Positions 1 to 64,000 of a stretch of 64,000 nt of DNA are shown here, piece by piece; positions within the stretch are counted from its first letter, which is position 1; every line of letters begins with the position of its first letter. The notes beneath the pieces are model-generated. The model was not told the origin of the DNA, did no database searches, and worked only from the letters and a program-made list of their open reading frames with translations. The stretch spans positions 1-64,000 of the forward strand of contig NZ_JARXHY010000002.1 in assembly GCF_031127815.1 (NCBI RefSeq), read 5' to 3'. This DNA comes from Pelagicoccus sp. SDUM812003. GTDB taxonomy: Bacteria; Verrucomicrobiota; Verrucomicrobiia; Opitutales; Opitutaceae. The position numbers were made by a program, and so were the translations under genes.

Positions 1-63
1 ACCCAGATGACTTGATATACAAAAGTCGTGAACTCCTTTATATTATTAACTTGCAGTGCCTTC

Positions 64-185
64 TCATGGAAGTCGGTCCATACAACTCGGGCCAATCGCC
101 CGAGTTGTGGCAGCAGCAAGGACATATCTCCACAACTTCCAGCACAACGGTTTCTGTGCTATCGCGTATGACCTTCACGTTCGAC
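64..185 (+). repeat. attC-like structured repeat A
   Basis: This non-coding element sits immediately before the first small gene. It has a perfect 11-bp hairpin, ACAACTCGGGC (82-92) with GCCCGAGTTGT (98-108), and ends in GTTCGAC (179-185), close to the integron core GTTRRRY. Its opening AAGTCGGTCCATACAACTCG recurs in related form before the next genes. The 5' core expected of an attC site is not recognisable. I infer a cassette recombination site; an ordinary intergenic repeat is the alternative. Confidence 0.45.
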
Positions 186-190
186 GAAAA

Positions 191-568
191 ATGAATGAAC
201 GAAAGATAACCGCAGGAACCCAGATTTTGTTTGGTTCCCCAGCAAAGCCGATTGGCAAAGTTATGGTTGACGAGATTCGACAAGTCATCAACCAAACCGA
301 GGGAATCCATGAGGCGTATTTACCACAGTGTTACATTCTTGGCGACGAAGAAGCGTCACAGGTGTTGGTACTCGGATTGAAGAAAAGTTACGATGTCAAA
401 GAAGTATTAGAAGAGTCGGGGCCTAAGATTCAGATGCTTTTCGGAGAAGGACGTTTTCTAGACATTCTACCTTTCAGATACGGTTCAGTTCCACCCGAAG
501 CCAAACAGGTTATTTGCGTCGAACCTAAAGAGGAAAAAGAGAAGAAATGGTGGGAAATATGGAAATAA
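191..568 (+). CDS. SseB C-terminal-domain-like cassette protein
   Basis: The 125-residue protein resembles the C-terminal domain of the SseB (enhanced serine sensitivity) family. It has a GSPAKP start of the domain, a predicted helix with VDEIRQVI, and strands holding AYLPQCYI and VLVLGLKK. The C-terminus is strongly charged and then ends in KKWWEIWK, a possible amphipathic tail. No catalytic residues are apparent and the biochemical role of this domain is unknown. I chose the ATG six bases after the GTTCGAC core of repeat A, as is usual for a gene cassette. An upstream in-frame ATG exists at 56 but would read through the repeat. There is no Shine-Dalgarno sequence. The next repeat begins eight bases after the stop. 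Confidence 0.6.
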   Translation: MNERKITAGTQILFGSPAKPIGKVMVDEIRQVINQTEGIHEAYLPQCYILGDEEASQVLVLGLKKSYDVKEVLEESGPKIQMLFGEGRFLDILPFRYGSVPPEAKQVICVEPKEEKEKKWWEIWK

Positions 569-575
569 AAAGAAA

Positions 576-701
576 GTCGAACAAGTCGTTCGATACAACT
601 CGGGCCAAGCGCCCCGAGTTGTGGACGCAGCAAGTTGAAATCTACCATTACTCTTTCTCTACGGGCCTCTAGGCCCTCGCGTATCAGATCGACCTTATAC
701 A
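576..701 (+). repeat. attC-like structured repeat B
   Basis: This is the best preserved of the five elements. It opens with GTCGAAC (576-582), followed by AAGTCGTTCGATACAACTCGG. A 10-bp hairpin, ACAACTCGGG (595-604) with CCCGAGTTGT (613-622), is followed by a second small hairpin, GGGCCT-CT-AGGCCC (663-676). The 3' end, GTATCAGATCGACCTTATAC, is imperfectly complementary to the 5' end, as expected if the whole element folds into one long imperfect stem. It lies between the SseB-like gene and the LysE gene. Confidence 0.5.
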
Positions 702-712
702 AAAATAGAAAA

Positions 713-1336
713 ATGACAACAAGCGTAATGCTAGCCTTCCTGGCTACTTCAGCAATTCTCGCAGTAACTCCCGGTCCCGACAATCTGTTTGTCATGTCTC
801 AAGCTGCCATGCATGGAAGAAAATCTGGAATAGTCGTTACTCTAGGACTATGTACTGGACTAATCGTACATAGCATAGCCGTGGCGCTCGGGATCGCCGT
901 GATATTTCAGACATCTGCTACTGCGTTCACAGCCCTAAAAATTTTCGGAGGTGTTTACCTGCTCTATCTCGCCTGGAAAGCGTTCAAATCCTCAGAACAC
1001 CGCATGAAGGATGAAATGAAGCCTTCAGCAACAACAAAGACACTATATATTCGTGGCATAGTCATGAATATCACAAACCCAAAGGTTTCGATATTTTTTC
1101 TAGCGTTTCTACCACAGTTCACAGACCCGAGCAGAGGAAGCGTTTCACTCCAGGTGTTAGCTTTAGGAGCACTATTCATAGTGGCTACATTCATTATCTT
1201 TGGAACCATTTCTACCCTATCGGGGCTACTCCATGAAATATTTAAAAAATCAGAGCGCGCTCAAAAGTTTATAAATCGTATTGCTGGATTTGTATTCGTT
1301 GGACTCGCAGCAAAACTTGTCACAGCAAAACAATAA
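713..1336 (+). CDS. LysE/RhtB-family amino-acid exporter
   Basis: This 207-residue integral membrane protein belongs to the LysE/RhtB family, which exports amino acids and derivatives across the inner membrane. The family signature is near the N-terminus, TPGPDNLFV in the first transmembrane segment, then GRKSGIVVTLGLCTG and the motif KIFGGVYLLYLAWKAF. About six hydrophobic segments fit the family, and the length is typical (about 205). The start ATG lies just beyond repeat B; an earlier in-frame start would run through the repeat. Substrate cannot be deduced. Codon use and AT content differ from the CAZyme and rec genes downstream, supporting a horizontally acquired cassette. Confidence 0.85.
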   Translation: MTTSVMLAFLATSAILAVTPGPDNLFVMSQAAMHGRKSGIVVTLGLCTGLIVHSIAVALGIAVIFQTSATAFTALKIFGGVYLLYLAWKAFKSSEHRMKDEMKPSATTKTLYIRGIVMNITNPKVSIFFLAFLPQFTDPSRGSVSLQVLALGALFIVATFIIFGTISTLSGLLHEIFKKSERAQKFINRIAGFVFVGLAAKLVTAKQ

Positions 1337-1340
1337 AATG

Positions 1341-1413
1341 GTCTAGCCAGTCGTCTCATAAAACTCCTGCCAGCGCTCCGCGCAGACCTGCTCTTATGGC
1401 TTATATGCTAGAT
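1341..1413 (+). repeat. attC-like structured repeat C
   Basis: The element starts with GTCTAGC (1341-1347), four bases after the LysE stop, and ends with GCTAGAT (1407-1413). The two ends are complementary at six of seven positions, the arrangement expected for the outer core pair of an attC site, but AAC/GTT is changed to AGC/GCT in both arms. Inside, AGTCGTCTCATAAAACTCCTGCCAGCGCTCCG aligns with the corresponding part of repeats B and E when read in pieces. It is shorter than repeats A and B. Confidence 0.5.
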
Positions 1414-1436
1414 ATTTAATCTAAATATAAAATTCG

Positions 1437-1775
1437 ATGAAACACGAAACCGTAAAAGTACAGTGCTCCACACCTACCCCAGGTAAGAAGCCCACACGAA
1501 TCCTGAAATGGAAATACGAAAGTATTTCCGCCGCGATCATCAAAATCCTAAGCGCGAGGGCCAACTCTGGAGTCAGGTTTTCGGAGCTCTCTGGTCTAGT
1601 CGAGAATCTGATAGGCGATGAAGTGATGAAGGAGCTTGGCTCCGCAAGCTGGTACACAACAACGGTGAAGCTAGATTTGGAAGCCAAAGGGATAGTGCAG
1701 AGGGTACCGGGATCATCACCACAGGTGATCAAATTGAGCGATAAAGCCAGTCGTGGGCCACAACGGGCAATATAA
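1437..1775 (+). CDS. DUF6958-like small protein
   Basis: This 112-residue protein has the look of a small winged-helix-like family that I recall as DUF6958. An N-terminal basic strand (KKPTRILKWKYESI) is followed by a helical stretch with RFSELSGLVENLIG, the hallmark segment SASWYTTTVKLDLEAKGIV, and a short C-terminal RVPGSSPQVI. The layout suggests a compact DNA- or protein-binding fold, but no function is established. It has no signal peptide or membrane segment. The ATG lies 23 bases after repeat C and the next repeat starts about 38 bases after the stop, so it is the only gene in its unit. Confidence 0.55.
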   Translation: MKHETVKVQCSTPTPGKKPTRILKWKYESISAAIIKILSARANSGVRFSELSGLVENLIGDEVMKELGSASWYTTTVKLDLEAKGIVQRVPGSSPQVIKLSDKASRGPQRAI

Positions 1776-1813
1776 AAACTAAGAAGGAATCCAACCAAGG
1801 AAGAAAGAAGCCT

Positions 1814-1887
1814 GCCCTAACTAGTCATTCCATCGATTTCCGGACGACGCTTCGCGCTGACTACGCGTATGGCTTCCAAATTCGAAG
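1814..1887 (+). repeat. attC-like structured repeat D
   Basis: The element opens with GCCCTAAC (1814-1821), whose last seven bases approach the inverse core RYYYAAC. It continues with TAGTCATTCCATCGATTTCCGG, the same AGTCRTTC-x-AT pattern as the neighbouring repeats. It contains CGACGCTTCGCGCTG and ends with CGCGTATGGCTTCCAAATTCGAAG, which resembles the 3' end of repeat A. The next gene starts five bases later. Confidence 0.4.
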
Positions 1888-1891
1888 AATT

Positions 1892-2368
1892 ATGACAAAA
1901 TATACCGGTACAGCGATGGTGGCGTATCTCGCAGTCACACTACTTCCCTTTTGCTGGTGCCTCACTTCTGGCTATGTTTCAGATCATTCTGAATTGCCGG
2001 AAGGGCTTAGTTCGGTTGAGAAACTATTTCTTGGCAAGTGGGCGGGCAGCAAGGAAAGACTAAAATGGGAGATTGATCGAAAGCCTGACAGGTCGTTCGA
2101 AATCGTTATGGAAGAAGTCGATCCAACGGACCCGAGTGTCACCTACCATAATTACGCCACAGGTGAATGGAGCGTGAGAGGAGATTCATACTACTGCGAA
2201 TGGAAACACTGGGTTGGTGACGAAGGAGACTTCAGCGGCATCATGATCGAAAAAGTCGCAGAAGTGATGGACGACCGAGTCGTGACAGTCAGCGACGGCG
2301 GATCGAAGAACACCGAGTTGAGAGTGGAGTTTTTTCAGATGCCAGGCTGGAGCTTGAAGAAGGAATGA
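1892..2368 (+). CDS. Secreted protein of unknown function
   Basis: I do not recognise this 158-residue protein. The first 25 residues form a hydrophobic signal-like segment (AYLAVTLLPFCWCLTSG) with two cysteines, so it may be a lipoprotein or a cleaved periplasmic protein. The mature part has a repeated pattern of strands with Trp and charged residues (LGKWAGSKERLKWEID, YATGEWSVRGDSYY, EWKHWVGDEGDFSG), like a small beta-barrel of the lipocalin-like kind. That fold is only a guess. It sits alone between repeats D and E, in the same orientation as the other cassette genes. Confidence 0.5.
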   Translation: MTKYTGTAMVAYLAVTLLPFCWCLTSGYVSDHSELPEGLSSVEKLFLGKWAGSKERLKWEIDRKPDRSFEIVMEEVDPTDPSVTYHNYATGEWSVRGDSYYCEWKHWVGDEGDFSGIMIEKVAEVMDDRVVTVSDGGSKNTELRVEFFQMPGWSLKKE

Positions 2369-2370
2369 GC

Positions 2371-2464
2371 ACGAATCAGTCAGTCCATACAAAATCCAGC
2401 CAGCGCTCCGTGTTTGCCGACTCGCGTGAACTCCATGAGGCCTTCGCATCCAAAACGTGATTGT
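2371..2464 (+). repeat. attC-like structured repeat E
   Basis: The element begins just after the stop of the secreted protein with ACGAATCAGTCAGTCCATAC, followed by AAAATCCAGCCAGCGCTCCG. The stretch GCCAGCGCTCCG is identical to part of repeat C. It ends near CGCATCCAAAACGTGATTG, where GATT could pair with the opening AATC. The following gene begins four bases later. It is the most degenerate of the series and its ends are uncertain. Confidence 0.35.
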
Positions 2465-2467
2465 AAG

Positions 2468-2803
2468 ATGAATACAATACTTAAAGCCTCTAGTGTCATC
2501 ATCCTCGTGATTCATGGCACGATTCACTTGCTTGGTTTCGTCAAGGCGTTTGAATACGCTGAGTTGAAAGAACTTAATCTCCCTGTCACCAAAAAACAGG
2601 GATTGGTATGGCTACTGACATTTGTCATCTTTCTCCTTTCAGCGACACTCTTGGTATTGAATCTTGAAATCTGGAAGCTCTCTGCCCTTTTCGCGGCATT
2701 GCTATCACAGATTGTGATCCTTACTTCTTGGGCTGACGCGAAATTCGGATCGATCATCAATGTCTTGGTTGTCATCCTTCTAGGCCTGACTTTTCTTTTC
2801 TAG
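2468..2803 (+). CDS. Small four-helix membrane protein (DUF6544-associated type)
   Basis: The 111-residue protein is almost entirely hydrophobic, with four predicted transmembrane segments. The motif VIHGTIHLLGFVKAFEY near residue 18 and the later SQIVILTSWADAKFGSI resemble the membrane part that precedes the soluble domain in proteins I recall as DUF6544. Here only the membrane part is present, so the gene encodes a stand-alone version. Function is unknown. The ATG follows repeat E closely; an upstream in-frame start at 2414 would lie within the repeat. Confidence 0.55.
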   Translation: MNTILKASSVIILVIHGTIHLLGFVKAFEYAELKELNLPVTKKQGLVWLLTFVIFLLSATLLVLNLEIWKLSALFAALLSQIVILTSWADAKFGSIINVLVVILLGLTFLF

Positions 2804-3101
2804 AAAGTCATTGCTACGATCACAATTCGCAAAGCTGATTGGAGAGCTAGAGCAAAAATAGAGAATCAGACATTCACAACTTTACAAAAACGAATTGAGA
2901 AAGTAAGCGTCCAACGCGTTCCAGACTAATTTTTCAGGTCACATCCTTCGTCTTTCAGTTCATTCGGTGGAGGCCGTTTCGAGGACACTTCGATGTTGTG
3001 TTGTCGATGAAGGGTAAAACGCAACTGACGCTACCGATGAGAATGCTCGCAAACCAAGACAGGTCGTGTATGCCAGTTGGTGCGGCCTGAGACGAAGGGG
3101 A
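2804..3101 (+). other. Intergenic region at end of cassette array
   Basis: This stretch of almost 300 bases has no convincing gene. It begins with AAGTCATTGCTACGATCAC, a weak match to the start of the attC-like repeats. GTCCAAC, a good match to the inverse core RYYYAAC, occurs near 2909. No matching right-hand core is obvious. It may be a decayed final cassette junction. The last bases, GAAGGGGA just before 3102, look like a Shine-Dalgarno sequence for the transporter. Confidence 0.3.
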
Positions 3102-3974
3102 ATGATGAATACGGTTTTTGTAGCGCTAGCGGCTCTTTGCTGGGGTCTGTCAGGCGGCATTGCAGCAATGCTAATGTCCCGCGGTTGGGATGCGTTCGTA
3201 GTCGCTCTACTTCGCGCTTCGATCGGACTTCTTTTCTTCGTCGTATGGCTGACGCTACGGCCATCCGAAAACGGCATGAAAGACCTCCGCCTCTGGGGTT
3301 GGTCGGCAATGGCCGGCGTAGGGGTTGCAGGCAACTTCGCATTCTATTTCCTTAGCATATCGGAAGGGAGCGTCGCAGTAGCGTCTACCCTCATGTACTG
3401 CGCCCCAGTCTTCGTTTTCCTCGTTTCTTTCGCCCTTAAGCTGGAGCGTCCAACACCGATCAAATGGGCTTCTATAGGCATTGTAATCTTTGGGATCGTA
3501 TTGCTCACGCGCGTCTACAGTATCTCGCCAGAGGAGTTGTCACTTCTAGGCGCGGGCGCCGGACTGCTTTCAGGGCTTTCTTACGCTGTCTTCATTCTTA
3601 GTTTCAAGTTCGCTTCATCGCACGGCAGCGCCCAAGCGATTCTCACAATCGCATTCTCGGTAGTGGTCGTAACCCTCTTTGGGCCAGCGGAGGGAAATCG
3701 ACTCCTCGTCGCATTCAGTTCTGCAAATTGGATTCTATTCGTAGCTCTGGGGACGCTTGGGGCGGGCGTATCGTTTATTCTCTATGTCGTCGGGCTCAAG
3801 CGAACCGCGCCATCCGTAGCCTCGATAGTCGCCACGATAGAGCCAATTTCCGCGTCAGTATTTGGGGTGCTGATTCTGAATGAAAACCTGACCAGACCGC
3901 AGATCGTCGGCATGATCCTCATTCTAGCAGCGGTTACCAGCTTGAGCGGGCGTTCGGGTTCACGATCCAACTAG
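3102..3974 (+). CDS. EamA/DMT-superfamily transporter
   Basis: This 290-residue protein has about ten hydrophobic segments in two homologous halves, the standard EamA arrangement of the drug/metabolite transporter superfamily. The first helix has ALAALCWGLSGGIAA and the second half ends with the typical ATIEPISASVFGVLILNE and a C-terminal helix. It should export a small metabolite or amino acid across the inner membrane; the substrate cannot be predicted. The ATG at 3102 follows GAAGGGGA and gives a normal first helix. A longer reading from 3066 adds 12 implausible residues. It is convergent with the esterase gene. Confidence 0.85.
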   Translation: MMNTVFVALAALCWGLSGGIAAMLMSRGWDAFVVALLRASIGLLFFVVWLTLRPSENGMKDLRLWGWSAMAGVGVAGNFAFYFLSISEGSVAVASTLMYCAPVFVFLVSFALKLERPTPIKWASIGIVIFGIVLLTRVYSISPEELSLLGAGAGLLSGLSYAVFILSFKFASSHGSAQAILTIAFSVVVVTLFGPAEGNRLLVAFSSANWILFVALGTLGAGVSFILYVVGLKRTAPSVASIVATIEPISASVFGVLILNENLTRPQIVGMILILAAVTSLSGRSGSRSN

Positions 3975-4089
3975 CGCTGTTCCAGATAGCTCCTCGTCAT
4001 GAAAATCCGGATACAATATCTCCAAGAACAAACACACAGTCGTGCTACTGCTCGATCGATCCATTCGCCCAAGGAACGACTGCCTAAGC

Positions 4090-5196
4090 CTATTCCCAGC
4101 CCATAAGATCGGAGAGAAATGCGGTCAGCTCCGCAGCATTGATGCGTGACTGGGCGCGATTCGGATGATATGAGGCTCCAAATCCGACGGAACCCTGAGC
4201 GGAAAGCTCGAGGAAGCTGATTCGATCCGGGGCGATCGGTGTTATCTTGGCGAGCACGCTTTCCAAAGCTGCTCTCAGCTCAGGGTGGTTGTTCATCGGT
4301 CCCTGAAGCACGACAAGTTGAGCATCGTCGTAGCGTTCAAGAACCTTCGCCGCGAAATCCACATAGGACGAAACAAAACGCTCAGCATCGACCCCTGTGG
4401 TGCTAAAATCGTTGGTTCCCAGATTTATGCAAACGACATCTGGTACGAATCTTTCGAAATCCCATTGGTAGCGATCATTTAGGTAAAAGGTATTTGGATA
4501 CACGTCAGGCATCGTATTCTCGCTACCTTCTCTCGGGCCATCGTAGTTTCTCACCATGCCGATTCCGGAGCGCGATACCACGAGGAAATCCGCATCAAGC
4601 GCCCGCGCTGTCAAACCGCTGTACCCCAGCGAGAAGTTTTCCGTGGACGCCTTGAATGGCTCGCTCGGGTCATCCACTTCCACTCCGTATCCGCAGGTGA
4701 TCGAGTCGCCGATAAACTCGATCTTCCGGTCGTTCTGGGAGCCCCATTCCAGAGCCTCCCCGCCCGCTGGCAGTAGGAAACCACCGAAACGGGTCAACCC
4801 GAGGAAGCACTCGGTGATGCGCATAATCTCCACGGTGTGTTCGCCGGGGGCAAGCCCTTCGGCGATAAGGTAGCGTCCATCCTCGCTATCGAGTCGAAAC
4901 TTAGGCTGACGCTCGCCGTCGACCCAGGCTTGAGCGTAATTCTCACCAGAGTCATCGTCGATCAGGACCGTTAGGGAGGTACCCTCAAAGCGCAGACGCG
5001 CTCTCGCTCCACTGTATCCCACGAGCACTCTGCCCTCATCGTCAACTTCCCATCTACCGCTGTATTCGATTTTGGGATCCGTAGCGGAAAGCCGTATCGG
5101 CTGTTGCGCATTCGCCATTTCGAGATGGGCGCAAGACTGCCCCATCACAAGGAGGGCAACCGCTAGCGAAAGCGCGTAGAGTGGTCTTAAAGTCAT
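4090..5196 (-). CDS. CE2-type SGNH carbohydrate esterase
   Basis: The 368-residue secreted esterase has an N-terminal hydrophobic signal ending near a Cys (GQSCAH), possibly a lipoprotein signal. A jelly-roll domain (about 35-150, with YSGRWEVDDEGRV) follows, then an SGNH hydrolase domain. Catalytic motifs are clear: GDSITCGYG with the nucleophilic Ser, LGTNDFST for the oxyanion Asn, and YHPNRAQ with the His. The jelly roll plus SGNH order is that of carbohydrate esterase family 2, which removes acetyl groups from xylan and other polysaccharides. No Shine-Dalgarno precedes the ATG; AACCCC lies 16-21 bases upstream. It heads the minus-strand CAZyme run at its 3' end. Confidence 0.8.
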   Translation of the reverse strand: MTLRPLYALSLAVALLVMGQSCAHLEMANAQQPIRLSATDPKIEYSGRWEVDDEGRVLVGYSGARARLRFEGTSLTVLIDDDSGENYAQAWVDGERQPKFRLDSEDGRYLIAEGLAPGEHTVEIMRITECFLGLTRFGGFLLPAGGEALEWGSQNDRKIEFIGDSITCGYGVEVDDPSEPFKASTENFSLGYSGLTARALDADFLVVSRSGIGMVRNYDGPREGSENTMPDVYPNTFYLNDRYQWDFERFVPDVVCINLGTNDFSTTGVDAERFVSSYVDFAAKVLERYDDAQLVVLQGPMNNHPELRAALESVLAKITPIAPDRISFLELSAQGSVGFGASYHPNRAQSRINAAELTAFLSDLMGWE

Positions 5197-5362
5197 CAGC
5201 TAAAGAAGGTCGGGGTTCTTGAGTCTCGATGTATTGAGACGAGCGCCGAGAACGTTTGCAATCAGAAGATTGTAAGATATTTTGGATACTATTTGAGATT
5301 TTTCATGGAAAACGCAATCCGGAGGAGCTACCCGCACGCGACTCTCTCCGAAGTCACGGAGC

Positions 5363-8104
5363 TTACTTGAACTGTATCGCGGCGGAAACCGGAGTCATTC
5401 CCTCCGCTTCCACAATCAAAGTGGCGATTCCTTTCGCCTCTGGTTTTCCCCGCACGATAGCAAGGCATAGGCCATTGAAAGCCTCTCGTTCCGTCGATTG
5501 AAACTCGACCATACTCGTCGGGTCGCCGTTGTCGGTCGCCACGATCTCCGCGGGACCTTCGATGCTGAAACTCAGCGGAGTCTTAGCGTTTCGCACGAAG
5601 TTTCCATGCTCATCGTGGACGCTTACCGAAACGAACGATAGGTCTTCGCCATCTCCTTCGATGATCGCTCTGTCCGCTTTCACCTTAAGAAGCGCGGGCT
5701 GACCGGTTGTCTTGACCTCCGCGCTCGCCCATTTTTCGCCGTTCTTGTAGCTGATCACTTTCAATTCGCCTGGCTCGTAGACGACATCATCCCATCGCAG
5801 TCGGTATTCGAACTCGCCTTTGATCTTTCGGCCTAGGGATCGACCATTGAGAAAAAGCTCCGCTTCGTCTCCCGAAGTGAACACGTGCACCGGCGTGACC
5901 TCTCCTTCGCGACCACGCCAGTTCCAGTGCGGCAGAATGTGGGCCATCGGGTAGTCCGGCCGCCAATACGACTGATAGAGATAGAATCGATCCTTCTTGA
6001 AGCCAGCCAGATCGATGACGCCGAAGTAGGAGCTTCGAGCCGAATAGTAGGGCGTCGGCTCGCCGAGGTAGTCCCAGCCGCTCCATACGAAGCCGCCGCC
6101 GACGTAAGGATGCCTGTCGAGCGACCGGAAAACCTTGTCGGCGGAGGATCCAAACTGCGCGGTATAGAGCTCGTACGAGCTAACGTGAGCGGTTTGCGGA
6201 TCGCCCCCCGCCCCATCGGCGACTGGAGCGCTGAATCCTTCAGCGACGGGAAACAGGTACTCGCCACGCGAGCTCACAGCAGCCGCGTTTTCGCTGCTGA
6301 CAATCAACTTATCCGGATACTTGTCATGAAAGTCAGGATACAGCGGCGGCGTATTGATCCCTTTCAGGTGGGCGTAAGCGGGTGCGTTGCGAATGCCCTC
6401 CCCCTGGTAGTTCAAGGTTATGGAGTCCATCACTGCCGTGATCGGCATATGCGGCTTGGCGAAGTTGAACGAAGCAGCGGTCGGACGAGTCGGATCCTCC
6501 TGCTTGGTGATTTCGTGCAGTCGCTGCGCCACAGCGGCGCCGTCTTCGCCGGTATATTGCTCGCCTACTTCGTTTCCGATGCTCCACATGATGACCGACG
6601 GATGATTTCGGTCTCGGCGCAGGAATGCCCGCAGATCTGGCTCGGACCAATCGGGAAAGATCAGATGAAAGTCGAGAGGGGTTTTCTTGCGTTCCCAGAC
6701 GTCGTAGATCTCGTTGATCACGAGGATTCCCATGCGATCGCACAGCTCCAGCAACTCGCGGGCTGGTGGGTTGTGCGCCATGCGCACCGCGTTGCAGCCG
6801 AGCTCCTGCAGCGTTTCGAGTTGGCGTTCGGCCGCTCGCACGTTGAACGCCGCCCCGAGCGCCCCCAAATCATGGTGCTGGTTGACGCCCTTGAATTCGA
6901 CTGGCTCTCCATTGATGAAAAAACCTTTCCTGCCATCGAATTCGATACTCCGAATGCCAAAAGGCGTCTCATAGCGATCCACCATCTTCTTCCCATCTTT
7001 TACCGTGGTGATCGCCAGATAGCGGTTGGGGCTTTGCGTGGCGTACGGTCCCCAGAGACGCGGGTTTTCTATATCTACGAATCCCTGCACGGTTTGAGAC
7101 CCACCCGCACCGATTTGCACTTCCAAGGAGGGAAACATGGCGACCGCATCGCCCTCCGCGCGACCCATGCCGTCCAAAGCGTAGAGCGCGGTCTCTACCT
7201 TGGCTTTGGCGGACCTCTGGGAATCGTTTTCCAATACGACCTCCAGCTCTACCCTGGCCTTGGCGTGGGAGACCTCAGGAGTGGTCACATAGGTGCCCCA
7301 GTGAGCCACGTGCAGGGGGGCTGTCTTGGTGAGCCAGACATTTCGATAGATGCCGCCTCCAGGGTACCAGCGCGAGGAATGTGGAGGATTGTCGATGCGA
7401 ATCGCCAGCTGGTTTGCCCCGCCGAAATTGACATAAGGTGTAAGGTCGAGTCGAAACGAGGCGTAACCATAAGGCCACCCGCCGACGAGCTCACCGTTTA
7501 GCCAGACCATGGCGTAGGACATGGCTCCGTCGATATCGAGGAAGATCCTTTTGCTTTCGTCGGAAGCCGGAATCTCCAAGTCCTTGCGGTACCAAGCGAC
7601 TCCGGGACTGGGCAAGCGCCCCATACCGCCGCCGACAGGCGCCTCGTCTCCCTCCATGAATGGTCCTTTGATCGCCCAATCATGCGGCAGCGTGACCTTC
7701 TCCCACGAGCTGTCGTCAAATCCATCCTGGACGAACGGAAATTCGCTCCCCGGGCTCTTTCCGGTCGGTCGGGCGTGTCGTTGCTTCGGGTCCGAGATAA
7801 ACGGATTCGCTGAGGGAAGGATCCACTCCTTTAGCACCGGCTGCTTCGCCTCCACCCCTATCGCTTCGGTCGGCTCGGCATCAGCCTGCTTTCCGTCCTC
7901 CGTTTCGGTCACCTCGGGTCGAACGTCGTAAATGAGCCTATCCGATTCCTCCACGGAATCGTACTTCATGAATCGCCAATCGGCGTTGATCGAGATCCGT
8001 TCTCGCGGCGAGTCGACTGGAGAGCTCGCCTCCAGCCAGGAGATCGAAACAATCGGCAGAAAGCACGATACGAGAAAAAACAACGCAGTAGAAAAACGCT
8101 TCAT
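5363..8104 (-). CDS. GH2 beta-galactosidase with DUF4982-type domain
   Basis: This 913-residue glycoside hydrolase family 2 enzyme is exported by a signal peptide (about 1-26). It has a sugar-binding jelly roll (about 100-260), an Ig-like sandwich (260-380) and a TIM barrel (about 385-690). It ends with a DUF4982-type sandwich (ELFLNGRSLGRK) and an Ig-like domain with GDPTSMVE. The acid/base is Glu512 in HPSVIMWSIGNEVGE; the nucleophile is probably Glu605 in VSSENAAAV. The family cleaves terminal beta-galactosides, less often beta-glucuronides or other sugars. An unusual low-complexity stretch, residues 50-95, interrupts the N-terminal strand before the first domain. The gene sits downstream of GH115 in the same orientation. 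Confidence 0.88.
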   Translation of the reverse strand: MKRFSTALFFLVSCFLPIVSISWLEASSPVDSPRERISINADWRFMKYDSVEESDRLIYDVRPEVTETEDGKQADAEPTEAIGVEAKQPVLKEWILPSANPFISDPKQRHARPTGKSPGSEFPFVQDGFDDSSWEKVTLPHDWAIKGPFMEGDEAPVGGGMGRLPSPGVAWYRKDLEIPASDESKRIFLDIDGAMSYAMVWLNGELVGGWPYGYASFRLDLTPYVNFGGANQLAIRIDNPPHSSRWYPGGGIYRNVWLTKTAPLHVAHWGTYVTTPEVSHAKARVELEVVLENDSQRSAKAKVETALYALDGMGRAEGDAVAMFPSLEVQIGAGGSQTVQGFVDIENPRLWGPYATQSPNRYLAITTVKDGKKMVDRYETPFGIRSIEFDGRKGFFINGEPVEFKGVNQHHDLGALGAAFNVRAAERQLETLQELGCNAVRMAHNPPARELLELCDRMGILVINEIYDVWERKKTPLDFHLIFPDWSEPDLRAFLRRDRNHPSVIMWSIGNEVGEQYTGEDGAAVAQRLHEITKQEDPTRPTAASFNFAKPHMPITAVMDSITLNYQGEGIRNAPAYAHLKGINTPPLYPDFHDKYPDKLIVSSENAAAVSSRGEYLFPVAEGFSAPVADGAGGDPQTAHVSSYELYTAQFGSSADKVFRSLDRHPYVGGGFVWSGWDYLGEPTPYYSARSSYFGVIDLAGFKKDRFYLYQSYWRPDYPMAHILPHWNWRGREGEVTPVHVFTSGDEAELFLNGRSLGRKIKGEFEYRLRWDDVVYEPGELKVISYKNGEKWASAEVKTTGQPALLKVKADRAIIEGDGEDLSFVSVSVHDEHGNFVRNAKTPLSFSIEGPAEIVATDNGDPTSMVEFQSTEREAFNGLCLAIVRGKPEAKGIATLIVEAEGMTPVSAAIQFK

Positions 8105-8367
8105 AATGCAAGGGGGGGTAATTGGGGGCAGGTGATCGAGTACCAGGAAAAACCATCGTTTCCTGTAGAATGAAACAAAGCTAGGTCAAAGAACCTTCAG
8201 AGCTGCTCGAAAGCTGGGGAATCTCAAGAAACCACAAACTCGCTGCGGCGTCCTTCGATTTGAAGGGAGGCGCGACTAGACGTTGACCAACGGGCTTTGA
8301 AAGACAGCCAACTCCCGCCGCGCCGCTGCCAGCGAGGGGGGGACGATCAGTGCGGGCAACGATCGAC

Positions 8368-10995
8368 CTACGGAGCTCGCCCAGCTGACGCTGGACCGAG
8401 GAAGCTTGGAGATAGCTCGCCAGCATGCAGGGCCCACTTGTCCACCACCACGCCGGAATCGACCAAAATGAGCCTCAGCCGATGATCTCCCGCTTCCTCG
8501 ATGGTCACCTGGCAACGAAGGCCTGCTGCTCCCGCGAGCACTTCATCGCTCCAGTTTCCTTCCTTCGAGGTGCGGTTCACGCTCAGAAGACGCGGCTCGC
8601 CATCGTCGATCTGCAGACCCAGCCGGAGGCTAGCTCCTTCCTTGACCGGAAAGGTGGGCACGAGGTCGACATAAAAGGTGTATTCGCCCGATTTAGACAC
8701 ATCGAAGGCGTATTCGACGTACGGAGCGTTTCGCAGCTCATCCTCCTTGCGAAGGCTCTGCCACGAGACCGGAAATCCGGAAATGGAGCTGCCCGAGCGC
8801 CCTAGCCCATGAATCACTCGCCAACTGGCCGACTGGACGTTGCCTGATGCGTCAAAGGATTCCGCCTCGCGTTGCACCTCCGGTCGCGTCGACTCATCGG
8901 ATCGAGCGCCGCGGATCGGCAAGGCGGCCCGCGTTCGCTCGCTAATTTCGCCAGCTGCCACCAACGAGGGTTCGGGCAGAATCACGGGCGACAATCGGTA
9001 GGAGCGCCACATGTTGTCGGCGGGTTCCTCCGCCATCATGAAACGCCATTTTCCACCAGCGATCTCTTCGTTGAAAAAGCGGGTCAACTCGTTCAGCTCC
9101 GCATCCGCGTCGCGAGCCAAGCGGCCATGAATCCTCGCCGCCTCAGGATCCGCGTTGAAGAGCCTGCCGTATTGCTCCGCGTGGAAATATCGACGGTTCG
9201 CCAAGGCCGAGGCCTTGATCGGATACTCCACCAGCTGGAAGTACGCGTCTCGGTTGTCATGGTCCACGTTCGATTTTGCTTCCTCGCACTTGGCCACCAT
9301 GGCATCGAAGGCGCTCAATCGGTCGCGGATTTCGGACTCCGTCAAAGGGCTCCCCTGAGCTCGTCGATGAGGCAACCACCATTGCAGGTGCTCGGGCTTC
9401 CTGCGGAAATTTAGCTCGTAGTAGTCCTCCAACGCTGCGGCGATCAATTCGCTCTGAGCGTTTCCAAAGGTTTGCTCAGACCAATCGGAGAGGAAGTCGG
9501 GCAACGTATCCAGATTCCAACGATCGATATCCCAGGCCATCTGCAGGAAAAGGTCCATGCCGATTTCGCCCGGTTTGATATCGCCTACGTTGGCGATCCA
9601 ATACTCCTGAGCCCCGAGACGATAAGCCTTGTTCATCTCCTCCCAAACCAATGCGGGCGGTATGCTGTATAGCCAGAGATACGCCATGGGCGAGCCGAGA
9701 TAGGACAAGTGGTAGTAAACGCCCGACCCTCCGCTCCGCATACGTTCCGCATCGTTGGGAAATCTGCGTATGTATCCATGATTATCATCCGGCCACACGA
9801 TAGTCACGTCATCCGGCACCTCCAATCCCGCCTGATAAAGCTCTAGAACCTCCTTGTAAGGGGTGAACACCTGCGGCACGTCCTCGACGTTCCGATCCAC
9901 GTGCTTCTGCAAGAGCTGGCGCTGGTCCTCGATGATCCGCTGCAGAAGGGCTACCTTATCCTCAACGCTCTCTCCAGCGGTGATACCGGAATCGTGGATG
10001 CCGCGCATCCCAAGCGTATAAACGTTCTCGTAGCCGCCATTCTCCTTGAGTCGCTCTTCCCAGTAGGCCGAAACGCCTTCTCGGTTTGTCGCGTAGTTGT
10101 AGTCCCCTTTAGGGGCGGTCCATTCGGTAACGTTGTTTCGCAGCATGGGCTCCGCGTGAGAGGAGGACATCACGATGGCGTAGCGATCCGCTACGACCTT
10201 GTTTTCCGGATACAAGTTGAAGGCCTTCGTTACTTCGTGCATCGCCGGCCAGAGCGTGTTCGCTTTCAGGCGAAGCATCAGCTCGAACACGCGCTCGTAG
10301 GTTTTCGGTCCTATATCCCCTAGCTCCTTTTCGAAGTTGCGGCTCGCCCAAGGATGAAGCCCCCAGTCTTCGTCGTTGATAAAAATACCTCTGTACTTGA
10401 CCGATGGCGGACCGAATCGACGCACGCCCTTCCGTATCCAAATTTCACTCATCTGCCGAGGAGCAACGTCGGCCCACCAGTACCAAGGGGAAACGCCGAT
10501 CGCTCGGCTGAGCTCATACAGTCCATAGGCTGTGCCTCGTCGATCGCTTCCCACCACTGCGAGCCCGTTTTCAACTCCCTTTTCCGGCTGATCGATCGAG
10601 ACGATAAGAAACGACTCCCACGCTCCATCGAGCTCGCTCACATCGATTTTCCCCGCTTCCTTCAGCGCATCGATAACTGGAGAACGCCCCAAGGTGCCTA
10701 CGTACAATACGGCGTTCGCACGCTGGGCTCCGGTTTCGGTCCGCAACGCCACCCCCGACACGCGACGGACGTCTTGGGCGAAATCGCGCGCCGCGATCGA
10801 AACCACCTCCGCATCCTCATCGGAATACGCCAGCAGGGCGCTCTGATTGGCTGCTACCAAAGGGAACGCGTCGTCGGTTTCCGTATCGGAAACCCACTCG
10901 GCCCCATTCGCGGAGGGGTAAAAAAGCGCGAGGCCGGCGAGCAGCAAGCATGCGAAAACGACTGGGGTGCGAGACAAGATGAAGCGATTTAGCAT
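8368..10995 (-). CDS. GH115 xylan alpha-1,2-glucuronidase
   Basis: The 875-residue enzyme has a signal peptide (hydrophobic 7-28, ending SANGAEW). A domain of about 150 residues with AYGLYELSRAIGVSPWYWW follows, then the family hallmark KYRGIFINDEDWGLHPW. Further GH115 motifs are LKANTLWPAMHE, MSSSHAEPMLRNN and VWPDDNHGYIRRFP. The C-terminal third carries the expected sandwich domains (ASWRVIHGLGRSG, YTFYVDLVPTFP). GH115 removes 4-O-methyl-glucuronic acid from intact glucuronoxylan. I prefer the ATG at 10995 to a GTG 30 bases upstream because it gives a clean signal peptide. The 263 bases between this gene and the GH2 gene show no obvious terminator. Confidence 0.9.
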   Translation of the reverse strand: MLNRFILSRTPVVFACLLLAGLALFYPSANGAEWVSDTETDDAFPLVAANQSALLAYSDEDAEVVSIAARDFAQDVRRVSGVALRTETGAQRANAVLYVGTLGRSPVIDALKEAGKIDVSELDGAWESFLIVSIDQPEKGVENGLAVVGSDRRGTAYGLYELSRAIGVSPWYWWADVAPRQMSEIWIRKGVRRFGPPSVKYRGIFINDEDWGLHPWASRNFEKELGDIGPKTYERVFELMLRLKANTLWPAMHEVTKAFNLYPENKVVADRYAIVMSSSHAEPMLRNNVTEWTAPKGDYNYATNREGVSAYWEERLKENGGYENVYTLGMRGIHDSGITAGESVEDKVALLQRIIEDQRQLLQKHVDRNVEDVPQVFTPYKEVLELYQAGLEVPDDVTIVWPDDNHGYIRRFPNDAERMRSGGSGVYYHLSYLGSPMAYLWLYSIPPALVWEEMNKAYRLGAQEYWIANVGDIKPGEIGMDLFLQMAWDIDRWNLDTLPDFLSDWSEQTFGNAQSELIAAALEDYYELNFRRKPEHLQWWLPHRRAQGSPLTESEIRDRLSAFDAMVAKCEEAKSNVDHDNRDAYFQLVEYPIKASALANRRYFHAEQYGRLFNADPEAARIHGRLARDADAELNELTRFFNEEIAGGKWRFMMAEEPADNMWRSYRLSPVILPEPSLVAAGEISERTRAALPIRGARSDESTRPEVQREAESFDASGNVQSASWRVIHGLGRSGSSISGFPVSWQSLRKEDELRNAPYVEYAFDVSKSGEYTFYVDLVPTFPVKEGASLRLGLQIDDGEPRLLSVNRTSKEGNWSDEVLAGAAGLRCQVTIEEAGDHRLRLILVDSGVVVDKWALHAGELSPSFLGPASAGRAP

Positions 10996-11124
10996 AGCGG
11001 GATCAGGAGTAGAGCCCAAGCCCACCTGTATCGCTGGCGATTGTCAGACGTTTTCCCCTCTTCCAGTAAGGTTTTTTACAAATCGGAGAAGAGCAACGAC
11101 GGGCGCAATCGAGCCACTAGATCT

Positions 11125-13884
11125 CTACTCGGCAGAAATGACGATCTGACCTGCGGCAAGATCGTCACCAGTCGCCTTGAGCACGATTTCGCCCTGGCCG
11201 CCCGTGCTTTGCACGATGACTTGAGCCAAGCCATTGAAGGCCTTTCGACGGTACTGCTCAGGCTCGGTCATCACCCCGATAAAAGCTGGCGGGAAACTTG
11301 CCACGTTCTCACGCTCGCTCCATTCGCGGAATGGCTTCGCCTCGAGGCGCAACACGTTTCCTGTGTCCAACAAACCGATACCGCGCAAATCGAGGTCCAC
11401 GGTGGCCTGCTCTCGGCTCGCTCCTTCGTAGAGCGTTTCACCATTGAGCACGGCTCGCTGATCCTGCCCGATCGCGGAGATCAGCAGTCGGGCGCTCTGA
11501 TTGCCTGCCAAGTCGGGTCGGTCGAATCGCGTTTCGTAGACTACGGGCTGATCTGTCACCGAAGCGGCGGGAGCCTCCCAGCCTCCCAGTGAAATCATGG
11601 ACGCTTCGGGCACGAACCGATCGGGCTCGTGAGAGGAGGGATTTCCATTTCCGACGCCGATGATCTCCCCCGGTCCGTCAACCTCGAACCAAGCCATATT
11701 GTCGGCGACCGGCACGATGTCTCCCCTTTCATCGATGATGCGGACCTCGATCACTGCGAGGTCTTTGCCGTCCGCCGTAATGGTGGAGCGATCCGCGACC
11801 AGCTCGAGCGCCGCAGGCTCGCCAGTCGTGCGGCGTAGGGTTTCTTCAACCGCTTCTCCATCTCGATAGCCGACCGCTTTCAATTCGCCGGGTTCGTAAG
11901 TGACCTCCCATGCGAGATGATCGTTAAGCGGCATTTTCTTTCGTCCTTGGGATTCCCCGTTCACGAAGAGCTCCACCTCGTCATAGTTCGAGTGAGCCCG
12001 CACTTCGATGCTCTCACCCTCGCGTCCCGGCCAGTTCCAATGCGGAAAAATGTGCAGAACCGGTTCATCCGACCACCACGCCTTCAGGTAGAAATAACCA
12101 TCCTTCGGGAATCCGCAGTTGTCCAGAATGCCGAACTGCGAGAGGACCGCTGGCCACTCGTAAGGCGTCGGCTCACCGCGATAGTCGAATCCCGTCCAGA
12201 AAAACACCCCAGCGGTGTAGTCGCGCTCCGCGTAAAATCGCCAGCCAAGCTCGGCGTTTCCACCTGAGGACCCATCTTCCTTTGGCGGCTGGTGGGCCAG
12301 GCTCGCGTCTTCGACGTAGATGCCTCGCGTCTGCTGCGTAGTCGTTTCTTCAGTACCGATGATGATCTGCTTGGGGTACTCGCGGTGCTGCTTGTCGACA
12401 TCGCCATGGCGAATGTAGTTGACCCCCATGGCTTCGACCGCGGTCGAAATTCCGCCCCACCCTCCGCTGATCGCAGCGGTGATCGGGCGCGTAGGATCAA
12501 GTCGCTGGGCGAAATCCTGCATGCGCTGGGTGATACGGGCTCCGAGAATGTTACCCTCGATCGCCCATTCCTCGTTTCCGATGGACCATACGATCACGCT
12601 GGGATGGTTGCGACCGCGCAGGATCAAGTGCTCGAGCTGCTCCAGGTGGTATTCGTTGATGCCCATCAGTCGCGTCTCATCGATCACCAGCATGCCTAGG
12701 CGATCACAGGCCTTGAGGAGTTCCGGCGAAGCATGGTGATGGGAAACTCGATACGCGTTGCTTCCCATTTCCTTGAGTTTGAGGATACGAAAATCCTGCA
12801 TGGCGTCGGGCAAAGCGGCCCCGATTCCAGCGTGGTCATGGTGGTTGTTCGTTCCTTTTAGCTTCACAGAGCGGCCGTTGAGGAAGAAGCCTTCATCGGG
12901 ATCGAAACGTATTTCACGCACGCCAAAGGTCGTCTCGTAGCGATCGAACAATTTCCCGGACTCGTCCAAGACCTCAGTGACAAGCGTATAGAGATGCGGT
13001 GTATCCAAATCCCAAAGACGGGGTTTCGTAAGGGAGAGCGTATCCGAAATCGTCGTCGTCTCTCCCGCGGCGAGCGTCTCCTTGCCGGACTTGGCGCGAG
13101 CGACTTCCTTTCCAGAAGCATCGAGGATAGACTGGCTCACCCGAAAACGCTTGTCGTCAAAATACTCGTTCTCGATCGTGGTCTCCACGGAAACGGTGGC
13201 CTTCGAACCGCGAAGCTCAGTCGTCACATAAGTCCCGTAGCGGGCAACGTGCAGCGGATCGGTTTTCAGCAGATAGGCATGGCGATATATGCCCGCGCCC
13301 TCGTAGTACCAACCCTCTTCCATGCTGGCGTCGGCCCGCACGGCGACGACGTTTTTTCCGCCGTAGTTCAGGTATTCGCTGATATCGTAGCTCTGAGAAA
13401 CGAAGCCGCTCGGCTCCTGCCCCACGAAAAACCCGTTAACGAAGACCGCTGCATTGCGATAGATCCCACCGAATTCGATGCGTATCCGCTTTCCAAGGTC
13501 GTCTTGGGAAATGTCGATCTCTCGGCGGTACCAACCGACGCTGCTTTCCGGAAAACCGGGCCCCACCGTCTTGAAGCCATGGCTGTAGCTCGCCGAGGCA
13601 TCGAACCCCATCTCGACCGCCCAGTCGTGCGGCAGGTCGAGCGTGCGCCAAGCGCGATCGTCGAAAGCGGGATCCGCTGGACCATCGCCATATCCGGTCT
13701 TCGCCAGATATGAAAAGTAGCCCTTCGCATGGCCGAAATCCTGATCCCTGTCGGTGGCGTGGCCTAGGGCGAATCGCCATCCATCATCGATTTGCATGCG
13801 AACGCGTTCCGCGAAAACGGAAGATTGGCCAAACAGGAAGCAGAGCAGCGCAAGACTGCCAACGAGAGAGCGATAGGAATTCAT
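11125..13884 (-). CDS. GH2 beta-galactosidase-like enzyme with C-terminal insert
   Basis: A second, distinct family 2 glycoside hydrolase of 919 residues, exported by a signal peptide (1-25, ending SSVFAE). It has the jelly roll (about 35-210), Ig-like domain (215-320), TIM barrel (330-610) and DUF4982-type sandwich (VELFVNGESQGRK). The acid/base is Glu438 in VIVWSIGNEEW and the nucleophile is probably Glu512 in IIGTEETTTQQ. The final Ig-like domain is split: after VGNGNPSSHEPD comes an extra segment of roughly 100 residues before the domain resumes with YRRKAFNGLAQVIVQS. The insert looks like a sugar-binding sandwich. TTAACCCCG lies just upstream of the ATG in place of a Shine-Dalgarno. Confidence 0.87.
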   Translation of the reverse strand: MNSYRSLVGSLALLCFLFGQSSVFAERVRMQIDDGWRFALGHATDRDQDFGHAKGYFSYLAKTGYGDGPADPAFDDRAWRTLDLPHDWAVEMGFDASASYSHGFKTVGPGFPESSVGWYRREIDISQDDLGKRIRIEFGGIYRNAAVFVNGFFVGQEPSGFVSQSYDISEYLNYGGKNVVAVRADASMEEGWYYEGAGIYRHAYLLKTDPLHVARYGTYVTTELRGSKATVSVETTIENEYFDDKRFRVSQSILDASGKEVARAKSGKETLAAGETTTISDTLSLTKPRLWDLDTPHLYTLVTEVLDESGKLFDRYETTFGVREIRFDPDEGFFLNGRSVKLKGTNNHHDHAGIGAALPDAMQDFRILKLKEMGSNAYRVSHHHASPELLKACDRLGMLVIDETRLMGINEYHLEQLEHLILRGRNHPSVIVWSIGNEEWAIEGNILGARITQRMQDFAQRLDPTRPITAAISGGWGGISTAVEAMGVNYIRHGDVDKQHREYPKQIIIGTEETTTQQTRGIYVEDASLAHQPPKEDGSSGGNAELGWRFYAERDYTAGVFFWTGFDYRGEPTPYEWPAVLSQFGILDNCGFPKDGYFYLKAWWSDEPVLHIFPHWNWPGREGESIEVRAHSNYDEVELFVNGESQGRKKMPLNDHLAWEVTYEPGELKAVGYRDGEAVEETLRRTTGEPAALELVADRSTITADGKDLAVIEVRIIDERGDIVPVADNMAWFEVDGPGEIIGVGNGNPSSHEPDRFVPEASMISLGGWEAPAASVTDQPVVYETRFDRPDLAGNQSARLLISAIGQDQRAVLNGETLYEGASREQATVDLDLRGIGLLDTGNVLRLEAKPFREWSERENVASFPPAFIGVMTEPEQYRRKAFNGLAQVIVQSTGGQGEIVLKATGDDLAAGQIVISAE

Positions 13885-14014
13885 GGAATCGGGGTTAACG
13901 ATAAATCACAAACCATGGCAGTTGTGAAGCTGAGTCAACGTCAGCGCCCAAGCCGTCACTAATTGCGTACGGGCTTAGCAGCTTTTGCGTATTCGCCTGC
14001 AGGCCGACTTCAGG

Positions 14015-16018
14015 CTACGGTCCGCCGTTGATAGCGACTCTTGCATTCTCCGAGGTCTCGAAAGTCTTCAGATAGTCATGCCAATCTTCTGCGTTCTCGA
14101 AATCGCTGTGTCGCTCCCAGGCGAAGCCGAAGGCGAACTCAAGATCCCGTCCGTCGAGCTTCGCTGTCAGGAGGGAATCGCCGTGCTCGGTAGCCTGCTT
14201 CTGATAGCGCACCGAACCCGCCTCGTAACCGGAGATCAGACGTACGCCGGTCGCCAGCCAGTAGCCATCCATACTGTCCCACAAGGAAAGGGCTTCTCCA
14301 CCCGTGGTGATGCTGGCATTTTGAGCTTGTGCCACCAATCCGACCGAAACCTCCATTTCATCGAGGACCTCTTCGTCGCCCTGAAAATGCGAGCGGGCCT
14401 GGCAGAGGTAGGAACCTTCCTCCAAGTAGATCGTCTTGAACTCGCGCAGGTTTCGGCCGTCGATATCGTATTCATACTCTAGCGACAGCGAAAGGTAGCC
14501 TGGCTCGGTGTTTTTGACATGCACTGCCTTGTAGACGTTCGCGGTATAGAAGTCGCCTCTGAACCACACTCCGGTGCCTCCACAGCCACGCGAGGCGCCG
14601 ACCTTGAAGGCATCGTAGCCTTCGCCCGAGTCTTGGTGGTAGCTGCCCTCTCCGGCAAATTCCATTTCGTACCACTTTCTGACAATCGGTTCGGAAACGC
14701 GCTTGGTCCATACGTCGATGCCGCTGTCTTCCGTCGATTCGCGAAGAGCCGGCCCATAGGCGCGGAAGGCAATCTTGTCGTTTTCCCAAGCCACGTCATC
14801 GGCTCGTCGCGGGACGATGTAGGCTCCGACGGGGCGGTTCAGCTTTCCAGAATCCACGATCTTCTGGGCCTCGCCATAGAGTTCGCTGATGGTTTTTTTC
14901 GGTTTGGCTCCCAGGGCTTTGAGAATCTCCGAACCAGCCAGCAATACCGCGCCGGCGCCATAGGCCTGAGTATCCTCCGCCGAAATGTTGTCACGCGGGT
15001 CGAAACCAACTGGTTGCACGTAGCCCACCATGCCCGAACTTTGGATACGCGTCTTCAAGCCGTTCCAACCGTTGACCACGTTCGGCCAGTAGGTCTCGCG
15101 GTCAAGCAGTCCACGGTTGATTCCCCAAGCTAGACCGTAGACGAAAAATCCAGTGCCGCTCGCCTCGCCAGTTTTCACTTGCTGCGGGTCTCGCAAGCTC
15201 GGTCTCCACAACCCGTCCGGTTGCTGCGCCGCGACAACACCTTCGGTCATCTCCAGAAAGAGGTTTTCATAAAACGGATAGGAAAGATCGTCTTCAGGCA
15301 GTACGTCGAGAAGCAAGGCAAGTCCGCCATACACCCAACCGTTTCCGCGACTCCAGAAGATCTTCTTGCCACGTTCAGTGCGCTGATCAATGAAGCGCGA
15401 ATCCCTGAAAAAGAGCTTTTCCTCAGGATCCCAGAGCTCGTCGTACGTCACACGATACTCGTAGTCCATAAAACGTAGATACTTCTCATCGCCGGTGATC
15501 TTCCACAAGCGCGCCAGCGTGGGCGGCGACATGTATAGGGCATCGCACCAAGTCCATCGATCCACAATGCGATCGTCCCACTCGCCTTCGCCAAACCAGC
15601 GTTCCTCCTGCAGCGGATTCGCGACCACGAAATCCAGCACATTCTGGCTCGGCTGCATACGATATGCCTTGTCCGTATCCATCATATAGATATCCAGCCA
15701 AGCGTGGCCGACCGCGTGGTCATCGGCGTGATACGGGCGATTGGAGAGGGTCCAGCCCGCTCGTTCGCCGTAGTCGATCACGTGGGCCAAATACTTGGGG
15801 TCGCCGGTAGCGTTTGAAAGAGCCAGAAGGCCATCGTAATAGGGAGCTTGGTGCCACCAACGGATGCCTAGCCACTCCACGGGATTCTCCAGATGCCAGT
15901 CGGCGGTCTTGAGCAGCGTTTTTTCGACCTGCTGCCTCTTGAGATCGGGCGCGGCGTTAGCAAACGAGCAAAGAGCGAATAAGGCGGTGGTTGCGAAAAC
16001 GCATTTTTTCAAATCCAT
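14015..16018 (-). CDS. GH105 unsaturated uronyl hydrolase with DUF4861-type domain
   Basis: This 667-residue protein starts with a signal peptide (ATTALFALCSFANAA). Residues about 25-370 form the (alpha/alpha)6 barrel of GH105, with RWTWCDALYMSPP holding the probable catalytic Asp, and FWSRGNGWVYGGLA. GH105 enzymes hydrolyse the 4,5-unsaturated uronic acid left by polysaccharide lyases. The C-terminal half (from about 400, AYIVPRRADDVAWENDK, later SRGCGGTGVWFRGDF) matches the DUF4861 domain often fused or linked to these enzymes. I chose the ATG at 16018 because an upstream extension lacks sense and this start gives a signal peptide. It lies next to kduD, fitting uronate catabolism. Confidence 0.85.
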   Translation of the reverse strand: MDLKKCVFATTALFALCSFANAAPDLKRQQVEKTLLKTADWHLENPVEWLGIRWWHQAPYYDGLLALSNATGDPKYLAHVIDYGERAGWTLSNRPYHADDHAVGHAWLDIYMMDTDKAYRMQPSQNVLDFVVANPLQEERWFGEGEWDDRIVDRWTWCDALYMSPPTLARLWKITGDEKYLRFMDYEYRVTYDELWDPEEKLFFRDSRFIDQRTERGKKIFWSRGNGWVYGGLALLLDVLPEDDLSYPFYENLFLEMTEGVVAAQQPDGLWRPSLRDPQQVKTGEASGTGFFVYGLAWGINRGLLDRETYWPNVVNGWNGLKTRIQSSGMVGYVQPVGFDPRDNISAEDTQAYGAGAVLLAGSEILKALGAKPKKTISELYGEAQKIVDSGKLNRPVGAYIVPRRADDVAWENDKIAFRAYGPALRESTEDSGIDVWTKRVSEPIVRKWYEMEFAGEGSYHQDSGEGYDAFKVGASRGCGGTGVWFRGDFYTANVYKAVHVKNTEPGYLSLSLEYEYDIDGRNLREFKTIYLEEGSYLCQARSHFQGDEEVLDEMEVSVGLVAQAQNASITTGGEALSLWDSMDGYWLATGVRLISGYEAGSVRYQKQATEHGDSLLTAKLDGRDLEFAFGFAWERHSDFENAEDWHDYLKTFETSENARVAINGGP

Positions 16019-16144
16019 AACAACTTTAGGGTATGAGGGGTTAAGGTGGCCTAAGCCTGCCGATGTGGGACGTGGAGGCCAGCAAATCCGGCCCATTCGA
16101 CGTGAATCTTACCGTTCGAAAACGAAAAACGACTTCTACCTGGC

Positions 16145-16915
16145 TTAGCGGCCCATCCAACCACCATCCACAACCAGGACTTCTCCGTTCACGTAGCTCG
16201 CCGCCTCGCTGCAGAGGAAAACGGTGGGCCCCTTGAAGTCCTCAGGTTCTCCCCAGCGGCCCGCCGGGATGCGCTTCAATATAGCCTCGCCACGCTCCGG
16301 GTCGTCCCGCAGCGCCTCGGTATTGTCCGTAGCGATATAGCCGGGAGCGATGGCGTTCACGTTCACGCCCTTGGACGCCCATTCGTTGGAAAGAGCTTTC
16401 GCCAGCTGTCCGATCGCGCCTTTGCTGGCTGCGTATCCAGGAACCATGATTCCTCCCTGAAACGTAAGTAGTGACGCGGTGAATACGATTTTTCCGCTCC
16501 CGCGCTCGACCATTCCACGACCAATCTCTCGCGAAAGATACCACTGAGCGTTGAGATTCACATTGATAACCTTGTCCCAGTCGTCATCTGGGTGCTCCGC
16601 TGCGGGAGCCCGGCGGATCGTTCCAGCGTTGTTGATCAGGATGTCCGGCACGCCTTGTTCTTCGACCACCTTGGCGGCGAAGGATTTCACTGCAGCCATC
16701 TCGCTGAAGTCGCATTGGTACGCGACGAACGATCGACCCAGAGCCTTGACCGCCTTTTCGATATCGCTCCCCTCTGCTTCGAGACTCTGCGATACCCCGA
16801 TAATATCCGCTCCCGCCTCGGCAAGCGCTTCCGCCATACCGAAGCCGATACCGCGTTTGCAGCCCGTGACGAGAGCCGTTTTTCCTTTCAGTGAAAATCG
16901 ATCTGCGATGCTCAT
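16145..16915 (-). CDS. kduD: 2-deoxy-D-gluconate 3-dehydrogenase (KduD-type SDR)
   Basis: The 256-residue cytoplasmic short-chain dehydrogenase fits KduD, which interconverts 2,5-diketo-3-deoxygluconate and 2-keto-3-deoxygluconate with NAD(H) during breakdown of unsaturated uronates. It starts with the typical IADRFSLKGKTALVTGCKRGIG containing the nucleotide-binding glycine motif, then NNAGTIRRAPAAEH. The Ser-Tyr-Lys set is in FTASLL and GYAASKGAIG. The C-terminus, YVNGEVLVVDGGWMGR, is characteristic. The start at 16915 is fixed by AAGGAGG six bases upstream, one of the few strong Shine-Dalgarno sequences in the window. A 40-residue upstream extension is therefore rejected. It follows GH105, as expected for the pathway. 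Confidence 0.87.
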   Translation of the reverse strand: MSIADRFSLKGKTALVTGCKRGIGFGMAEALAEAGADIIGVSQSLEAEGSDIEKAVKALGRSFVAYQCDFSEMAAVKSFAAKVVEEQGVPDILINNAGTIRRAPAAEHPDDDWDKVINVNLNAQWYLSREIGRGMVERGSGKIVFTASLLTFQGGIMVPGYAASKGAIGQLAKALSNEWASKGVNVNAIAPGYIATDNTEALRDDPERGEAILKRIPAGRWGEPEDFKGPTVFLCSEAASYVNGEVLVVDGGWMGR

Positions 16916-17251
16916 TTTTTCCTCCTTGGAATCTGGATACGGCCAGGAACCCTCTGAAGGAAGGGACTCCCTGCCGAACCTCTGCACTCTTGGCGATGCG
17001 ATCAGGCACGCGCTGACGCGCGAACCGACGCACAAGCGATACCATGCTATGCGCCCAAGAACGCGGCAACCCCTTTCTTTGAGAGAAGCCTGTCGGATGA
17101 CGCTTACAGTATGAAAGCTCGCCCCGCCGAGCTCCGGCTACCCTAGAGCGCCACCAGCAGCGCCGGCGCTACCGATCGCGCCGGGATCGGCTCCGGTTCG
17201 AACGCGATCCTCTAGAAGCCCCAAAGAATCGAGACGGCGGTCGGGCGAAAA
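16916..17251. other. 336-bp intergenic region upstream of kduD
   Basis: No gene is visible here. The kduD ribosome site AAGGAGG is at its left edge. A short inverted repeat, CCGATC/GATCGG, lies near 17170-17189 and could act in termination of the GH94-like transcript, but it lacks a T-tract on the minus strand. The size suggests that kduD has its own promoter; I could not identify convincing -35/-10 boxes. Confidence 0.3.
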
Positions 17252-20200
17252 CTAAATGATGAATTCGATTCTCTCGATAGTCCCTTCTCGTCGAAAGACA
17301 GAGGCGCTTCTGTCGCTGTCCAAGGTAGCCCCCTCGACCTCATCTGTCGCGCCATCCGACGCGAATACCTTGACCATTCGTCGACCGCTTCTGGTGACGA
17401 TGAAAAGGCACTGGCAGAGCGTCAGAGCAAACGAACCTGCCGGTATCGTCACACTGCGCGAGCTGCCATTTGCTGCGACGTACGTGAACTCCGTTGGTTC
17501 AGAGAGAAAATCGTCCTCCCGCAGCAGCTCGGGCTTGCAGGAGATGCGTCCCTCTTCCAAGGCGATTCCCAATTCGCGCCATCGGACCAGCAAGTCCTCC
17601 TTCACCTGCCCGGTCATTCCCGGCTGCTGAGCTCCGGCATGGCGTGGCGTGTGCGAATAGGCGTCGATGGGAAAGGCTCCGTAGGCTCGAGCGGACTTGT
17701 CCAACCCAAGTCCCGCCTGCGTTTCGTAGTAGGCATCCTTTAGGCGCCGATAGGCGCCGCCGTCAGCCTGGTCGGCGAAGCGTTGGCAATTCTCCTGCAG
17801 GGCGAGGATAAGCTTGGAAACCATGTGCCAATAGATGCTGCCCAGCCCTTCGTAGGCGAAGAAGGTGCCAGAGCGGCCGAGGAACCGTCGATGATCGAAC
17901 GCCTCCTCGAATACCGAGACGCAATCTTCGATCTCCTGCGCCTCGAACGATACATCCTCCTCGCCCTTCAGCGCCGCCAAGGCCTCCCTCAAGTCCGCGC
18001 TGTTGCGAAACCTTCCGTTGAAGCGAAAGTCTCCGTTCGTATCCTTTTTCAAGATACGTTTCTCTCCATCTTCCGCGAGCTGCCTCAGCAATCGGCTTTT
18101 CGACACCTGCTCCGGTGAAAGTCGATTCTTCTCCAAAAAGCGAGGTAGTTGCCTGTCTGGATACAGCATGTAGCTGCGAACGTCCTCGCGATACAGGGCG
18201 CTTTTTCTGAGACAATGCGCCAAACGATCCACTTGATCCAAGGTCAAGCGTCCCGAACTAAGCATGGCTACTTGCCCCTCCAGCATTTCCGGCAGCTCCT
18301 CGATCGCGGCCTCCTGCGCGGCTGCGTCAAAGGAAAGCAAGCGATAGGACTGGGCCAAGCCATCGTCCCTCAGAGCTCCGTCGATGCTGGCCGCCAGGAA
18401 TCGCTTCGCGATCGAGAGGTAGTTTGAAATATAGTCGAATGCGAACCGCTGTCGTTCCGCGGAAAACGACTTTCCGTAAAGCTCGGATCGGAAGGCGCTG
18501 GAGCTTTCTCCCAACTCACGCATCAGAGCGAAGCGGCGCTTCGCATCGAAGCCTTTGTCCAGGTCGGTGGCGTACGCCTCGAAAATGCGCGACTGGGAAG
18601 CCAGCTGTTCGGCGAGCAAAGCGTTCAGTTGGCAGCCGTCTTCAGGTCTTCTACCCTCAAGCAGCCCTTCGAGGAAGTTCACGTAGCGATAGGTGTAGCA
18701 GAGCGTGACCACCGACACGCCGTAGCCCACCAGAGCATTGTTGGCATCGTTCCACTCCGGCCGCTGAGTATTCATCCATATGCCGCCGTCGGGTATGAAA
18801 TTCGAGAGTTTCGCAAGCAAAGGAGCCAGCAGCTTCTCCAGTAGCGTGGCTGAGACCACATGGCCATTCGCGTCTCTGAGCAGCTTGCCGTCAGACCCGA
18901 TCGTATCCGCGAGCGATAGCAGTTCCTCCGCCGCCTCCTCGTCGTAGTCCACCGTCGAGCGCGGATCGGCGAGGATCTGCTCGAAGCTGCGAATCTTGTA
19001 AGGGACATGCGCATACACGTAGGACTCGTCGCCGAAATTCCTAGCCAATTCCCCTGGGAAGAACTTTTCGGACGCTTCGAGCAGCTTGAGCAGGTATACC
19101 ACCTGATGGTCTCCCCAGTACCCGATATTCGACCAGGGCTCGTCCGGTTCGATCACCTCCCAGTCAAACCCGTCCCTCGTGACGCGATACGGATTGTATC
19201 CATCCGCTGTCGACACGTTGAGAAAGCGCGATATCATGCCCTTGAGGTATCCGGGAAACGAATACCCTAGCGGCTCCCAGTTCTGAAAGATATCGCGCCA
19301 GTTTCCCTGATAGGAGAGGATCGGGTTTCCGTCTTCGTCCTCGGTATTGATTGAGAATCGATTCCACGGCCGGCTCGGATCTCCATGCCTGCGGCTGAAG
19401 CTCAGCGGCAAATACTCTCGCCCGATACGCGTCAGGTCGTCGGAACGCTGCCCTTCCAGCCAGTTTCGCAAGGCGAACAGCGAGCAGCGATCGCCTAATT
19501 CGCTCAGGGACTCGCGCACTTCCGTCCAGAGATTGCGATTGCAGTGGAGCAGGTGCTTTTCGAAGTCGGCAACCGAGATTTCGTATCCACCATCGAATAC
19601 GCCGCCCCTCATGATGTTGAACAACGCGTTGGACTGGTGACGCAAATCGCGCAAGGCGTTTCCGCTTTTCTGCAGGCCATCCGCTCTCGCGATCTTCTTC
19701 ACCAAAGCTCGGGCGTTGCGCTCGATATCGTCGTCAACCGCCTGAGCAGCGAGTTCGCCCGTAGCCAATCGCCTACGCAAGGCCTCGATGGCGCAAGCGT
19801 CCTGATTGATGTCGGTCACGATTTTCCATTCTCGCGAACCTTTGCCAGAAAGCTCGAAACTCCGCTCCTGCAGGAAGGCGCAGCGTCGCCCGCGGATGTC
19901 CGCCTCGGCCTGCAGGCTCCTCCCTTCCCGAAAGGCGCGAAGCTGCTCGCTGCACAGCAGCGTTTTCGCCCCATCCCGCTGCGGACTCCAAGCGACCGTA
20001 GCTTTGAGCCCTTCGCTCGGCTCGGCCTTGTCAGTAGGAATCGAACTCAAATAGTAGACGCCTATGCCCGCATCCTCGATCCACTCGCCCTTCTTGTAGG
20101 CGTCCGCGAGGTTGCTGAACTGATTGACGAAAGCCTGATCGAGGCCGTAGGGCAGCAGGTTCTGGAGTCCATCGAGCACGCGCAGTCTCCTCCGCTGAGA

Positions 20201-20716
20201 GCCGAGGTTCTCCAGCACGGCGCTGCGAACGAAACCGAACCTGGGGCTGAACGTCCATTCGTAGATGAAGCGAAGCTCGAACTCGCCATGCGTCTCCTCG
20301 AATCGCGCTTTGGTGCCGAGACCGTTCTTGTAGAGGTTTCGCTGTATCCCGCTTTCCGATACAATCGAAGCGAACGGCTCCCAGAGCGCCGATTTTCCGC
20401 TCTCGTCGACCTGGATGGCGGTCACACTGCCCGTCACGTTCCACGTGTCGAAAAGCTTGTCCTGAGTGACATAGGGGAACAAGGCATTGTCGGGGTCGCG
20501 TCGCCCCGCCGTCACCGAACCGTTGCTGCCCAGGAACATCCACTGATCGGACGAACTGACGAGATTCATCAGAAACGGCGGCATTTGATCAACCTTTTCG
20601 ATCAGATAAAAGCGCTCCCCACCAATGTCTCGGAAGGGTCCGCTGGGAGACGGATTGTTCGCTTCGGCCAGCTCGGCCTGATCGCGATCTCGGATGCTTG
20701 TTGTAATCACGGGCAT
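17252..20716 (-). CDS. Very large GH94-like (cellobiose phosphorylase-like) protein
   Basis: The 1154-residue protein belongs to a group usually labelled cellobiose phosphorylase-like (COG3459/GH94-related), though it is longer than true GH94 enzymes (about 800). N-terminal features are GGERFYLIEKVDQMPPF and GSVTAGRRDPDNALFPY. A central (alpha/alpha)6 barrel contains the sequence RPEWNDANNALVG near residue 655, matching the place where GH94 enzymes carry their catalytic Asp motif (DWND). No signal peptide is present, so it would act in the cytoplasm on imported oligosaccharides, unlike its secreted neighbours. The ATG at 20716 is chosen because the upstream 40 residues are unlike protein. Whether it is a phosphorylase or a hydrolase cannot be told. 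Confidence 0.65.
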   Translation of the reverse strand: MPVITTSIRDRDQAELAEANNPSPSGPFRDIGGERFYLIEKVDQMPPFLMNLVSSSDQWMFLGSNGSVTAGRRDPDNALFPYVTQDKLFDTWNVTGSVTAIQVDESGKSALWEPFASIVSESGIQRNLYKNGLGTKARFEETHGEFELRFIYEWTFSPRFGFVRSAVLENLGSQRRRLRVLDGLQNLLPYGLDQAFVNQFSNLADAYKKGEWIEDAGIGVYYLSSIPTDKAEPSEGLKATVAWSPQRDGAKTLLCSEQLRAFREGRSLQAEADIRGRRCAFLQERSFELSGKGSREWKIVTDINQDACAIEALRRRLATGELAAQAVDDDIERNARALVKKIARADGLQKSGNALRDLRHQSNALFNIMRGGVFDGGYEISVADFEKHLLHCNRNLWTEVRESLSELGDRCSLFALRNWLEGQRSDDLTRIGREYLPLSFSRRHGDPSRPWNRFSINTEDEDGNPILSYQGNWRDIFQNWEPLGYSFPGYLKGMISRFLNVSTADGYNPYRVTRDGFDWEVIEPDEPWSNIGYWGDHQVVYLLKLLEASEKFFPGELARNFGDESYVYAHVPYKIRSFEQILADPRSTVDYDEEAAEELLSLADTIGSDGKLLRDANGHVVSATLLEKLLAPLLAKLSNFIPDGGIWMNTQRPEWNDANNALVGYGVSVVTLCYTYRYVNFLEGLLEGRRPEDGCQLNALLAEQLASQSRIFEAYATDLDKGFDAKRRFALMRELGESSSAFRSELYGKSFSAERQRFAFDYISNYLSIAKRFLAASIDGALRDDGLAQSYRLLSFDAAAQEAAIEELPEMLEGQVAMLSSGRLTLDQVDRLAHCLRKSALYREDVRSYMLYPDRQLPRFLEKNRLSPEQVSKSRLLRQLAEDGEKRILKKDTNGDFRFNGRFRNSADLREALAALKGEEDVSFEAQEIEDCVSVFEEAFDHRRFLGRSGTFFAYEGLGSIYWHMVSKLILALQENCQRFADQADGGAYRRLKDAYYETQAGLGLDKSARAYGAFPIDAYSHTPRHAGAQQPGMTGQVKEDLLVRWRELGIALEEGRISCKPELLREDDFLSEPTEFTYVAANGSSRSVTIPAGSFALTLCQCLFIVTRSGRRMVKVFASDGATDEVEGATLDSDRSASVFRREGTIERIEFII

Positions 20717-20773
20717 GGAAAATTCGGGGTTAGCAAGCGGAGAGCGACCTCTCCTTGAACATCGGCCACCCTC

Positions 20774-20804
20774 TTTTAAGATGCACTTTGATGCAATCCT
20801 AAAA
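20774..20804 (-). promoter_or_regulatory. Candidate operator upstream of GH94-like gene
   Basis: A 31-bp imperfect inverted repeat lies 58-88 bases upstream of the GH94-like start. The arms are TTTTAAGATGCA and TGCAATCCTAAAA around CTTTGA, and it also contains a direct repeat of GATGCA. Its place and symmetry suit a repressor or activator site for sugar control. No regulator gene is adjacent, and the same motif was not seen before the other CAZyme genes. Confidence 0.35.
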
Positions 20805-20909
20805 TGAAGAGAAATCGCCCGCCTCTTCGTGCCCAACGAGCGGCGAGCGAGTTTTTCCCTGTGAACGCTTCAGTCTAGCCGCCTCCAGGAGGGCCAGCCA
20901 GGAGCAGCT

Positions 20910-21467
20910 TCACTTTTTGATCTTGGTCAGCTTGGAGCCTTCTAGGGAGAGGTTGTACATGAGGCCCTTGTTGCCGAAAACGAACGCCACCACGGGCTCG
21001 TTGATGGTCTTGGTATCGATTTCGCCGCCCGCCCCGATATTGGCGATGGCTACGCTGCCGTCGACGCCCACTTCCCATCCTTCGCTGTTGCGAAAGGCGT
21101 TCAACGCGGCCTTGTCCAGGAAGAGCAGGATCTGTCGTCGGCTCTGCACGCCGAGCTGAAATCCGATCGAAGCGCTGGCGGTGCTGTAGTATTCGACCTT
21201 CTTGCCGTCGATGATCAAGGCGCCCTCGCCATATTCGCCGCCGATGCCAATCCCGGCCTTGCCTACGCTTGGAAAAACGAGCATCGCCTCCGCGTCCTTG
21301 GCCAGCTTTTTGCCGGCGCTGGTGTGTTCATAGAATTCCTCGATCGCTTCGTCGATCTTGGCGTCGAGCACCCGTTTCTTGGCGGCGAAGGTCGAGCTTA
21401 CCAGCGATAGAGCGAGAAAAGCGCAGAGTGCGGAGGTGATCGTTTTCATTGTCGATATCTGTTTCAT
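20910..21467 (-). CDS. SYLF (Ysc84-type) domain protein, exported
   Basis: This 185-residue protein has a signal peptide (ITSALCAFLALSLVSSTFA) followed by a SYLF domain, the lipid-binding domain of yeast Ysc84 and many bacterial exported proteins. Visible features are AKDAEAMLVFPSVGKAGIGIGGEYGEGAL, the segment YSTASASIGFQLGVQSR, and a C-terminal strand with VFGNKGLMYNLSLEG. The family is thought to bind phosphoinositide-like lipids in eukaryotes; its bacterial role is not settled. A second in-frame ATG at 21449 would remove only six residues and also leaves a full signal peptide. Confidence 0.8.
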   Translation of the reverse strand: MKQISTMKTITSALCAFLALSLVSSTFAAKKRVLDAKIDEAIEEFYEHTSAGKKLAKDAEAMLVFPSVGKAGIGIGGEYGEGALIIDGKKVEYYSTASASIGFQLGVQSRRQILLFLDKAALNAFRNSEGWEVGVDGSVAIANIGAGGEIDTKTINEPVVAFVFGNKGLMYNLSLEGSKLTKIKK

Positions 21468-21782
21468 GTTGTTGATGGGAGGCTATCTAGGCGAAAGGTC
21501 AATGACCGGAGAAACGCGGGTTTGATCCCAATTACGCTTCCGAGCAAGCCCACAGGTGAAACCGGTCACCATCCGAGCGACGACTTGCTCGTCGTGGGCT
21601 GCGCCTCAGCGCTCGCATTCGGACAACGTCACCTGGCGGCGCAACTCCAGCCCTCCACGTGAAAACAGGCGCCTTCACCTACGCCAGCTAGAGAGCGTCC
21701 CTATCCTGCGGTCGCTGGAAAACGAAGAAGGGAGGCCTTCCAACAGACCTCCCTTCAAGATATTGTCCTATTGCTAAACTGC
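21468..21782. other. 315-bp intergenic region
   Basis: No gene is visible. The left part, just upstream of the SYLF gene, should carry its promoter, but no clear boxes were found. A small hairpin ACGAC/GTCGT occurs near 21580-21596. The right part contains the terminator of the next gene. Confidence 0.35.
21727..21756 (-). terminator. Intrinsic terminator of the Fn3/Ig-like gene
   Basis: A perfect 9-bp stem, GAAGGGAGG with CCTCCCTTC, has a 12-base loop. On the minus strand it is followed by TTCGTTTTCC. It lies 27 bases after the stop at 21783. Confidence 0.75.
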
Positions 21783-23378
21783 TTAATTCACGTTCGTAAT
21801 GATGAGGCTGCTCGGAACCGCTGGCGCGGAAGCGTCCGCTGGCCAATCCTGGATAGCCCCGATGATTTCGAACTTGTCGAACACCGCGGTGGATACGCTG
21901 CTGGAGCCGCCAGCGAGAGCTAGACCGACGAAATACGGTTCGCCCAGTTCGACGCTGTCGGAGGCGAGCTCCGTCCACGTGCTTCCATCTGCCGAGCCAA
22001 AGAGCGTCACGTTCGAGCCTACCCGCTTCATGCGCAGGTAGCTGTAGGAAGAACCTGCCGCGTCGAGCGTCTGCGCGTTCGTCTGCCCTGCTCTACTCTC
22101 CCGCGACCGGTATTCGATCGATCCATCCGCGGCGACCAGCAAGGAGCTTTGGACGGAGCGTCCGTAGAGAGCGGAGCGCAGCATGATGCCGGCTACCGTT
22201 TCGCCAGAAGCCGCGTCGAGCGAGGCGAGACGGACTCGTACATCGACATCTCCCGACACCAGGGCGTGATAGTAGCGATGAGAATCAGAGATTCCGCCAA
22301 TCACCCCGAGGTCGTCCGTCACCGTGAAGCTGTCGCTGGCAAGGTCGTAGCTGACCGAACCATTGGGGGAGCTATGGTCCGTCGACACGTCACGCATGCC
22401 ATCCACGAGCTGCGAATCGGTTGGAGCCGAGCCCACGTTGATGACCTGAGAATCCGTGGAGGTGGCATCGTTGCCCGCCGCTTGAGCGACCGCGGCGAGC
22501 GTGCGGGCGCCTTCGGAAGCGGTCACGCTGATCGCGAACGGAGCGTCGGAAGAGCTGCCTACCGCCTCGCCATCGAGCGTGTAGCTCACGCTGGAGAACT
22601 TGGAAAGATCGGAAGAGCTGATGCTGACCTCGAACGCTTCGCCGCTGCGAGCTCCGTTTCCAACAAACGACACGGCCAGGTCGATCGCTGGCGCCACGTA
22701 CTCATTGACCAAAACCGACATCTGGGAAATGGAAACATCCTCCCCGTCGTCAACGCTCACGGTGATGATCGCGGTACCGGACTGGTTGGCCAAAGGGGTG
22801 ATGGTCAAGGTGCGCGTCGATCCCGTTCCTTCCAGAACAAGTCCGCTGCTGTCAACCACAGTTGTATTATCCGAATGAATACTTACAATCAGATCGCCTA
22901 CTTCAGATTCGACATCGCCGATCGTGAACGAAATCGGTCCGTAGGTTTCGTTTTCCTCGATCGTGATGTCGCTCAACGCGCTCACGGTCGGGGCTAGATT
23001 GTCGTAGAAGGTCGCTACATTGGTAAAGCCGGAGTTGCCGAATTCATTGTAGGCGTTCACTCGATACGCGTAGCTCGTGCCAGACTCGACATTCGAATCC
23101 ACGAACACGGCGACGTCCGCCTCGGTAGTGCCGATCAGCGACCAATCGCCGCCTTCGACGGATCGCTCCACATTGAAGCCGCTTTCATTGTCTGAATTGT
23201 CGGTCCACGAAAGCTGCGCCTGGAGGGCGAACGCGGAACTGGTAAGTGCGCCCAGCGCTAGCGAGGCAGCAGCAAGCCCGCGCCCCAGCCGTCTGCCGGC
23301 GGAGCCGAGGGTGAAACATTCGCGCGGCTCTTCATAGCCCGTACGCGAATAAAAGGGTCCAAGAACTGAATTTTGCAT
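21783..23378 (-). CDS. Secreted Fn3 / Ig-like / LamG-like beta-sandwich protein
   Basis: The 531-residue protein is exported: a basic stretch and hydrophobic core (GRRLGRGLAAASLALG) precede ALQAQLSW. The mature part has a fibronectin type III domain (about 55-130, with ESGFNVERS and SYAYRVNAYNEFG). A cadherin/Ig-like domain follows (about 135-230, VSALSDITIEENET and ANQSGTAIITVSVDDG), then another Ig-like domain with YTLDGEAVGSSS. The C-terminal sandwich of about 180 residues has GIMLRSALYGRSVQSSL and FGSADGSTWTELASDSVELG, typical of DUF1349/LamG-like carbohydrate-binding modules. No catalytic domain and no PEP-CTERM tail is visible. It may bind glycans at the cell surface. The start is uncertain because of the hairpin immediately upstream. 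Confidence 0.65.
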   Translation of the reverse strand: MQNSVLGPFYSRTGYEEPRECFTLGSAGRRLGRGLAAASLALGALTSSAFALQAQLSWTDNSDNESGFNVERSVEGGDWSLIGTTEADVAVFVDSNVESGTSYAYRVNAYNEFGNSGFTNVATFYDNLAPTVSALSDITIEENETYGPISFTIGDVESEVGDLIVSIHSDNTTVVDSSGLVLEGTGSTRTLTITPLANQSGTAIITVSVDDGEDVSISQMSVLVNEYVAPAIDLAVSFVGNGARSGEAFEVSISSSDLSKFSSVSYTLDGEAVGSSSDAPFAISVTASEGARTLAAVAQAAGNDATSTDSQVINVGSAPTDSQLVDGMRDVSTDHSSPNGSVSYDLASDSFTVTDDLGVIGGISDSHRYYHALVSGDVDVRVRLASLDAASGETVAGIMLRSALYGRSVQSSLLVAADGSIEYRSRESRAGQTNAQTLDAAGSSYSYLRMKRVGSNVTLFGSADGSTWTELASDSVELGEPYFVGLALAGGSSSVSTAVFDKFEIIGAIQDWPADASAPAVPSSLIITNVN

Positions 23379-23380
23379 GA

Positions 23381-23396
23381 CCCCCGAAAACGGGGG
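23381..23396 (-). promoter_or_regulatory. GC hairpin abutting the start codon
   Basis: CCCCCGTTTTCGGGGG on the minus strand forms a 5- to 6-bp all-GC stem ending two bases before the ATG at 23378. Its GGGGG is the only sequence there that could serve as a ribosome site, and it would be hidden in the stem. It may limit translation, or the true start may be the GTG at 23399. Confidence 0.4.
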
Positions 23397-23524
23397 CACG
23401 CCAATATACTGGAGGCAATTTCGTAAACTTGAAGTCTAGCCCCGATCACGCGTGAGGATCTTCCACAGTAGGCATTGTCATTACTATGACTCGATCCCTT
23501 GAGGCATATTCCCCAGTCTCCCCT

Positions 23525-24634
23525 TCAGCGCCTTCTCCCTCCCTCTCCTAGGTTCGAAGCCAGCAAACGAACGATCCGTTCCGTATCATTCCAACCGATA
23601 CATGAGTCCGTAATGGATTTCCCGAACACTCTCGCCACGCCATCCCTTAGGCCCTGTTGACCCTCGACCAGATTGCTTTCCAGCATGAGACCTGCGATGC
23701 CTCCCTGTCCCGCCGCAAACTGCTGAGCGACGGCTTGGGCGACACCCTCCTGTCGACGGTGGTCCTTGGCGGAGTTTCCATGCGAGCAGTCGACCACTAC
23801 CGGACGCTGCAGGTCGGGGCGACGCGCGGCTTCAACCGTTTGGTTGACACAGGATTGGTGGAAGTTGGGCCCGGAGCTACCGCCGCGCAAAATGACGTGT
23901 GTGGCGGGATTTCCGGAAGACTGCAACCAGCAGGGCATCCCTCGATCGCTCACGCCGAAATAGCTGTGCGGCTGAGCAGCCGACAATACCGCGTTCAAAG
24001 CCGATTTCGGGTCTCCGTCCATGCCGTTTTTCATGCCGATCGGCATGGTCATGCTACTGGCCATTTCTCGATGCAACTGGGATTCCACCGTGCGCGAGCC
24101 GATCGAGCCGTAGCTGATCGCATCTTCAAGATAGGGCGCCAGCATGGGGTTAAGAAACTCCGTGGCGCATCCGACTCCACTGTCCGCGAGGTGCGTCAAC
24201 AGCCGACGCGCCATCGAAAGGCCGTCCATCGCTGGGCCCCTCTCTGCTCCCATCAGCGGGTCGTAGATCAAGCCCTTCCATCCCAGCACGCTGCGCGGCT
24301 TCTCGAAATAGCACCGCATCACCAGCAGCACGCGATCGCTCACCTCCTCCGCCAGCTTCCCGAGCTTCTCCGCATAAACAACCGCTGCGTCCACGTCATC
24401 GATCGAGCAGGGACCGCTCACCACGAGCAGTCGATCTCGGTCTCGGCCGCTCAGAATATTCGCGATTTGGGATCGGGTCCGCTCGACTTGAGCCCGCGCT
24501 GCTTCGCTCAGCGGTATGTCTCGTCTCAGTCTGGATGGCGATACGAGCTCGACCGGCGGCGGAGTGGCGAGGCGTTTCGCTTCGACGGCGGACGATCGTT
24601 CCTCCGCGGCGTTGGGTGCAATGTCACATTTCAT
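23525..24634 (-). CDS. aroF: 3-deoxy-7-phosphoheptulonate (DAHP) synthase, class I
   Basis: The 369-residue enzyme joins phosphoenolpyruvate and erythrose 4-phosphate in the first step of the shikimate pathway to Phe, Tyr and Trp. It is of the AroF/G/H (class I alpha) type. Motifs are LLVVSGPCSIDD, MRCYFEKPRSVLGWKGLIYDP, CATEFLNPM, SYGSIGSRTVESQLHRE, ILRGGSSGPNF, VVDCSHGNSAKDH with metal-binding residues, and ESNLVEGQQ. Length is close to the E. coli isozymes (350-356). Which isozyme (Tyr-, Phe- or Trp-sensitive) cannot be told, so the symbol is provisional. Expression is probably set by the leader-peptide attenuator upstream. Confidence 0.9.
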   Translation of the reverse strand: MKCDIAPNAAEERSSAVEAKRLATPPPVELVSPSRLRRDIPLSEAARAQVERTRSQIANILSGRDRDRLLVVSGPCSIDDVDAAVVYAEKLGKLAEEVSDRVLLVMRCYFEKPRSVLGWKGLIYDPLMGAERGPAMDGLSMARRLLTHLADSGVGCATEFLNPMLAPYLEDAISYGSIGSRTVESQLHREMASSMTMPIGMKNGMDGDPKSALNAVLSAAQPHSYFGVSDRGMPCWLQSSGNPATHVILRGGSSGPNFHQSCVNQTVEAARRPDLQRPVVVDCSHGNSAKDHRRQEGVAQAVAQQFAAGQGGIAGLMLESNLVEGQQGLRDGVARVFGKSITDSCIGWNDTERIVRLLASNLGEGGRRR

Positions 24635-24676
24635 GGTAGGGATGGTTTGTCTTGATACGTTAGAGGGAGATGGAAA

Positions 24677-24722
24677 CGCGAAAAGCCCTGGGATTCACAG
24701 TGAATACCCAGGGCTTTTCGCG
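24677..24722 (-). terminator. Attenuator terminator hairpin before DAHP synthase
   Basis: A 16-bp perfect stem, CGCGAAAAGCCCTGGG with CCCAGGGCTTTTCGCG, continues inward through GTGAAT/ATTCAC, giving a nearly perfect 46-base palindrome. On the minus strand the AAAAGCCC...GGGCTTTT form is that of an intrinsic terminator. It lies between the leader peptide stop and the DAHP synthase start, 42 bases before the ATG, so it would stop transcription before the gene. Confidence 0.85.
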
Positions 24723-24756
24723 TCGAAATCGATGTGTTGGTTTTAACTACACGCTC

Positions 24757-24819
24757 TTACGCTCCTGGGCCTTTCCAGAAGTAATAAAACCAAAAATAGC
24801 TGAAGGACGCGGAACGCAT
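24757..24819 (-). CDS. aroF leader peptide (Phe/Tyr/Trp-rich)
   Basis: This 20-residue open frame reads M-R-S-A-S, then FSYFWFYYFW, then KGPGA and TAA. Nine of the ten central residues are aromatic: four Phe, three Tyr, two Trp. It has its own ribosome site, GGAG seven bases before the ATG. Such composition is essentially diagnostic of a ribosome-mediated attenuator. Known leaders are usually loaded with one amino acid (pheL with Phe, trpL with Trp); here all three end products of the pathway are represented, matching a DAHP synthase that feeds all of them. It was found by reading the minus strand upstream of the terminator hairpin. Confidence 0.85.
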   Translation of the reverse strand: MRSASFSYFWFYYFWKGPGA

Positions 24820-24998
24820 AGATGAGCTCCACTAAGCGCCTCGCACCTCGCGAGGTCAAGCCTTCAGCGCGCCCCGCCCACCTACGCAGGGCTCCGAAAA
24901 TCGCCTAGGGCCAGCGCGGTTTCCCCGAGCGAATCCGCAGCGCGAGCCGCTTTCTCCGTTGCCAAACCCGTTTCCTAAGATTCTCATCCCCAACGCGT

Positions 24999-27900
24999 AT
25001 GACGGAAAAGCGACTCTATCTGCACACCTCCAACCGAGCGGAAAACCTCGCTCGGAGGATCGTCGAAGTCGCCTCGGAATCCCCGCTTCCCTCCCTTCTC
25101 TCGCGCGAAACCGTCATGACCCTCAATCCCGGTATCGCCCGGTGGCTGCAATTCGAGATCGCCAAGCGGACCGGTGTCTCCTTCAGCTGGGACTTCCCCT
25201 TGCCCGGAAAGCTTTTCCGGCGCCTGCTCGAGGGATTCGCTCCTGGCTTCGACGCCCTCGGAGCGTTTCCCGAAGCGCTCGCTCGCTGGCACCTTTGCGA
25301 TCTGCTTTCGAATCTGGAGGACCAGCCGCGCTTCGCCACTTTGCGGGCCTACTGCCAAAGCCCCTCCCCCATCCGGCGCCTCGGCCTAGCGGGCCGCCTC
25401 GCCAAACTCTACGACGAGTACCTGGTCTACCGTCCCGACGAGCTGGTCAAATGGGAGGACGAGCCCCAGCATCGCCACTGGCAGGCGGAACTGTGGCGGC
25501 GCCTGCTCAAGCGCATCTACCCGCAGGCGGAAACGCCTCCGCATATCGCCCGCATCTGGAGTCGCCTCAGTCGCGGAGCCAATCCCATCGCTCCCCAGAT
25601 TTGGCCGGAGCGTCTCTTCCTGTTCGGCATATCCTCTCTCGCTCCACTGTATCTAGATTTCTTGGACAAGGTTTCTCAGCGCATCCCGGTCCACATCTTT
25701 CTCCTGCAGCCGTCCGACCTCTACTGGGCTGACCTGAAAACCAGCAAGGACATGCAGCGCATCGTGCAGCGCGCCGCGAGCCAGAGTGACGATTCCTGGG
25801 GCATCGACCCTGCGGACTGGCTTTTCGAAACCGGCAACCCGCTGCTACCGGCTCTCGGAAAACAAGGGCAGATGTTCCTCGACCTTCTCATCGACCGAGA
25901 CCCCATACAGGACGACAGCCAATTCAGCGAACCGGAGTCCGTCAGCCAACTGACCGCCCTCCAGTCGGATCTCTTCACGATCACTCGTCGCTCGGCGCCC
26001 TCTGGAGACCAACCCTATCCAGCCTACGACGGCACCCTGCAGATCCATCGCTGCACGACCAAGCGGCGCGAAGTAGAAACGCTATGGGACTACCTCGTGC
26101 ATCGTCTCGACAGCTCTCCGGACCTTCACCCTGGCGATATCATGGTGATGGCGCCGGACATCAACCAGTATCGCTCCCACATCGACGCCGTTTTCAAAAG
26201 CAAACGCGGCACGTCATTGGATATTCCCTACAGTATCGCCGACGCCCCGAATCGCATCCATTCGAGCTTGCTGTCCGGTCTAGCCGATATCCTCAGATCC
26301 AGCTCCGAGGAGGCAAGCTCTCGCTCCATCCTCTCCCTATTGGAAACGCCATTGCTTCGCGAGGCCTTCTCGTTCTCCGACATCGATATCGAGAGCATCG
26401 AATTTTGGATACGCGAGCTTGGCATTACTTGGGGATGGGACGCCCAGGACCGGCAGAGCCACCACGCTTTCGGCACCGATCTGGGCACTTGGAAGGAGCT
26501 GGAGCAGCGCCTCGTCAGCGGGCTCTTTTTCGGAAACGAACAAGCGCTGCCGAACGCCTATCTCTCCTACAACGAACTCGAGGCGGACCTTCGCGACACC
26601 GCGGGCCGCTTCACCGAATGCCTGTGTCTGCTGCGAACATTCAGGGAGGGCTACTGGCAAACCCGGGGCATTTCAGGCTGGCAGCAGCGACTCCTCTCCC
26701 ACCTGGAAAACCTGAGAACTCCGCTCGAGAGCTGGGAGCAGCAGTATCGCGAGGCGGTCGCCTTGATCCGCGAGGCCCTGCCCGACCTGGATTCCGTTTT
26801 CGCAACCGGAGCCGAGGCCTACCAAGCGGTTCTGGAAAAAATCGAAAACGCTCCTTCCAGCGGCGGCTACCTTAGCGGTGGAGTGACCTTCTGCTCCTTG
26901 AAGCCGATGCGTTCCATCCCGAGCGACACCGTCTGCGTGATCGGGCTCAACCGCCTCGACTTTCCGAAAAGAAATACGCGGCTGAGCTTCGATCTGCTCG
27001 CCCAGGCGCCGCGCAAGGGCGATCGCAATTCCAGAGAGGAATATCGCCAGTTCTTTCTCGAAACCATTCTCTCCGCCCGATCCCAGCTTTATCTGAGCTA
27101 CCTCGGCCTGTCCTCCAGCAGCGACACGGTTCGCGAACCCTCCGTAGTTTTGGAGGAACTACAGGCCTACCTCAAGGAGGCCATGAGCGATCAGGACTTC
27201 AAATCCATCCATTTCACGCAAAAACGGCAGTCCTACGATCGGGACTACTTCACTTCGGACCGCCTCTACACCTACGACGCCGATCGCGCCAAGCTGGCTG
27301 CCGAACTCCACTCGCCGCAAGCTGAAACCGCCCCTGCGCCGACAAATTCAGCCCCCCGCGAGCTGGACGAGCCAATCGAGCTCGAGGAGCTAATTTCCTT
27401 CTTCAAAGACCCCGCTCGCTATTTCGTTTCCAAGGTCAGTCAAGCCCGGCTCAATCGCATCGAGGATCCGCTACCAGAACACGATAAACTGCGCGAAACC
27501 GCGCTCGACGCCTATCTGATCAGAGATTTCTTCGCGGAGCGCCTATCCGCCGGCGAATCGATCGACGACTCATCGCTGGCCCGCTTCGCGAGTCGCAAGC
27601 GCCTTCCTCCGGGCCTTCTTCAAAAGCCAGTCTTTACAGAGGAGCTCGAACTGGCCCAGCGGGCCGCTGCAGCGCTCGATCCATGCCCAGCTCCCCCGAG
27701 CCTGCGCCTGCTACTCCTTGAACGCTCTGCCTTGAGCGGAAGAGTCCAGCTCGATGCTAAAAGCGGCGAACAGCTCCTCATTTTCAGCGGCGAAATGAAA
27801 GCGGGTAGAGTCATTGAAACCTGGATACGCCACCTTTTCGCCCGTGCCACCGAAAAGGACTTTTGCGGTCGCACCCTTGCCGTTTCTCTCAAGAGCCTCT

Positions 27901-28271
27901 CCACCACTGGCAATATCCGCTTCCTCCCAGTCGATCATGCGAAAGACGTTCTCGAACAACTGATCGCTCTTTACTTGAAGGCGCATTCAGCGCCCCTACC
28001 GCTCTTTCCAGAAGAAAGCTATCAGAGTTTCAAACGTGTATCCAAAGATAGTGACGCGAAAAGCGAGGCCTTTGAGGACGCCTTTCTGGCCGATTTCTCC
28101 AGCCGACTGGAAAAGGTCCAGCAAGGCAGCAAGAGCGACTGGGGGGCGGACTGGAGCGACTTCGACAAAGCCTGCTTTGGCGAGGAATTTCTGCCAGATC
28201 GCAAGGCCGCGGAAACCGCCATACGGATCTGGAAACCGGTTTTCCAAGCGATGGAGACTTTCAAACTGTGA
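24999..28271 (+). CDS. recC: RecC, exodeoxyribonuclease V gamma subunit
   Basis: The 1090-residue protein matches RecC, the subunit of RecBCD that splits the duplex and recognises Chi. N-terminal motifs are LYLHTSNRAENLA, TVMTLNPGIARWLQFEIAK and FSWDFPLPGKLFRRLL; further on come WPERLFLFGISSLAPLYLDFL and QIHRCTTKRREVETLWDYLV. The central and C-terminal regions include SLKPMRSIPSDTVCVIGLN and RFLPVDHAKDVLEQL. Length is close to E. coli RecC (1122). It opens the recC-recB-recD cluster and is 16 bases from recB. An overlapping + frame from 24959 is a shadow. Confidence 0.88.
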   Translation: MTEKRLYLHTSNRAENLARRIVEVASESPLPSLLSRETVMTLNPGIARWLQFEIAKRTGVSFSWDFPLPGKLFRRLLEGFAPGFDALGAFPEALARWHLCDLLSNLEDQPRFATLRAYCQSPSPIRRLGLAGRLAKLYDEYLVYRPDELVKWEDEPQHRHWQAELWRRLLKRIYPQAETPPHIARIWSRLSRGANPIAPQIWPERLFLFGISSLAPLYLDFLDKVSQRIPVHIFLLQPSDLYWADLKTSKDMQRIVQRAASQSDDSWGIDPADWLFETGNPLLPALGKQGQMFLDLLIDRDPIQDDSQFSEPESVSQLTALQSDLFTITRRSAPSGDQPYPAYDGTLQIHRCTTKRREVETLWDYLVHRLDSSPDLHPGDIMVMAPDINQYRSHIDAVFKSKRGTSLDIPYSIADAPNRIHSSLLSGLADILRSSSEEASSRSILSLLETPLLREAFSFSDIDIESIEFWIRELGITWGWDAQDRQSHHAFGTDLGTWKELEQRLVSGLFFGNEQALPNAYLSYNELEADLRDTAGRFTECLCLLRTFREGYWQTRGISGWQQRLLSHLENLRTPLESWEQQYREAVALIREALPDLDSVFATGAEAYQAVLEKIENAPSSGGYLSGGVTFCSLKPMRSIPSDTVCVIGLNRLDFPKRNTRLSFDLLAQAPRKGDRNSREEYRQFFLETILSARSQLYLSYLGLSSSSDTVREPSVVLEELQAYLKEAMSDQDFKSIHFTQKRQSYDRDYFTSDRLYTYDADRAKLAAELHSPQAETAPAPTNSAPRELDEPIELEELISFFKDPARYFVSKVSQARLNRIEDPLPEHDKLRETALDAYLIRDFFAERLSAGESIDDSSLARFASRKRLPPGLLQKPVFTEELELAQRAAAALDPCPAPPSLRLLLLERSALSGRVQLDAKSGEQLLIFSGEMKAGRVIETWIRHLFARATEKDFCGRTLAVSLKSLSTTGNIRFLPVDHAKDVLEQLIALYLKAHSAPLPLFPEESYQSFKRVSKDSDAKSEAFEDAFLADFSSRLEKVQQGSKSDWGADWSDFDKACFGEEFLPDRKAAETAIRIWKPVFQAMETFKL

Positions 28272-28287
28272 ACCACGGTAGCCAACG

Positions 28288-31200
28288 ATGATTGAACTCT
28301 CCCCAGGAACGACATTGATCGAGGCGAGCGCTGGTACCGGAAAAACCTATACGCTTTGCCGAATCGCTTTGCAGCTCACGGTGCAAAAAGGCGTCACTCT
28401 CGATCGAATTCTCGCTGTCACCTTCACCGAAGCGGCTACCGAAGAGCTCGCCAGCCGGTTCCACGAGCTTTATCAAACCTGTCTCCGAGAATTGGAGACA
28501 GGAAAGCTGGAAGAGGAAATCCTTCTCGAACTCGCAGCTTGCGGCGACTTCGATCGCGAACAAGCCATCCGAGCATTGCGTTTCAGTCTGGACGTCTTCG
28601 ACGAGGCGCCGATCTCGACCATTCACAGTTTTTGCAAACGCGCTCTCGACCTCATTTCGCTGGAAACGAAATCCCCGCTGGATGCGGAACTGGTTCCCGT
28701 CGAAAAGCCGCTCATCGATCGATTGCGGTCCGAATACATTCGCGAACGCGTTCTCGAATCTTCGCTCGCTCTCAGCCTAGCCCTTCCGAGTCAGCGCGAC
28801 TTTTCCGAAAAGCTGGAGGAAATCGGGAGATGGAGCTCCAGCCATCCGAGTTCGAAGCTTCATCCAACCCCGCCACCTGTCGATATCGCTGGCCTGGACA
28901 GACGGGTCGAAGCCTTGCCCGGAGCCGTGCAAGAGCTGCTCGCTCGAGCCGACGCCCTCGGGCCTTCGCTGAAAAAGAACTCGCGCGTCGCGAAGCAGCT
29001 CGTCGCCTCGGACAGCTCGCTATCCCTGATCGCGAAGCGCGGCTACCTGCTGCCCAGCGATTTGGCTGCCCTGAAGGACTTGGGCAGCGACACCTGGTCC
29101 AAGGCGCTGAACAAGTCCGGACAAGGATTGGAGCCACCTTCCGCTTTCGCTCTGATCGACGTAATCAACGATCAACTACAGAATGCGTTTTCGTCATTGG
29201 CATTTCACTACGGTAGCTGGCTACGACAGCAGCTCGAAGAAGCCAAGCAGCGAGCGAACATCATCACCTTCAATGATTTGCTCCACTCGCTGCACCGCGC
29301 CCTGAAAAGCGATGAACATGGGACTGTCGCAGATCTGATCGGGTCCCGATACGACGCTGTTCTGATCGACGAGTTTCAGGATACCGACATCGTGCAGCTC
29401 GAGATCGCAAAAACGCTGTTCGGCGACGGCAAGCACTACCTCTTTTACATCGGCGACCCGAAACAATCGATCTACCGCTTCCGTGGGGCCGACATCTACG
29501 CCTATTTCAGCGGAGCCCAAAGCGATTCCGGCAAAAAGCTCACCCTAGCGAAAAACTACCGCTCGGATCCGAAGTTGATCGATGCGGTCAACCATCTCTT
29601 CACCCAGGCCCGCGCCGGTTTCGTCGATGAACGAATCGTCTACACACCGGTGCAAGCGGGGAAAACCGACACCAGCTGCCCGTTTCGGTCCACCTCCCCC
29701 TTTCACATCGAGCATCTGATGCTCGAAGGGGATCCCAACAAAGCGCCAGGCCGGCAGGAGTACGCCAAAGCCCTCGCCGAGCGCGCCGCCGAAGACTTCT
29801 CCGTTCGCCTCAACGCGGATCCCGATCTCCGAGCGAACCAGGTCGCGTTTCTCGTGAACAGTCACAAGGAAGCGGATACGCTAGCTATTGCCCTGAACAG
29901 ACGCGGCATTTCTTGCTCGATTCGCTCGGAGCGTGGCGTGTTCAAGAGCGAGGAAGCGGAGATCATGAAGCAGCTTCTCGCGTCCCTATCTTCGCCCTCG
30001 AGAATCAGCTTGAAAAAAGGGCTTGTCGCCACGATCAGCCTCTCCGTCGTGGTCGACAAGCTGGTCGACGAATCGGTTCAGGCTAGCCTCGCTCCATTCT
30101 TTGAATACATTTCCGAATGGTCAAACAACTGGGAAAACGCGAACTTCGACGTCTCCTTTCGCAGACTGCTCTCGCTCCTGCCTTCCTTCATCGCTACATC
30201 AAATCATGGGCAATGGGAGCGGCGACTCGCGAACTTGCACCACCTCGCCGAACACCTTTCGGAGACTCATAGCGCCGACCGCCTTAGCCCGCTAGCTCTG
30301 CTAAACTGGCTGGAAAGGGAGAGCCAATCGGAGTCAAGCGACCGCGACGACTCGCAAGTCCGCTTGGTATCCGATCAAGGCAAGCCGCAAATCATCACCA
30401 TCCACAAGAGCAAAGGCCTGCAGTTTCCGCTCGTCATCCTGCCCTTCATCGGACTGCGACGTCTGCGACGAGATCCGCGACTGGAGAGCTATCACAACGA
30501 AGATGGTTCGCTCGTCCTGGATATGGACATACAGAGCGACGAAAACCGGCTTGCCGCCGCTCGCAGGGAGAGCCTGGCCGAGGACATCCGACTGATCTAC
30601 GTCGCTTTGACGCGAGCGGAGCATGAGAATATTCTCTACCTCTGCCCGGAGGAGATCTCTGCCCATGCTCGGGTTCTCAGTTCCAGTTTCGCCCAGTTCC
30701 TTCTCGGTGATGAAGATGCGACCAGTGAGAACCTAGCGGCGTTCCTTCAAACGCTCGCCCAGCGCTCAGAAGGGGCTCTGAGCTACGGCCAATCGCCCCT
30801 TTTCGAAACGGAAACCACCGTTTGCGATAGGAGTTTCGATGGAAGTTTCGCCTCGTTCAAGGAGAGACTTCCCGTATCGATTAAGCAGATACCCTCCCCT
30901 CATCGCGTGCTGAGCTTTTCAGCCATCAGCAAGTTCGCCCACCGAGAGTTGGAGTCCAGCTACGGGCTTTCGCAAGCATCCGAAAGCAAGAACGACGAAC
31001 CGAACGAAGAAACGGAAGACGATCTCGATGATCCCGTAGTCCCTGTCGAGGAAACGAATCGCGGCCCGAGCATCTTCACCTTGCCCAAAGGGGTTCGAGC
31101 AGGGGATCTGCTTCACCTGATTTTAGAGCGATACGACTTCTCTCAACCCGAAACCCTCGCCAGGGTCACTGAATCGGTTTTCGATGAATTGAATTTCCAG

Positions 31201-31821
31201 CCCCGGTCCTACGACGCGATCGTGGCCACCCAGATCGGCATCGTCACCCAGACCGAGCTTCCGTCTCCCTTCGGGGCCTTTCGCCTCGCGGATATCGCTC
31301 CCAGCCAGCGTTTAGCGGAGCTTGAGTTTTCGTATCCAGTATCCGGTGACATTCTTAAATCGATCGGCCAGGCGCTTTCCGGCGAAGATCGAGGTCTCAT
31401 ACCGGAAACGTGGGCGAAGCGCCTTTCGACCATCGACATGCCATTGATCGCCTCTATGCTTCGAGGATTCATCGACCTGGTTTTCGAACGCGAAGGACGC
31501 CTCTACATTCTCGACTGGAAAAGCAACTACCTTGGCGATCATCCCCAAAGCTACGATGAAACCGCCATGCGGGAGGCGATGGCGGAGCACGACTACTTCC
31601 TGCAATACCTGCTCTACTGCGTGGCGCTGAAGCGCTATCTCAGTTGGAAGTTTCCAGAGGACAGTTTCACCGATCGCTTTGGAGGAGTGTACTACCTGTT
31701 CGTTCGCGGCATGTCGCTTGGCAAGCAGACAGGCATCTACTTCGATCGACCGCCTCACTCGCTGCTCGACGCTCTCGACACGGCGCTGACCATGCCCGAT
31801 CCTCAAACGCTAGCCAAATGA
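28288..31821 (+). CDS. recB: RecB, exodeoxyribonuclease V beta subunit
   Basis: The 1177-residue protein is the 3'-5' helicase and nuclease subunit of RecBCD, of the same length as E. coli RecB (1180). The Walker A motif is near residue 12 (IEASAGTGKTYTL). Further helicase motifs are VTFTEAATEELASR, VLIDEFQDTD, YIGDPKQSIYRFRGAD, ITIHKSKGLQFPLVIL and RLIYVALTRAEHENILYL-type (here IRLIYVALTRAEH). The C-terminal nuclease domain has MLRGFIDLVFE and ILDWKSNYLG, the D...DxK motif. It acts in double-strand break repair. Its stop overlaps the recD start (ATGA). Confidence 0.92.
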   Translation: MIELSPGTTLIEASAGTGKTYTLCRIALQLTVQKGVTLDRILAVTFTEAATEELASRFHELYQTCLRELETGKLEEEILLELAACGDFDREQAIRALRFSLDVFDEAPISTIHSFCKRALDLISLETKSPLDAELVPVEKPLIDRLRSEYIRERVLESSLALSLALPSQRDFSEKLEEIGRWSSSHPSSKLHPTPPPVDIAGLDRRVEALPGAVQELLARADALGPSLKKNSRVAKQLVASDSSLSLIAKRGYLLPSDLAALKDLGSDTWSKALNKSGQGLEPPSAFALIDVINDQLQNAFSSLAFHYGSWLRQQLEEAKQRANIITFNDLLHSLHRALKSDEHGTVADLIGSRYDAVLIDEFQDTDIVQLEIAKTLFGDGKHYLFYIGDPKQSIYRFRGADIYAYFSGAQSDSGKKLTLAKNYRSDPKLIDAVNHLFTQARAGFVDERIVYTPVQAGKTDTSCPFRSTSPFHIEHLMLEGDPNKAPGRQEYAKALAERAAEDFSVRLNADPDLRANQVAFLVNSHKEADTLAIALNRRGISCSIRSERGVFKSEEAEIMKQLLASLSSPSRISLKKGLVATISLSVVVDKLVDESVQASLAPFFEYISEWSNNWENANFDVSFRRLLSLLPSFIATSNHGQWERRLANLHHLAEHLSETHSADRLSPLALLNWLERESQSESSDRDDSQVRLVSDQGKPQIITIHKSKGLQFPLVILPFIGLRRLRRDPRLESYHNEDGSLVLDMDIQSDENRLAAARRESLAEDIRLIYVALTRAEHENILYLCPEEISAHARVLSSSFAQFLLGDEDATSENLAAFLQTLAQRSEGALSYGQSPLFETETTVCDRSFDGSFASFKERLPVSIKQIPSPHRVLSFSAISKFAHRELESSYGLSQASESKNDEPNEETEDDLDDPVVPVEETNRGPSIFTLPKGVRAGDLLHLILERYDFSQPETLARVTESVFDELNFQPRSYDAIVATQIGIVTQTELPSPFGAFRLADIAPSQRLAELEFSYPVSGDILKSIGQALSGEDRGLIPETWAKRLSTIDMPLIASMLRGFIDLVFEREGRLYILDWKSNYLGDHPQSYDETAMREAMAEHDYFLQYLLYCVALKRYLSWKFPEDSFTDRFGGVYYLFVRGMSLGKQTGIYFDRPPHSLLDALDTALTMPDPQTLAK

Positions 31822-33602
31822 TCACCGAGCTCCCTGCCAGTTTAAGCTTTTTAAACGACGCCCCCTTCGCCGCCTCGGATCGCATGCTCGCCTTCCACCT
31901 GAAAAGCGTTTGGTCGGAGACGGAGCCCATGATCCTGATCGCCTCCGCCCTAGCCAACCTTGCTCTGCGCGAGGGAAACGCCTATCTGGACCTGAAAACC
32001 AGGCCGGAATCCCTGGACATTGTCCCTTCGCTCAAGTGGCCGACCAATGAGGAATGGGCGGAGCTATTCAAACGCAGTCAAGTCGTCGACTCCGACTCCG
32101 GCGAACGCGGCCTGCCTTTGGTATTCGTCGCTCCAGATTCCTTGTATTTGAACAAGTACTACGCTTACGAAAAAGAGCTAGCATCGATCATCATCGAGCG
32201 AACCCGAGCGACGTTTCCCGAATCCGTTCAGACCTCGCAAGCCAGCGGACAGCTGAGTTTCGACGCTCTCATGGGCGTCGCCGATCCTTCCGAGCGAGGA
32301 AAGCCGCGCCCCGACCCAGTCGAACGAGCTCTTACGCGTCCGTTCTACGTTATCACTGGCGGACCTGGCACCGGAAAAACCACCCTAGCTCTCCGCTACC
32401 TCAACCGGCTGATGGATAGCTGGGACAAGCCCATCCCTCCTTTTTTCGCGACCGTCGCCCCAACGGGCAAAGCCGCCGCTCGTCTGGCGGAATCCTTGGC
32501 CAACGGTGTCGACCGACTTCAACTCGAAGACGAAAGGAAGCAGCTGCTACGAGGAATACCTTGCCTGACAATCCACCGGCTGCTGGGGCCCTTGCCGCAC
32601 CGGGCCAGCTTTCGACGCGACGCTCGCAACCCGATCCATCAAGATGCCATCGTGATCGATGAAAGCAGCATGATCGACCTGCCCTTGATGCTCAAGCTAC
32701 TGCAGGCCACGCCCAAGTCCTGCCGGATTCTGCTGCTTGGCGACAAGGATCAGCTCGCCAGCGTCAATGTCGGCTCGGTTCTCGCCGACATCCTGAAGGC
32801 AGGGGAAGACATACATTCGCCTTTGAGAAACAGCATCGAGCGTCTGACCAGGACGTATCGATTCAGCGAGGACAGCGCTATCTATCGCTTGTGCACGTTT
32901 GCCCAGAGCGGCGATTCGGAGGGCTTCGAAGCCCTGTTGACTCAGCCGCCCGAAGACCTGGAGTTCCATCCGATGTCAGCCGATGGAGCGCGTCTGCCAC
33001 AAGCTGCCACCCAGTCGGCTCTGCAGCGCCACCAGGCCCTCCTCAACGAGCCGAGCGCGGAAGCGGCCCTCGCGCGGTTGACCGACGCCATCACCTTGAC
33101 CCCAACCCGCCAAGGCTCCTTCGGTTCCATGCGCTTCAATCAAACCGTCGAGCGAGCGATCCGCGAGCGCGACCAGCTATCCCCGTTCGAACCCATCAAC
33201 GCGTTCCCCATCATCGTATTGGAAAACAACTACGAACTGGAACTCTTCAACGGCGACCTTGGCATCGTGTGGCTGGAAGGCGAGGAAGGCGCGGCTTACG
33301 CGTATTTCGCTGGCAGCGACGGGTCGACGCGCCGTTTTCGACTCAGCGAGCTTCCTCGGCACGAGGCGGCATTCGCTCTGACCATCCACAAGAGCCAGGG
33401 GTCGGAGTTCGAGCACGTCACCTGCCTTTTCGGTCCCGGAGAAAGCCAGCTCCATACCCGGGAGCTCCTCTACACTGCGTTCAGCCGAGCCAAAACCAAA
33501 CTCACCCTCTTCGGCGATCTGGAGCGCCTCAGCGACAGCATCCAGCGATCCGCAAAACGGGCCACACGGCTGGCTGAACTGATCAACCGCCGCGCCCCTT
33601 GA
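31818..33602 (+). CDS. recD: RecD, exodeoxyribonuclease V alpha subunit
   Basis: This 594-residue 5'-3' helicase subunit has the Walker A motif YVITGGPGTGKTTLALRYL (about 176-190). Further motifs are VAPTGKAAARLAESL, CLTIHRLLG, VIDESSMIDLPLM and LLLGDKDQLASVNVGSVL. The C-terminal motif ALTIHKSQGSEFEHV is followed by LLYTAFSRAKTKLTLFG. The start ATG overlaps the recB stop in ATGA, a classic coupling arrangement. Reading 174 bases further upstream would lie entirely within recB and is rejected. Length fits E. coli RecD (608). The stop in turn overlaps the next start. Confidence 0.92.
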   Translation: MITELPASLSFLNDAPFAASDRMLAFHLKSVWSETEPMILIASALANLALREGNAYLDLKTRPESLDIVPSLKWPTNEEWAELFKRSQVVDSDSGERGLPLVFVAPDSLYLNKYYAYEKELASIIIERTRATFPESVQTSQASGQLSFDALMGVADPSERGKPRPDPVERALTRPFYVITGGPGTGKTTLALRYLNRLMDSWDKPIPPFFATVAPTGKAAARLAESLANGVDRLQLEDERKQLLRGIPCLTIHRLLGPLPHRASFRRDARNPIHQDAIVIDESSMIDLPLMLKLLQATPKSCRILLLGDKDQLASVNVGSVLADILKAGEDIHSPLRNSIERLTRTYRFSEDSAIYRLCTFAQSGDSEGFEALLTQPPEDLEFHPMSADGARLPQAATQSALQRHQALLNEPSAEAALARLTDAITLTPTRQGSFGSMRFNQTVERAIRERDQLSPFEPINAFPIIVLENNYELELFNGDLGIVWLEGEEGAAYAYFAGSDGSTRRFRLSELPRHEAAFALTIHKSQGSEFEHVTCLFGPGESQLHTRELLYTAFSRAKTKLTLFGDLERLSDSIQRSAKRATRLAELINRRAP

Positions 33603-34216
33603 GCGACATCGCTCGCGGCCCGGGAGATTCCCTGAGTTTCCGCTTTACCCGAAAAGGCAATGCGCTCTATCTGAAGGGCGTGCTCGTCAAGAAGACCATT
33701 GAATCCCAGGAAATAAAGGAGGCTATCGACCGCATGGCGAAAGCGATCGCGGACGCCCATCCCAAGCCGGACAATCTTGTGCTGGCAGGCATCGCCAACG
33801 GGGGCATTCCACTCTGCTCGCTGCTGGAAAACGCCTTGTCGCGGCGCTTCGGCACCTCCGTGCCAAAGGCGGTCATCGACATATCGTTTCACCGCGACGA
33901 CATCGGGCACCACCCCATCACCAAAGAAGTGCAAGCCACCCACATGGCCACCGACCCGGAAGACTCCACCATTATCCTGGTGGACGACGTTTTCTTTTCC
34001 GGGCGCACGGTGCGAGCCGCCATAGCGGAGGTCCTCACGATCGGTCGTCCCTACCAGGTGGAGCTGGCGGTTTTGGTCGATCGGGGAAACCGTCGACTGC
34101 CCTTCGCCGCCAACTACACCGGCCTGGTCGTGCCTACGACTCCCGCAGAAAAGGTCGAAGTGAACCTCGACCTCGACGCGTTCGAAAACTCCAAGATAGA
34201 AATCCTCGACGCCTAG
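33599..34216 (+). CDS. pyrR: PyrR, bifunctional pyr regulator / uracil phosphoribosyltransferase-like
   Basis: The 205-residue protein is a type I phosphoribosyltransferase of the PyrR group. The PRPP-binding loop is IILVDDVFFSGRTVRAA (about 122-138), and ANGGIPLCSLLE and VIDISFHRDDIG are also typical. PyrR binds UMP and pyr mRNA to control pyrimidine genes and may have weak uracil phosphoribosyltransferase activity. The start is a TTG that overlaps the recD stop (TTGA). The first 30 residues are an extension beyond usual PyrR (about 180), so a later start is possible. It precedes pyrB and pyrC. No PyrR-binding attenuator is visible in the 43 bases before pyrB. Confidence 0.85.
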   Translation: MSDIARGPGDSLSFRFTRKGNALYLKGVLVKKTIESQEIKEAIDRMAKAIADAHPKPDNLVLAGIANGGIPLCSLLENALSRRFGTSVPKAVIDISFHRDDIGHHPITKEVQATHMATDPEDSTIILVDDVFFSGRTVRAAIAEVLTIGRPYQVELAVLVDRGNRRLPFAANYTGLVVPTTPAEKVEVNLDLDAFENSKIEILDA

Positions 34217-34259
34217 TCCGCCAACGACTCCCGCAAGCCCACACTCCTTCGTCTCTCAC

Positions 34260-35201
34260 ATGCCCTGGAATCGCAAAGACCTCATCACCATCGAGGAGCT
34301 CTCGGTCGACGAGATCAACACCCTCTTCGAAACCGCCGACGCCTTCAAAAAGGTGCTCGGACGCAAAACCGCCAAGACGCCTGCCCTGCGCGGCAAGCAC
34401 GTGGTCAACCTCTTCTTCGAGCCCAGCACCCGCACCCGAGTCGCCTTCGAAATGGCGGCAAAACGGCTCAGCGCCGACGTCACCTCGCTGGACATGAAAA
34501 CCAGCAGCGCCACCAAGGGCGAGACCCTGCGCGACACGGTGGAAAACATTCGAGCCCTCGCCGCGGATATCATCATCATCCGCCATTCCGCACCTGGCTC
34601 CGCTGGCTACATCGCCAAGATCCTGGACATCCCGGTGCTCAACGCGGGCGACGGAGCCCACGAGCATCCCACGCAAGCCCTTCTCGACTGCTTCACCCTG
34701 CGGGAAAAGTTCGGCTCGCTGGAGGGGCGCAAGATCGCCATCCTGGGGGACATTCTCTACAGCCGCGTAGCCCGCTCCAACATCTGGGCTATGAAGAAGC
34801 TGGGAGCGGAAGTCACACTGGTCGGCCCATCGACGTTGGTCCCTCACGAGTTCGAGCAATTCGGCGTGCACGTCTCCCACAATCTGAAATCCGCCTTAGC
34901 CGACAAAGACGCTGTCATGCTCCTTCGAATACAGCACGAACGGCAAAACGCCTCCGCGTTCCCGTCCTTGAACGAATACACCAGCATGTTCGGCCTGAAC
35001 AAGGAGCGCCTCGCTTGGCTGAAGAAGGATGCCATCATCATGCATCCTGGCCCCATCAATCGCGGGGTGGAGATCGACTCCGAGCTGGCGGACTCCGAGC
35101 AATCCGTGATCTTGGAACAGGTCACCAACGGCCTCGCCGTCCGCATGGCGGGCCTCTACCTCTGCAACGGAGGGTCGGCCGAAGCAGTTGTCACCAAATA
35201 G
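34260..35201 (+). CDS. pyrB: Aspartate carbamoyltransferase catalytic chain
   Basis: The 313-residue enzyme makes N-carbamoyl-aspartate from aspartate and carbamoyl phosphate, the committed step of UMP synthesis. It has the carbamoyl-phosphate-binding motif FFEPSTRTRVAFE (about 59-71), KGETLRDTVENI, IIRHSAPGSAGYIA, and DGAHEHPTQALLD. The C-terminal motifs are LRIQHERQNA and MHPGPINRGVEI. Length is typical (about 310). No pyrI regulatory-chain gene is nearby. The start ATG follows a pyrimidine-rich leader without Shine-Dalgarno. It is followed by pyrC after 52 bases. Confidence 0.95.
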   Translation: MPWNRKDLITIEELSVDEINTLFETADAFKKVLGRKTAKTPALRGKHVVNLFFEPSTRTRVAFEMAAKRLSADVTSLDMKTSSATKGETLRDTVENIRALAADIIIIRHSAPGSAGYIAKILDIPVLNAGDGAHEHPTQALLDCFTLREKFGSLEGRKIAILGDILYSRVARSNIWAMKKLGAEVTLVGPSTLVPHEFEQFGVHVSHNLKSALADKDAVMLLRIQHERQNASAFPSLNEYTSMFGLNKERLAWLKKDAIIMHPGPINRGVEIDSELADSEQSVILEQVTNGLAVRMAGLYLCNGGSAEAVVTK

Positions 35202-35253
35202 AAACTACACCAAACTTCCTAAAACCCGTCACCATCTACCGCCTCACTCTCCC

Positions 35254-36549
35254 ATGCCCGCCACCTGGATAAAAAACGGCCGCATCATTGACCCGAAAAA
35301 CAACCGCGACGAAACAGGCGATCTGTTCATCGTCGACGGTAAAATCTCCGCTCGTCCCGCTCAGGACATTTTGGATACGGCGGAGGTCATCGACGCCAGC
35401 GGTCTGGTTGTTTGCCCTGGCTTGGTCGACCTGCACGTGCACTTTCGCGTCCCGGGACAGAGCCACAAGGAAACCATCCGCAGCGGCACCTCAGCCGCGG
35501 CTGCGGGAGGCTTCACCAGCGTGGTCTGCATGCCGAACACCAGCCCTGCTGTGGACTCGGCTGGGACCGTGCAGCTGATCAAGGACGTGGTGCATCGCGA
35601 AGCGGTGGTAAACGTGTTCCCCACCGGAACCATAACCGTAGGGCGAGAAGGCGAAGCCCTGGCGCCCACGGGCTCGCTGGCGAGCTCCGGCATCGTCGCC
35701 ATCACCGACGGAGGCAAGTGCGTGCAAAACGCCGGCCTGATGCGTCGAGCGGTACAGTACGCGCACATGTTCGACATCCCAGTGATCGACCATTGCCAGG
35801 ACTACAGCCTCTCGGGCGACGGGGTGATGAACGAAGGACTTGTATCCGCAAAGCTGGGACTGCGCGGTCTGCCCAAGGCTGCAGAGGATATGATCGTCTC
35901 CCGCGACGTCATCCTCTCCACCCACACCGGAGCTCACATCCACCTGCAGCATGTCAGCTCCAAGACCGCAGTGGAGATCATCCGACGCGCCAAAGCTCGC
36001 GGCATCAACGTCACCGCTGAGGTCACGCCACACCACATCTCGCTCACCGACGCGGAAGTGGAAAGCTTCAACACCAATTTCAAAATGAACCCGCCCCTGC
36101 GCAGCGAGGAAGATCGAATCGCCCTGCTGCAAGCTCTGGAGGACGGAACCATCGATTGCATCGCCACCGGACACGCTCCCCACACCGACTACGAGAAGGA
36201 CGTCGAATTCGACTACGCTCCCTTCGGCGTCATCGGTCTGGAAACCGCCCTCAGCCTCACGCTCGCCCAGCTGTACCGCAGCGAGCGCCTCTCCCTCATC
36301 GGAGCCTTGTCCCTGCTCACCCATCGACCAGCGGAAATCCTGAAACTGAAGAAGGGCACATTGAGCGAGGGGGCCGACGCGGACGTCACTCTTTTCGATC
36401 TCGACGAAACCTGGGTGCCGCAGGACAAGAAGTTCTTCAGCAAATCGAGCAACTCGCCCTGGATCGGGCAGGAGCTCACGGGCAAGGTCAAGACCACTAT
36501 CGTCGCAGGTCGCGTCGTCTTCGACGGTACCCGCATCCTCGCTGACTAG
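35254..36549 (+). CDS. pyrC: Dihydroorotase
   Basis: The 431-residue enzyme cyclises carbamoyl-aspartate to dihydroorotate. It is the class I (PyrC/AllB-like) type. The metal-binding HxH is in GLVDLHVHFRVPGQ (about 60), with TSAAAAGGFTSVVCMPNT, the second-shell VIDHCQDYSLS, IHLQHVSSKTAVEI with a metal-ligand His, and ATGHAPHTDYEK with the catalytic Asp region. The characteristic AEVTPHHISLTD and FKMNPPLRS are present. The ATG at 35254 is preferred; a TTG at 35188 would overlap the end of pyrB and adds residues that do not resemble the family. An ATG start with a pyrimidine-rich leader is the local norm. Confidence 0.93.
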   Translation: MPATWIKNGRIIDPKNNRDETGDLFIVDGKISARPAQDILDTAEVIDASGLVVCPGLVDLHVHFRVPGQSHKETIRSGTSAAAAGGFTSVVCMPNTSPAVDSAGTVQLIKDVVHREAVVNVFPTGTITVGREGEALAPTGSLASSGIVAITDGGKCVQNAGLMRRAVQYAHMFDIPVIDHCQDYSLSGDGVMNEGLVSAKLGLRGLPKAAEDMIVSRDVILSTHTGAHIHLQHVSSKTAVEIIRRAKARGINVTAEVTPHHISLTDAEVESFNTNFKMNPPLRSEEDRIALLQALEDGTIDCIATGHAPHTDYEKDVEFDYAPFGVIGLETALSLTLAQLYRSERLSLIGALSLLTHRPAEILKLKKGTLSEGADADVTLFDLDETWVPQDKKFFSKSSNSPWIGQELTGKVKTTIVAGRVVFDGTRILAD

Positions 36550-36550
36550 A

Positions 36551-36595
36551 GAGAGCTTCGTCCGGCGCGGCGGAGCGGACGAGCCCAGAGCTCTC
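36551..36595 (+). terminator. Hairpin between convergent pyrC and Sel1 genes
   Basis: Two nested stems are visible: GAGAGCT (36551-36557) with AGCTCTC (36589-36595), and CGTCC with GGACG inside. It begins one base after the pyrC stop. There is no clean T-tract on either side, so termination is likely but not certain. It could serve both convergent genes. Confidence 0.5.
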
Positions 36596-36622
36596 GCTTG
36601 GCCTCTTTGCTCCGCTTGAGTC

Positions 36623-39409
36623 TCAGCTCGCCACCGTCGGCGCCCATGGCGAAAGTTCCTCGGAATCCTCGCTGGCAGGTTTGCTCTCGGGCGCTTCTCT
36701 ATCCGGCGGAGCGAAGGGATGGCCCACCCCCCGCAGCAGGTGCTGAGCGTCCTCGATTCCCGCCTCCGCAAATCGAACCAGCTGTTCCAGCACCTCCTTC
36801 TTGAGCGGTTCATAGTTCGCCATTTTCCCCGGCTCCCGCGTCAATAGAATCTCGCCCAGCAGCACGGTGGGCTTGACGAGACTGGCTCTAAATAGGGGTA
36901 CCAGATGTTCCACAGCGGCGCCCACGTCGCGATCCACCCCTGTGCCGTTGAGCAGGTAGAGGGAGTAGTAGTACTGAGCCGAGTTTGCGCCAGCTTCCGC
37001 AGCGACCTTCATCCATTGGGCGCGCTGTCGGTCGCTCTGCGGTACCTTGTCCCCGGTAGCGTAGAGACGGCTAAGTCTGAAAGCCGCCTTGGCCTTGTGT
37101 TTGACCGGACCGCCCTGCTTGTCGCAGTCCTTCACGATGTCCCGGTAGAGCTTGACCGCCTTTTTCGGGTTAGCCTTTTTCAGATCGTCGTTGAGGTAGA
37201 GCTCCGCCAAGAGAAAACGCCCCAGAAACAGATGCGTCTTTTCAAAGAGCTTAGCCAATTCGAAAGCGATTTCCGGATCGTAGCCCACCCAACCGTCTTC
37301 GGCCGCGAGCTCCGCGGATAGCAGCACCGCCTCGTAGTCCCATGGCAGGAAGTCAACGACCGCCGAAACGAGCTCCGCATCCATGATCTCCTGTCTCATA
37401 TTCGTTTGATTGACGAATCCCTGATTCAGATAGGTCATGATCCAGTGATAGGCCTTCAAGTTGCTCTGAGGCACCCCAACGCCGTATCGATAGAAGATAG
37501 CGATCTCCTTCATCGACGAACGGTCTCCAAACTCCGCCGACTTCTCCATCCAATACGCGAGCTCGACAGGATCTCCCGTCAGCTTCTTCAGATCGTAATG
37601 TTCGATCAACCAGGTGAGAGCCCGTTTGTATCCTTTTTCTCCCGACAGGGTCAAGCGTCTCATCCCCTCTTCCACATTCGTCTCCACCGAAGTGCCAGCC
37701 ATCAAGCGTATGCCTATGTTGTAGTTAGCCACCGGGTCGCCATCGTCAGCCGAAAGGTGATACAGCTCGAACGCCCGGCCGACGTCCTTTTCTACCCCAT
37801 CCCCTTCGACCAGGAAGTTTGCCAGGTTGTTGGCGGCCGCCGTACTCCCCAAGGCCACGCTGCGTTCGTAGTACTCCACCGCCCGCTCGGGACTCTTTTC
37901 CACCCCTTCACCGAGGTCATAGATCCACCCCAGACGGAAGATCGCGTTGGCGTTGTCCTTTCGGGCCGCCTTCTGCAGCCACGGGAGAGCGCGCTCTATG
38001 TCCTGCTCGCCATCGCGGCCCTCGTAGTGATGCTGGCCGCACTCGTATTCAGCTCTGTGATACCCTGCTTGCGCCGCTTTGAGGTATTGCTTGTAGAGCT
38101 TCTTCGGATTCTCGATTTTCTTAACGCCCCATCCCGAAGCGGATCGCTTGGTCTGGGCGTATACCGCCCGCGCATCGGATTGATCCGGCCAGGCGCTTAG
38201 CAGCGCCAAATCCTGATCGAAGGTCATCATCTTCGGCTCCCAATCCCCATCCAAAAGCAGTTGGGCGGAGAACACGCCTCCATCCGCGACTCGTTTCAAG
38301 TAGCGATCAGCCAGCGACCGATCGAGCTCCAAAAATGGATGCATATAGCAGAGAATGCCGAAATCCAGCTGGGCCAACCAATTTCCCTCTGCCGCGGCGG
38401 ACTGCAGCCAACGAGCGGCTTCCGTTTCATCCTTCTCGCACCCGAGCCCCAGAGCCAGCAGTCGCCCCAAATGGGCTTGCGCATTCGAATTGCCCTCCTC
38501 CGCGGCCATGCGAAAGAGAGAGACCGCCAAGCTCGGGTCATAGCTTTCCTCCCCCTCCTCGAGCAGTTCCAGAGCAAACTGAGTCTGCAAATCGAGAATG
38601 TATTTCGAAAACAGCTTGCCCGCCTCCTCGGCGTCCTTGCGCAAATCCTCCTTCACGACCGGGTCCAATAGCTCGATCATGAGCGATTCAAACTCTCTTC
38701 GCATCGTATCCATGGATTGGAGTTCCACTAGCTCGAAGAATCGACGCGAAGCCTCCATGTCCCTTTCGACAAAGCGTCCTCTCGCGTATTCGATCGCCAG
38801 ATACACGCTAGCCTGCATCGAACCGGTGTTGGCCGCTGTCTCCAGCAACCGCACGCCCTTTTCGATGTCGGGAGCGCCTCCCTCTCCCTCGACCAGAAGC
38901 CAGCCCAGGAGATAACACGCCTCAGACCGTACCGACCGCTCTACCGAGTAGTCCTGCAAGGGGATTGGGAAACGCCAGTCGCGCTCCGTCAAATGCGCGA
39001 GCAGCTGGCGCGCTTTCGACCTGTCGCGTCGCATTCCCTCTCCGCTGACGCAAAGCTGGGCGTAGGCCAGCATGGCGACGGGATACCGTTGCTCCGAGGC
39101 GGACTCCAACCATTGGACCGCGCGCTTCACGTTTCGTCTCAACCCCATGCCCTGCTGAAAGAATACACCCAGCGCGTGCTGAGATTGCGGGTGCCCCTCG
39201 ACCGCTAGCCTCTTGATGATCCTAGTGGCCTCCTTGATCGCCCCAGCGTTCAGGTTTTGGATCGCCGCAGCGAATTGCTCCTCCCAATCTTGCATCGCCA
39301 CCGCCACGCTGGATTCGAACGCTTCGTCGTCGTAAGCCACCTGCGCCTGGAGCGAAACTCCGAACATAAGCGCCAACAGAACGAGAAGATACAGATGTCC
39401 CTTAACCAT
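36623..39409 (-). CDS. Secreted Sel1-repeat protein
   Basis: This 928-residue protein has a signal peptide (YLLVLLALMFGVSLQAQ) and is otherwise built of alpha-helical Sel1-like repeats. Characteristic units are AVQWLESASEQRYPVAM, EAARWLQSAAAEGNWLAQL, ALPWLQKAARKDNANAIFRLG and AVEYYERSVALGSTAAANNLA; I count well over a dozen, spread along the whole chain. Such repeats bind other proteins; no enzymatic domain is visible. The C-terminus is a charged, Pro- and Ser-containing tail. The ATG at 39409 is chosen because it begins the signal peptide; an upstream extension of 27 residues is unlike a signal sequence. Confidence 0.85.
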   Translation of the reverse strand: MVKGHLYLLVLLALMFGVSLQAQVAYDDEAFESSVAVAMQDWEEQFAAAIQNLNAGAIKEATRIIKRLAVEGHPQSQHALGVFFQQGMGLRRNVKRAVQWLESASEQRYPVAMLAYAQLCVSGEGMRRDRSKARQLLAHLTERDWRFPIPLQDYSVERSVRSEACYLLGWLLVEGEGGAPDIEKGVRLLETAANTGSMQASVYLAIEYARGRFVERDMEASRRFFELVELQSMDTMRREFESLMIELLDPVVKEDLRKDAEEAGKLFSKYILDLQTQFALELLEEGEESYDPSLAVSLFRMAAEEGNSNAQAHLGRLLALGLGCEKDETEAARWLQSAAAEGNWLAQLDFGILCYMHPFLELDRSLADRYLKRVADGGVFSAQLLLDGDWEPKMMTFDQDLALLSAWPDQSDARAVYAQTKRSASGWGVKKIENPKKLYKQYLKAAQAGYHRAEYECGQHHYEGRDGEQDIERALPWLQKAARKDNANAIFRLGWIYDLGEGVEKSPERAVEYYERSVALGSTAAANNLANFLVEGDGVEKDVGRAFELYHLSADDGDPVANYNIGIRLMAGTSVETNVEEGMRRLTLSGEKGYKRALTWLIEHYDLKKLTGDPVELAYWMEKSAEFGDRSSMKEIAIFYRYGVGVPQSNLKAYHWIMTYLNQGFVNQTNMRQEIMDAELVSAVVDFLPWDYEAVLLSAELAAEDGWVGYDPEIAFELAKLFEKTHLFLGRFLLAELYLNDDLKKANPKKAVKLYRDIVKDCDKQGGPVKHKAKAAFRLSRLYATGDKVPQSDRQRAQWMKVAAEAGANSAQYYYSLYLLNGTGVDRDVGAAVEHLVPLFRASLVKPTVLLGEILLTREPGKMANYEPLKKEVLEQLVRFAEAGIEDAQHLLRGVGHPFAPPDREAPESKPASEDSEELSPWAPTVAS

Positions 39410-39552
39410 GTTTACGTAGAAAAGAGGGCGACGGGCGTTCTGGGCAAACCAAATCATCCCGCCGGAAAGCCGCTCCGTCCCTTGCTCCACGACCGTCGGG
39501 GGGCCGTGAAATCCGCCGAACGCTCCGCGTCGATCGCTCTAACGGGTTTCGC

Positions 39553-40533
39553 CTACGGGCTTAGGCGGTCCCTTGTCTGGGCGTTTTCCAACATGAATTC
39601 CATGCGGCGCTGATCGCGCTCGCGCTCGGACATCTGGCGATCCGCGAAGGCCGCGAGCTGCTCTTCGGTCAGCACCCCGGCCACCGAATCGAGAATGGCG
39701 GTTTCCTTAGCGGTCCGCTCCGCGAAATAAAGATCAACCTCGCTGCGACTCAGCGACGCCATGTCGCGACCGCGTCGCTCGCTGAGATCGTTGGTGTAGG
39801 CATACATCTGGTCGAGCCGCTGCAGCTCCTGCACCAGGAACTTGCTCTGCTTCTTGGTGAGCGGCGCATCGGTGTAGCTGAGGCTTGTCTCCAATCGCTC
39901 CACTTCCTCGCGGTAGGGAAGACTCTCGGAATAATCCTTCAGATCCTCCGCCCGCTCCTCGCCCAGCAGGGCCACGATCTCTTCGTCCAGCAGCTCGCGG
40001 CGCCGCTTGCGCTCGGCCTCCAGAGCCTCGGGATCCGCATCGCCACCCGGCGCGAAGGACCGCATGCGCATTTCCCAGTTCACCACCCCGCGCTCCGCCA
40101 TGAGAACCCGCAGCGTCTCCAGGTCTTCCGGGCTCAGGTCCAAGCCCTTGAAAAACTCCGCGAAGCGCTCGTCCACACGAGCCATACGCTGCTCGATCAT
40201 GTCGGCCCTCATTTGAGGATCGTCGAAGGCGGACCGCATGCGCTCCATACGCTCGCGGCGGCGCTCCCGCCATTCGCTTTCGCGACTTTGCTCGTTTTGC
40301 CCGAGCCGCTCGCTTTCCTGAGCGAGAACCGATGACGCGGGAGAGCCCGTCGCGTCTTCGTCCGCCCGGGCAGCCTGCTGGCGGGCTGAACCGGCTGACT
40401 GAATGCCATTGCCGAGGCTTTCCGAAGAGGATTCGAAACGGGACCGCAGCCTGCTGTTTTCCAACTGTAGAAAAGTGGCGTAGCCGATCGCGGCGATGAG
40501 AGAGACCGATAGGATGAGCGTGGAGGAGCGCAT
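39553..40533 (-). CDS. Membrane-anchored Glu/Arg-rich helical protein
   Basis: I do not recognise this 326-residue protein with confidence. An N-terminal transmembrane segment (TLILSVSLIAAIGYATF) is followed by a short coiled stretch and a disordered Ser/Gly/Ala-rich linker. A long charged helical region follows (REWRERRRERMERM, FFKGLDLSPEDLETLRVLMAER). Repeated units ending in L-T-E/K-x-Q-x (DAPLTKKQSKFLVQ, AGVLTEEQLAAFADRQM) resemble the LTxxQ motif of Spy/CpxP-type periplasmic proteins, so an envelope chaperone-like role is possible. The ATG at 40533 gives the membrane anchor; upstream extension is rejected. The gene is divergent from uppS. Confidence 0.55.
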   Translation of the reverse strand: MRSSTLILSVSLIAAIGYATFLQLENSRLRSRFESSSESLGNGIQSAGSARQQAARADEDATGSPASSVLAQESERLGQNEQSRESEWRERRRERMERMRSAFDDPQMRADMIEQRMARVDERFAEFFKGLDLSPEDLETLRVLMAERGVVNWEMRMRSFAPGGDADPEALEAERKRRRELLDEEIVALLGEERAEDLKDYSESLPYREEVERLETSLSYTDAPLTKKQSKFLVQELQRLDQMYAYTNDLSERRGRDMASLSRSEVDLYFAERTAKETAILDSVAGVLTEEQLAAFADRQMSERERDQRRMEFMLENAQTRDRLSP

Positions 40534-40719
40534 GATGAACCGTCGCTGAAAACGCCCGAACGCGTCGGGCCCTTGAACACCAACAACTACGTACGCCGAG
40601 CCGTTTCGGATGCAAGCGCGCCGCGTCGCTCGAACGCGCATTCACCGCGTCCAATAACGCCTTGCCAAAGCGAAACTTCCTTTCGATCCTCCCGGCTTGT
40701 CTTTCCCTGGATCTACTCA

Positions 40720-41472
40720 ATGAGCGACATTTCCTCAAAAGCAAACGACCCGCAGCACATCGGAATCATCATGGATGGCAATGGTCGCTGGGCCAAGCAG
40801 CGCGGCTACTCCCGTCCCGCGGGACACAAGGAGGGAGCCAAGACGACCCGCAAGATCATCGACGCCTGTCAGGATTTGGGGATCAAGTACCTCACCCTCT
40901 ACGCCTTTTCCGCCGAAAACTGGAATCGGCCCGACGTGGAAGTCCGGGCCCTGATGGAGCTGTTGGAGTTCTTTCTCAGCCGCGAAACCAAGACCCTCAT
41001 CAAGCAACGCGTGCGCCTGCACGCCATCGGCCGCATCGAGGAGTTGCCCGAACGTGCCCGCAAAGCCCTGCAAAAGGCCATCGACGCCACCGCGGAGTTC
41101 GACGAATGGCACCTGGTGCTGGCCCTCAACTACAGCTCCCGAAACGAGGTGCTCGACGCGGTCAGGTCCCTCGCCAAAGCAGCCGCGGCGGGAGAGGTCG
41201 ATCCGGATTCTCTTGAATGGGGCGACGTCAGCCAGCATCTTTACACCGCGGGCCTGCCCGACCCAGATCTGATCATCCGCACTTCCGGCGAGACCCGCAT
41301 AAGCAATTTTCTTCTCATGCAGAGTGCCTATTCGGAATTCTACTTCACTGACGTGCTCTGGCCGGATTTCGACAGGGAACAGCTGGAAAAGGCCATCGCC
41401 ACCTATCGCTGCCGTGAGCGACGATTTGGCAAAACCGGCGAGCAGTTGTCTCATCCCGCTGCCAGCACCTGA
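40720..41472 (+). CDS. uppS: Isoprenyl (undecaprenyl diphosphate) synthase
   Basis: The 250-residue cis-prenyltransferase builds undecaprenyl diphosphate, the lipid carrier for peptidoglycan and other envelope polymers. Family motifs are HIGIIMDGNGRWAKQRG with the catalytic Asp, RPAGHKEGAK, LTLYAFSAENWNRP, LALNYSSRNEV, and the C-terminal PDLIIRTSGETRISNFLLMQSAYSEFYF (read in parts). Length is usual. The ATG at 40720 starts just before the domain; a longer reading adds 49 residues that overlap the divergent promoter region and lack homology. It opens the uppS-cdsA-dxr-rseP-ispG block, an order common in bacteria. Confidence 0.95.
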   Translation: MSDISSKANDPQHIGIIMDGNGRWAKQRGYSRPAGHKEGAKTTRKIIDACQDLGIKYLTLYAFSAENWNRPDVEVRALMELLEFFLSRETKTLIKQRVRLHAIGRIEELPERARKALQKAIDATAEFDEWHLVLALNYSSRNEVLDAVRSLAKAAAAGEVDPDSLEWGDVSQHLYTAGLPDPDLIIRTSGETRISNFLLMQSAYSEFYFTDVLWPDFDREQLEKAIATYRCRERRFGKTGEQLSHPAAST

Positions 41473-41526
41473 TCCCCAATGGTCCGCTCGCTCTCAGTCT
41501 TCAGTCTTCAGACCCCCGCCTAGCTC

Positions 41527-42369
41527 GTGGCAAAACGCATTTTCAGCACGCTTCTCCTTTGGGCCATCGTCATCGGCCTGCTTTACTTCTTCGGTCCGGA
41601 AACCGCCGTCTGGCTCATCGCCTTGGTCAGCGCCGGCACTCAGTACGAGCTCTACGGCTTGATGGAAAAAATGGGGCGCCGCCCCTTCAAGACCTTCGGC
41701 ACGGTGCACGGCACCATCATGATCCTCGGCCCCTTCTACGCGAACAAGCTGGTCTCGCACCCCGTCGAGGGATTGCAGGCGGGCATCATCGCGGTGACCA
41801 TCGTGGCCTGCTGCCTGCGCATCCTGGTTCATCGCGAGGTGGCGGAGCGCATCGAGACCTTGGGCGCCACTCTGGTCGGCTTGATCTACGTGCCGTTCAT
41901 GCTGACCTTCATGGCCCGACTGCTCACCCTGCCGGGCCAGGATCGCATGGACGAGGGCCTGATGCTGATCCTCTGGCTGATCGTCACCGCGAAGTTTTGC
42001 GACGTGGGAGCCCTGCTCTTCGGCAAGGCCTTCGGGCGGCACAAGATGTCCCCCAACACCAGTCCGGGGAAGACCTGGGAAGGGGCCATCGGGGGCTGTC
42101 TCGTTTCCGTGGGGCTCGGCTACGCCTTCGTTTCGATCGCCGGCGGGGCCTTCCCCAGCTTCTTCACCCCGCTCTGGGCCGCGGTGTTCGCCCTGCCGAT
42201 CGCCATCTTGTCCATCATCTCCGACTTGGTGGAGAGCATGATGAAACGCTCGGCCAAGCAGAAGGACTCGGGAAACTTCATCCCCGGCATCGGCGGAGCC
42301 TTCGATCTGAGCGACTCCCTCATCCTCACCTCTCCCACCGCCTTCCTGCTGCTCGGTCTGCTCAAGTAA
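41527..42369 (+). CDS. cdsA: Phosphatidate cytidylyltransferase
   Basis: The 280-residue membrane protein makes CDP-diacylglycerol from phosphatidic acid and CTP for phospholipid synthesis. It has about seven to eight hydrophobic segments. The family signature is near the C-terminus: SMMKRSAKQKDSGNFIPG followed by IGGAFDLSDSL. The usual D-R after the glycine motif is D-L here, a small deviation. SPNTSPGKTWEGAIGG is another typical motif. The start is a GTG at 41527. It lies 54 bases after uppS and 30 bases before dxr. Confidence 0.9.
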   Translation: MAKRIFSTLLLWAIVIGLLYFFGPETAVWLIALVSAGTQYELYGLMEKMGRRPFKTFGTVHGTIMILGPFYANKLVSHPVEGLQAGIIAVTIVACCLRILVHREVAERIETLGATLVGLIYVPFMLTFMARLLTLPGQDRMDEGLMLILWLIVTAKFCDVGALLFGKAFGRHKMSPNTSPGKTWEGAIGGCLVSVGLGYAFVSIAGGAFPSFFTPLWAAVFALPIAILSIISDLVESMMKRSAKQKDSGNFIPGIGGAFDLSDSLILTSPTAFLLLGLLK

Positions 42370-42399
42370 CCCCCACCAGTCCTCCAAGATCACTCTCTC

Positions 42400-43578
42400 A
42401 TGAACGTAGTTCTCCTCGGAGCCACCGGATCCATCGGCGACAGCACCCTGAAGGTCATCCGAAAACACCGCGATCGGCTGAACCTGGTCGGCATCGCGGC
42501 CAACCGCAACGCCGAGAAACTCGCCTCCATCGCCCGGGAGTTCTCCGTGCCGCATATCGGATTGTTCGACGAAACCGCCTTCGGAGAGGCCAAGCGATCC
42601 GGCGTCTTCCCTCGCCAGGCCAGCTTGCATCGCGGGCTGGATGGACTGAGGGAGCTCGCCAGCATTGCAGAAGCCGACGCCGTCCTAGTGGCGGTGGTGG
42701 GCACGCACGGACTGCTGCCGGCCTTGAGCGCTTTGGAAGCCGGCAAGACCCTAGCCATCGCGTCGAAGGAAATTCTGGTCCTGGCCGGCAAGTTCATCAT
42801 GGACGCGGCCCGTCGGTCCGGAAGCCGCATCCTGCCCGTGGACAGCGAACACAACGCCCTCTTCCAGTGCCTCGACGGCTCTCCAAACCGCCACGTGGAA
42901 AAGCTCATCCTCACCGCGTCCGGAGGCAGTTTCCGAGATCTGCCAGTGGAGGAGCTGCCCTTCGTGACCGTGAAGCAGGCTCTCCAGCATCCCAATTGGG
43001 ACATGGGCCCGAAGGTCACCATCGATGCCGCCACCATGGCGAACAAAGGCTTGGAGATGATCGAAGCCCGCTGGCTGTTCGACATGAAGGCCAGCCAGAT
43101 CGACGCGGTAGTGCACCCTCAGAGCATCATCCACTCCATGGCCCAGTTCATCGACGGCTCGGTCCTGGCCCAGCTTTGCCCGCCGGACATGACCTTCGCC
43201 ATCCAGCATTGCCTACTCTATCCGGATCGCGGTCCCGGCGTTATGGAGCCGCTGGACTTCACCAAGGCGATGCAGCTCGACTTCTCGCCGCCCGATCTGA
43301 AGCGCTATCCCTGCCTCGGCCTCGCTCGGCAAGCCATGCAGGCTGGCGGCGTGGCCACCGGCGTCTTCAACGCGGCCAACGAAATCGCCGTGCAGGCCTT
43401 CGTGCAGGGAAAGGTAAGGTTTATCGAAATCGCGACGATCATTGAGAAAACCCTCCAGTCGATCGAAACTGTCGAACCCGGCTCGCTCGAAGAAGTCTTG
43501 AGCTACGACCAGTTGGCTCGCGAAAACGCGAACCGGTTCGTCGCCGAAATCGCCGGCAGGGCCAAGTCGTTCACTTGA
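42400..43578 (+). CDS. dxr: 1-deoxy-D-xylulose 5-phosphate reductoisomerase
   Basis: The 392-residue enzyme converts DXP to 2-C-methyl-erythritol 4-phosphate in the non-mevalonate isoprenoid pathway. The NADPH-binding motif GATGSIGDSTLKVI is at residues 7-20. VDSEHNALFQCL carries metal-binding residues. LTASGGSFRD, HPNWDMGPKVTIDAATMANKG (read in parts) and EARWLFDM are typical, as is VFNAANEIAVQAF near the C-terminus. AACCCCCACC precedes the ATG in place of a Shine-Dalgarno. With ispG two genes on it supplies the isoprenyl units used by uppS. Confidence 0.95.
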   Translation: MNVVLLGATGSIGDSTLKVIRKHRDRLNLVGIAANRNAEKLASIAREFSVPHIGLFDETAFGEAKRSGVFPRQASLHRGLDGLRELASIAEADAVLVAVVGTHGLLPALSALEAGKTLAIASKEILVLAGKFIMDAARRSGSRILPVDSEHNALFQCLDGSPNRHVEKLILTASGGSFRDLPVEELPFVTVKQALQHPNWDMGPKVTIDAATMANKGLEMIEARWLFDMKASQIDAVVHPQSIIHSMAQFIDGSVLAQLCPPDMTFAIQHCLLYPDRGPGVMEPLDFTKAMQLDFSPPDLKRYPCLGLARQAMQAGGVATGVFNAANEIAVQAFVQGKVRFIEIATIIEKTLQSIETVEPGSLEEVLSYDQLARENANRFVAEIAGRAKSFT

Positions 43579-43685
43579 TCGCGGGCACGCCCTAGGGTTT
43601 CGACCGATGAACCGCTGAGCAAGGTTGCCATCCGCGCGCTTTACGCTAGCCATCTCCACGCTTTTCCTAACAACCCTTTCACCGA

Positions 43686-45179
43686 ATGAATTTTCCCGAT
43701 CTACTCGACAAAGGCTGGGGCGCCCTGATGGTGGTCCTCTTCTTCGGAGGCTCCATCTTCGTGCACGAGCTGGGCCACTTCCTGGCCGCCAAATGGCGCG
43801 GGCTGCACATCGATCGCTTCTCCATCGGCTTCGGACCGAAAATCGTCAGCTGGACCCGCGGCAGCGTGGAATACCGACTCTCCTGGTTCCCGCTGGGCGG
43901 CTACGTGGCCCTGCCGCAATTGGCCGACATGCGCGGCATCGAAGGCGATTCCTCAGTCGACTACAAGGCCCTGCCACGCATTGGCTACCTGGACAAGGTC
44001 ATCGTGGCCTCCGCAGGGGCCGTCTTCAACGTGATCTTCGCTTTCCTGCTGGCCAGCTTGCTCTTCTTCACCGGACGCCCTACCGCGGAGGATCGAGCGT
44101 CCACCGAAATCGGTTTCCTCAGCGAGACCCTGGTCAACAAGGACGGCGAGACCGTGCCCGCCCCAGCCTACTCCGCCGGCTTGCGCGTCGGAGACCAGAT
44201 CGTAGCCATCGACGGCGAACCGGTGCTCGACTGGGACGATATCCAAGCAGGCATCGCCCTGAGCAGCGGCGTCACCGTTTCGGGCGATCGCGTGATCGAC
44301 TTCGAAGTCCTGCGCGGCGACCAGCGGCTCAACTTCGCCGTGCAGCCCATCATCTCCGAGGACTACAAGCTGCGACAGGTCGGCATGCTCCCTGGCTACA
44401 CGGTCATGGTGAAATCCCTTTTTCCGAATTCTCCCGCCGTGAAGGCGGGGGTGGAGCCTGGCGACGTGCTAGTAGCGCTTGACGGAAATCCGGTGCGCAG
44501 CCCCGCGTTCTACCGCACCTACATTTCCGACAAGAAGGATCAGGAAGTCGCGCTCACCGTGCAGCGTGGGGACGAGATCATTGAGACCAAACTGGTGCCC
44601 GAGGAGGTGCAGGTCTGGAAAAACGGCGGCACCGCTACGCTGACCGGCATCTACGAATTCGACAAGAAACGCGGTCTGATCTACCAGACTCCGGTCGAAC
44701 AAATGGTCGAGGTCGTCACTACGACCTGGACCAACCTTCAGGCTCTTATTCACAAGAATTCCGACATCGGCATCAGCCACATGAGCGGTCCGGCCGGCAT
44801 CATCCGCGTGATCTACAACGCCTCGCAGTACGACATGCTGAACACGCTCTGGATCGTGGTCTTCATCAACGTGAGCCTCGCCATCTTCAACATGATGCCG
44901 ATCCCGGTGCTCGACGGCGGCCACATCGTGTTCGCCACCATTTCCAAGCTGCGACGCAACCCGATCAATCCCAACATCATCGCGTCGATCCAAGGCAGTT
45001 TCATGCTGCTGCTCTTCAGCATGATCATCTACGTCTCCTTCTTCGACATCAGTCGTTGGATTTCCGAGACCACCGAAGTCAACGAAATCCGAGACCAACG
45101 TATCGCTCCGGTATTCGGCCAAGATGATTCCACTACCGCTGCAAGCGGCGAAACCCAAGACGCTACACCAGAGCAATGA
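43686..45179 (+). CDS. rseP: RseP-type site-2 membrane metalloprotease
   Basis: The 497-residue inner-membrane zinc protease cuts anti-sigma factors and leftover signal peptides within the membrane. HExxH is at residues 27-31 (FVHELGHFLAAKW), and the second zinc motif is NMMPIPVLDGGH near residue 410. Two PDZ domains lie between, around residues 160-320 (AGLRVGDQIVAIDGEPV, AGVEPGDVLVALDGNPV). Four transmembrane segments fit the family. The last 40 residues form an acidic, low-complexity tail. Its stop overlaps the ispG start in ATGA, implying translational coupling. Confidence 0.93.
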   Translation: MNFPDLLDKGWGALMVVLFFGGSIFVHELGHFLAAKWRGLHIDRFSIGFGPKIVSWTRGSVEYRLSWFPLGGYVALPQLADMRGIEGDSSVDYKALPRIGYLDKVIVASAGAVFNVIFAFLLASLLFFTGRPTAEDRASTEIGFLSETLVNKDGETVPAPAYSAGLRVGDQIVAIDGEPVLDWDDIQAGIALSSGVTVSGDRVIDFEVLRGDQRLNFAVQPIISEDYKLRQVGMLPGYTVMVKSLFPNSPAVKAGVEPGDVLVALDGNPVRSPAFYRTYISDKKDQEVALTVQRGDEIIETKLVPEEVQVWKNGGTATLTGIYEFDKKRGLIYQTPVEQMVEVVTTTWTNLQALIHKNSDIGISHMSGPAGIIRVIYNASQYDMLNTLWIVVFINVSLAIFNMMPIPVLDGGHIVFATISKLRRNPINPNIIASIQGSFMLLLFSMIIYVSFFDISRWISETTEVNEIRDQRIAPVFGQDDSTTAASGETQDATPEQ

Positions 45180-47236
45180 GCTCGTATTGCCTTTCTCGCT
45201 ACGAAACGCGACGGCGCTTGAGCCGGGAAGTAAACGTGGGCTCGGTCCCCGTCGGCGGCAGCCAGCCAATTCGTATCCAGTCCATGACCACGACCTTGAC
45301 CCAAGACGTCGAGGCCACCGTCAAGCAGGCCATCGCCCTAGCGGAAGTCGGCTGCGAAATCGTGCGCGTCACCGCTCCGAACAAGACGGCCGCCAAGGCG
45401 CTGAAGGATATTCGCGCCCAGTTCAGCGCCGCTGGCTTCGCTCATGTTCCGCTGGTGGCGGATATCCATTTTCTGCCAGCTGCCGCCATGGAAGCGGTGG
45501 AGCACGTGGAAAAGGTGCGCGTCAACCCAGGCAACTACGCGGACAAGAAGAAATTCGCCGTGCTCGAGTATACGGATGCTGAATACGAATCCGAGCTGCA
45601 GCGACTCTACGAGTCCTTTTCGCCTTTGGTCAAGCGAGCCAAGCAGCTTGGTCGCTCCCTGCGCATCGGCACCAACCATGGCTCGCTATCGGACCGTATC
45701 ATGAATCGCTACGGCGACACGCCTCTTGGCATGGTGGAGTCCGCCCTGGAGTTTCTCCGAATCGCGGAATCGCATGGATTTCACGATATGATTCTCTCCA
45801 TGAAAGCCAGCAATCCGAAGGTGATGATCGAAGCCTATCGCCTGCTGGTTGTTCACATGGAAAAGGAGAACATGAGCTACCCGCTCCACCTGGGCGTCAC
45901 CGAGGCGGGCGACGGCGAGGACGGGCGCATCAAGTCCGCCATCGGCATCGGCAGCCTGCTCATGGACGGACTTGGCGATACCATTCGCGTCTCCCTGACC
46001 GAGGATCCAGTCTACGAGATCCCCGTCGCTCAGGCCCTTGCCGAAAAGGTCATGAAAAACTGGGTACAGGAATCGCCAAAAGCCATTGAACCCAGACCTG
46101 ACGATCACGACTCGATCGATCCGTTCCACTTCGAACGTCGTTCGGTAGAGACGATTTCCTTGGGAAACGCGGCAACTCTCGGTAGCGATCAGCCGCCGAC
46201 TGTGATCACCCCCATCAAGCATCCAATTTCCGAATACGTGACCATCGCCGCGGAGGCGAAAACCTCGCGCCCCAAGCTCGGCGACGCCAAGCTGGAGGGA
46301 CTGCTGGTGAAAGCGAACACTCTGGACGATCTGCAATTCGTAGCGCCGCTTTGCGAAGGCATCAGCGGCGCAGCGGAGTTCGTCGTACTCGAGCTGGACC
46401 CCGAGCTTGCCCTGGACGAAGTCTCTCTGGCCTTGCCAAATCACCCGCTCCCCTTGGCTATCGTACGAGACTTCGGGGACGAAGACTACAACGACTACAA
46501 GCAGTTCGTGCACCTCTGCGGACAGTTTAAAATCCGTCCCATCATCGCAGTCTCGCCCGCGGTGAGCGACGGCATTCTTTCCGAGCCAAGCCCCGATACC
46601 ATCATCACCCTGCGCGGCGACATATCGTCATCCGCATCGGAACATCAGGCCGGAAAGTACCGGCAGCTTGCGGAGCGTCTGAAACGCTGGAAGAACGCAT
46701 CCCCGATCTGGATACGCAACGTGAAGTCGGCTTCCACAGCTACGTCGGACAAAGCCTCCTCTCCTTTCCTCTCCAAACTCCTCGACGCCAGCATCCTCAC
46801 CGGCAGCCTCCTCTGCGATGGGCTCGGCGACATGGTCAGCATCGAGAGCGACGACGACCTGATTCGTTCCACGCGGCTCGCCTACAACGTGCTGCAGGGC
46901 GCTGGCTCGCGCATCACGCGAACCGAATTCGTCGCCTGCCCGAGCTGCGGGCGCACGTTGTTCGATTTGCAAACCACCACGCAACGCATTCGCTCCAAGA
47001 CCGGCCACCTGAAAGGCGTTAAGATCGCCATCATGGGCTGTATCGTAAACGGACCGGGCGAAATGGCGGACGCGGATTTCGGATACGTAGGCGGAGCCCC
47101 TGGCAAGATCAATCTGTACGTGGGCAAGGAATGCGTGAAATACAACATCCCGCAAGCCGAGGCGGACGAGCGCCTGATCGACTTGATCCGCGAGCACGGC
47201 AAATGGAGCGACCCTAAGGAAGCGGTTCACATCTAA
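45176..47236 (+). CDS. ispG: 4-hydroxy-3-methylbut-2-enyl diphosphate synthase, long form
   Basis: The 686-residue iron-sulfur enzyme reduces MEcPP to HMBPP, the penultimate step of the non-mevalonate pathway. The N-terminal TIM barrel has PIRIQSMTTTLTQD and LVADIHFLPAAAM. The [4Fe-4S] cysteines are in FVACPSCGRTLFDL and IMGCIVNGPGEMADAD. It is the three-domain form, with an insert of roughly 250-300 residues (about 290-560) between barrel and cluster domain, as in Chlamydiae, Bacteroidetes and plants; E. coli IspG has about 370 residues. The ATG overlaps the rseP stop. Confidence 0.94.
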   Translation: MSSYCLSRYETRRRLSREVNVGSVPVGGSQPIRIQSMTTTLTQDVEATVKQAIALAEVGCEIVRVTAPNKTAAKALKDIRAQFSAAGFAHVPLVADIHFLPAAAMEAVEHVEKVRVNPGNYADKKKFAVLEYTDAEYESELQRLYESFSPLVKRAKQLGRSLRIGTNHGSLSDRIMNRYGDTPLGMVESALEFLRIAESHGFHDMILSMKASNPKVMIEAYRLLVVHMEKENMSYPLHLGVTEAGDGEDGRIKSAIGIGSLLMDGLGDTIRVSLTEDPVYEIPVAQALAEKVMKNWVQESPKAIEPRPDDHDSIDPFHFERRSVETISLGNAATLGSDQPPTVITPIKHPISEYVTIAAEAKTSRPKLGDAKLEGLLVKANTLDDLQFVAPLCEGISGAAEFVVLELDPELALDEVSLALPNHPLPLAIVRDFGDEDYNDYKQFVHLCGQFKIRPIIAVSPAVSDGILSEPSPDTIITLRGDISSSASEHQAGKYRQLAERLKRWKNASPIWIRNVKSASTATSDKASSPFLSKLLDASILTGSLLCDGLGDMVSIESDDDLIRSTRLAYNVLQGAGSRITRTEFVACPSCGRTLFDLQTTTQRIRSKTGHLKGVKIAIMGCIVNGPGEMADADFGYVGGAPGKINLYVGKECVKYNIPQAEADERLIDLIREHGKWSDPKEAVHI

Positions 47237-47362
47237 ATCGCGCTCCAGAGCCCACTAGCTCGCACCAAAGCGATCGCCTCACCCTCTCAGCCCTGCCTTA
47301 GGAAACGCTGCGCCACCGGTACTCGCGCTTGCCAGCCGGAGCTGTTTTGGCAAAGTCTCGGC

Positions 47363-47857
47363 ATGCCCACTGACACCGCGATTACTATCAGGCCTGCAAA
47401 CCTCGCTTCGGAGCGCGATCGATCGGCACTAGTGTCCTTGCTCGATGAATACTGCAAAGACGTCATGGGCGGCGGTTCTCCACTACCGAAAAACGCGAGG
47501 ATGCACCTTTGCGACGCCCTTGCCGAGCGCTCCAACGCATTCGTTTTTCTCGCCTTCGCCGACGAGTCACCCGCGGGCATCGCCATCTGCTTCGAGGGTT
47601 TCTCCACCTTCGCCTGCAAGCCGCTGATGAATCTCCACGACTTCGCGGTTCACCCTCGCTTTCGCGGGCAAGGCATCGCTCACCGCCTGCTGCTGGCGGT
47701 AGAGGAGCTCGCCCGTGGTCGAGGCTGCTGCAAGCTGACGCTGGAAGTGCTGGAAGGCAATCAACGCGCCCAGAAGGTGTATCGCGAATTTGGATTCGCC
47801 GGCTACGAGCTCGATCCAAAAATGGGAAGAGCCCTTTTCTTCGACAAGAAACTTTAG
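47363..47857 (+). CDS. GNAT-family N-acetyltransferase
   Basis: The 164-residue protein has the GNAT fold. Visible features are TIRPANLASE at the start, LHDFAVHPRFRGQGIAHRLL with the acetyl-CoA pyrophosphate-binding R-x-x-G-x-G/A loop (RGQGIA), and KLTLEVLEGNQRAQKVYREFGF near the C-terminus (split by the helix). Its substrate cannot be predicted. The ATG lies 126 bases after ispG, so it may have its own promoter. The next gene begins three bases after its stop. Confidence 0.85.
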   Translation: MPTDTAITIRPANLASERDRSALVSLLDEYCKDVMGGGSPLPKNARMHLCDALAERSNAFVFLAFADESPAGIAICFEGFSTFACKPLMNLHDFAVHPRFRGQGIAHRLLLAVEELARGRGCCKLTLEVLEGNQRAQKVYREFGFAGYELDPKMGRALFFDKKL

Positions 47858-47860
47858 CCC

Positions 47861-48295
47861 ATGCCTAACGTGTTCGCCCCTCGTCCACTTCATCACTTCC
47901 CTCCAGAATCAGACGCCCTCAAGCTCAAGCGCTACACCTTGTCCGCAGCCACCGCCACCATCGACTGCTCCGCGTACGAGGAGCGGCTGAAGATCGTGCT
48001 CAGCTCAAAAGGCATCGACTGGGAAACCACCCCCGCATTCGTCATTTTCCACGAGGGCGTCGCCCTTCGCTATCTGGTTCTCTGCTGGTGGGGAAACGAC
48101 AACGAGCTCTTCCTCGATGTCTCCGTCGAAGAACAGGGCAAATGGATTTCCGCGGGCGATCGCTACTCCTTTTGCTTGTGGGACATGGAGGTCATGTGGC
48201 ACGAGCGAAACGCGTTTATCAAACACCTGTATTCAGGCGTCCATGACATAGACGCCTATCGAGCCGACCTCTTGGGAAAAGCGATCGCAAGCTAA
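47861..48295 (+). CDS. Conserved-looking protein of unknown function
   Basis: I do not recognise this 144-residue protein. It has no signal peptide or membrane segment. An N-terminal strand-rich part (LKLKRYTLSAATATI) is followed by PAFVIFHEGVALRYLVLCWW, then GNDNELFLDVSVEE and FCLWDMEVMWHERNAF, and a helical end. The many Trp and aromatic residues suggest a compact alpha/beta fold. It follows the GNAT gene by three bases and almost certainly shares its transcript, so the two may act together. It is convergent with the LysR-family gene. Confidence 0.6.
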   Translation: MPNVFAPRPLHHFPPESDALKLKRYTLSAATATIDCSAYEERLKIVLSSKGIDWETTPAFVIFHEGVALRYLVLCWWGNDNELFLDVSVEEQGKWISAGDRYSFCLWDMEVMWHERNAFIKHLYSGVHDIDAYRADLLGKAIAS

Positions 48296-48323
48296 CGAGC
48301 GAGCGGAGAGGTCAGCCCGTTTC

Positions 48324-49214
48324 CTATTCTTTCACGAAATCGTTGAGGCAGGTTTCGATCAGCGTCATCATCTTGCGAGCCGAATCGCTCAGGTAACGGT
48401 CCGGGTGATGCACCATGGAAATCTCGCGATCCAGCTTGACCCCGTGGATGTAGCGATAGCAGAGCGATTCGTCCAAAGAGCCCAGAACGGCCATTTTCGG
48501 CAGCAGGGTCACCCCAAGCCCCTTGCCTACCAGCTTTAGGATGGTGTCGATCTGAGCGCTTTCGAATTGGGATCGAGGCTGATTCTCGCGCTTCGAGTAG
48601 AATTCGCTGATCTGCCGCCCGGCGCAGTGGATTTGGCTGAGAGGGAGAAAAGGCTCCTTGAGGGCGTCGTCCATGCTGATCTTGCCTTTTCGCGAAAGTC
48701 GATGGTCGGACGGCATCACCAGAACGAAGGGTTCGCGCGCCACCACCTTGACCATCAGACTGGCGATCTCCACCGGAGTGGACATCAGAGCGAAGTCCAG
48801 ACTGCCGTCAAGGATCCGATCCAGCAGCCCTTCGGTGAAATTCTCTTCCATGCGAAACGGAGGAATGTCATCGCGATCCGCATGGCTCACCACGTACGGG
48901 ATGAGGTAGGGAGCGATGGTCAAGGTAGCCCCGAACTGAGCCACACCACCGGAAACCACTTCGTCGCGCAGCTCGTCGATGGCGCTTTGATGCAACAGAA
49001 GCAGGTTCTCCGCCTTGGAAAGCAAGCGCTCGCCTAGTCCCGTGAGCACGATCTTGCGCCCTTGTCGGTGAAACAGCGGCCCCCCGAGAGCCCCCTCCAG
49101 CTTCTGGATCTGCATGCTCAATGCCGGCTGAGAAACGCGACACTCCTCCGCCGCCCGCGTGAAGTTTCGATGCTTGGACACCGCTACGAAATACCTAAGC
49201 TGCTGCAATTCCAT
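48324..49214 (-). CDS. OxyR-like LysR-family regulator lacking the second redox Cys
   Basis: The 296-residue protein has the LysR helix-turn-helix (about 3-62, QQLRYFVAVSKHRNFTRAAEE and SQPALSMQIQKLE, read in parts) and a periplasmic-binding-like effector domain. Placement next to ahpC and the sequence LSQIHCAGRQ make it OxyR-like; Cys197 with the preceding His matches the peroxidatic Cys199 of E. coli OxyR (HCLRDQ). Nine residues later, where E. coli has Cys208, there is Tyr206. The standard disulfide switch therefore cannot form at that position. Other Cys residues exist (Cys25, Cys252). It is divergent from ahpC, the typical regulatory layout. Confidence 0.75.
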   Translation of the reverse strand: MELQQLRYFVAVSKHRNFTRAAEECRVSQPALSMQIQKLEGALGGPLFHRQGRKIVLTGLGERLLSKAENLLLLHQSAIDELRDEVVSGGVAQFGATLTIAPYLIPYVVSHADRDDIPPFRMEENFTEGLLDRILDGSLDFALMSTPVEIASLMVKVVAREPFVLVMPSDHRLSRKGKISMDDALKEPFLPLSQIHCAGRQISEFYSKRENQPRSQFESAQIDTILKLVGKGLGVTLLPKMAVLGSLDESLCYRYIHGVKLDREISMVHHPDRYLSDSARKMMTLIETCLNDFVKE

Positions 49215-49243
49215 AAATACGCCTTATCGAAATCATATATTTT

Positions 49244-49258
49244 ATATATTTCAACTAT
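49244..49258 (+). promoter_or_regulatory. Candidate OxyR-type binding site
   Basis: ATATATTTCAACTAT matches the OxyR half-operator ATAG-n-T-n3-A-n-CTAT at nine of the ten fixed positions. It lies in the 142-bp region between the divergent regulator and ahpC. A weaker second half follows toward 49230-49222 with the right spacing. The region around it is very AT-rich, which would also suit overlapping divergent promoters. Confidence 0.5.
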
Positions 49259-49356
49259 CTTCCGTTAGCTGGTAGATTCGTATCCATCAAACAAGACAGC
49301 GATCACAAGCGGTCTCCTTGAATCCTCATCAAACCAAGCAAAACCACCCATCTTCT

Positions 49357-49920
49357 ATGGCAAAAATCAATCAATCCATCCCTGACTTCGAAGCGCAGGC
49401 TTTCCACAACGGAGAGTTTATCACCGTCTCCTCCGAGGACGTGAAAGGCAAGTGGGCCGTTTTCTGCTTCTATCCGGCAGACTTCACCTTCGTCTGCCCG
49501 ACCGAGCTGGGCGACTTGGCGGACCACTACGCCGAGCTCAAGGAACTGGGCGTCGAGGTCTACTCGGTGTCAACCGACACCCACTTCGTTCACAAGGCAT
49601 GGCACGATGCCTCCGAAACCATCGGAAAGATCAGCTTCCCGATGATCGGCGACCCCACGGGCAAGATCACCCGCGGCTTCGACATCATGATCGAGGAGGA
49701 AGGCCTGGCCCTCCGCGGCACCTTCGTGGTCGACCCGGAAGGCAAGATCAAGGTGATGGAAATCCACGATCTCGGCATTGGCCGTTCCGCTTCCGATCTG
49801 GTGCGCAAGGTCAAGGCCGCCCAGTACGTCGCTGCGAACGATGGCGAAGTCTGCCCTGCGAAGTGGCAGCCAGGCGAAGAAACGCTCAAGCCAAGCCTCG
49901 ATCTCGTGGGCAAGATCTAG
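49357..49920 (+). CDS. ahpC: Alkyl hydroperoxide reductase subunit C (2-Cys peroxiredoxin)
   Basis: The 187-residue peroxiredoxin reduces hydrogen peroxide and organic hydroperoxides. The peroxidatic Cys47 is in [18 protein letters not shown]; the resolving Cys166 is in [13 protein letters not shown]. Both positions and the length match E. coli AhpC (Cys46, Cys165; 187 residues). The ATG at 49357 is chosen; an upstream in-frame start adds 13 residues. An intrinsic terminator follows, so ahpF beyond it may be transcribed less or separately. The divergent OxyR-like gene probably controls it. Confidence 0.96.
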
Positions 49921-49939
49921 TCACGCTTCCATTTCTCAT

Positions 49940-49971
49940 CCCCTTCGCTTCAACTGGCGAAGGGGATTTTT
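49940..49971 (+). terminator. Intrinsic terminator after ahpC
   Basis: A perfect 9-bp stem, CCCCTTCGC with GCGAAGGGG, has an 8-base loop and is followed by ATTTTTA. It lies 20 bases after the ahpC stop, between ahpC and ahpF. Confidence 0.85.
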
Positions 49972-50092
49972 ATCCCCGCCTCCGCCTTTCGCTGCGCGTT
50001 CGTCCTCGAGCAGCTTAGACATGCGCTCCGCCAAGCCATCGCACTCTCGAAAACCACATATCGCTTTTTTCGATACAATCTCGAATTCCCTC

Positions 50093-51673
50093 ATGAAGCT
50101 TAGCCCGGAAATCGTTTCCACTCTCAAGGCCTACGCCGAAAAACTCACCCGAACGGTGCAGTTCAAGCTGTTCGACGGCAGCCATCCCAAGCGGCCGGAA
50201 CTGGTGGATCTGCTGGTGCAGGTCACCTCGCTCTCCGACAAGCTGGAGCTCATCTACAGCGAGACCGGTTTCAACGTGCGCGAAGGTCTCACCTTCGAAC
50301 TGCTTGCCGATGGCGAGACCACCGGCATTCGCTTCTCCGGCATCCCGGGCGGACACGAGTTCAACTCCTTCGTCTTGGCCTTCCTGCAAGCTGGCGGCAT
50401 CCCGGTCAAACTCGACGAAGGCGTGCAGCAGCAGGTTCGCGCCATCGACGTGCCCCTGAGCTTCGAAGTCTTCGTTTCCCTCGATTGCCACAACTGCCCG
50501 GATGTGGTGCAGACGCTCAACCAGTTCAGCGTCATCAATCCAAAGATCTCCTGCGAGATGATCGACGGCGGCAATCACGTGAAACTGGCTGAGGAGCGCA
50601 ACGTGCAGGGCGTGCCTACGGTCTTTCTCAACAAGAAGCCGTTCTCCAGCGGAAAGATAAGCGCCGCGGAAATCCTCTCCAAAATCGCCGACATCGCCAC
50701 CATCGCCCCGGTCAAGCTTGCCGCGGACGAGACCCTTTACGACGTAGCCGTCGTGGGCGGAGGACCTGCTGCTGCAGCGGCGGCCATCTACACCGCCCGC
50801 AAAGGGCTAAAGGTGCTCATGCTCGCCGAAAAGATCGGCGGTCAGGTCAACGATACCATGGGTATCGAAAATCTTATCGGAACTGCCAAAACGACGGGAC
50901 CAGAGCTATCTCGAAACCTGCGCTCCCATATCGCTGACTACTCCATAAAGACGCGTGAGGACGTGCGGGTGGCCGCGGTGAGCCAACTTGATGGAAGCCC
51001 TCACTGGCAGTTGAAGCTCGCCACGGGCGAGCAGCTCAAGTCCAAGACCGTGATCATCGCGACAGGAGCCAAGTGGCGCGAGCTGGGCGTCCCTGGCGAG
51101 AAGGAAAACGTAGGAAACGGCGTCGCCTACTGCCCGCACTGCGACGGTCCATTTTTCAAGGGCAAGGACGTCGTGGTGGTCGGCGGGGGCAATTCCGGCG
51201 TGGAAGCGGCCCTCGATCTTTCCGGCATCGTCAAGTCCGTCACGGTGGTGGAGTTTCTGGATACGCTAAAAGCGGACAAGGTATTGGCCGATCAACTACA
51301 GAAGACTAAAAACGCCACCATCATCACCGGCGCCGCCACCGAGAGCATCGAAGCGGATGCCAAAGGCGTCAAAGGCCTGAAGATCAAGAACCGCGAGACA
51401 GGCGAATCTCGTTTCCTGCCAACCGAGGGCGTATTCGTGCAAATCGGCCTAGCTCCTAACAGCGCCTTGGTGAAGGGCCTGGTCGAAACCAACCGATTCG
51501 GCGAAATCGTAGTCAGCCCACGCTGCGAAACGAATCAGGCCGGCATCTACGCATGCGGCGACGTCACAACCGTGCCGTTCAAGCAGATCATCGTATCCAT
51601 GGGCGAAGGAGCCAAAGCAGGTCTGGCCGCCTTCGAGTACCTGCTGAAGAGCTCCAGCAACGTCGAAAACTAG
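50093..51673 (+). CDS. ahpF: Alkyl hydroperoxide reductase subunit F
   Basis: The 526-residue flavoprotein transfers electrons from NADH to AhpC. The N-terminal 200 residues are two thioredoxin folds with the redox motif CHNC (132-135, in [12 protein letters not shown]). The rest is a thioredoxin-reductase-like domain with FAD motif [21 protein letters not shown], the disulfide centre [10 protein letters not shown] (near 347), a second nucleotide motif [17 protein letters not shown], and [14 protein letters not shown] at the C-terminus. Length is near E. coli AhpF (521). The ATG at 50093 starts the N-terminal domain; upstream extension is rejected. Confidence 0.95.
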
Positions 51674-51708
51674 GCCCACATCGGCCAAACCCAACGACGC
51701 GAACGTCG

Positions 51709-51738
51709 AGCGCAGCCTCTCCCGGAGCTGCGCTTTTT
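51709..51738 (+). terminator. Intrinsic terminator after ahpF
   Basis: An 8-bp perfect stem, AGCGCAGC with GCTGCGCT, has a 10-base loop and runs into TTTTT. It lies about 35 bases after the ahpF stop and separates ahpF from the efflux operon. Confidence 0.8.
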
Positions 51739-51915
51739 CGCGTTCCAGCCCCACGCGCCAGCGCCCGCGCCGCTGTGGAAACGAAAGTCCGCGCCTTCAA
51801 AGGCATTGGCGCTTCGTCTGCTCGATGACGCGAACACCACAGCCAGCCGGAGCTCCGAGTCGAAGCACTCCTGCCCGTTTCCACAGACCGAGCGAGGTTT
51901 CTAACGAAATTGTAA

Positions 51916-51931
51916 TCAAACAAATGTTTGA
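51916..51931 (+). promoter_or_regulatory. Palindromic operator of the TetR-family gene
   Basis: TCAAACAAATGTTTGA is a perfect inverted repeat of 6-bp arms 34 bases before the TetR-family start. It is flanked by a wider pair, CTAAC (51901-51905) and GTTAG. TTGTAA just upstream could be a -35 box, which would put the palindrome in the promoter spacer. This position is classic for an autoregulated TetR-family repressor. Confidence 0.65.
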
Positions 51932-51965
51932 AATGTTAGTTTAAGAGAGTATCTCTTCAGCCAAG

Positions 51966-52586
51966 ATGTCTAAGACGGAAACGAGAGAACGCATACTTCT
52001 GGCGGCTGTTGACCAGTTCGCGGAACGGGGCTTCCAACGCGTCACCGTTTCATCCATCTGCCAACAGGCAAAGGCAAACGTCGCTCTGGTGAACTATTAC
52101 TTCGGCTCCAAGCAAAGGCTCTATCGAGAAGCGCTCAGGACGGCCTTCGAGGTCGCCGAACGCCAGTATCCAATTCGTGGATCCGTCCCCTCACGATCAA
52201 TTCGATCGAGCGAGCAGCAGTTGAAAACGTTCATGAACGCGGTCATCAGACGAGCCTTCGATACAGGGCCCGCTGGCAAGTTCGACCGGATGCTGGCGCA
52301 TGAGACGACCCGCGAAACGGAGGCCGAGGATTTCATCGTGAAGGAAGTCTTCGAACTGCAGGGCAAAGCGCTGAGACGCGTCCTGCAAACGCTTCTCGGG
52401 ACGCGTTCCAGAGAGCGTATCGCCCAGGCCCACCTCAATATCGCGGCGCTGTGCGTCTTCCCGAAACTGGTTTCACCCCTGCGAAAAATGCGTTTCCCCA
52501 CACCTCCTACCGATCGACAGCTTTCCTCCTACATTCGACGCCAAACCGATTTCGCCTTGGCCGGTCTTGCAACGCTCAAATCCTAG
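51966..52586 (+). CDS. TetR-family repressor (CerR/DUF1956-like)
   Basis: The 206-residue protein has an N-terminal TetR helix-turn-helix: RERILLAAVDQFAERGFQ, VTVSSICQQAKANVALVNYY and FGSKQRLYREAL (about 7-55). The C-terminal domain, with MLAHETTRETEAED and LQGKALRRVLQTLLG, resembles the CerR-type (DUF1956) ligand-binding domain often found with efflux systems. It should repress its own gene and the efflux genes 16 bases downstream. An inducer cannot be predicted. The clear palindrome upstream is its likely operator. Confidence 0.88.
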   Translation: MSKTETRERILLAAVDQFAERGFQRVTVSSICQQAKANVALVNYYFGSKQRLYREALRTAFEVAERQYPIRGSVPSRSIRSSEQQLKTFMNAVIRRAFDTGPAGKFDRMLAHETTRETEAEDFIVKEVFELQGKALRRVLQTLLGTRSRERIAQAHLNIAALCVFPKLVSPLRKMRFPTPPTDRQLSSYIRRQTDFALAGLATLKS

Positions 52587-52602
52587 CCCAGCACGCTTTA
52601 CG

Positions 52603-53964
52603 ATGTCCCGCCTCCTTCCAAATCTACCGCTGCTTCTCCCCGCCCTTTTTCTGGGAGCCTGCTTCAGTCCTTCCCAGTGGAGCGAAAAGGAGCCCCTTCC
52701 GCTGCCCGATTCCTATCAATCCGGCGCGACGACGGAGCTCGAAATCGCCCAATCGCTTCTGCACCTTTTCGATACGCCCGAACTCGACCGCGTGGTGGAG
52801 CTTGCCTTGGAGAACAATCCAAGCCTATCCGGCGCCATGGCGCGGTTCGAAGAGGCCGGCTTCCTGCTGACGCAAACCCGCTCGCGCCTTTTCCCTTCGC
52901 TTGACGGCGGAGCGAGCGCCCGCCGCGACGACCCAGCTGGATTCGGCGCCTCGGATACGTATTCAGTTTCTCTTGACGCTAGCTGGGAGGTAGATGTCTG
53001 GGGAAGGTTGAGGGCGAATGCCAACGCCAGTCGGGCCGATCTCGCCGCATCGGAGGCCGACTTTCACTACGCTCGTCAATCTCTGGTCGCTCAGGTCATG
53101 CAAGCATGGTTTTCGCTGGTCGCTGCAGAAAAACTGACCGAGCTCGACCAGCGCCGAGTGAATTCCTTCACCACCACCGAGCAGCTCGTCAGCAGGCGAT
53201 TCGATCTCGGAGAAGCAAGCTACAGCGAATTGAACCTGGCTCGCACCGACTTGGAAAACGCCAAGGCCGACCTCGAATCCAGTCTCAGTCTGCGCGATCA
53301 GCGGGCCCGACAATTGAACGCCCTCGCTGGGCAGTACCCAAACGCTTCCTACGGTTCGCGCCTGAGCTGGCCCCAGCTCGACAGAACTGTCTCCCCGGAT
53401 CTTCCTTCGGAGCTCCTTGCCGCTCGACCCGATATTCAGGCCGCCTTCGCTCGCATAAGAGCCGCCGACGCTCGCGTATCCGTTTCTCAGGCGGACCTGC
53501 TCCCCTCCCTCCGTCTCACCGGAACTGGAGGAAGGACTAGTTCCGAGCTCTCCGACCTGAAAAGCTCGGCCTTCGACTCGTGGAACGCCCTCGCGAACGT
53601 CTCCATGACCCTCTTCGACGCAGGCAACCGAACAGCCGCTATCGGAGCGGCTCGCAAGCGGGCCGAACAGGCATTCTTCAACTATCAATCCGTAGTGCTC
53701 AACGCCCTACGGGAAGTCGAAAACGCTTTGAGCTCCGAGGGTTACCTCGAAAGTGAGGAATCCGCTCGCCTCGCAGCTCTGGAAGCAGCCAACAACGCTC
53801 TCGACAGAGTCCAGCGCGAGTATGAATCCGGACTCACTACGCTTCTCACTCTTTTGGAAACGCAAAGACGCGTATTCAATACGGAACGACAAACGATCAA
53901 CCTTAGAGCCTCGCGCTTAAGCAACCGCGTCAACCTCGCCCTCGCCCTCGGCAAAGCGTTTTAA
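52603..53964 (+). CDS. Outer-membrane efflux lipoprotein (NodT/TolC family)
   Basis: The 453-residue outer-membrane channel of an RND efflux system has a lipoprotein signal ending in the lipobox LGAC (LPALFLGACFSPS). It carries two copies of the efflux repeat with the typical helices ELALENNPSLSGAMARFEEA and RPDIQAAFARIRAADARV. The end of the second repeat has TLLETQRRVFNTERQ. The ATG at 52603 gives the lipoprotein signal; an in-frame upstream start would overlap the repressor gene. It is the first structural gene of the operon, 16 bases from the repressor. Confidence 0.88.
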   Translation: MSRLLPNLPLLLPALFLGACFSPSQWSEKEPLPLPDSYQSGATTELEIAQSLLHLFDTPELDRVVELALENNPSLSGAMARFEEAGFLLTQTRSRLFPSLDGGASARRDDPAGFGASDTYSVSLDASWEVDVWGRLRANANASRADLAASEADFHYARQSLVAQVMQAWFSLVAAEKLTELDQRRVNSFTTTEQLVSRRFDLGEASYSELNLARTDLENAKADLESSLSLRDQRARQLNALAGQYPNASYGSRLSWPQLDRTVSPDLPSELLAARPDIQAAFARIRAADARVSVSQADLLPSLRLTGTGGRTSSELSDLKSSAFDSWNALANVSMTLFDAGNRTAAIGAARKRAEQAFFNYQSVVLNALREVENALSSEGYLESEESARLAALEAANNALDRVQREYESGLTTLLTLLETQRRVFNTERQTINLRASRLSNRVNLALALGKAF

Positions 53965-53988
53965 CCCACCACCTTCCTTCCGCTAGCA

Positions 53989-55152
53989 ATGAAACTATCT
54001 CGACAAATCATCAATATAGTCGGCGCTCCCATCGTGCTCCTAGCCTGCATCACGATCGCCATCCTCATGGTGAAGTCCCGCGAAGCTCCGCCTACCTTTC
54101 CCCGCCAGGAAGCGGTGGCCACCGTCAATACCACGCTGAGCGAACCGACCAACGTACGCCCTGAAATCAAGACCTACGGGACCACGCAAACCTACCTGAG
54201 CACCAGCATTTCCAGCCAGGTAAACGGTGAGCTGGTGGAACTTTCTCCGAGTTTCGAAGTGGGCAAATCCGTCAAGTCCGGAGAGTGGCTGGCTAAAATC
54301 AATCCCGCCGACTTCGAAGCGGCGCTCGCCAACCGTCAGTCGGCCCTGGCGGCGGCTCGACAGGCCCTGGCGGAGGAGGAAACGCGGTCCCGCCTCGCAA
54401 AAGAGGATTGGCTCGCCGCGAATCGACCGCTTGACGAAGCGAGCGATCTGACGCTGCGCGTACCTCAGCTCGAATCAGCCCAAGCTGCTCTGGCTTCGGC
54501 CCAAGCCGCAGTGCAGCAGGCTAAAACCGACCTGCAACGGGCCACCATCCGGGCGCCCTTCGATGCCATTATCGAGAGCCGGGAAAGCAGTCCCGGCGAT
54601 ATCGTGACGCGTGGTTCCACTCTCGGCTCCCTTCTGGCTCGCGAGAAGATCGAAGTGCGGCTTCCCTTGACCCCGCAGCAGGCTAGCCGCCTCACGCTGC
54701 CTCGATTCGGAGCCACTCTGGATGCCACCCTCACCACTCCCACGCTTCCAGGCGCCACCTGGCACGCAACCATCAACCGGACAGAGCCGTCCGTCGATCC
54801 GAAGAATCAGAGCGTCTACGTGATCGGAGAAATCCTCGATCCCTTCGAAGATCGCGACTCCTTTCTTCCGGTGGGGGCATTCGTCAATGCGAACATAACA
54901 GGGAAGGAAATAAACGATGTTCACCGCTTGCCTGAATCGGCCGTAGTGGACGACGCGTTCATCTGGGTCGTCAGCCCTGAGCAGACAATCAGAAAGCAAC
55001 CGATCGAGATCGCCTTCAGTCAGGACGGCCTCATCCTCGCTCGCATCGAGGATCCTGTATATGAACTGCCACTACAGGTGCTCACCTTGCCTCTGGCTTC
55101 CTTCAAGGAAGGCCAAAAGGTCAATCCTCAAGTCAAAGAGGGAAGAAACTAG
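53989..55152 (+). CDS. RND efflux periplasmic adaptor (membrane fusion protein)
   Basis: The 387-residue adaptor has an N-terminal membrane anchor (IINIVGAPIVLLACITIAILM). A barrel-sandwich (lipoyl-like) domain follows with SSQVNGELVELSPSFEVG, then a helical hairpin with many Ala and Gln (ALAAARQALAEEE) and FDAIIESRESSPGDIV, and a beta-barrel near ASRLTLPRFGATLD. It links the inner-membrane pump to the outer-membrane channel encoded on each side. It starts 24 bases after the channel gene and is followed by the pump after 27 bases. Confidence 0.9.
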   Translation: MKLSRQIINIVGAPIVLLACITIAILMVKSREAPPTFPRQEAVATVNTTLSEPTNVRPEIKTYGTTQTYLSTSISSQVNGELVELSPSFEVGKSVKSGEWLAKINPADFEAALANRQSALAAARQALAEEETRSRLAKEDWLAANRPLDEASDLTLRVPQLESAQAALASAQAAVQQAKTDLQRATIRAPFDAIIESRESSPGDIVTRGSTLGSLLAREKIEVRLPLTPQQASRLTLPRFGATLDATLTTPTLPGATWHATINRTEPSVDPKNQSVYVIGEILDPFEDRDSFLPVGAFVNANITGKEINDVHRLPESAVVDDAFIWVVSPEQTIRKQPIEIAFSQDGLILARIEDPVYELPLQVLTLPLASFKEGQKVNPQVKEGRN

Positions 55153-55179
55153 GACGCGAACCATCCAAGCGCATTTTAC

Positions 55180-58100
55180 ATGGCTGAAGACCCGATCAAA
55201 AAACACCCCATCATCGCCTGGTTCGCTGAAAACTCGGTCGTATCCAATATCCTGATGTTCGTCATATTGGGATGGGGCATTTCCACCGCGATCAGCATCC
55301 GCAAAGAGGCGTTCCCTAACTTCGAAGCGGATTCTGTGACCATTCGCGTGCCCTTCAATGGGGGAGTGCCCGAGGACGTGGAACGCGGAGTCGCCATCAA
55401 AATCGAAGAAGCGCTGCAAAGCGTGGACGGCATCGACCGGATACGCTCCACCTCCACGAGCGGAGGGGCGACCGTGACCGTCGAGGCGATCGAGGACTAT
55501 CCGCTCACGCGCCTCTTCAACGACATAAAGGTACAGGTCGACGCCATCTCCACCTTCCCAGGCGAGGCCGAAAAACCGATCATAATCGAAAACAAGTCGC
55601 GCAGCTCCGTGATGTGGATCGACGTGCATGGAGAAGTATCCGAGCAGGTTTTGAAGGAAACCGCTCGCAGCGTGCGCGACGAGCTCCTGAAGCTCCCGGA
55701 CGTCAATCAAGTGACGACGTATGGAGATCGCGACTACGAAATCTCCATCGAACTCTCGGAAACCAAGCTCCGCGCCTACGACCTGACGTTTGACGAGGTC
55801 GCTTCAGCGATCCGCAACAACTCCGTCGATCTTTCGGGAGGCACCCTGCGCTCCAACCGAGGCGACATTTCCCTGCGATCGCGAGCGCAAGCCTACAACG
55901 CGAAGGACTTTTCCAAGATCCCACTTCGAACCAACGCGGATGGCACTCGTATCCATCTCGAGGATGTGGCCGAAATCCGAGACGGCTTCGTCGATCAGAA
56001 CTATCTCAACCGCTTCGATGGCAGCCCCACCGTCAGCTTGCAGGTGACGACAGACGGCGACAAGGACATCATCAAGGCGTCCACCCAAGTGAAGGATCTG
56101 ATCGACAGCTACGAGCAGCAATTTTCCCTGCCGGATGGCGTGACGCTAACCTACTGGAACGACGGTTCGGAATCCATCCGATCTCGACTTAACCTTCTCA
56201 CGAAAAACGGCCTGCAAGGCGTCGCCCTGGTCCTGCTTTCCCTCAGTCTCTTTCTCAATTTCCGCCTCGCCGCCTGGGTGGCCGTCGGCATACCGGTCTC
56301 GATCTCCGGCGCCTTGATCCTATTCGATCTGCCAGGCATCGACATCTCGCTAAATCTCATCACGGCGTTCTCCTTCATCATCGTTCTCGGCATCATCGTC
56401 GACGACGCGATCGTTCTGGGCGAATCAATCTACTCGGAAAAGGAATCCCAGAAACACCCTGACCATCCCGACGCCGCCATCCGCGCCACGGTCCGAGGCG
56501 TATCCAAAGTCTTGACACCCGCCACCTTCGGCGTGCTCACCACCATCGCGGCATTCTTCCCGCTCACTCAAGTTTCGGGACGCATGGGAAACGTCTTTGG
56601 ACAAATCGCCACCGGCGTGATCTTCTGCCTGATCTTTTCGCTGATCGAGTCGAAGCTCATCCTTCCCTCGCACTTGGCCCATATCGACGTGCACAAGACA
56701 CCGAAGAACCCGATTGGCCGCTTCTGGCTCTGGTTCCAATCCCTTTTCGCCAAAGGTCTCAGCGCCTTCATCCAAAAGGTCTACAAACCGAGCCTCAGGC
56801 TCGCTATCGATTTTCGATACATCACCCTTGCTTCGTTCGTCGGTCTCCTATTCGTCATCGGAGCGCTGCTCCCATCGGGCATGCTTCGATTCGTCTTTTT
56901 CCCTGATATTTTCCAGGACAACGTATCGGCAAACCTGACACTAGAGGAAGGCTTGCCTGTCTCCCACTTGCACGAAAACACGCTGCGTATCGCGGAGGCG
57001 CTCCACATGGTCAACGAGCGCATCGAGGCCGAAACCGGTGATCGGGTCGTCCGACACATACAGATTTCAGCTAGTTCGAACACAGGGTCAGCCGTATCCG
57101 CTAGCTTGATACCTTCCGAAGAAAGGGAGATTTCTTCAGGCGAGATCGTAAACCGGTGGCGAGCCGCTGTTGGGCAGGTCGCCGGGGCCAAGGCCCTTAC
57201 GTTCAGCGGGCGCGCCGGTCCTCCAGGGCAAGGGCTATCCATCCAGCTGGAGAGCAAAAGCCTCGATGCCTTGCGCGAAGGAGCCGAAGCCATGAAGCAG
57301 GCGGTCGCCCGATACGCCGGCGTTTACGACGTGAAGGATAGCTTCACCTCTGGACGCCCCGAGATTCAAGTGGAGCTCACGCCAGCCGGTCAGGCCTCGG
57401 GCTTCTCTCGCCGCGACCTTGCCAACGCGGTACGGTCCGCCTTCTACGGCATCGAAGCCCAACGCATCCAGCGAGGACGCGACGAGGTGAAGGCAATGGT
57501 TCGCTATCCAGAGGAGGAACGCACGCAGCTCGACACGCTGCGCGAGATGCGTGTACGCCTGCAGGACGGCACTGCGGTACCGATCTCCATCGTCGCCACC
57601 ACCAAGTTCGGGGAATCGCTGGCGGCTATCGAGCGAGCAGACTACAATCGCATCGTATCGGTGAGCGCCGAAGTGGACAAAACCGTTTCATCCGGCGACG
57701 AGGTTCTGGCCAACTTAGCGGCTGATTTCTTTCCCACCTTCCGAGCGCAGCATCCCGAGGTCGCCATCTCTCTGCGCGGCGAAGCGGAGCAGCGCATGAG
57801 GTCGCTCGGCTCCTTGCGCACCGGTTTGATGGTTTCCATCCTGCTCATCTACATCCTGCTCGCCATCCCGCTCAAGTCCTACCTCAAGCCGCTGTTCATC
57901 ATGTCGGTCATTCCCTTCGGCATCATCGGCGCACTGCTCGGTCATTTCATCGTGGGCATATCCGTATCCATTTTGTCACTATTCGGCCTGCTCGCCCTTT
58001 CGGGCATCGTAGTCAACGATTCCCTTGTCTTGATCGCTCGCATAGACGACCTGCGCAGCGAGGGACTGAGCATGCGGGAGGCCATCACGGAGGCGGGTCC

Positions 58101-58341
58101 ACAGCGCTTCCGAGCGATTCTTCTCACGACACTGACCACGTTCATCGGACTGGTGCCCATCCTGCTCGAACCGAGCGTGCAAGCGCAGTTTCTTAAGCCG
58201 ATGGCGGTTTCGGTGGGCTTCGGCGTAGTGTTCGCCACCACCATCACCCTGATCCTTCTTCCAGTGCTTCTCATCACCTTCGACGAGACTCTCGGCTCGT
58301 CCTTCCGGTACTATCGCGATCTGATGAAGCGAAAGCTCTGA
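55180..58341 (+). CDS. RND-family efflux pump (AcrB/MexB-like)
   Basis: The 1053-residue inner-membrane pump has 12 predicted transmembrane segments in two halves and two large periplasmic loops, the HAE-type RND architecture. It opens with the typical IIAWFAENSVVSNILMFVI, and the fourth-segment region has FSFIIVLGIIVDDAIVLGES with the two proton-relay Asp residues. The second half has LFGLLALSGIVVNDSLVLI and TLTTFIGLVPILLEPS. It likely exports small hydrophobic compounds; substrate unknown. The N-terminal residues lack the usual MNP-type start but otherwise fit. The operon ends here. Confidence 0.93.
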   Translation: MAEDPIKKHPIIAWFAENSVVSNILMFVILGWGISTAISIRKEAFPNFEADSVTIRVPFNGGVPEDVERGVAIKIEEALQSVDGIDRIRSTSTSGGATVTVEAIEDYPLTRLFNDIKVQVDAISTFPGEAEKPIIIENKSRSSVMWIDVHGEVSEQVLKETARSVRDELLKLPDVNQVTTYGDRDYEISIELSETKLRAYDLTFDEVASAIRNNSVDLSGGTLRSNRGDISLRSRAQAYNAKDFSKIPLRTNADGTRIHLEDVAEIRDGFVDQNYLNRFDGSPTVSLQVTTDGDKDIIKASTQVKDLIDSYEQQFSLPDGVTLTYWNDGSESIRSRLNLLTKNGLQGVALVLLSLSLFLNFRLAAWVAVGIPVSISGALILFDLPGIDISLNLITAFSFIIVLGIIVDDAIVLGESIYSEKESQKHPDHPDAAIRATVRGVSKVLTPATFGVLTTIAAFFPLTQVSGRMGNVFGQIATGVIFCLIFSLIESKLILPSHLAHIDVHKTPKNPIGRFWLWFQSLFAKGLSAFIQKVYKPSLRLAIDFRYITLASFVGLLFVIGALLPSGMLRFVFFPDIFQDNVSANLTLEEGLPVSHLHENTLRIAEALHMVNERIEAETGDRVVRHIQISASSNTGSAVSASLIPSEEREISSGEIVNRWRAAVGQVAGAKALTFSGRAGPPGQGLSIQLESKSLDALREGAEAMKQAVARYAGVYDVKDSFTSGRPEIQVELTPAGQASGFSRRDLANAVRSAFYGIEAQRIQRGRDEVKAMVRYPEEERTQLDTLREMRVRLQDGTAVPISIVATTKFGESLAAIERADYNRIVSVSAEVDKTVSSGDEVLANLAADFFPTFRAQHPEVAISLRGEAEQRMRSLGSLRTGLMVSILLIYILLAIPLKSYLKPLFIMSVIPFGIIGALLGHFIVGISVSILSLFGLLALSGIVVNDSLVLIARIDDLRSEGLSMREAITEAGPQRFRAILLTTLTTFIGLVPILLEPSVQAQFLKPMAVSVGFGVVFATTITLILLPVLLITFDETLGSSFRYYRDLMKRKL

Positions 58342-58456
58342 GTGCCGTTCGAAGCGCCTTCGCCTCTCTATAGTTAGAATGACCTTGCCCGGGATGAGTA
58401 GGCCTTGCTCCCTTTACCTGGGGCCGCTATAGCGTATCTTGCCCGCTGAAATCGCT

Positions 58457-60541
58457 ATGTACCCAGAAACCCCTTCCTTTCACGCACATCATTCCCCGAT
58501 GGGCGCCCTTTCCTCCTTCACTTGCGGAGCCCGTGACGCCAAGGGCGGCATGGGGATAGCCCTGCCCGGCCCCTACCAAGGCGGCATCACCATCGGCTAC
58601 ATCGATGAAAGAAACACCCTGCGAGCCCTGCCCTTTTTCGAAGGCAGCGACTCGTCCGAATCGGAACGCTACGTGCAGGGCGCGGAGGGAACTTCCGGAA
58701 GGCTTGGCGTGATCCAAGACTATACACGCGAATACCTTTGGGCTACCGACCGCATCCAGACTCCAGAGCTGGATTTCGAGATCGCCACTCCTTTCTTCCC
58801 CCTGCCCGACCCCGAGCAAGCAAGCCCCGAAGAACTGGCGTTCGCCTGCTGCCCTGCAGTCCACCTGACTCTGCGTTTCAAAAACGCGGGACAGACCCCC
58901 TGGCGCGGCGTGTTCGCTCTGCAGATCGACAATCGCTGGAGCAGTCTCGGTCAACAGACCCATGGCAGCCTGATCGGAGCCACCTCGCAAAACCGCATAG
59001 GCTTCGCCACCCGGCACCCGATGGCTCGCTCCTTCATCGATTTCGACCCCATCTCCGCGATCAACCGCAAGCACAGCACGCCCGAGTTTCTCCTCGGTCC
59101 GACCGCTGGACTCGAGATCGACGTGCCCCCCGGCGAAGAGGTCGAACTGCCCATCGTCCTAGGCTTTTTCGAGGGTGGAGACGCGACCTACAACCGACAG
59201 ACCATCTATTACTACCGACGACATTTCGGCAGTCTGTCACAAGTTCTTCAATACGGGATCGAGAACCGCGAACGCTATCTGGAGCAGGCTAGTCGGCGCG
59301 ACCTCGAGCTCTCGCAGGCCTCTCTCAACGAAGAGCAGAAGTTCCTCATCGCTCACGCCACCCGCAGCTACTACGGATCGACTCAGTGGCTCTGGGACGG
59401 AATGAAAAGCGTCTGGGTGGTCAACGAAGGCGAATACCTGATGATGAACACCTTCGATCTCACGGTGGACATGCTCTTCTTCGAGATGCGCTTCAATCCT
59501 TGGACCGTGCGCAACGTGCTGGAACAGTTCGTACAGAGCTACTCCTTCTACGACGAGGTTTTCGATCCCCAAAAACCGGATACATTGCATCCTGGAGGGA
59601 TTTCGTTCACCCATGACATGGGGGTGATGAACCATTGGAGCCCTGCCACGCGGAGTTCCTACGAGGTCGGCGGACTAGACCGGGCCTGCTTCTCCCATAT
59701 GACCTGCGAACAGCTGACCAACTGGGTGCTTTGCGCGGGAATCTATCTCTCTCAAACCGACGATCAGGAGTTTCTGCGACGCTACCGCGGCGTTCTCATC
59801 GAGTGCTTCCGCTCCCTGCAGAATCGGGACCACTACGATCCCGAGAAACGCAACGGCATCATGAGCTTGGAATCCTCCCGCACCGAGGGCGGTGGCGAAA
59901 TCACAACCTACGATTCGCTTGACCATTCGCTCGGCCAGAGCCGGGAAAACATCTACCTTGGCGGCAAGATGTGGGCCAGCTACCTGACCCTGCAATCCCT
60001 CTTCGAGCGATGCGAACTTAGCTCGCTGGCTCGAGAAGCCGAGGCGGCGGCCCAGCTCGCGTCCGCGACCTTAGCTTCCGGATACGACGAATCCCTTGGC
60101 TACATTCCAGCCGTTCTCGATGGCAAGAATACCAGCGCCATTATACCGGCCATCGAAGCGCTGGCCTACCCTTACCTCATGGGACTCGAGGATGCGGTGC
60201 AAGAGAACGGGCCTTACGGCTACTACATTCGCACCCTGAAAAAGCATTTCTCCAACATTTTGAATACGGATTTCTGCCTCTACGAGGATGGCGGGTGGAA
60301 ACTCTCCTCCTCGGCGGACAACTCCTGGATGTCCAAGATCAACCTCTGCCAATTCGTGGCTCGAAAGGTTCTCGGATTCGACTTTGGCGAAGACCAGCTC
60401 AAGGCCGATCGCGCCCACGCTCGCTGGGAGCGAGAAGGGTCTCGGCTTTCCGCTTGCTCCGATCAGTTCCGATCTGGCGTGGCCCATGGCAGCCTCTACT
60501 ACCCGCGCATCGTCACCAACATTCTTTGGCTCGGGGAATGA
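58457..60541 (+). CDS. GH52 beta-xylosidase
   Basis: The 694-residue protein matches glycoside hydrolase family 52, retaining beta-xylosidases such as Geobacillus XynB2 (about 705 residues). Matching segments are FHAHHSPMGALSSFT at the start, EEQKFLIAHATRSYYGSTQ, VVNEGEYLMMNTFDLTVD (with the nucleophile region N-E-G-E-Y at 323-327), GGISFTHDMGV, CFSHMTCEQLTNWVLCA, and EITTYDSLDHSLGQ with the acid/base Asp near 486. The C-terminus has WKLSSSADNSWMSKINLCQF. It lacks a signal peptide, so it would cleave imported xylooligosaccharides. An alternative TTG at 58439 adds six residues; the ATG aligns best with family starts. Confidence 0.9.
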   Translation: MYPETPSFHAHHSPMGALSSFTCGARDAKGGMGIALPGPYQGGITIGYIDERNTLRALPFFEGSDSSESERYVQGAEGTSGRLGVIQDYTREYLWATDRIQTPELDFEIATPFFPLPDPEQASPEELAFACCPAVHLTLRFKNAGQTPWRGVFALQIDNRWSSLGQQTHGSLIGATSQNRIGFATRHPMARSFIDFDPISAINRKHSTPEFLLGPTAGLEIDVPPGEEVELPIVLGFFEGGDATYNRQTIYYYRRHFGSLSQVLQYGIENRERYLEQASRRDLELSQASLNEEQKFLIAHATRSYYGSTQWLWDGMKSVWVVNEGEYLMMNTFDLTVDMLFFEMRFNPWTVRNVLEQFVQSYSFYDEVFDPQKPDTLHPGGISFTHDMGVMNHWSPATRSSYEVGGLDRACFSHMTCEQLTNWVLCAGIYLSQTDDQEFLRRYRGVLIECFRSLQNRDHYDPEKRNGIMSLESSRTEGGGEITTYDSLDHSLGQSRENIYLGGKMWASYLTLQSLFERCELSSLAREAEAAAQLASATLASGYDESLGYIPAVLDGKNTSAIIPAIEALAYPYLMGLEDAVQENGPYGYYIRTLKKHFSNILNTDFCLYEDGGWKLSSSADNSWMSKINLCQFVARKVLGFDFGEDQLKADRAHARWEREGSRLSACSDQFRSGVAHGSLYYPRIVTNILWLGE

Positions 60542-60559
60542 TCCAGCACCGCCAGTTCC

Positions 60560-61492
60560 TCAAGGCTGGCGAGTTCTTCCCGAGCCGCTAGCCGTTTCGC
60601 CTAGCGGCAATCGCCCCATCGCGACCAGCGAAGCGAGCACCAGGACCCCTCCAACCACGATGCCAAGGCCTATCGTTTCCTCTTCGATGAATAGAGCGGA
60701 TTCGATCACCCCGCACAACGGGATCAGAAACCGGTAGGCGGAAAGCACGTTTACGCTGTAACGCTCGATCAGGCGATTCCAAAGCGTGAAGGCGGTCGCT
60801 GAAAGGAAGGACAGGTACAGAATAGGCCAAATCGCATCGAAATGAATGTCCTTCCAGAAACCACTCCAACCCGACGCCCCGGTCACGTACAGCATGCCCC
60901 CTCCGATGAACAGCGACAGAGCGGTCACGGTCCGGCTTCCAAATTCGGCGGAAACCAACTTCAGTCCAATGGCGCCCAAGGCGCCCGACAACGCCGCCAG
61001 CAAGAACATGGCCGAGCCAAGCAAAACCTGGCCGCTGCCCGCGCCAGGAGCGTAAACGGCTATGGCGATTCCAACCGAACACGCCAGCAAGACCAGCCAG
61101 TGCCTTCCGGTAGGCTTCGGCGTCTTTAGAAAAACAGGAGCCAGCACGACCCATAGAAAGCTGCCCGAACTCCCCAGCAATGCGCCAAGGGTACCGCTGG
61201 ATATGCTCAACGCATAATAGAAAAACAAATACTGAAAATACGTTTGTCCGAGGATAACCCAAACAAGCTTGCCTTTTGGCGCTTCGCGAATCGTCGCCAG
61301 TACGGAATGACGACAAAACGGCATAATGAAGAGGCCAGCCAAAGTGAAACGTACTCCCGCGAAGGCCATGCGCTCCCCGAAACCCTCGATCGCCAAACTC
61401 TCGTAGCTCAGCTTGATAACGGGAAAGGCGCTGCCCCACAGGGCCGCGCATAGCGTCACCTGCAGATAGAAGCTCCATGGAAGTCGTTGCAT
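60560..61492 (-). CDS. EamA/DMT-superfamily transporter
   Basis: The 310-residue membrane protein has about ten hydrophobic segments in two EamA halves. Features are ALWGSAFPVIKLSYESL in the first helix, ISSGTLGALLGSSGSFLWVV, and the C-terminal half with ALESPDR-free RYSVNVLSAYRFLIPLCGVIESALFI. It would export a metabolite; the substrate is unknown. It is unrelated in detail to the transporter at 3102. It is convergent with the GH52 gene, with only 18 bases between stops. Confidence 0.83.
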   Translation of the reverse strand: MQRLPWSFYLQVTLCAALWGSAFPVIKLSYESLAIEGFGERMAFAGVRFTLAGLFIMPFCRHSVLATIREAPKGKLVWVILGQTYFQYLFFYYALSISSGTLGALLGSSGSFLWVVLAPVFLKTPKPTGRHWLVLLACSVGIAIAVYAPGAGSGQVLLGSAMFLLAALSGALGAIGLKLVSAEFGSRTVTALSLFIGGGMLYVTGASGWSGFWKDIHFDAIWPILYLSFLSATAFTLWNRLIERYSVNVLSAYRFLIPLCGVIESALFIEEETIGLGIVVGGVLVLASLVAMGRLPLGETASGSGRTRQP

Positions 61493-61664
61493 AAGCCGCC
61501 GCAGCTAAGCCAATCCCGAGCGCGAGGCAATCCGCAAAATCCGATCGCATAAGACGATTGGGAAAATGCAGATTCGCGAAGCGCCGCCACGTTTCGTCTC
61601 GTCCGCCCGTCGTCTCCTTCGCGCCGCGAACCGCAGCCAGAACTCGGCGTTCGTCCAGAAACCG

Positions 61665-61691
61665 AAAAGGCAGCCCGCGATGGGCTGCCTT
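61665..61691 (-). terminator. Intrinsic terminator of the PhoX-like gene
   Basis: On the minus strand AAGGCAGCCC pairs with GGGCTGCCTT around a 5-base loop, followed by TTCGG. It lies about 41 bases after the stop at 61733. Confidence 0.75.
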
Positions 61692-61732
61692 CGCACTACA
61701 AACGAGAATAGATTCGACCTGCGCCGAAGCAA

Positions 61733-63307
61733 CTATCGCTTCTTGCTTTTTCCGGGATGGTCGTCGCCTTTGTGATGGCCGTACTTGCGCCCTTTGCCCC
61801 GATCGTGGCTACGCTTTTCAGCAAGTTTGACGGCGCGCTCGAAGTCGCGATCTGAAATGTCGAACTTCCACACCGCGTCTCCCAAACCGTCGGGCACCTC
61901 GACGAGATCGGTGCTGTCCGGGTGCTGCACCGCGACCACGAATTCGAACGGATTGACTGGATTGAAGATCATGCCAGTCGCTTCCGAGCCATCGACACGG
62001 ATGCTCATGAAATGGTCGAGCGATTCCGCCACCCCATCGTTGTCCACGTCACGGGCGAACCAGATATCCCCGCCGATGTCGCTATTGTTAGGAGCATCCT
62101 CGATGATGTAGATGTTTCCGATAGCGTCCTGGGCAAGGTTGTCAGGCGAGTTGAGCTCGCCCGTGGTGCCCGCGTAGCCAACGTTTTTCAGTGTATCCGC
62201 GCTAGCCAATACACCGACCTTGACCTTGGAATCGCTCAGGATCTCGAAGGAGTAAACTTTCTTTTCCGAAGTGACCGCGATGTAAAGCACCTCGTTGCCA
62301 TTTGCCAGACGACTAACTTCCATGTCTTCAGGACGGCCGTACGGGGTGGCGCCGACATCGTCAGCCGCGGGACGTCCACCGCGCGTCACGTCGCTGCTAC
62401 GCGGGTCGTTCGTCGGACCGTTGCGAAACGGGTCCGTGATGCCCGGCAGGACATTTCCACTACGATCCGTCAGCGGGACCCAAGTCGCCAATCCCGTGCG
62501 AACCGCGTTTTCGTTGGATGGATCGTTCCAAAGGTCGGCCGCAACACCTTGGTAGTCGTCGACCTTAAGCGCAAAGGTTTGGCCGCGAGTGTAGTCGCCT
62601 GGACGGCTCATGACGAACTTGTAAATAGAACCGGAGTTCCACTCGTCGATGTAGTAGATCACTCGTTTGTCCTGCTCGCTGAAGTTGATGCCTTCGTGAG
62701 CGACGTTCGCGATGCTATTGAGTTCGCGCGTCTCCACGTCCTCCGGAGCGGCAAACGGATTGAGCACCTCGATCACGCGGCCTTCAGCTGTCCATTCCTC
62801 CGCGAGGAACAACGTGCCATTGGGCGTGAATCGGCAAGGATCGAAGGCCCCATAGTCGTTCGACCAGTTCCCCTGAGCGCCTCCCCAGTCACCTTGGAAA
62901 ATGACCTCCGTCGATCTGGCTTCGATGTCGTGGCGGGAAACGCCTGCCCCGAACGCCGTCTCGTGCGGGATGAAGAGGAAGGAGCCGGTATCATCGTATG
63001 CCATCATGTCGAACATCGAGGAGTTGTTTCCGATCGGCACGCGCACAACCGACTGAAGCGGGCTGAGCACCGCGTCCTCGACTTCGCGCAGGCTCACGAT
63101 GTTGAACTGGGAAATGCCACTGGGAGTCACCCACGGCTCCATGAGCTCTTCGAGGTCGTTTGGAGCAACGACAGGAGCGGACTCCGTCAAAGGCTCGAAC
63201 CAAATGTCGGATCCGCCCGCGTGGGAGGAGCTGGTGAAGGCCGAAGCGGCGCACAGAGACAGGAAGCCGGCGCGCACGTACGCCGTCTTTTTCGATGAGT
63301 TATTCAT
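61733..63307 (-). CDS. PhoX/DUF839-like exported protein
   Basis: This 524-residue protein has a signal peptide (LSLCAASAFTSSSHAG). The body matches the PhoX (DUF839) beta-propeller group that includes calcium-dependent alkaline phosphatases. Recognisable segments are LFIPHETAFGAGVSRHD, WSNDYGAFDPCRFTPNGTLFLAEEWTAEG (in parts), YYIDEWNSGSIYKFVMS, YGRPEDMEVSR, and SPDNLAQDAIGNIYIIED. True PhoX activity needs specific metal ligands that I cannot verify by eye, so a phosphatase role is likely but not certain. The C-terminus is a basic, Gly/His/Lys-rich tail (GRKYGHHKGDDHPGKS), unusual for the family. It is divergent from the CxxCH gene. Confidence 0.75.
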   Translation of the reverse strand: MNNSSKKTAYVRAGFLSLCAASAFTSSSHAGGSDIWFEPLTESAPVVAPNDLEELMEPWVTPSGISQFNIVSLREVEDAVLSPLQSVVRVPIGNNSSMFDMMAYDDTGSFLFIPHETAFGAGVSRHDIEARSTEVIFQGDWGGAQGNWSNDYGAFDPCRFTPNGTLFLAEEWTAEGRVIEVLNPFAAPEDVETRELNSIANVAHEGINFSEQDKRVIYYIDEWNSGSIYKFVMSRPGDYTRGQTFALKVDDYQGVAADLWNDPSNENAVRTGLATWVPLTDRSGNVLPGITDPFRNGPTNDPRSSDVTRGGRPAADDVGATPYGRPEDMEVSRLANGNEVLYIAVTSEKKVYSFEILSDSKVKVGVLASADTLKNVGYAGTTGELNSPDNLAQDAIGNIYIIEDAPNNSDIGGDIWFARDVDNDGVAESLDHFMSIRVDGSEATGMIFNPVNPFEFVVAVQHPDSTDLVEVPDGLGDAVWKFDISDRDFERAVKLAEKRSHDRGKGRKYGHHKGDDHPGKSKKR

Positions 63308-63634
63308 ACGATGGGAATGATTGGATTAGTTGATAGGCGAGCGCTCGGTCGCCAAAACCGGCCTTGGCCGAGCAAAAAAAGTCAAAGCGTCTCGTCGTTT
63401 CGGCATCAACCCTCAAGAGGATTTATGTCGTTACATTTTCAATACATTGTGACACTCAGGCTTCGAAAGCTCGAGTCCAGCGCAAATCGTCACCTGCTTG
63501 TTGCTTGAGAATCGGAATCGTCGCGTTTTCGTGAATTTGTAACAGAAGAGTGGTCGCAATTTCTATATAAAAGCGCCTTTCCCTCGTTCTGTATTCACTT
63601 TCCAACGCCAAGAAACCCGTATTCGCGCCTGACC
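63308..63634. other. 327-bp divergent intergenic region
   Basis: No gene is visible. It separates two divergent starts and must contain both promoters. A hairpin is present near 63340-63373: GCTCGG...CCAA with TTGG-CCGAGC, followed by a run of seven A. The sequence TATATA at 63565-63570 is a possible -10 box for the right-hand gene, but no -35 box is well spaced. Confidence 0.35.
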
Positions 63635-64000
63635 ATGAAACGTTCCGCTTGCCCTCTTCTCCCTGCCCTCTGCCTCGCGTCATGCCTTTTTCTCTCCCCG
63701 AGCGTAGCCTCCACCGACTCTCAAGATCCGTACGAGCGTCTGATACAGATGTTGCGTAGCTCGGGCGACGTCATTCCACCCAAGCTGCAGGGGCATCCGG
63801 TGGCCAACCTCTACAACCGCGAAGCGATCGTGCCACCTCAGTGCTACACGCGCACCGAAGGCTATTTCAACCCCTGCTACGTCTGCCACCAGGAGGAGAT
63901 TCCGGATCGGGAGAACACCATGAACGACGATGACTTGCAAGCCGACTACAGTTTCAGCGACCTCGGCAAAACGAATCATTGGAAGAACCTCTTCGAAGAC
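63635..64000 (+). CDS. Exported CxxCH (heme c-type) protein, 5' part
   Basis: The gene runs off the window; 122 codons are visible. It starts with a signal peptide (ACPLLPALCLASCLFLSPSVAS). After YERLIQMLRSSGDVIPP and GHPVANLYNREAIV comes ECYTRTEG-type sequence (here QCYTRTEGYFNPCYVCHQEE), holding the CxxCH heme-attachment motif C-Y-V-C-H near residue 85. It is probably a periplasmic cytochrome-like protein, or the start of a larger one. The ATG at 63635 is the only start giving a signal peptide. Nothing downstream can be said. Confidence 0.65.
   Translation, partial: MKRSACPLLPALCLASCLFLSPSVASTDSQDPYERLIQMLRSSGDVIPPKLQGHPVANLYNREAIVPPQCYTRTEGYFNPCYVCHQEEIPDRENTMNDDDLQADYSFSDLGKTNHWKNLFED

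Follow-up and report, generated by a model that had tools for sequence, protein, structure and literature searches.

DAHP synthase serves three end products and poses the textbook problem of a single step under several demands, for which E. coli has separate DAHP synthase isozymes and repressors. Attenuators may read one amino acid, as at pheA, or several, as in the ilvGMEDA and thr leaders. For DAHP synthase itself, a leader named aroR in the aroF operon of C. glutamicum was reportedly described by Neshat et al. in 2014. It codes for Phe-Tyr-Phe before aroF and is reported to respond to Phe, with Tyr supply being without effect (PMC11802643; the leader is also treated in PMC4046766); a codon in such a leader thus need not be a sensor. 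The repressors named for E. coli in the same context are TyrR and TrpR (PMC11802643).

Other relevant cases are predictions. The Acholeplasma aroF gene is preceded by uORFC-13-1, a predicted upstream open reading frame with a promoter, a terminator, and at least one Phe codon (Brewer et al. 2021, PMC8632094). Tabulated predictions place attenuators before operons of a Tyr-type DAHP synthase gene and tyrA in two Vibrio species (PMC1173090, Table 7), and an aroF entry elsewhere reads "Attenuator sensing tyr-tRNA" (PMC2659441, Table 3). For the Actinobacteria examined in a further study, conserved RNA structures are reported to be lacking ahead of the operons for phenylalanine or tyrosine (PMC1262725).

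Here we describe a locus in a 64,000-nucleotide stretch of the Pelagicoccus sp. SDUM812003 genome (hereafter, the window), in which a DAHP synthase gene is preceded by a short leader peptide gene rich in Phe, Tyr, and Trp codons and by a terminator-like hairpin. Our preferred reading, which we hold to be quite likely, is ribosome-mediated attenuation of transcription as in the trp, his, and phe operons, with Phe, Tyr, and Trp as the inputs of an OR gate and with one of the genome's two AroFGH-type DAHP synthases under its control.

The leaders of ilvGMEDA and thr resemble that of the window in that one leader reads codons for several end products, but these are branched-chain or Thr/Ile codons, neither aromatic nor connected with DAHP synthase. 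The enterobacterial trp, pheA, and his attenuators share the 1:2, 2:3, and 3:4 arrangement with regulatory codons over segment 1 (PMC1183508). Each of these, however, senses one amino acid. Closer in position is aroR, likewise a short leader of aromatic codons with attenuation before a DAHP synthase gene; it is set apart, by its description, as a Phe-Tyr-Phe leader for which no Trp is mentioned and as belonging to another phylum. The predicted ORF, promoter, and terminator of uORFC-13-1 also precede a DAHP synthase gene but, again by description, Phe is named and Tyr and Trp are not, a ribosome binding site is reported, and the phylum is a different one. The Vibrio and PMC2659441 aroF entries have in common with the window an attenuator proposed before a DAHP synthase gene, but they are predictions, and the tables concerned describe no three-aromatic leader peptide.

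Because leaders and attenuators before DAHP synthase have already been described or predicted, the mechanism is of a known kind; what is new is the proposed three-way input at the DAHP synthase step. The original prediction, made from the sequence of the window, was that no leader of exactly this kind had been described before aroF, aroG, or aroH. DAHP synthase leaders as such are known (C. glutamicum aroR) or predicted (Acholeplasma uORFC-13-1), but no leader with Phe, Tyr, and Trp codons before DAHP synthase was found in the open-access literature searched. The same literature yielded no leader peptide described in the window's phylum.

The DAHP synthase gene and its neighbors

The enzyme scores 387 bits against NCBIfam TIGR00034 (aroFGH; cut-off, 173), matches Pfam PF00793, and has among its best solved-structure matches DAHP synthases named Tyr-sensitive and Phe-sensitive. 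There are four DAHP synthase family matches in the window's genome, and a protein search of that genome with the window's enzyme finds two, itself and one at 44% identity. As would be expected of an attenuator with these codons, the gene that follows it (Table 1) carries out the first step to all three aromatics.

The gene upstream in the window is divergent, and it was not found in the ~1-kb upstream regions of the relatives; the element thus goes with the enzyme and not with this neighbor. On the other side, the gene that follows DAHP synthase (positions 21783 to 23399, 538 aa) has an Ig-like domain match below the cut-off, and it adjoins DAHP synthase in six relatives of the same genus too (L006 to L010 and L012; 41 to 46% identity).

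Table 1. Features of the DAHP synthase leader region, in coordinates of the window
Feature	Positions	Strand	Remarks
-35-like hexamer TTGACC	24854..24859	minus	40 bases upstream of leader ATG; member of top promoter-like pair in 170 bases scored
-10-like hexamer CTTAGT	24831..24836	minus	weak consensus match; predicted transcript start ~4 bases before AUG
GGAG, Shine-Dalgarno-like	24827..24830	minus	probably not used; upstream of predicted transcript start
Leader peptide gene MRSASFSYFWFYYFWKGPGA	24757..24819	minus	20 codons plus TAA; conserved in 19 loci, decayed in a 20th
Control core F W F Y Y F W	24775..24795	minus	UUU UGG UUU UAU UAC UUC UGG
Segment 1, CUUCUGG	24775..24781	minus	5' arm of protector hairpin
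Segment 2, CCCAGGAGC	24761..24769	minus	end of peptide gene; shared by protector (3' arm) and antiterminator (5' arm)
Segment 3, GCCCUGGG	24707..24714	minus	3' arm of antiterminator, 5' arm of terminator
Terminator hairpin	24677..24722	minus	16-bp outer stem, then UUUU; segment 4 is CCCAGGGC (24692-24685)
Class-I DAHP synthase gene (AroFGH type)	23525..24634	minus	369 aa

Conservation of the leader peptide and hairpin

Close orthologues of the enzyme (E ≤ 1e-95) occur in 17 of the 252 genomes of the family, distributed over three genera, and all 17 carry the element (eight loci, L005 to L012, and nine, L130 to L138). The aromatic leader predicted for the minus strand, of 20 codons in the window, is therefore present in every close orthologue, and so is the hairpin, their joint conservation in relatives having been set as the test of the idea. 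Sixteen of the 17 encode the enzyme in an uninterrupted frame, of 352 to 373 aa from the first suitable ATG. Two further loci bring the total to 19, one in which the gene runs off the contig end (G226) and one in which it is broken by stops (G217). A twentieth place, in G218, retains the hairpin and the spacing, with the core decayed to FWSEFL followed by a stop and with in-frame stops in the enzyme gene (40% identity). We note that enzyme gene decay recurs in genus g64 (L154 in G218, L155 to L157 in G217, and L138 in G220), the frame of the last being interrupted, perhaps by assembly, and that G217 has kept its leader with a segment-2 change that weakens the antiterminator.

The leader consensus among carriers is Phe-Trp-Phe-x-x-Phe-(Trp). 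FWF and the last F are found in all 19 loci; these residues were part of the core search pattern, though none of the orthologues was without them. The last W is kept in 18, having been lost in G221 (TTCGGG). Core codons 4 and 5 drift among Y, F, H, T, and C, giving the variants FWFYYFW, FWFFYFW, FWFFFFW, FWFYFFW, FWFYTFW, FWFYTFG, FWFHYFW, and FWFFCFW, and the N-terminal part of the peptide is not conserved between loci. If a sensing window is defined as the nine codons from four before the core up to core codon 5, codons for Phe, Tyr, and Trp all lie within it at every one of the 19 loci. Tyr is always among them but its position moves, and in G164 and G219 it stands solely before the core. 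Peptide, stop position, spacing, and hairpins are conserved together.

As regards codon choice, Phe is encoded by UUU at core position 1 in 18 of the 19 loci, and at position 3 likewise in 18, but the sixth, structural Phe codon is UUC in 18 of 19; five long genes of the window prefer UUC over UUU, by 143 to 55. Shared ancestry may explain part of this pattern in the core.

Open reading frames with all three aromatics and at least six aromatics in 12 residues were present in 31 of 134 real DAHP synthase upstream regions versus 22 of 2,680 base-shuffled ones. The 31 regions are not independent, since 18 of them belong to the window's clade. At the DNA level, the pattern FW[FY][FY][FY]FW matches 14 of the 252 family genomes, against 1 of 252 for the backwards pattern; among 286 genomes of the class it matches five, four of them in the window's family, against three for the backwards pattern, and no DAHP synthase was seen beside the fifth match (G417). 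G005, of the same genus as the window, has neither a close orthologue nor this pattern.

Some match to the window's enzyme is present in 51 of 57 genomes among the relatives, the window's own included. The covariance model R1, run on 57 DAHP synthase loci of the family and order, matches 20, which are the 19 loci and G218, and none of the 37 others; 18 of the 20 trained R1, with G217 and G218 lying outside model alignment A2. Weak opposite-strand matches of R1 in the same loci follow from the symmetry of the hairpin. The enzymes that bear the leader form one clade with 100/100 support, apart from the genomes' other DAHP synthase, in a midpoint-rooted tree that contains 16 leader rows of the 19 loci and one long branch (L137), and from which L138, L150, L154, and L157 are absent.

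A wider family was sought and not found: applied to 288 genomes drawn from the phylum at E ≤ 0.001, R1 retrieves just the window's genome, G217 (also on the opposite strand, at 2e-4), and G651 (9e-4), where the stretch is by eye an ordinary terminator without a leader core. Rfam, with leader and T-box families included, gives no match at the gathering score in the 64-kb window, and a riboswitch, a T-box, or a known leader family was rejected on this ground.

Competing structures in the leader RNA

The leader RNA has the classic 1:2, 2:3, and 3:4 layout. A 16-bp terminator stem had been proposed, and it is perfect, CGCGAAAAGCCCTGGG pairing with CCCAGGGCTTTTCGCG (24722-24707 with 24692-24677); within its loop ATTCAC and GTGAAT are also able to pair, and relatives share the hairpin, which among element carriers is near-invariant as AAAGCCCTGG...CCAGGGCTTTT. 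The proposed complementarity of CCCAGG and CCTGGG likewise holds (24769-24764 versus 24712-24707), and the competition between the alternative pairings is conserved across relatives. In silico, antiterminator and terminator are mutually exclusive, segment 2 lies beside the control codons, and the pairings are compatible with the layout. Positions 24660 to 24831 fold at -67.1 kcal/mol versus -41.2 ± 3.6 kcal/mol for shuffled sequences (z, -7.2), none of 200 being as low.

Given no structure, RNAalifold draws the terminator and the protector, in which CUUCUGG pairs with CCAG(A/G)(A/G)G where the peptide gene ends, and the five pairs with kept double changes are all in the terminator hairpin. Paired cells amount to 98.4% for the protector (18 sequences, with zero covariation), 97.4% for the terminator, and 94.1% for the antiterminator, CCCAG(x)GGC with GCCCUGGG (19 sequences), versus 2.6 to 58.6% when the latter is slid. 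At the outermost 2:3 pair, three sequences have U-A in place of C-G and five have no pairing, and the bulged base lies one place later in the window and in G002 than in the others. Against 500 shuffles, the pairing and score observed for 2:3 were reached in 5, its number of double-change pairs in 364, and its further pair types in all 500; for the terminator the pairing was reached in 52 and the score in 19, the various measures ranging from 19 to 445. Covariation is thin, since the stem sequences are near-invariant and the loci are related. The energy of the 2:3 duplex falls in the best 5% of random local segments at 15 of the 19 loci, the exceptions being G006, G223, G003, and G220.

In all 19 loci a strong hairpin is situated 74 to 81 bases after the core start, with a U tract of just four or five U's broken by GC, and a simple terminator scan did not flag the window's hairpin, a putative intrinsic terminator whose U tract is short. 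By eye, and in genus g1 only, the core can also be paired with an AGAACC(A/G)A-like stretch after the stop, a pairing that we set aside.

Putative promoter and translation start

A -35-like hexamer at -36 to -40 from the leader ATG scored best in 12 of the 19 loci, the best place differing in the other seven, and among L005 to L012 it reads TTGACC in seven and TTGAAA in G019. In 12 of 19 loci the best promoter-like pair would place the transcript start 0 to 5 bases ahead of the leader AUG; in the remaining seven it points to another site. The -10 boxes are weak across loci and a stricter consensus scan found no promoter, so that the promoter position is best taken as putative.

The ribosome site originally assigned to the leader proved not to be conserved. 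In the window GGAG stands at -11 from the leader ATG, and Shine-Dalgarno-like words precede the leader in just 3 of the 19 loci, the window included, so the word is probably there by accident. This argument is weak alone, since DAHP synthase starts have no clear Shine-Dalgarno either (by eye). Taken together with the predicted starts close to the AUG in 12 of 19 loci, the scarcity of such words makes it more likely that the leader RNA is leaderless or nearly so. Such transcripts are reported for leaders in Streptomyces lividans (PMC8079986).

A model of ribosome stalling

To model a stalled ribosome, we assumed three alternative ribosome edges, ended the transcript right before segment 4, and folded the RNA that lies beyond the ribosome; the antiterminator was scored as formed at a probability of at least 0.5. 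A ribosome halted at any of core codons 1 to 5 (F, W, F, x, and x) lets the antiterminator form in 18 of the 19 loci (17 at codon 5 with the widest edge); at the sixth codon it forms in 18, 13, or none, depending on the edge, and at the last Trp codon or the stop in none. Stalling at the two codons before the core gives 18 of 19, and at the two before those 14 to 18. The sole failure at all stall codons is G217, in which the enzyme gene is broken. When the ribosome is left out, the protector reaches a probability of 0.5 in just 9 of the 19 loci, and 7 of 19 form the antiterminator nonetheless; the prediction is therefore that 12 of 19, and not all, are shut off when there is no translation. 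Once folding is complete, the terminator is favored in each of the states tried, so the outcome must depend on the order of synthesis, as in other attenuators.

According to this model, Phe (codons 1 and 3), Trp (codon 2), and Tyr (codons 4 and 5, or just before codon 1) would each be able to bring about release, and reliable sensing should be expected just from core codons 1 to 5 and the codons right before them. The last Trp codon is, in the model, structural, being part of RNA stems, and G221 has no Trp there. The proposal that shortage of any one aromatic could release termination is consequently borne out by the model for Phe, Trp, and Tyr codons alike, with the last Trp codon falling outside it, and sensing in the cell is predicted to follow the same codons.

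We infer promoter position, stalling, termination, and the amino acids sensed in the cell from the sequences and the folding model, and the switch would then work as follows. Transcription would start a few bases from the leader AUG, and the peptide would be translated from a leaderless or nearly leaderless RNA. When charged tRNAs for all three amino acids are plentiful, the ribosome would reach the stop codon and cover segment 2, segment 3 would pair with segment 4, and transcription would stop with 42 bases to go to the DAHP synthase ATG. Shortage of any one aromatic would hold the ribosome at one of the Phe, Trp, or Tyr codons within core codons 1 to 5, or at a Tyr codon just before them, leaving segment 2 exposed to pair with segment 3 before segment 4 is made, and no terminator would form. 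The last Phe-Trp codons would mainly provide segment 1 of the protector hairpin.

Alternative readings

The same attenuator could respond to just one or two amino acids, for instance Phe and Trp, the other aromatic codons being passengers or structural, and we regard this as rather unlikely, if well worth keeping in view. FWF is invariant and Tyr drifts at codons 4 and 5 (Y, F, H, T, or C), much as this reading would have it, and the C. glutamicum aroR leader, Phe-Tyr-Phe in sequence, is reported to respond to Phe and not to Tyr (PMC11802643). At least one Tyr codon is nevertheless kept in the sensing window at all 19 loci in spite of its shifting position, and the stall model gives release at Tyr positions too; both speak against this reading.

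TnaC provides the precedent for an arrest peptide, in which a nascent FWF..FW together with a free aromatic amino acid or another ligand would stall the ribosome and the hairpins would respond. FWF and the next F are indeed stiffer than a simple need for aromatic codons would call for (19 of 19 loci, in a search whose pattern required them), but segment 1 accounts for part of that rigidity, G221 has no last Trp, codons 4 and 5 vary, and the N-terminal part is not conserved, which together render an arrest peptide improbable.

It is very improbable that the hairpin acts by hiding the DAHP synthase start in place of stopping transcription. The weak U tract would suit such translational control, but in the window the stem ends 42 bases short of the ATG, and among the 17 loci in which a long ATG or GTG frame was found, the first such frame begins 23 to 60 bases past CCAGGGCTT in 16 and 5 bases past it in G007.

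A plain, perhaps bidirectional, terminator or RNA-stability hairpin beside a chance open reading frame hardly merits belief: the symmetry of the hairpin, flanked by A and T tracts at either end, would suit it, but in 19 loci conservation extends from the hairpin to the peptide, its frame, its stop position, and the 2:3 pairing, and the window's upstream gene is divergent, so that no gene needs a terminator here.

Aromatic leaders outside the clade

DAHP synthase genes of Lentisphaeria have a Phe/Tyr/Trp leader of their own, which we read in ten loci, several of them near-identical (L037, L038, L040, L043, L045, L046, L048, L049, L052, and L053). It reads SIRFYGFFWRF in eight of the ten, SIRFYGFSWRF in L049, and SFRFFGFFWRFY in L053, and lies ~200 to 300 bases before the match start. 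All ten have a TTGACT box 36 to 39 bases before the ATG and no Shine-Dalgarno-like word. A first terminator hairpin was located by script in nine of the ten, and a rival pairing, with raw energies of -15.6 to -21.9 kcal/mol, may form with the sequence that follows the stop; two tandem terminator-like hairpins after the leader are seen by eye in several loci. In L043, the sole locus read for fusion, DAHP synthase is fused to prephenate dehydratase and an ACT domain, and G589, a genome in the window's phylum, encodes a protein 100% identical to that of L043. These leaders resemble that of the window in that codons for all three aromatics are combined with a terminator and a promoter-like box (TTGACT here, TTGACC in the window), but there is no evident shared sequence, the enzymes form a separate clade (100/100), and the prephenate dehydratase and ACT domain fused in L043 set them apart.

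Further afield, L093, from a gammaproteobacterium of the Hahellaceae, has EFFTGWHYWFYFF before DAHP synthase and then a terminator; its candidate leader, ~263 bases before the match start, ends in EFFTGWHYWFYFFSKSVKHT and has a terminator-like hairpin. L254 (G690) has MKTTRLLNIAFYFFNFFLFRR... and a strong terminator-like hairpin before DAHP synthase in a 671-aa open frame, a possible Phe/Tyr leader. In the window's own family, L031 (G025) has a short open reading frame, MNFPWFLSYWFKAIYK, and a strong terminator-like hairpin before DAHP synthase, which may be chance.

The idea that aromatic leaders are widespread did not survive a screen of 90 more upstream regions of the phylum, namely, the 30 best matches to the Lentisphaeria query, which overlap the named loci, and 60 hand-picked from listed places. 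Nine three-aromatic open reading frames were found versus 16 in 900 shuffles; six of the nine are Lentisphaeria leaders and the other three have no terminator after them. Within the loci screened, such leaders look rare elsewhere.

Implications for aromatic amino acid control

We would suggest, tentatively and with somewhat less than even confidence, that three-aromatic attenuators at the entry to the shikimate pathway arose more than once, and that the window's clade has evolved a nearly leaderless, ordered OR gate (Phe and Trp first, Tyr next, and the final Trp structural), which would put a second DAHP synthase under shared transcriptional control by all three amino acids, instead of relying on three isozymes under separate control. 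The system lends itself to asking at which codons sensing occurs, in what way a single control region serves three amino acids, and whether a leaderless leader peptide can be coupled to transcription in this setting. If the attenuator works as proposed, a single RNA would sum three demands on DAHP synthase, and a compact sensor of general aromatic supply would be conceivable.
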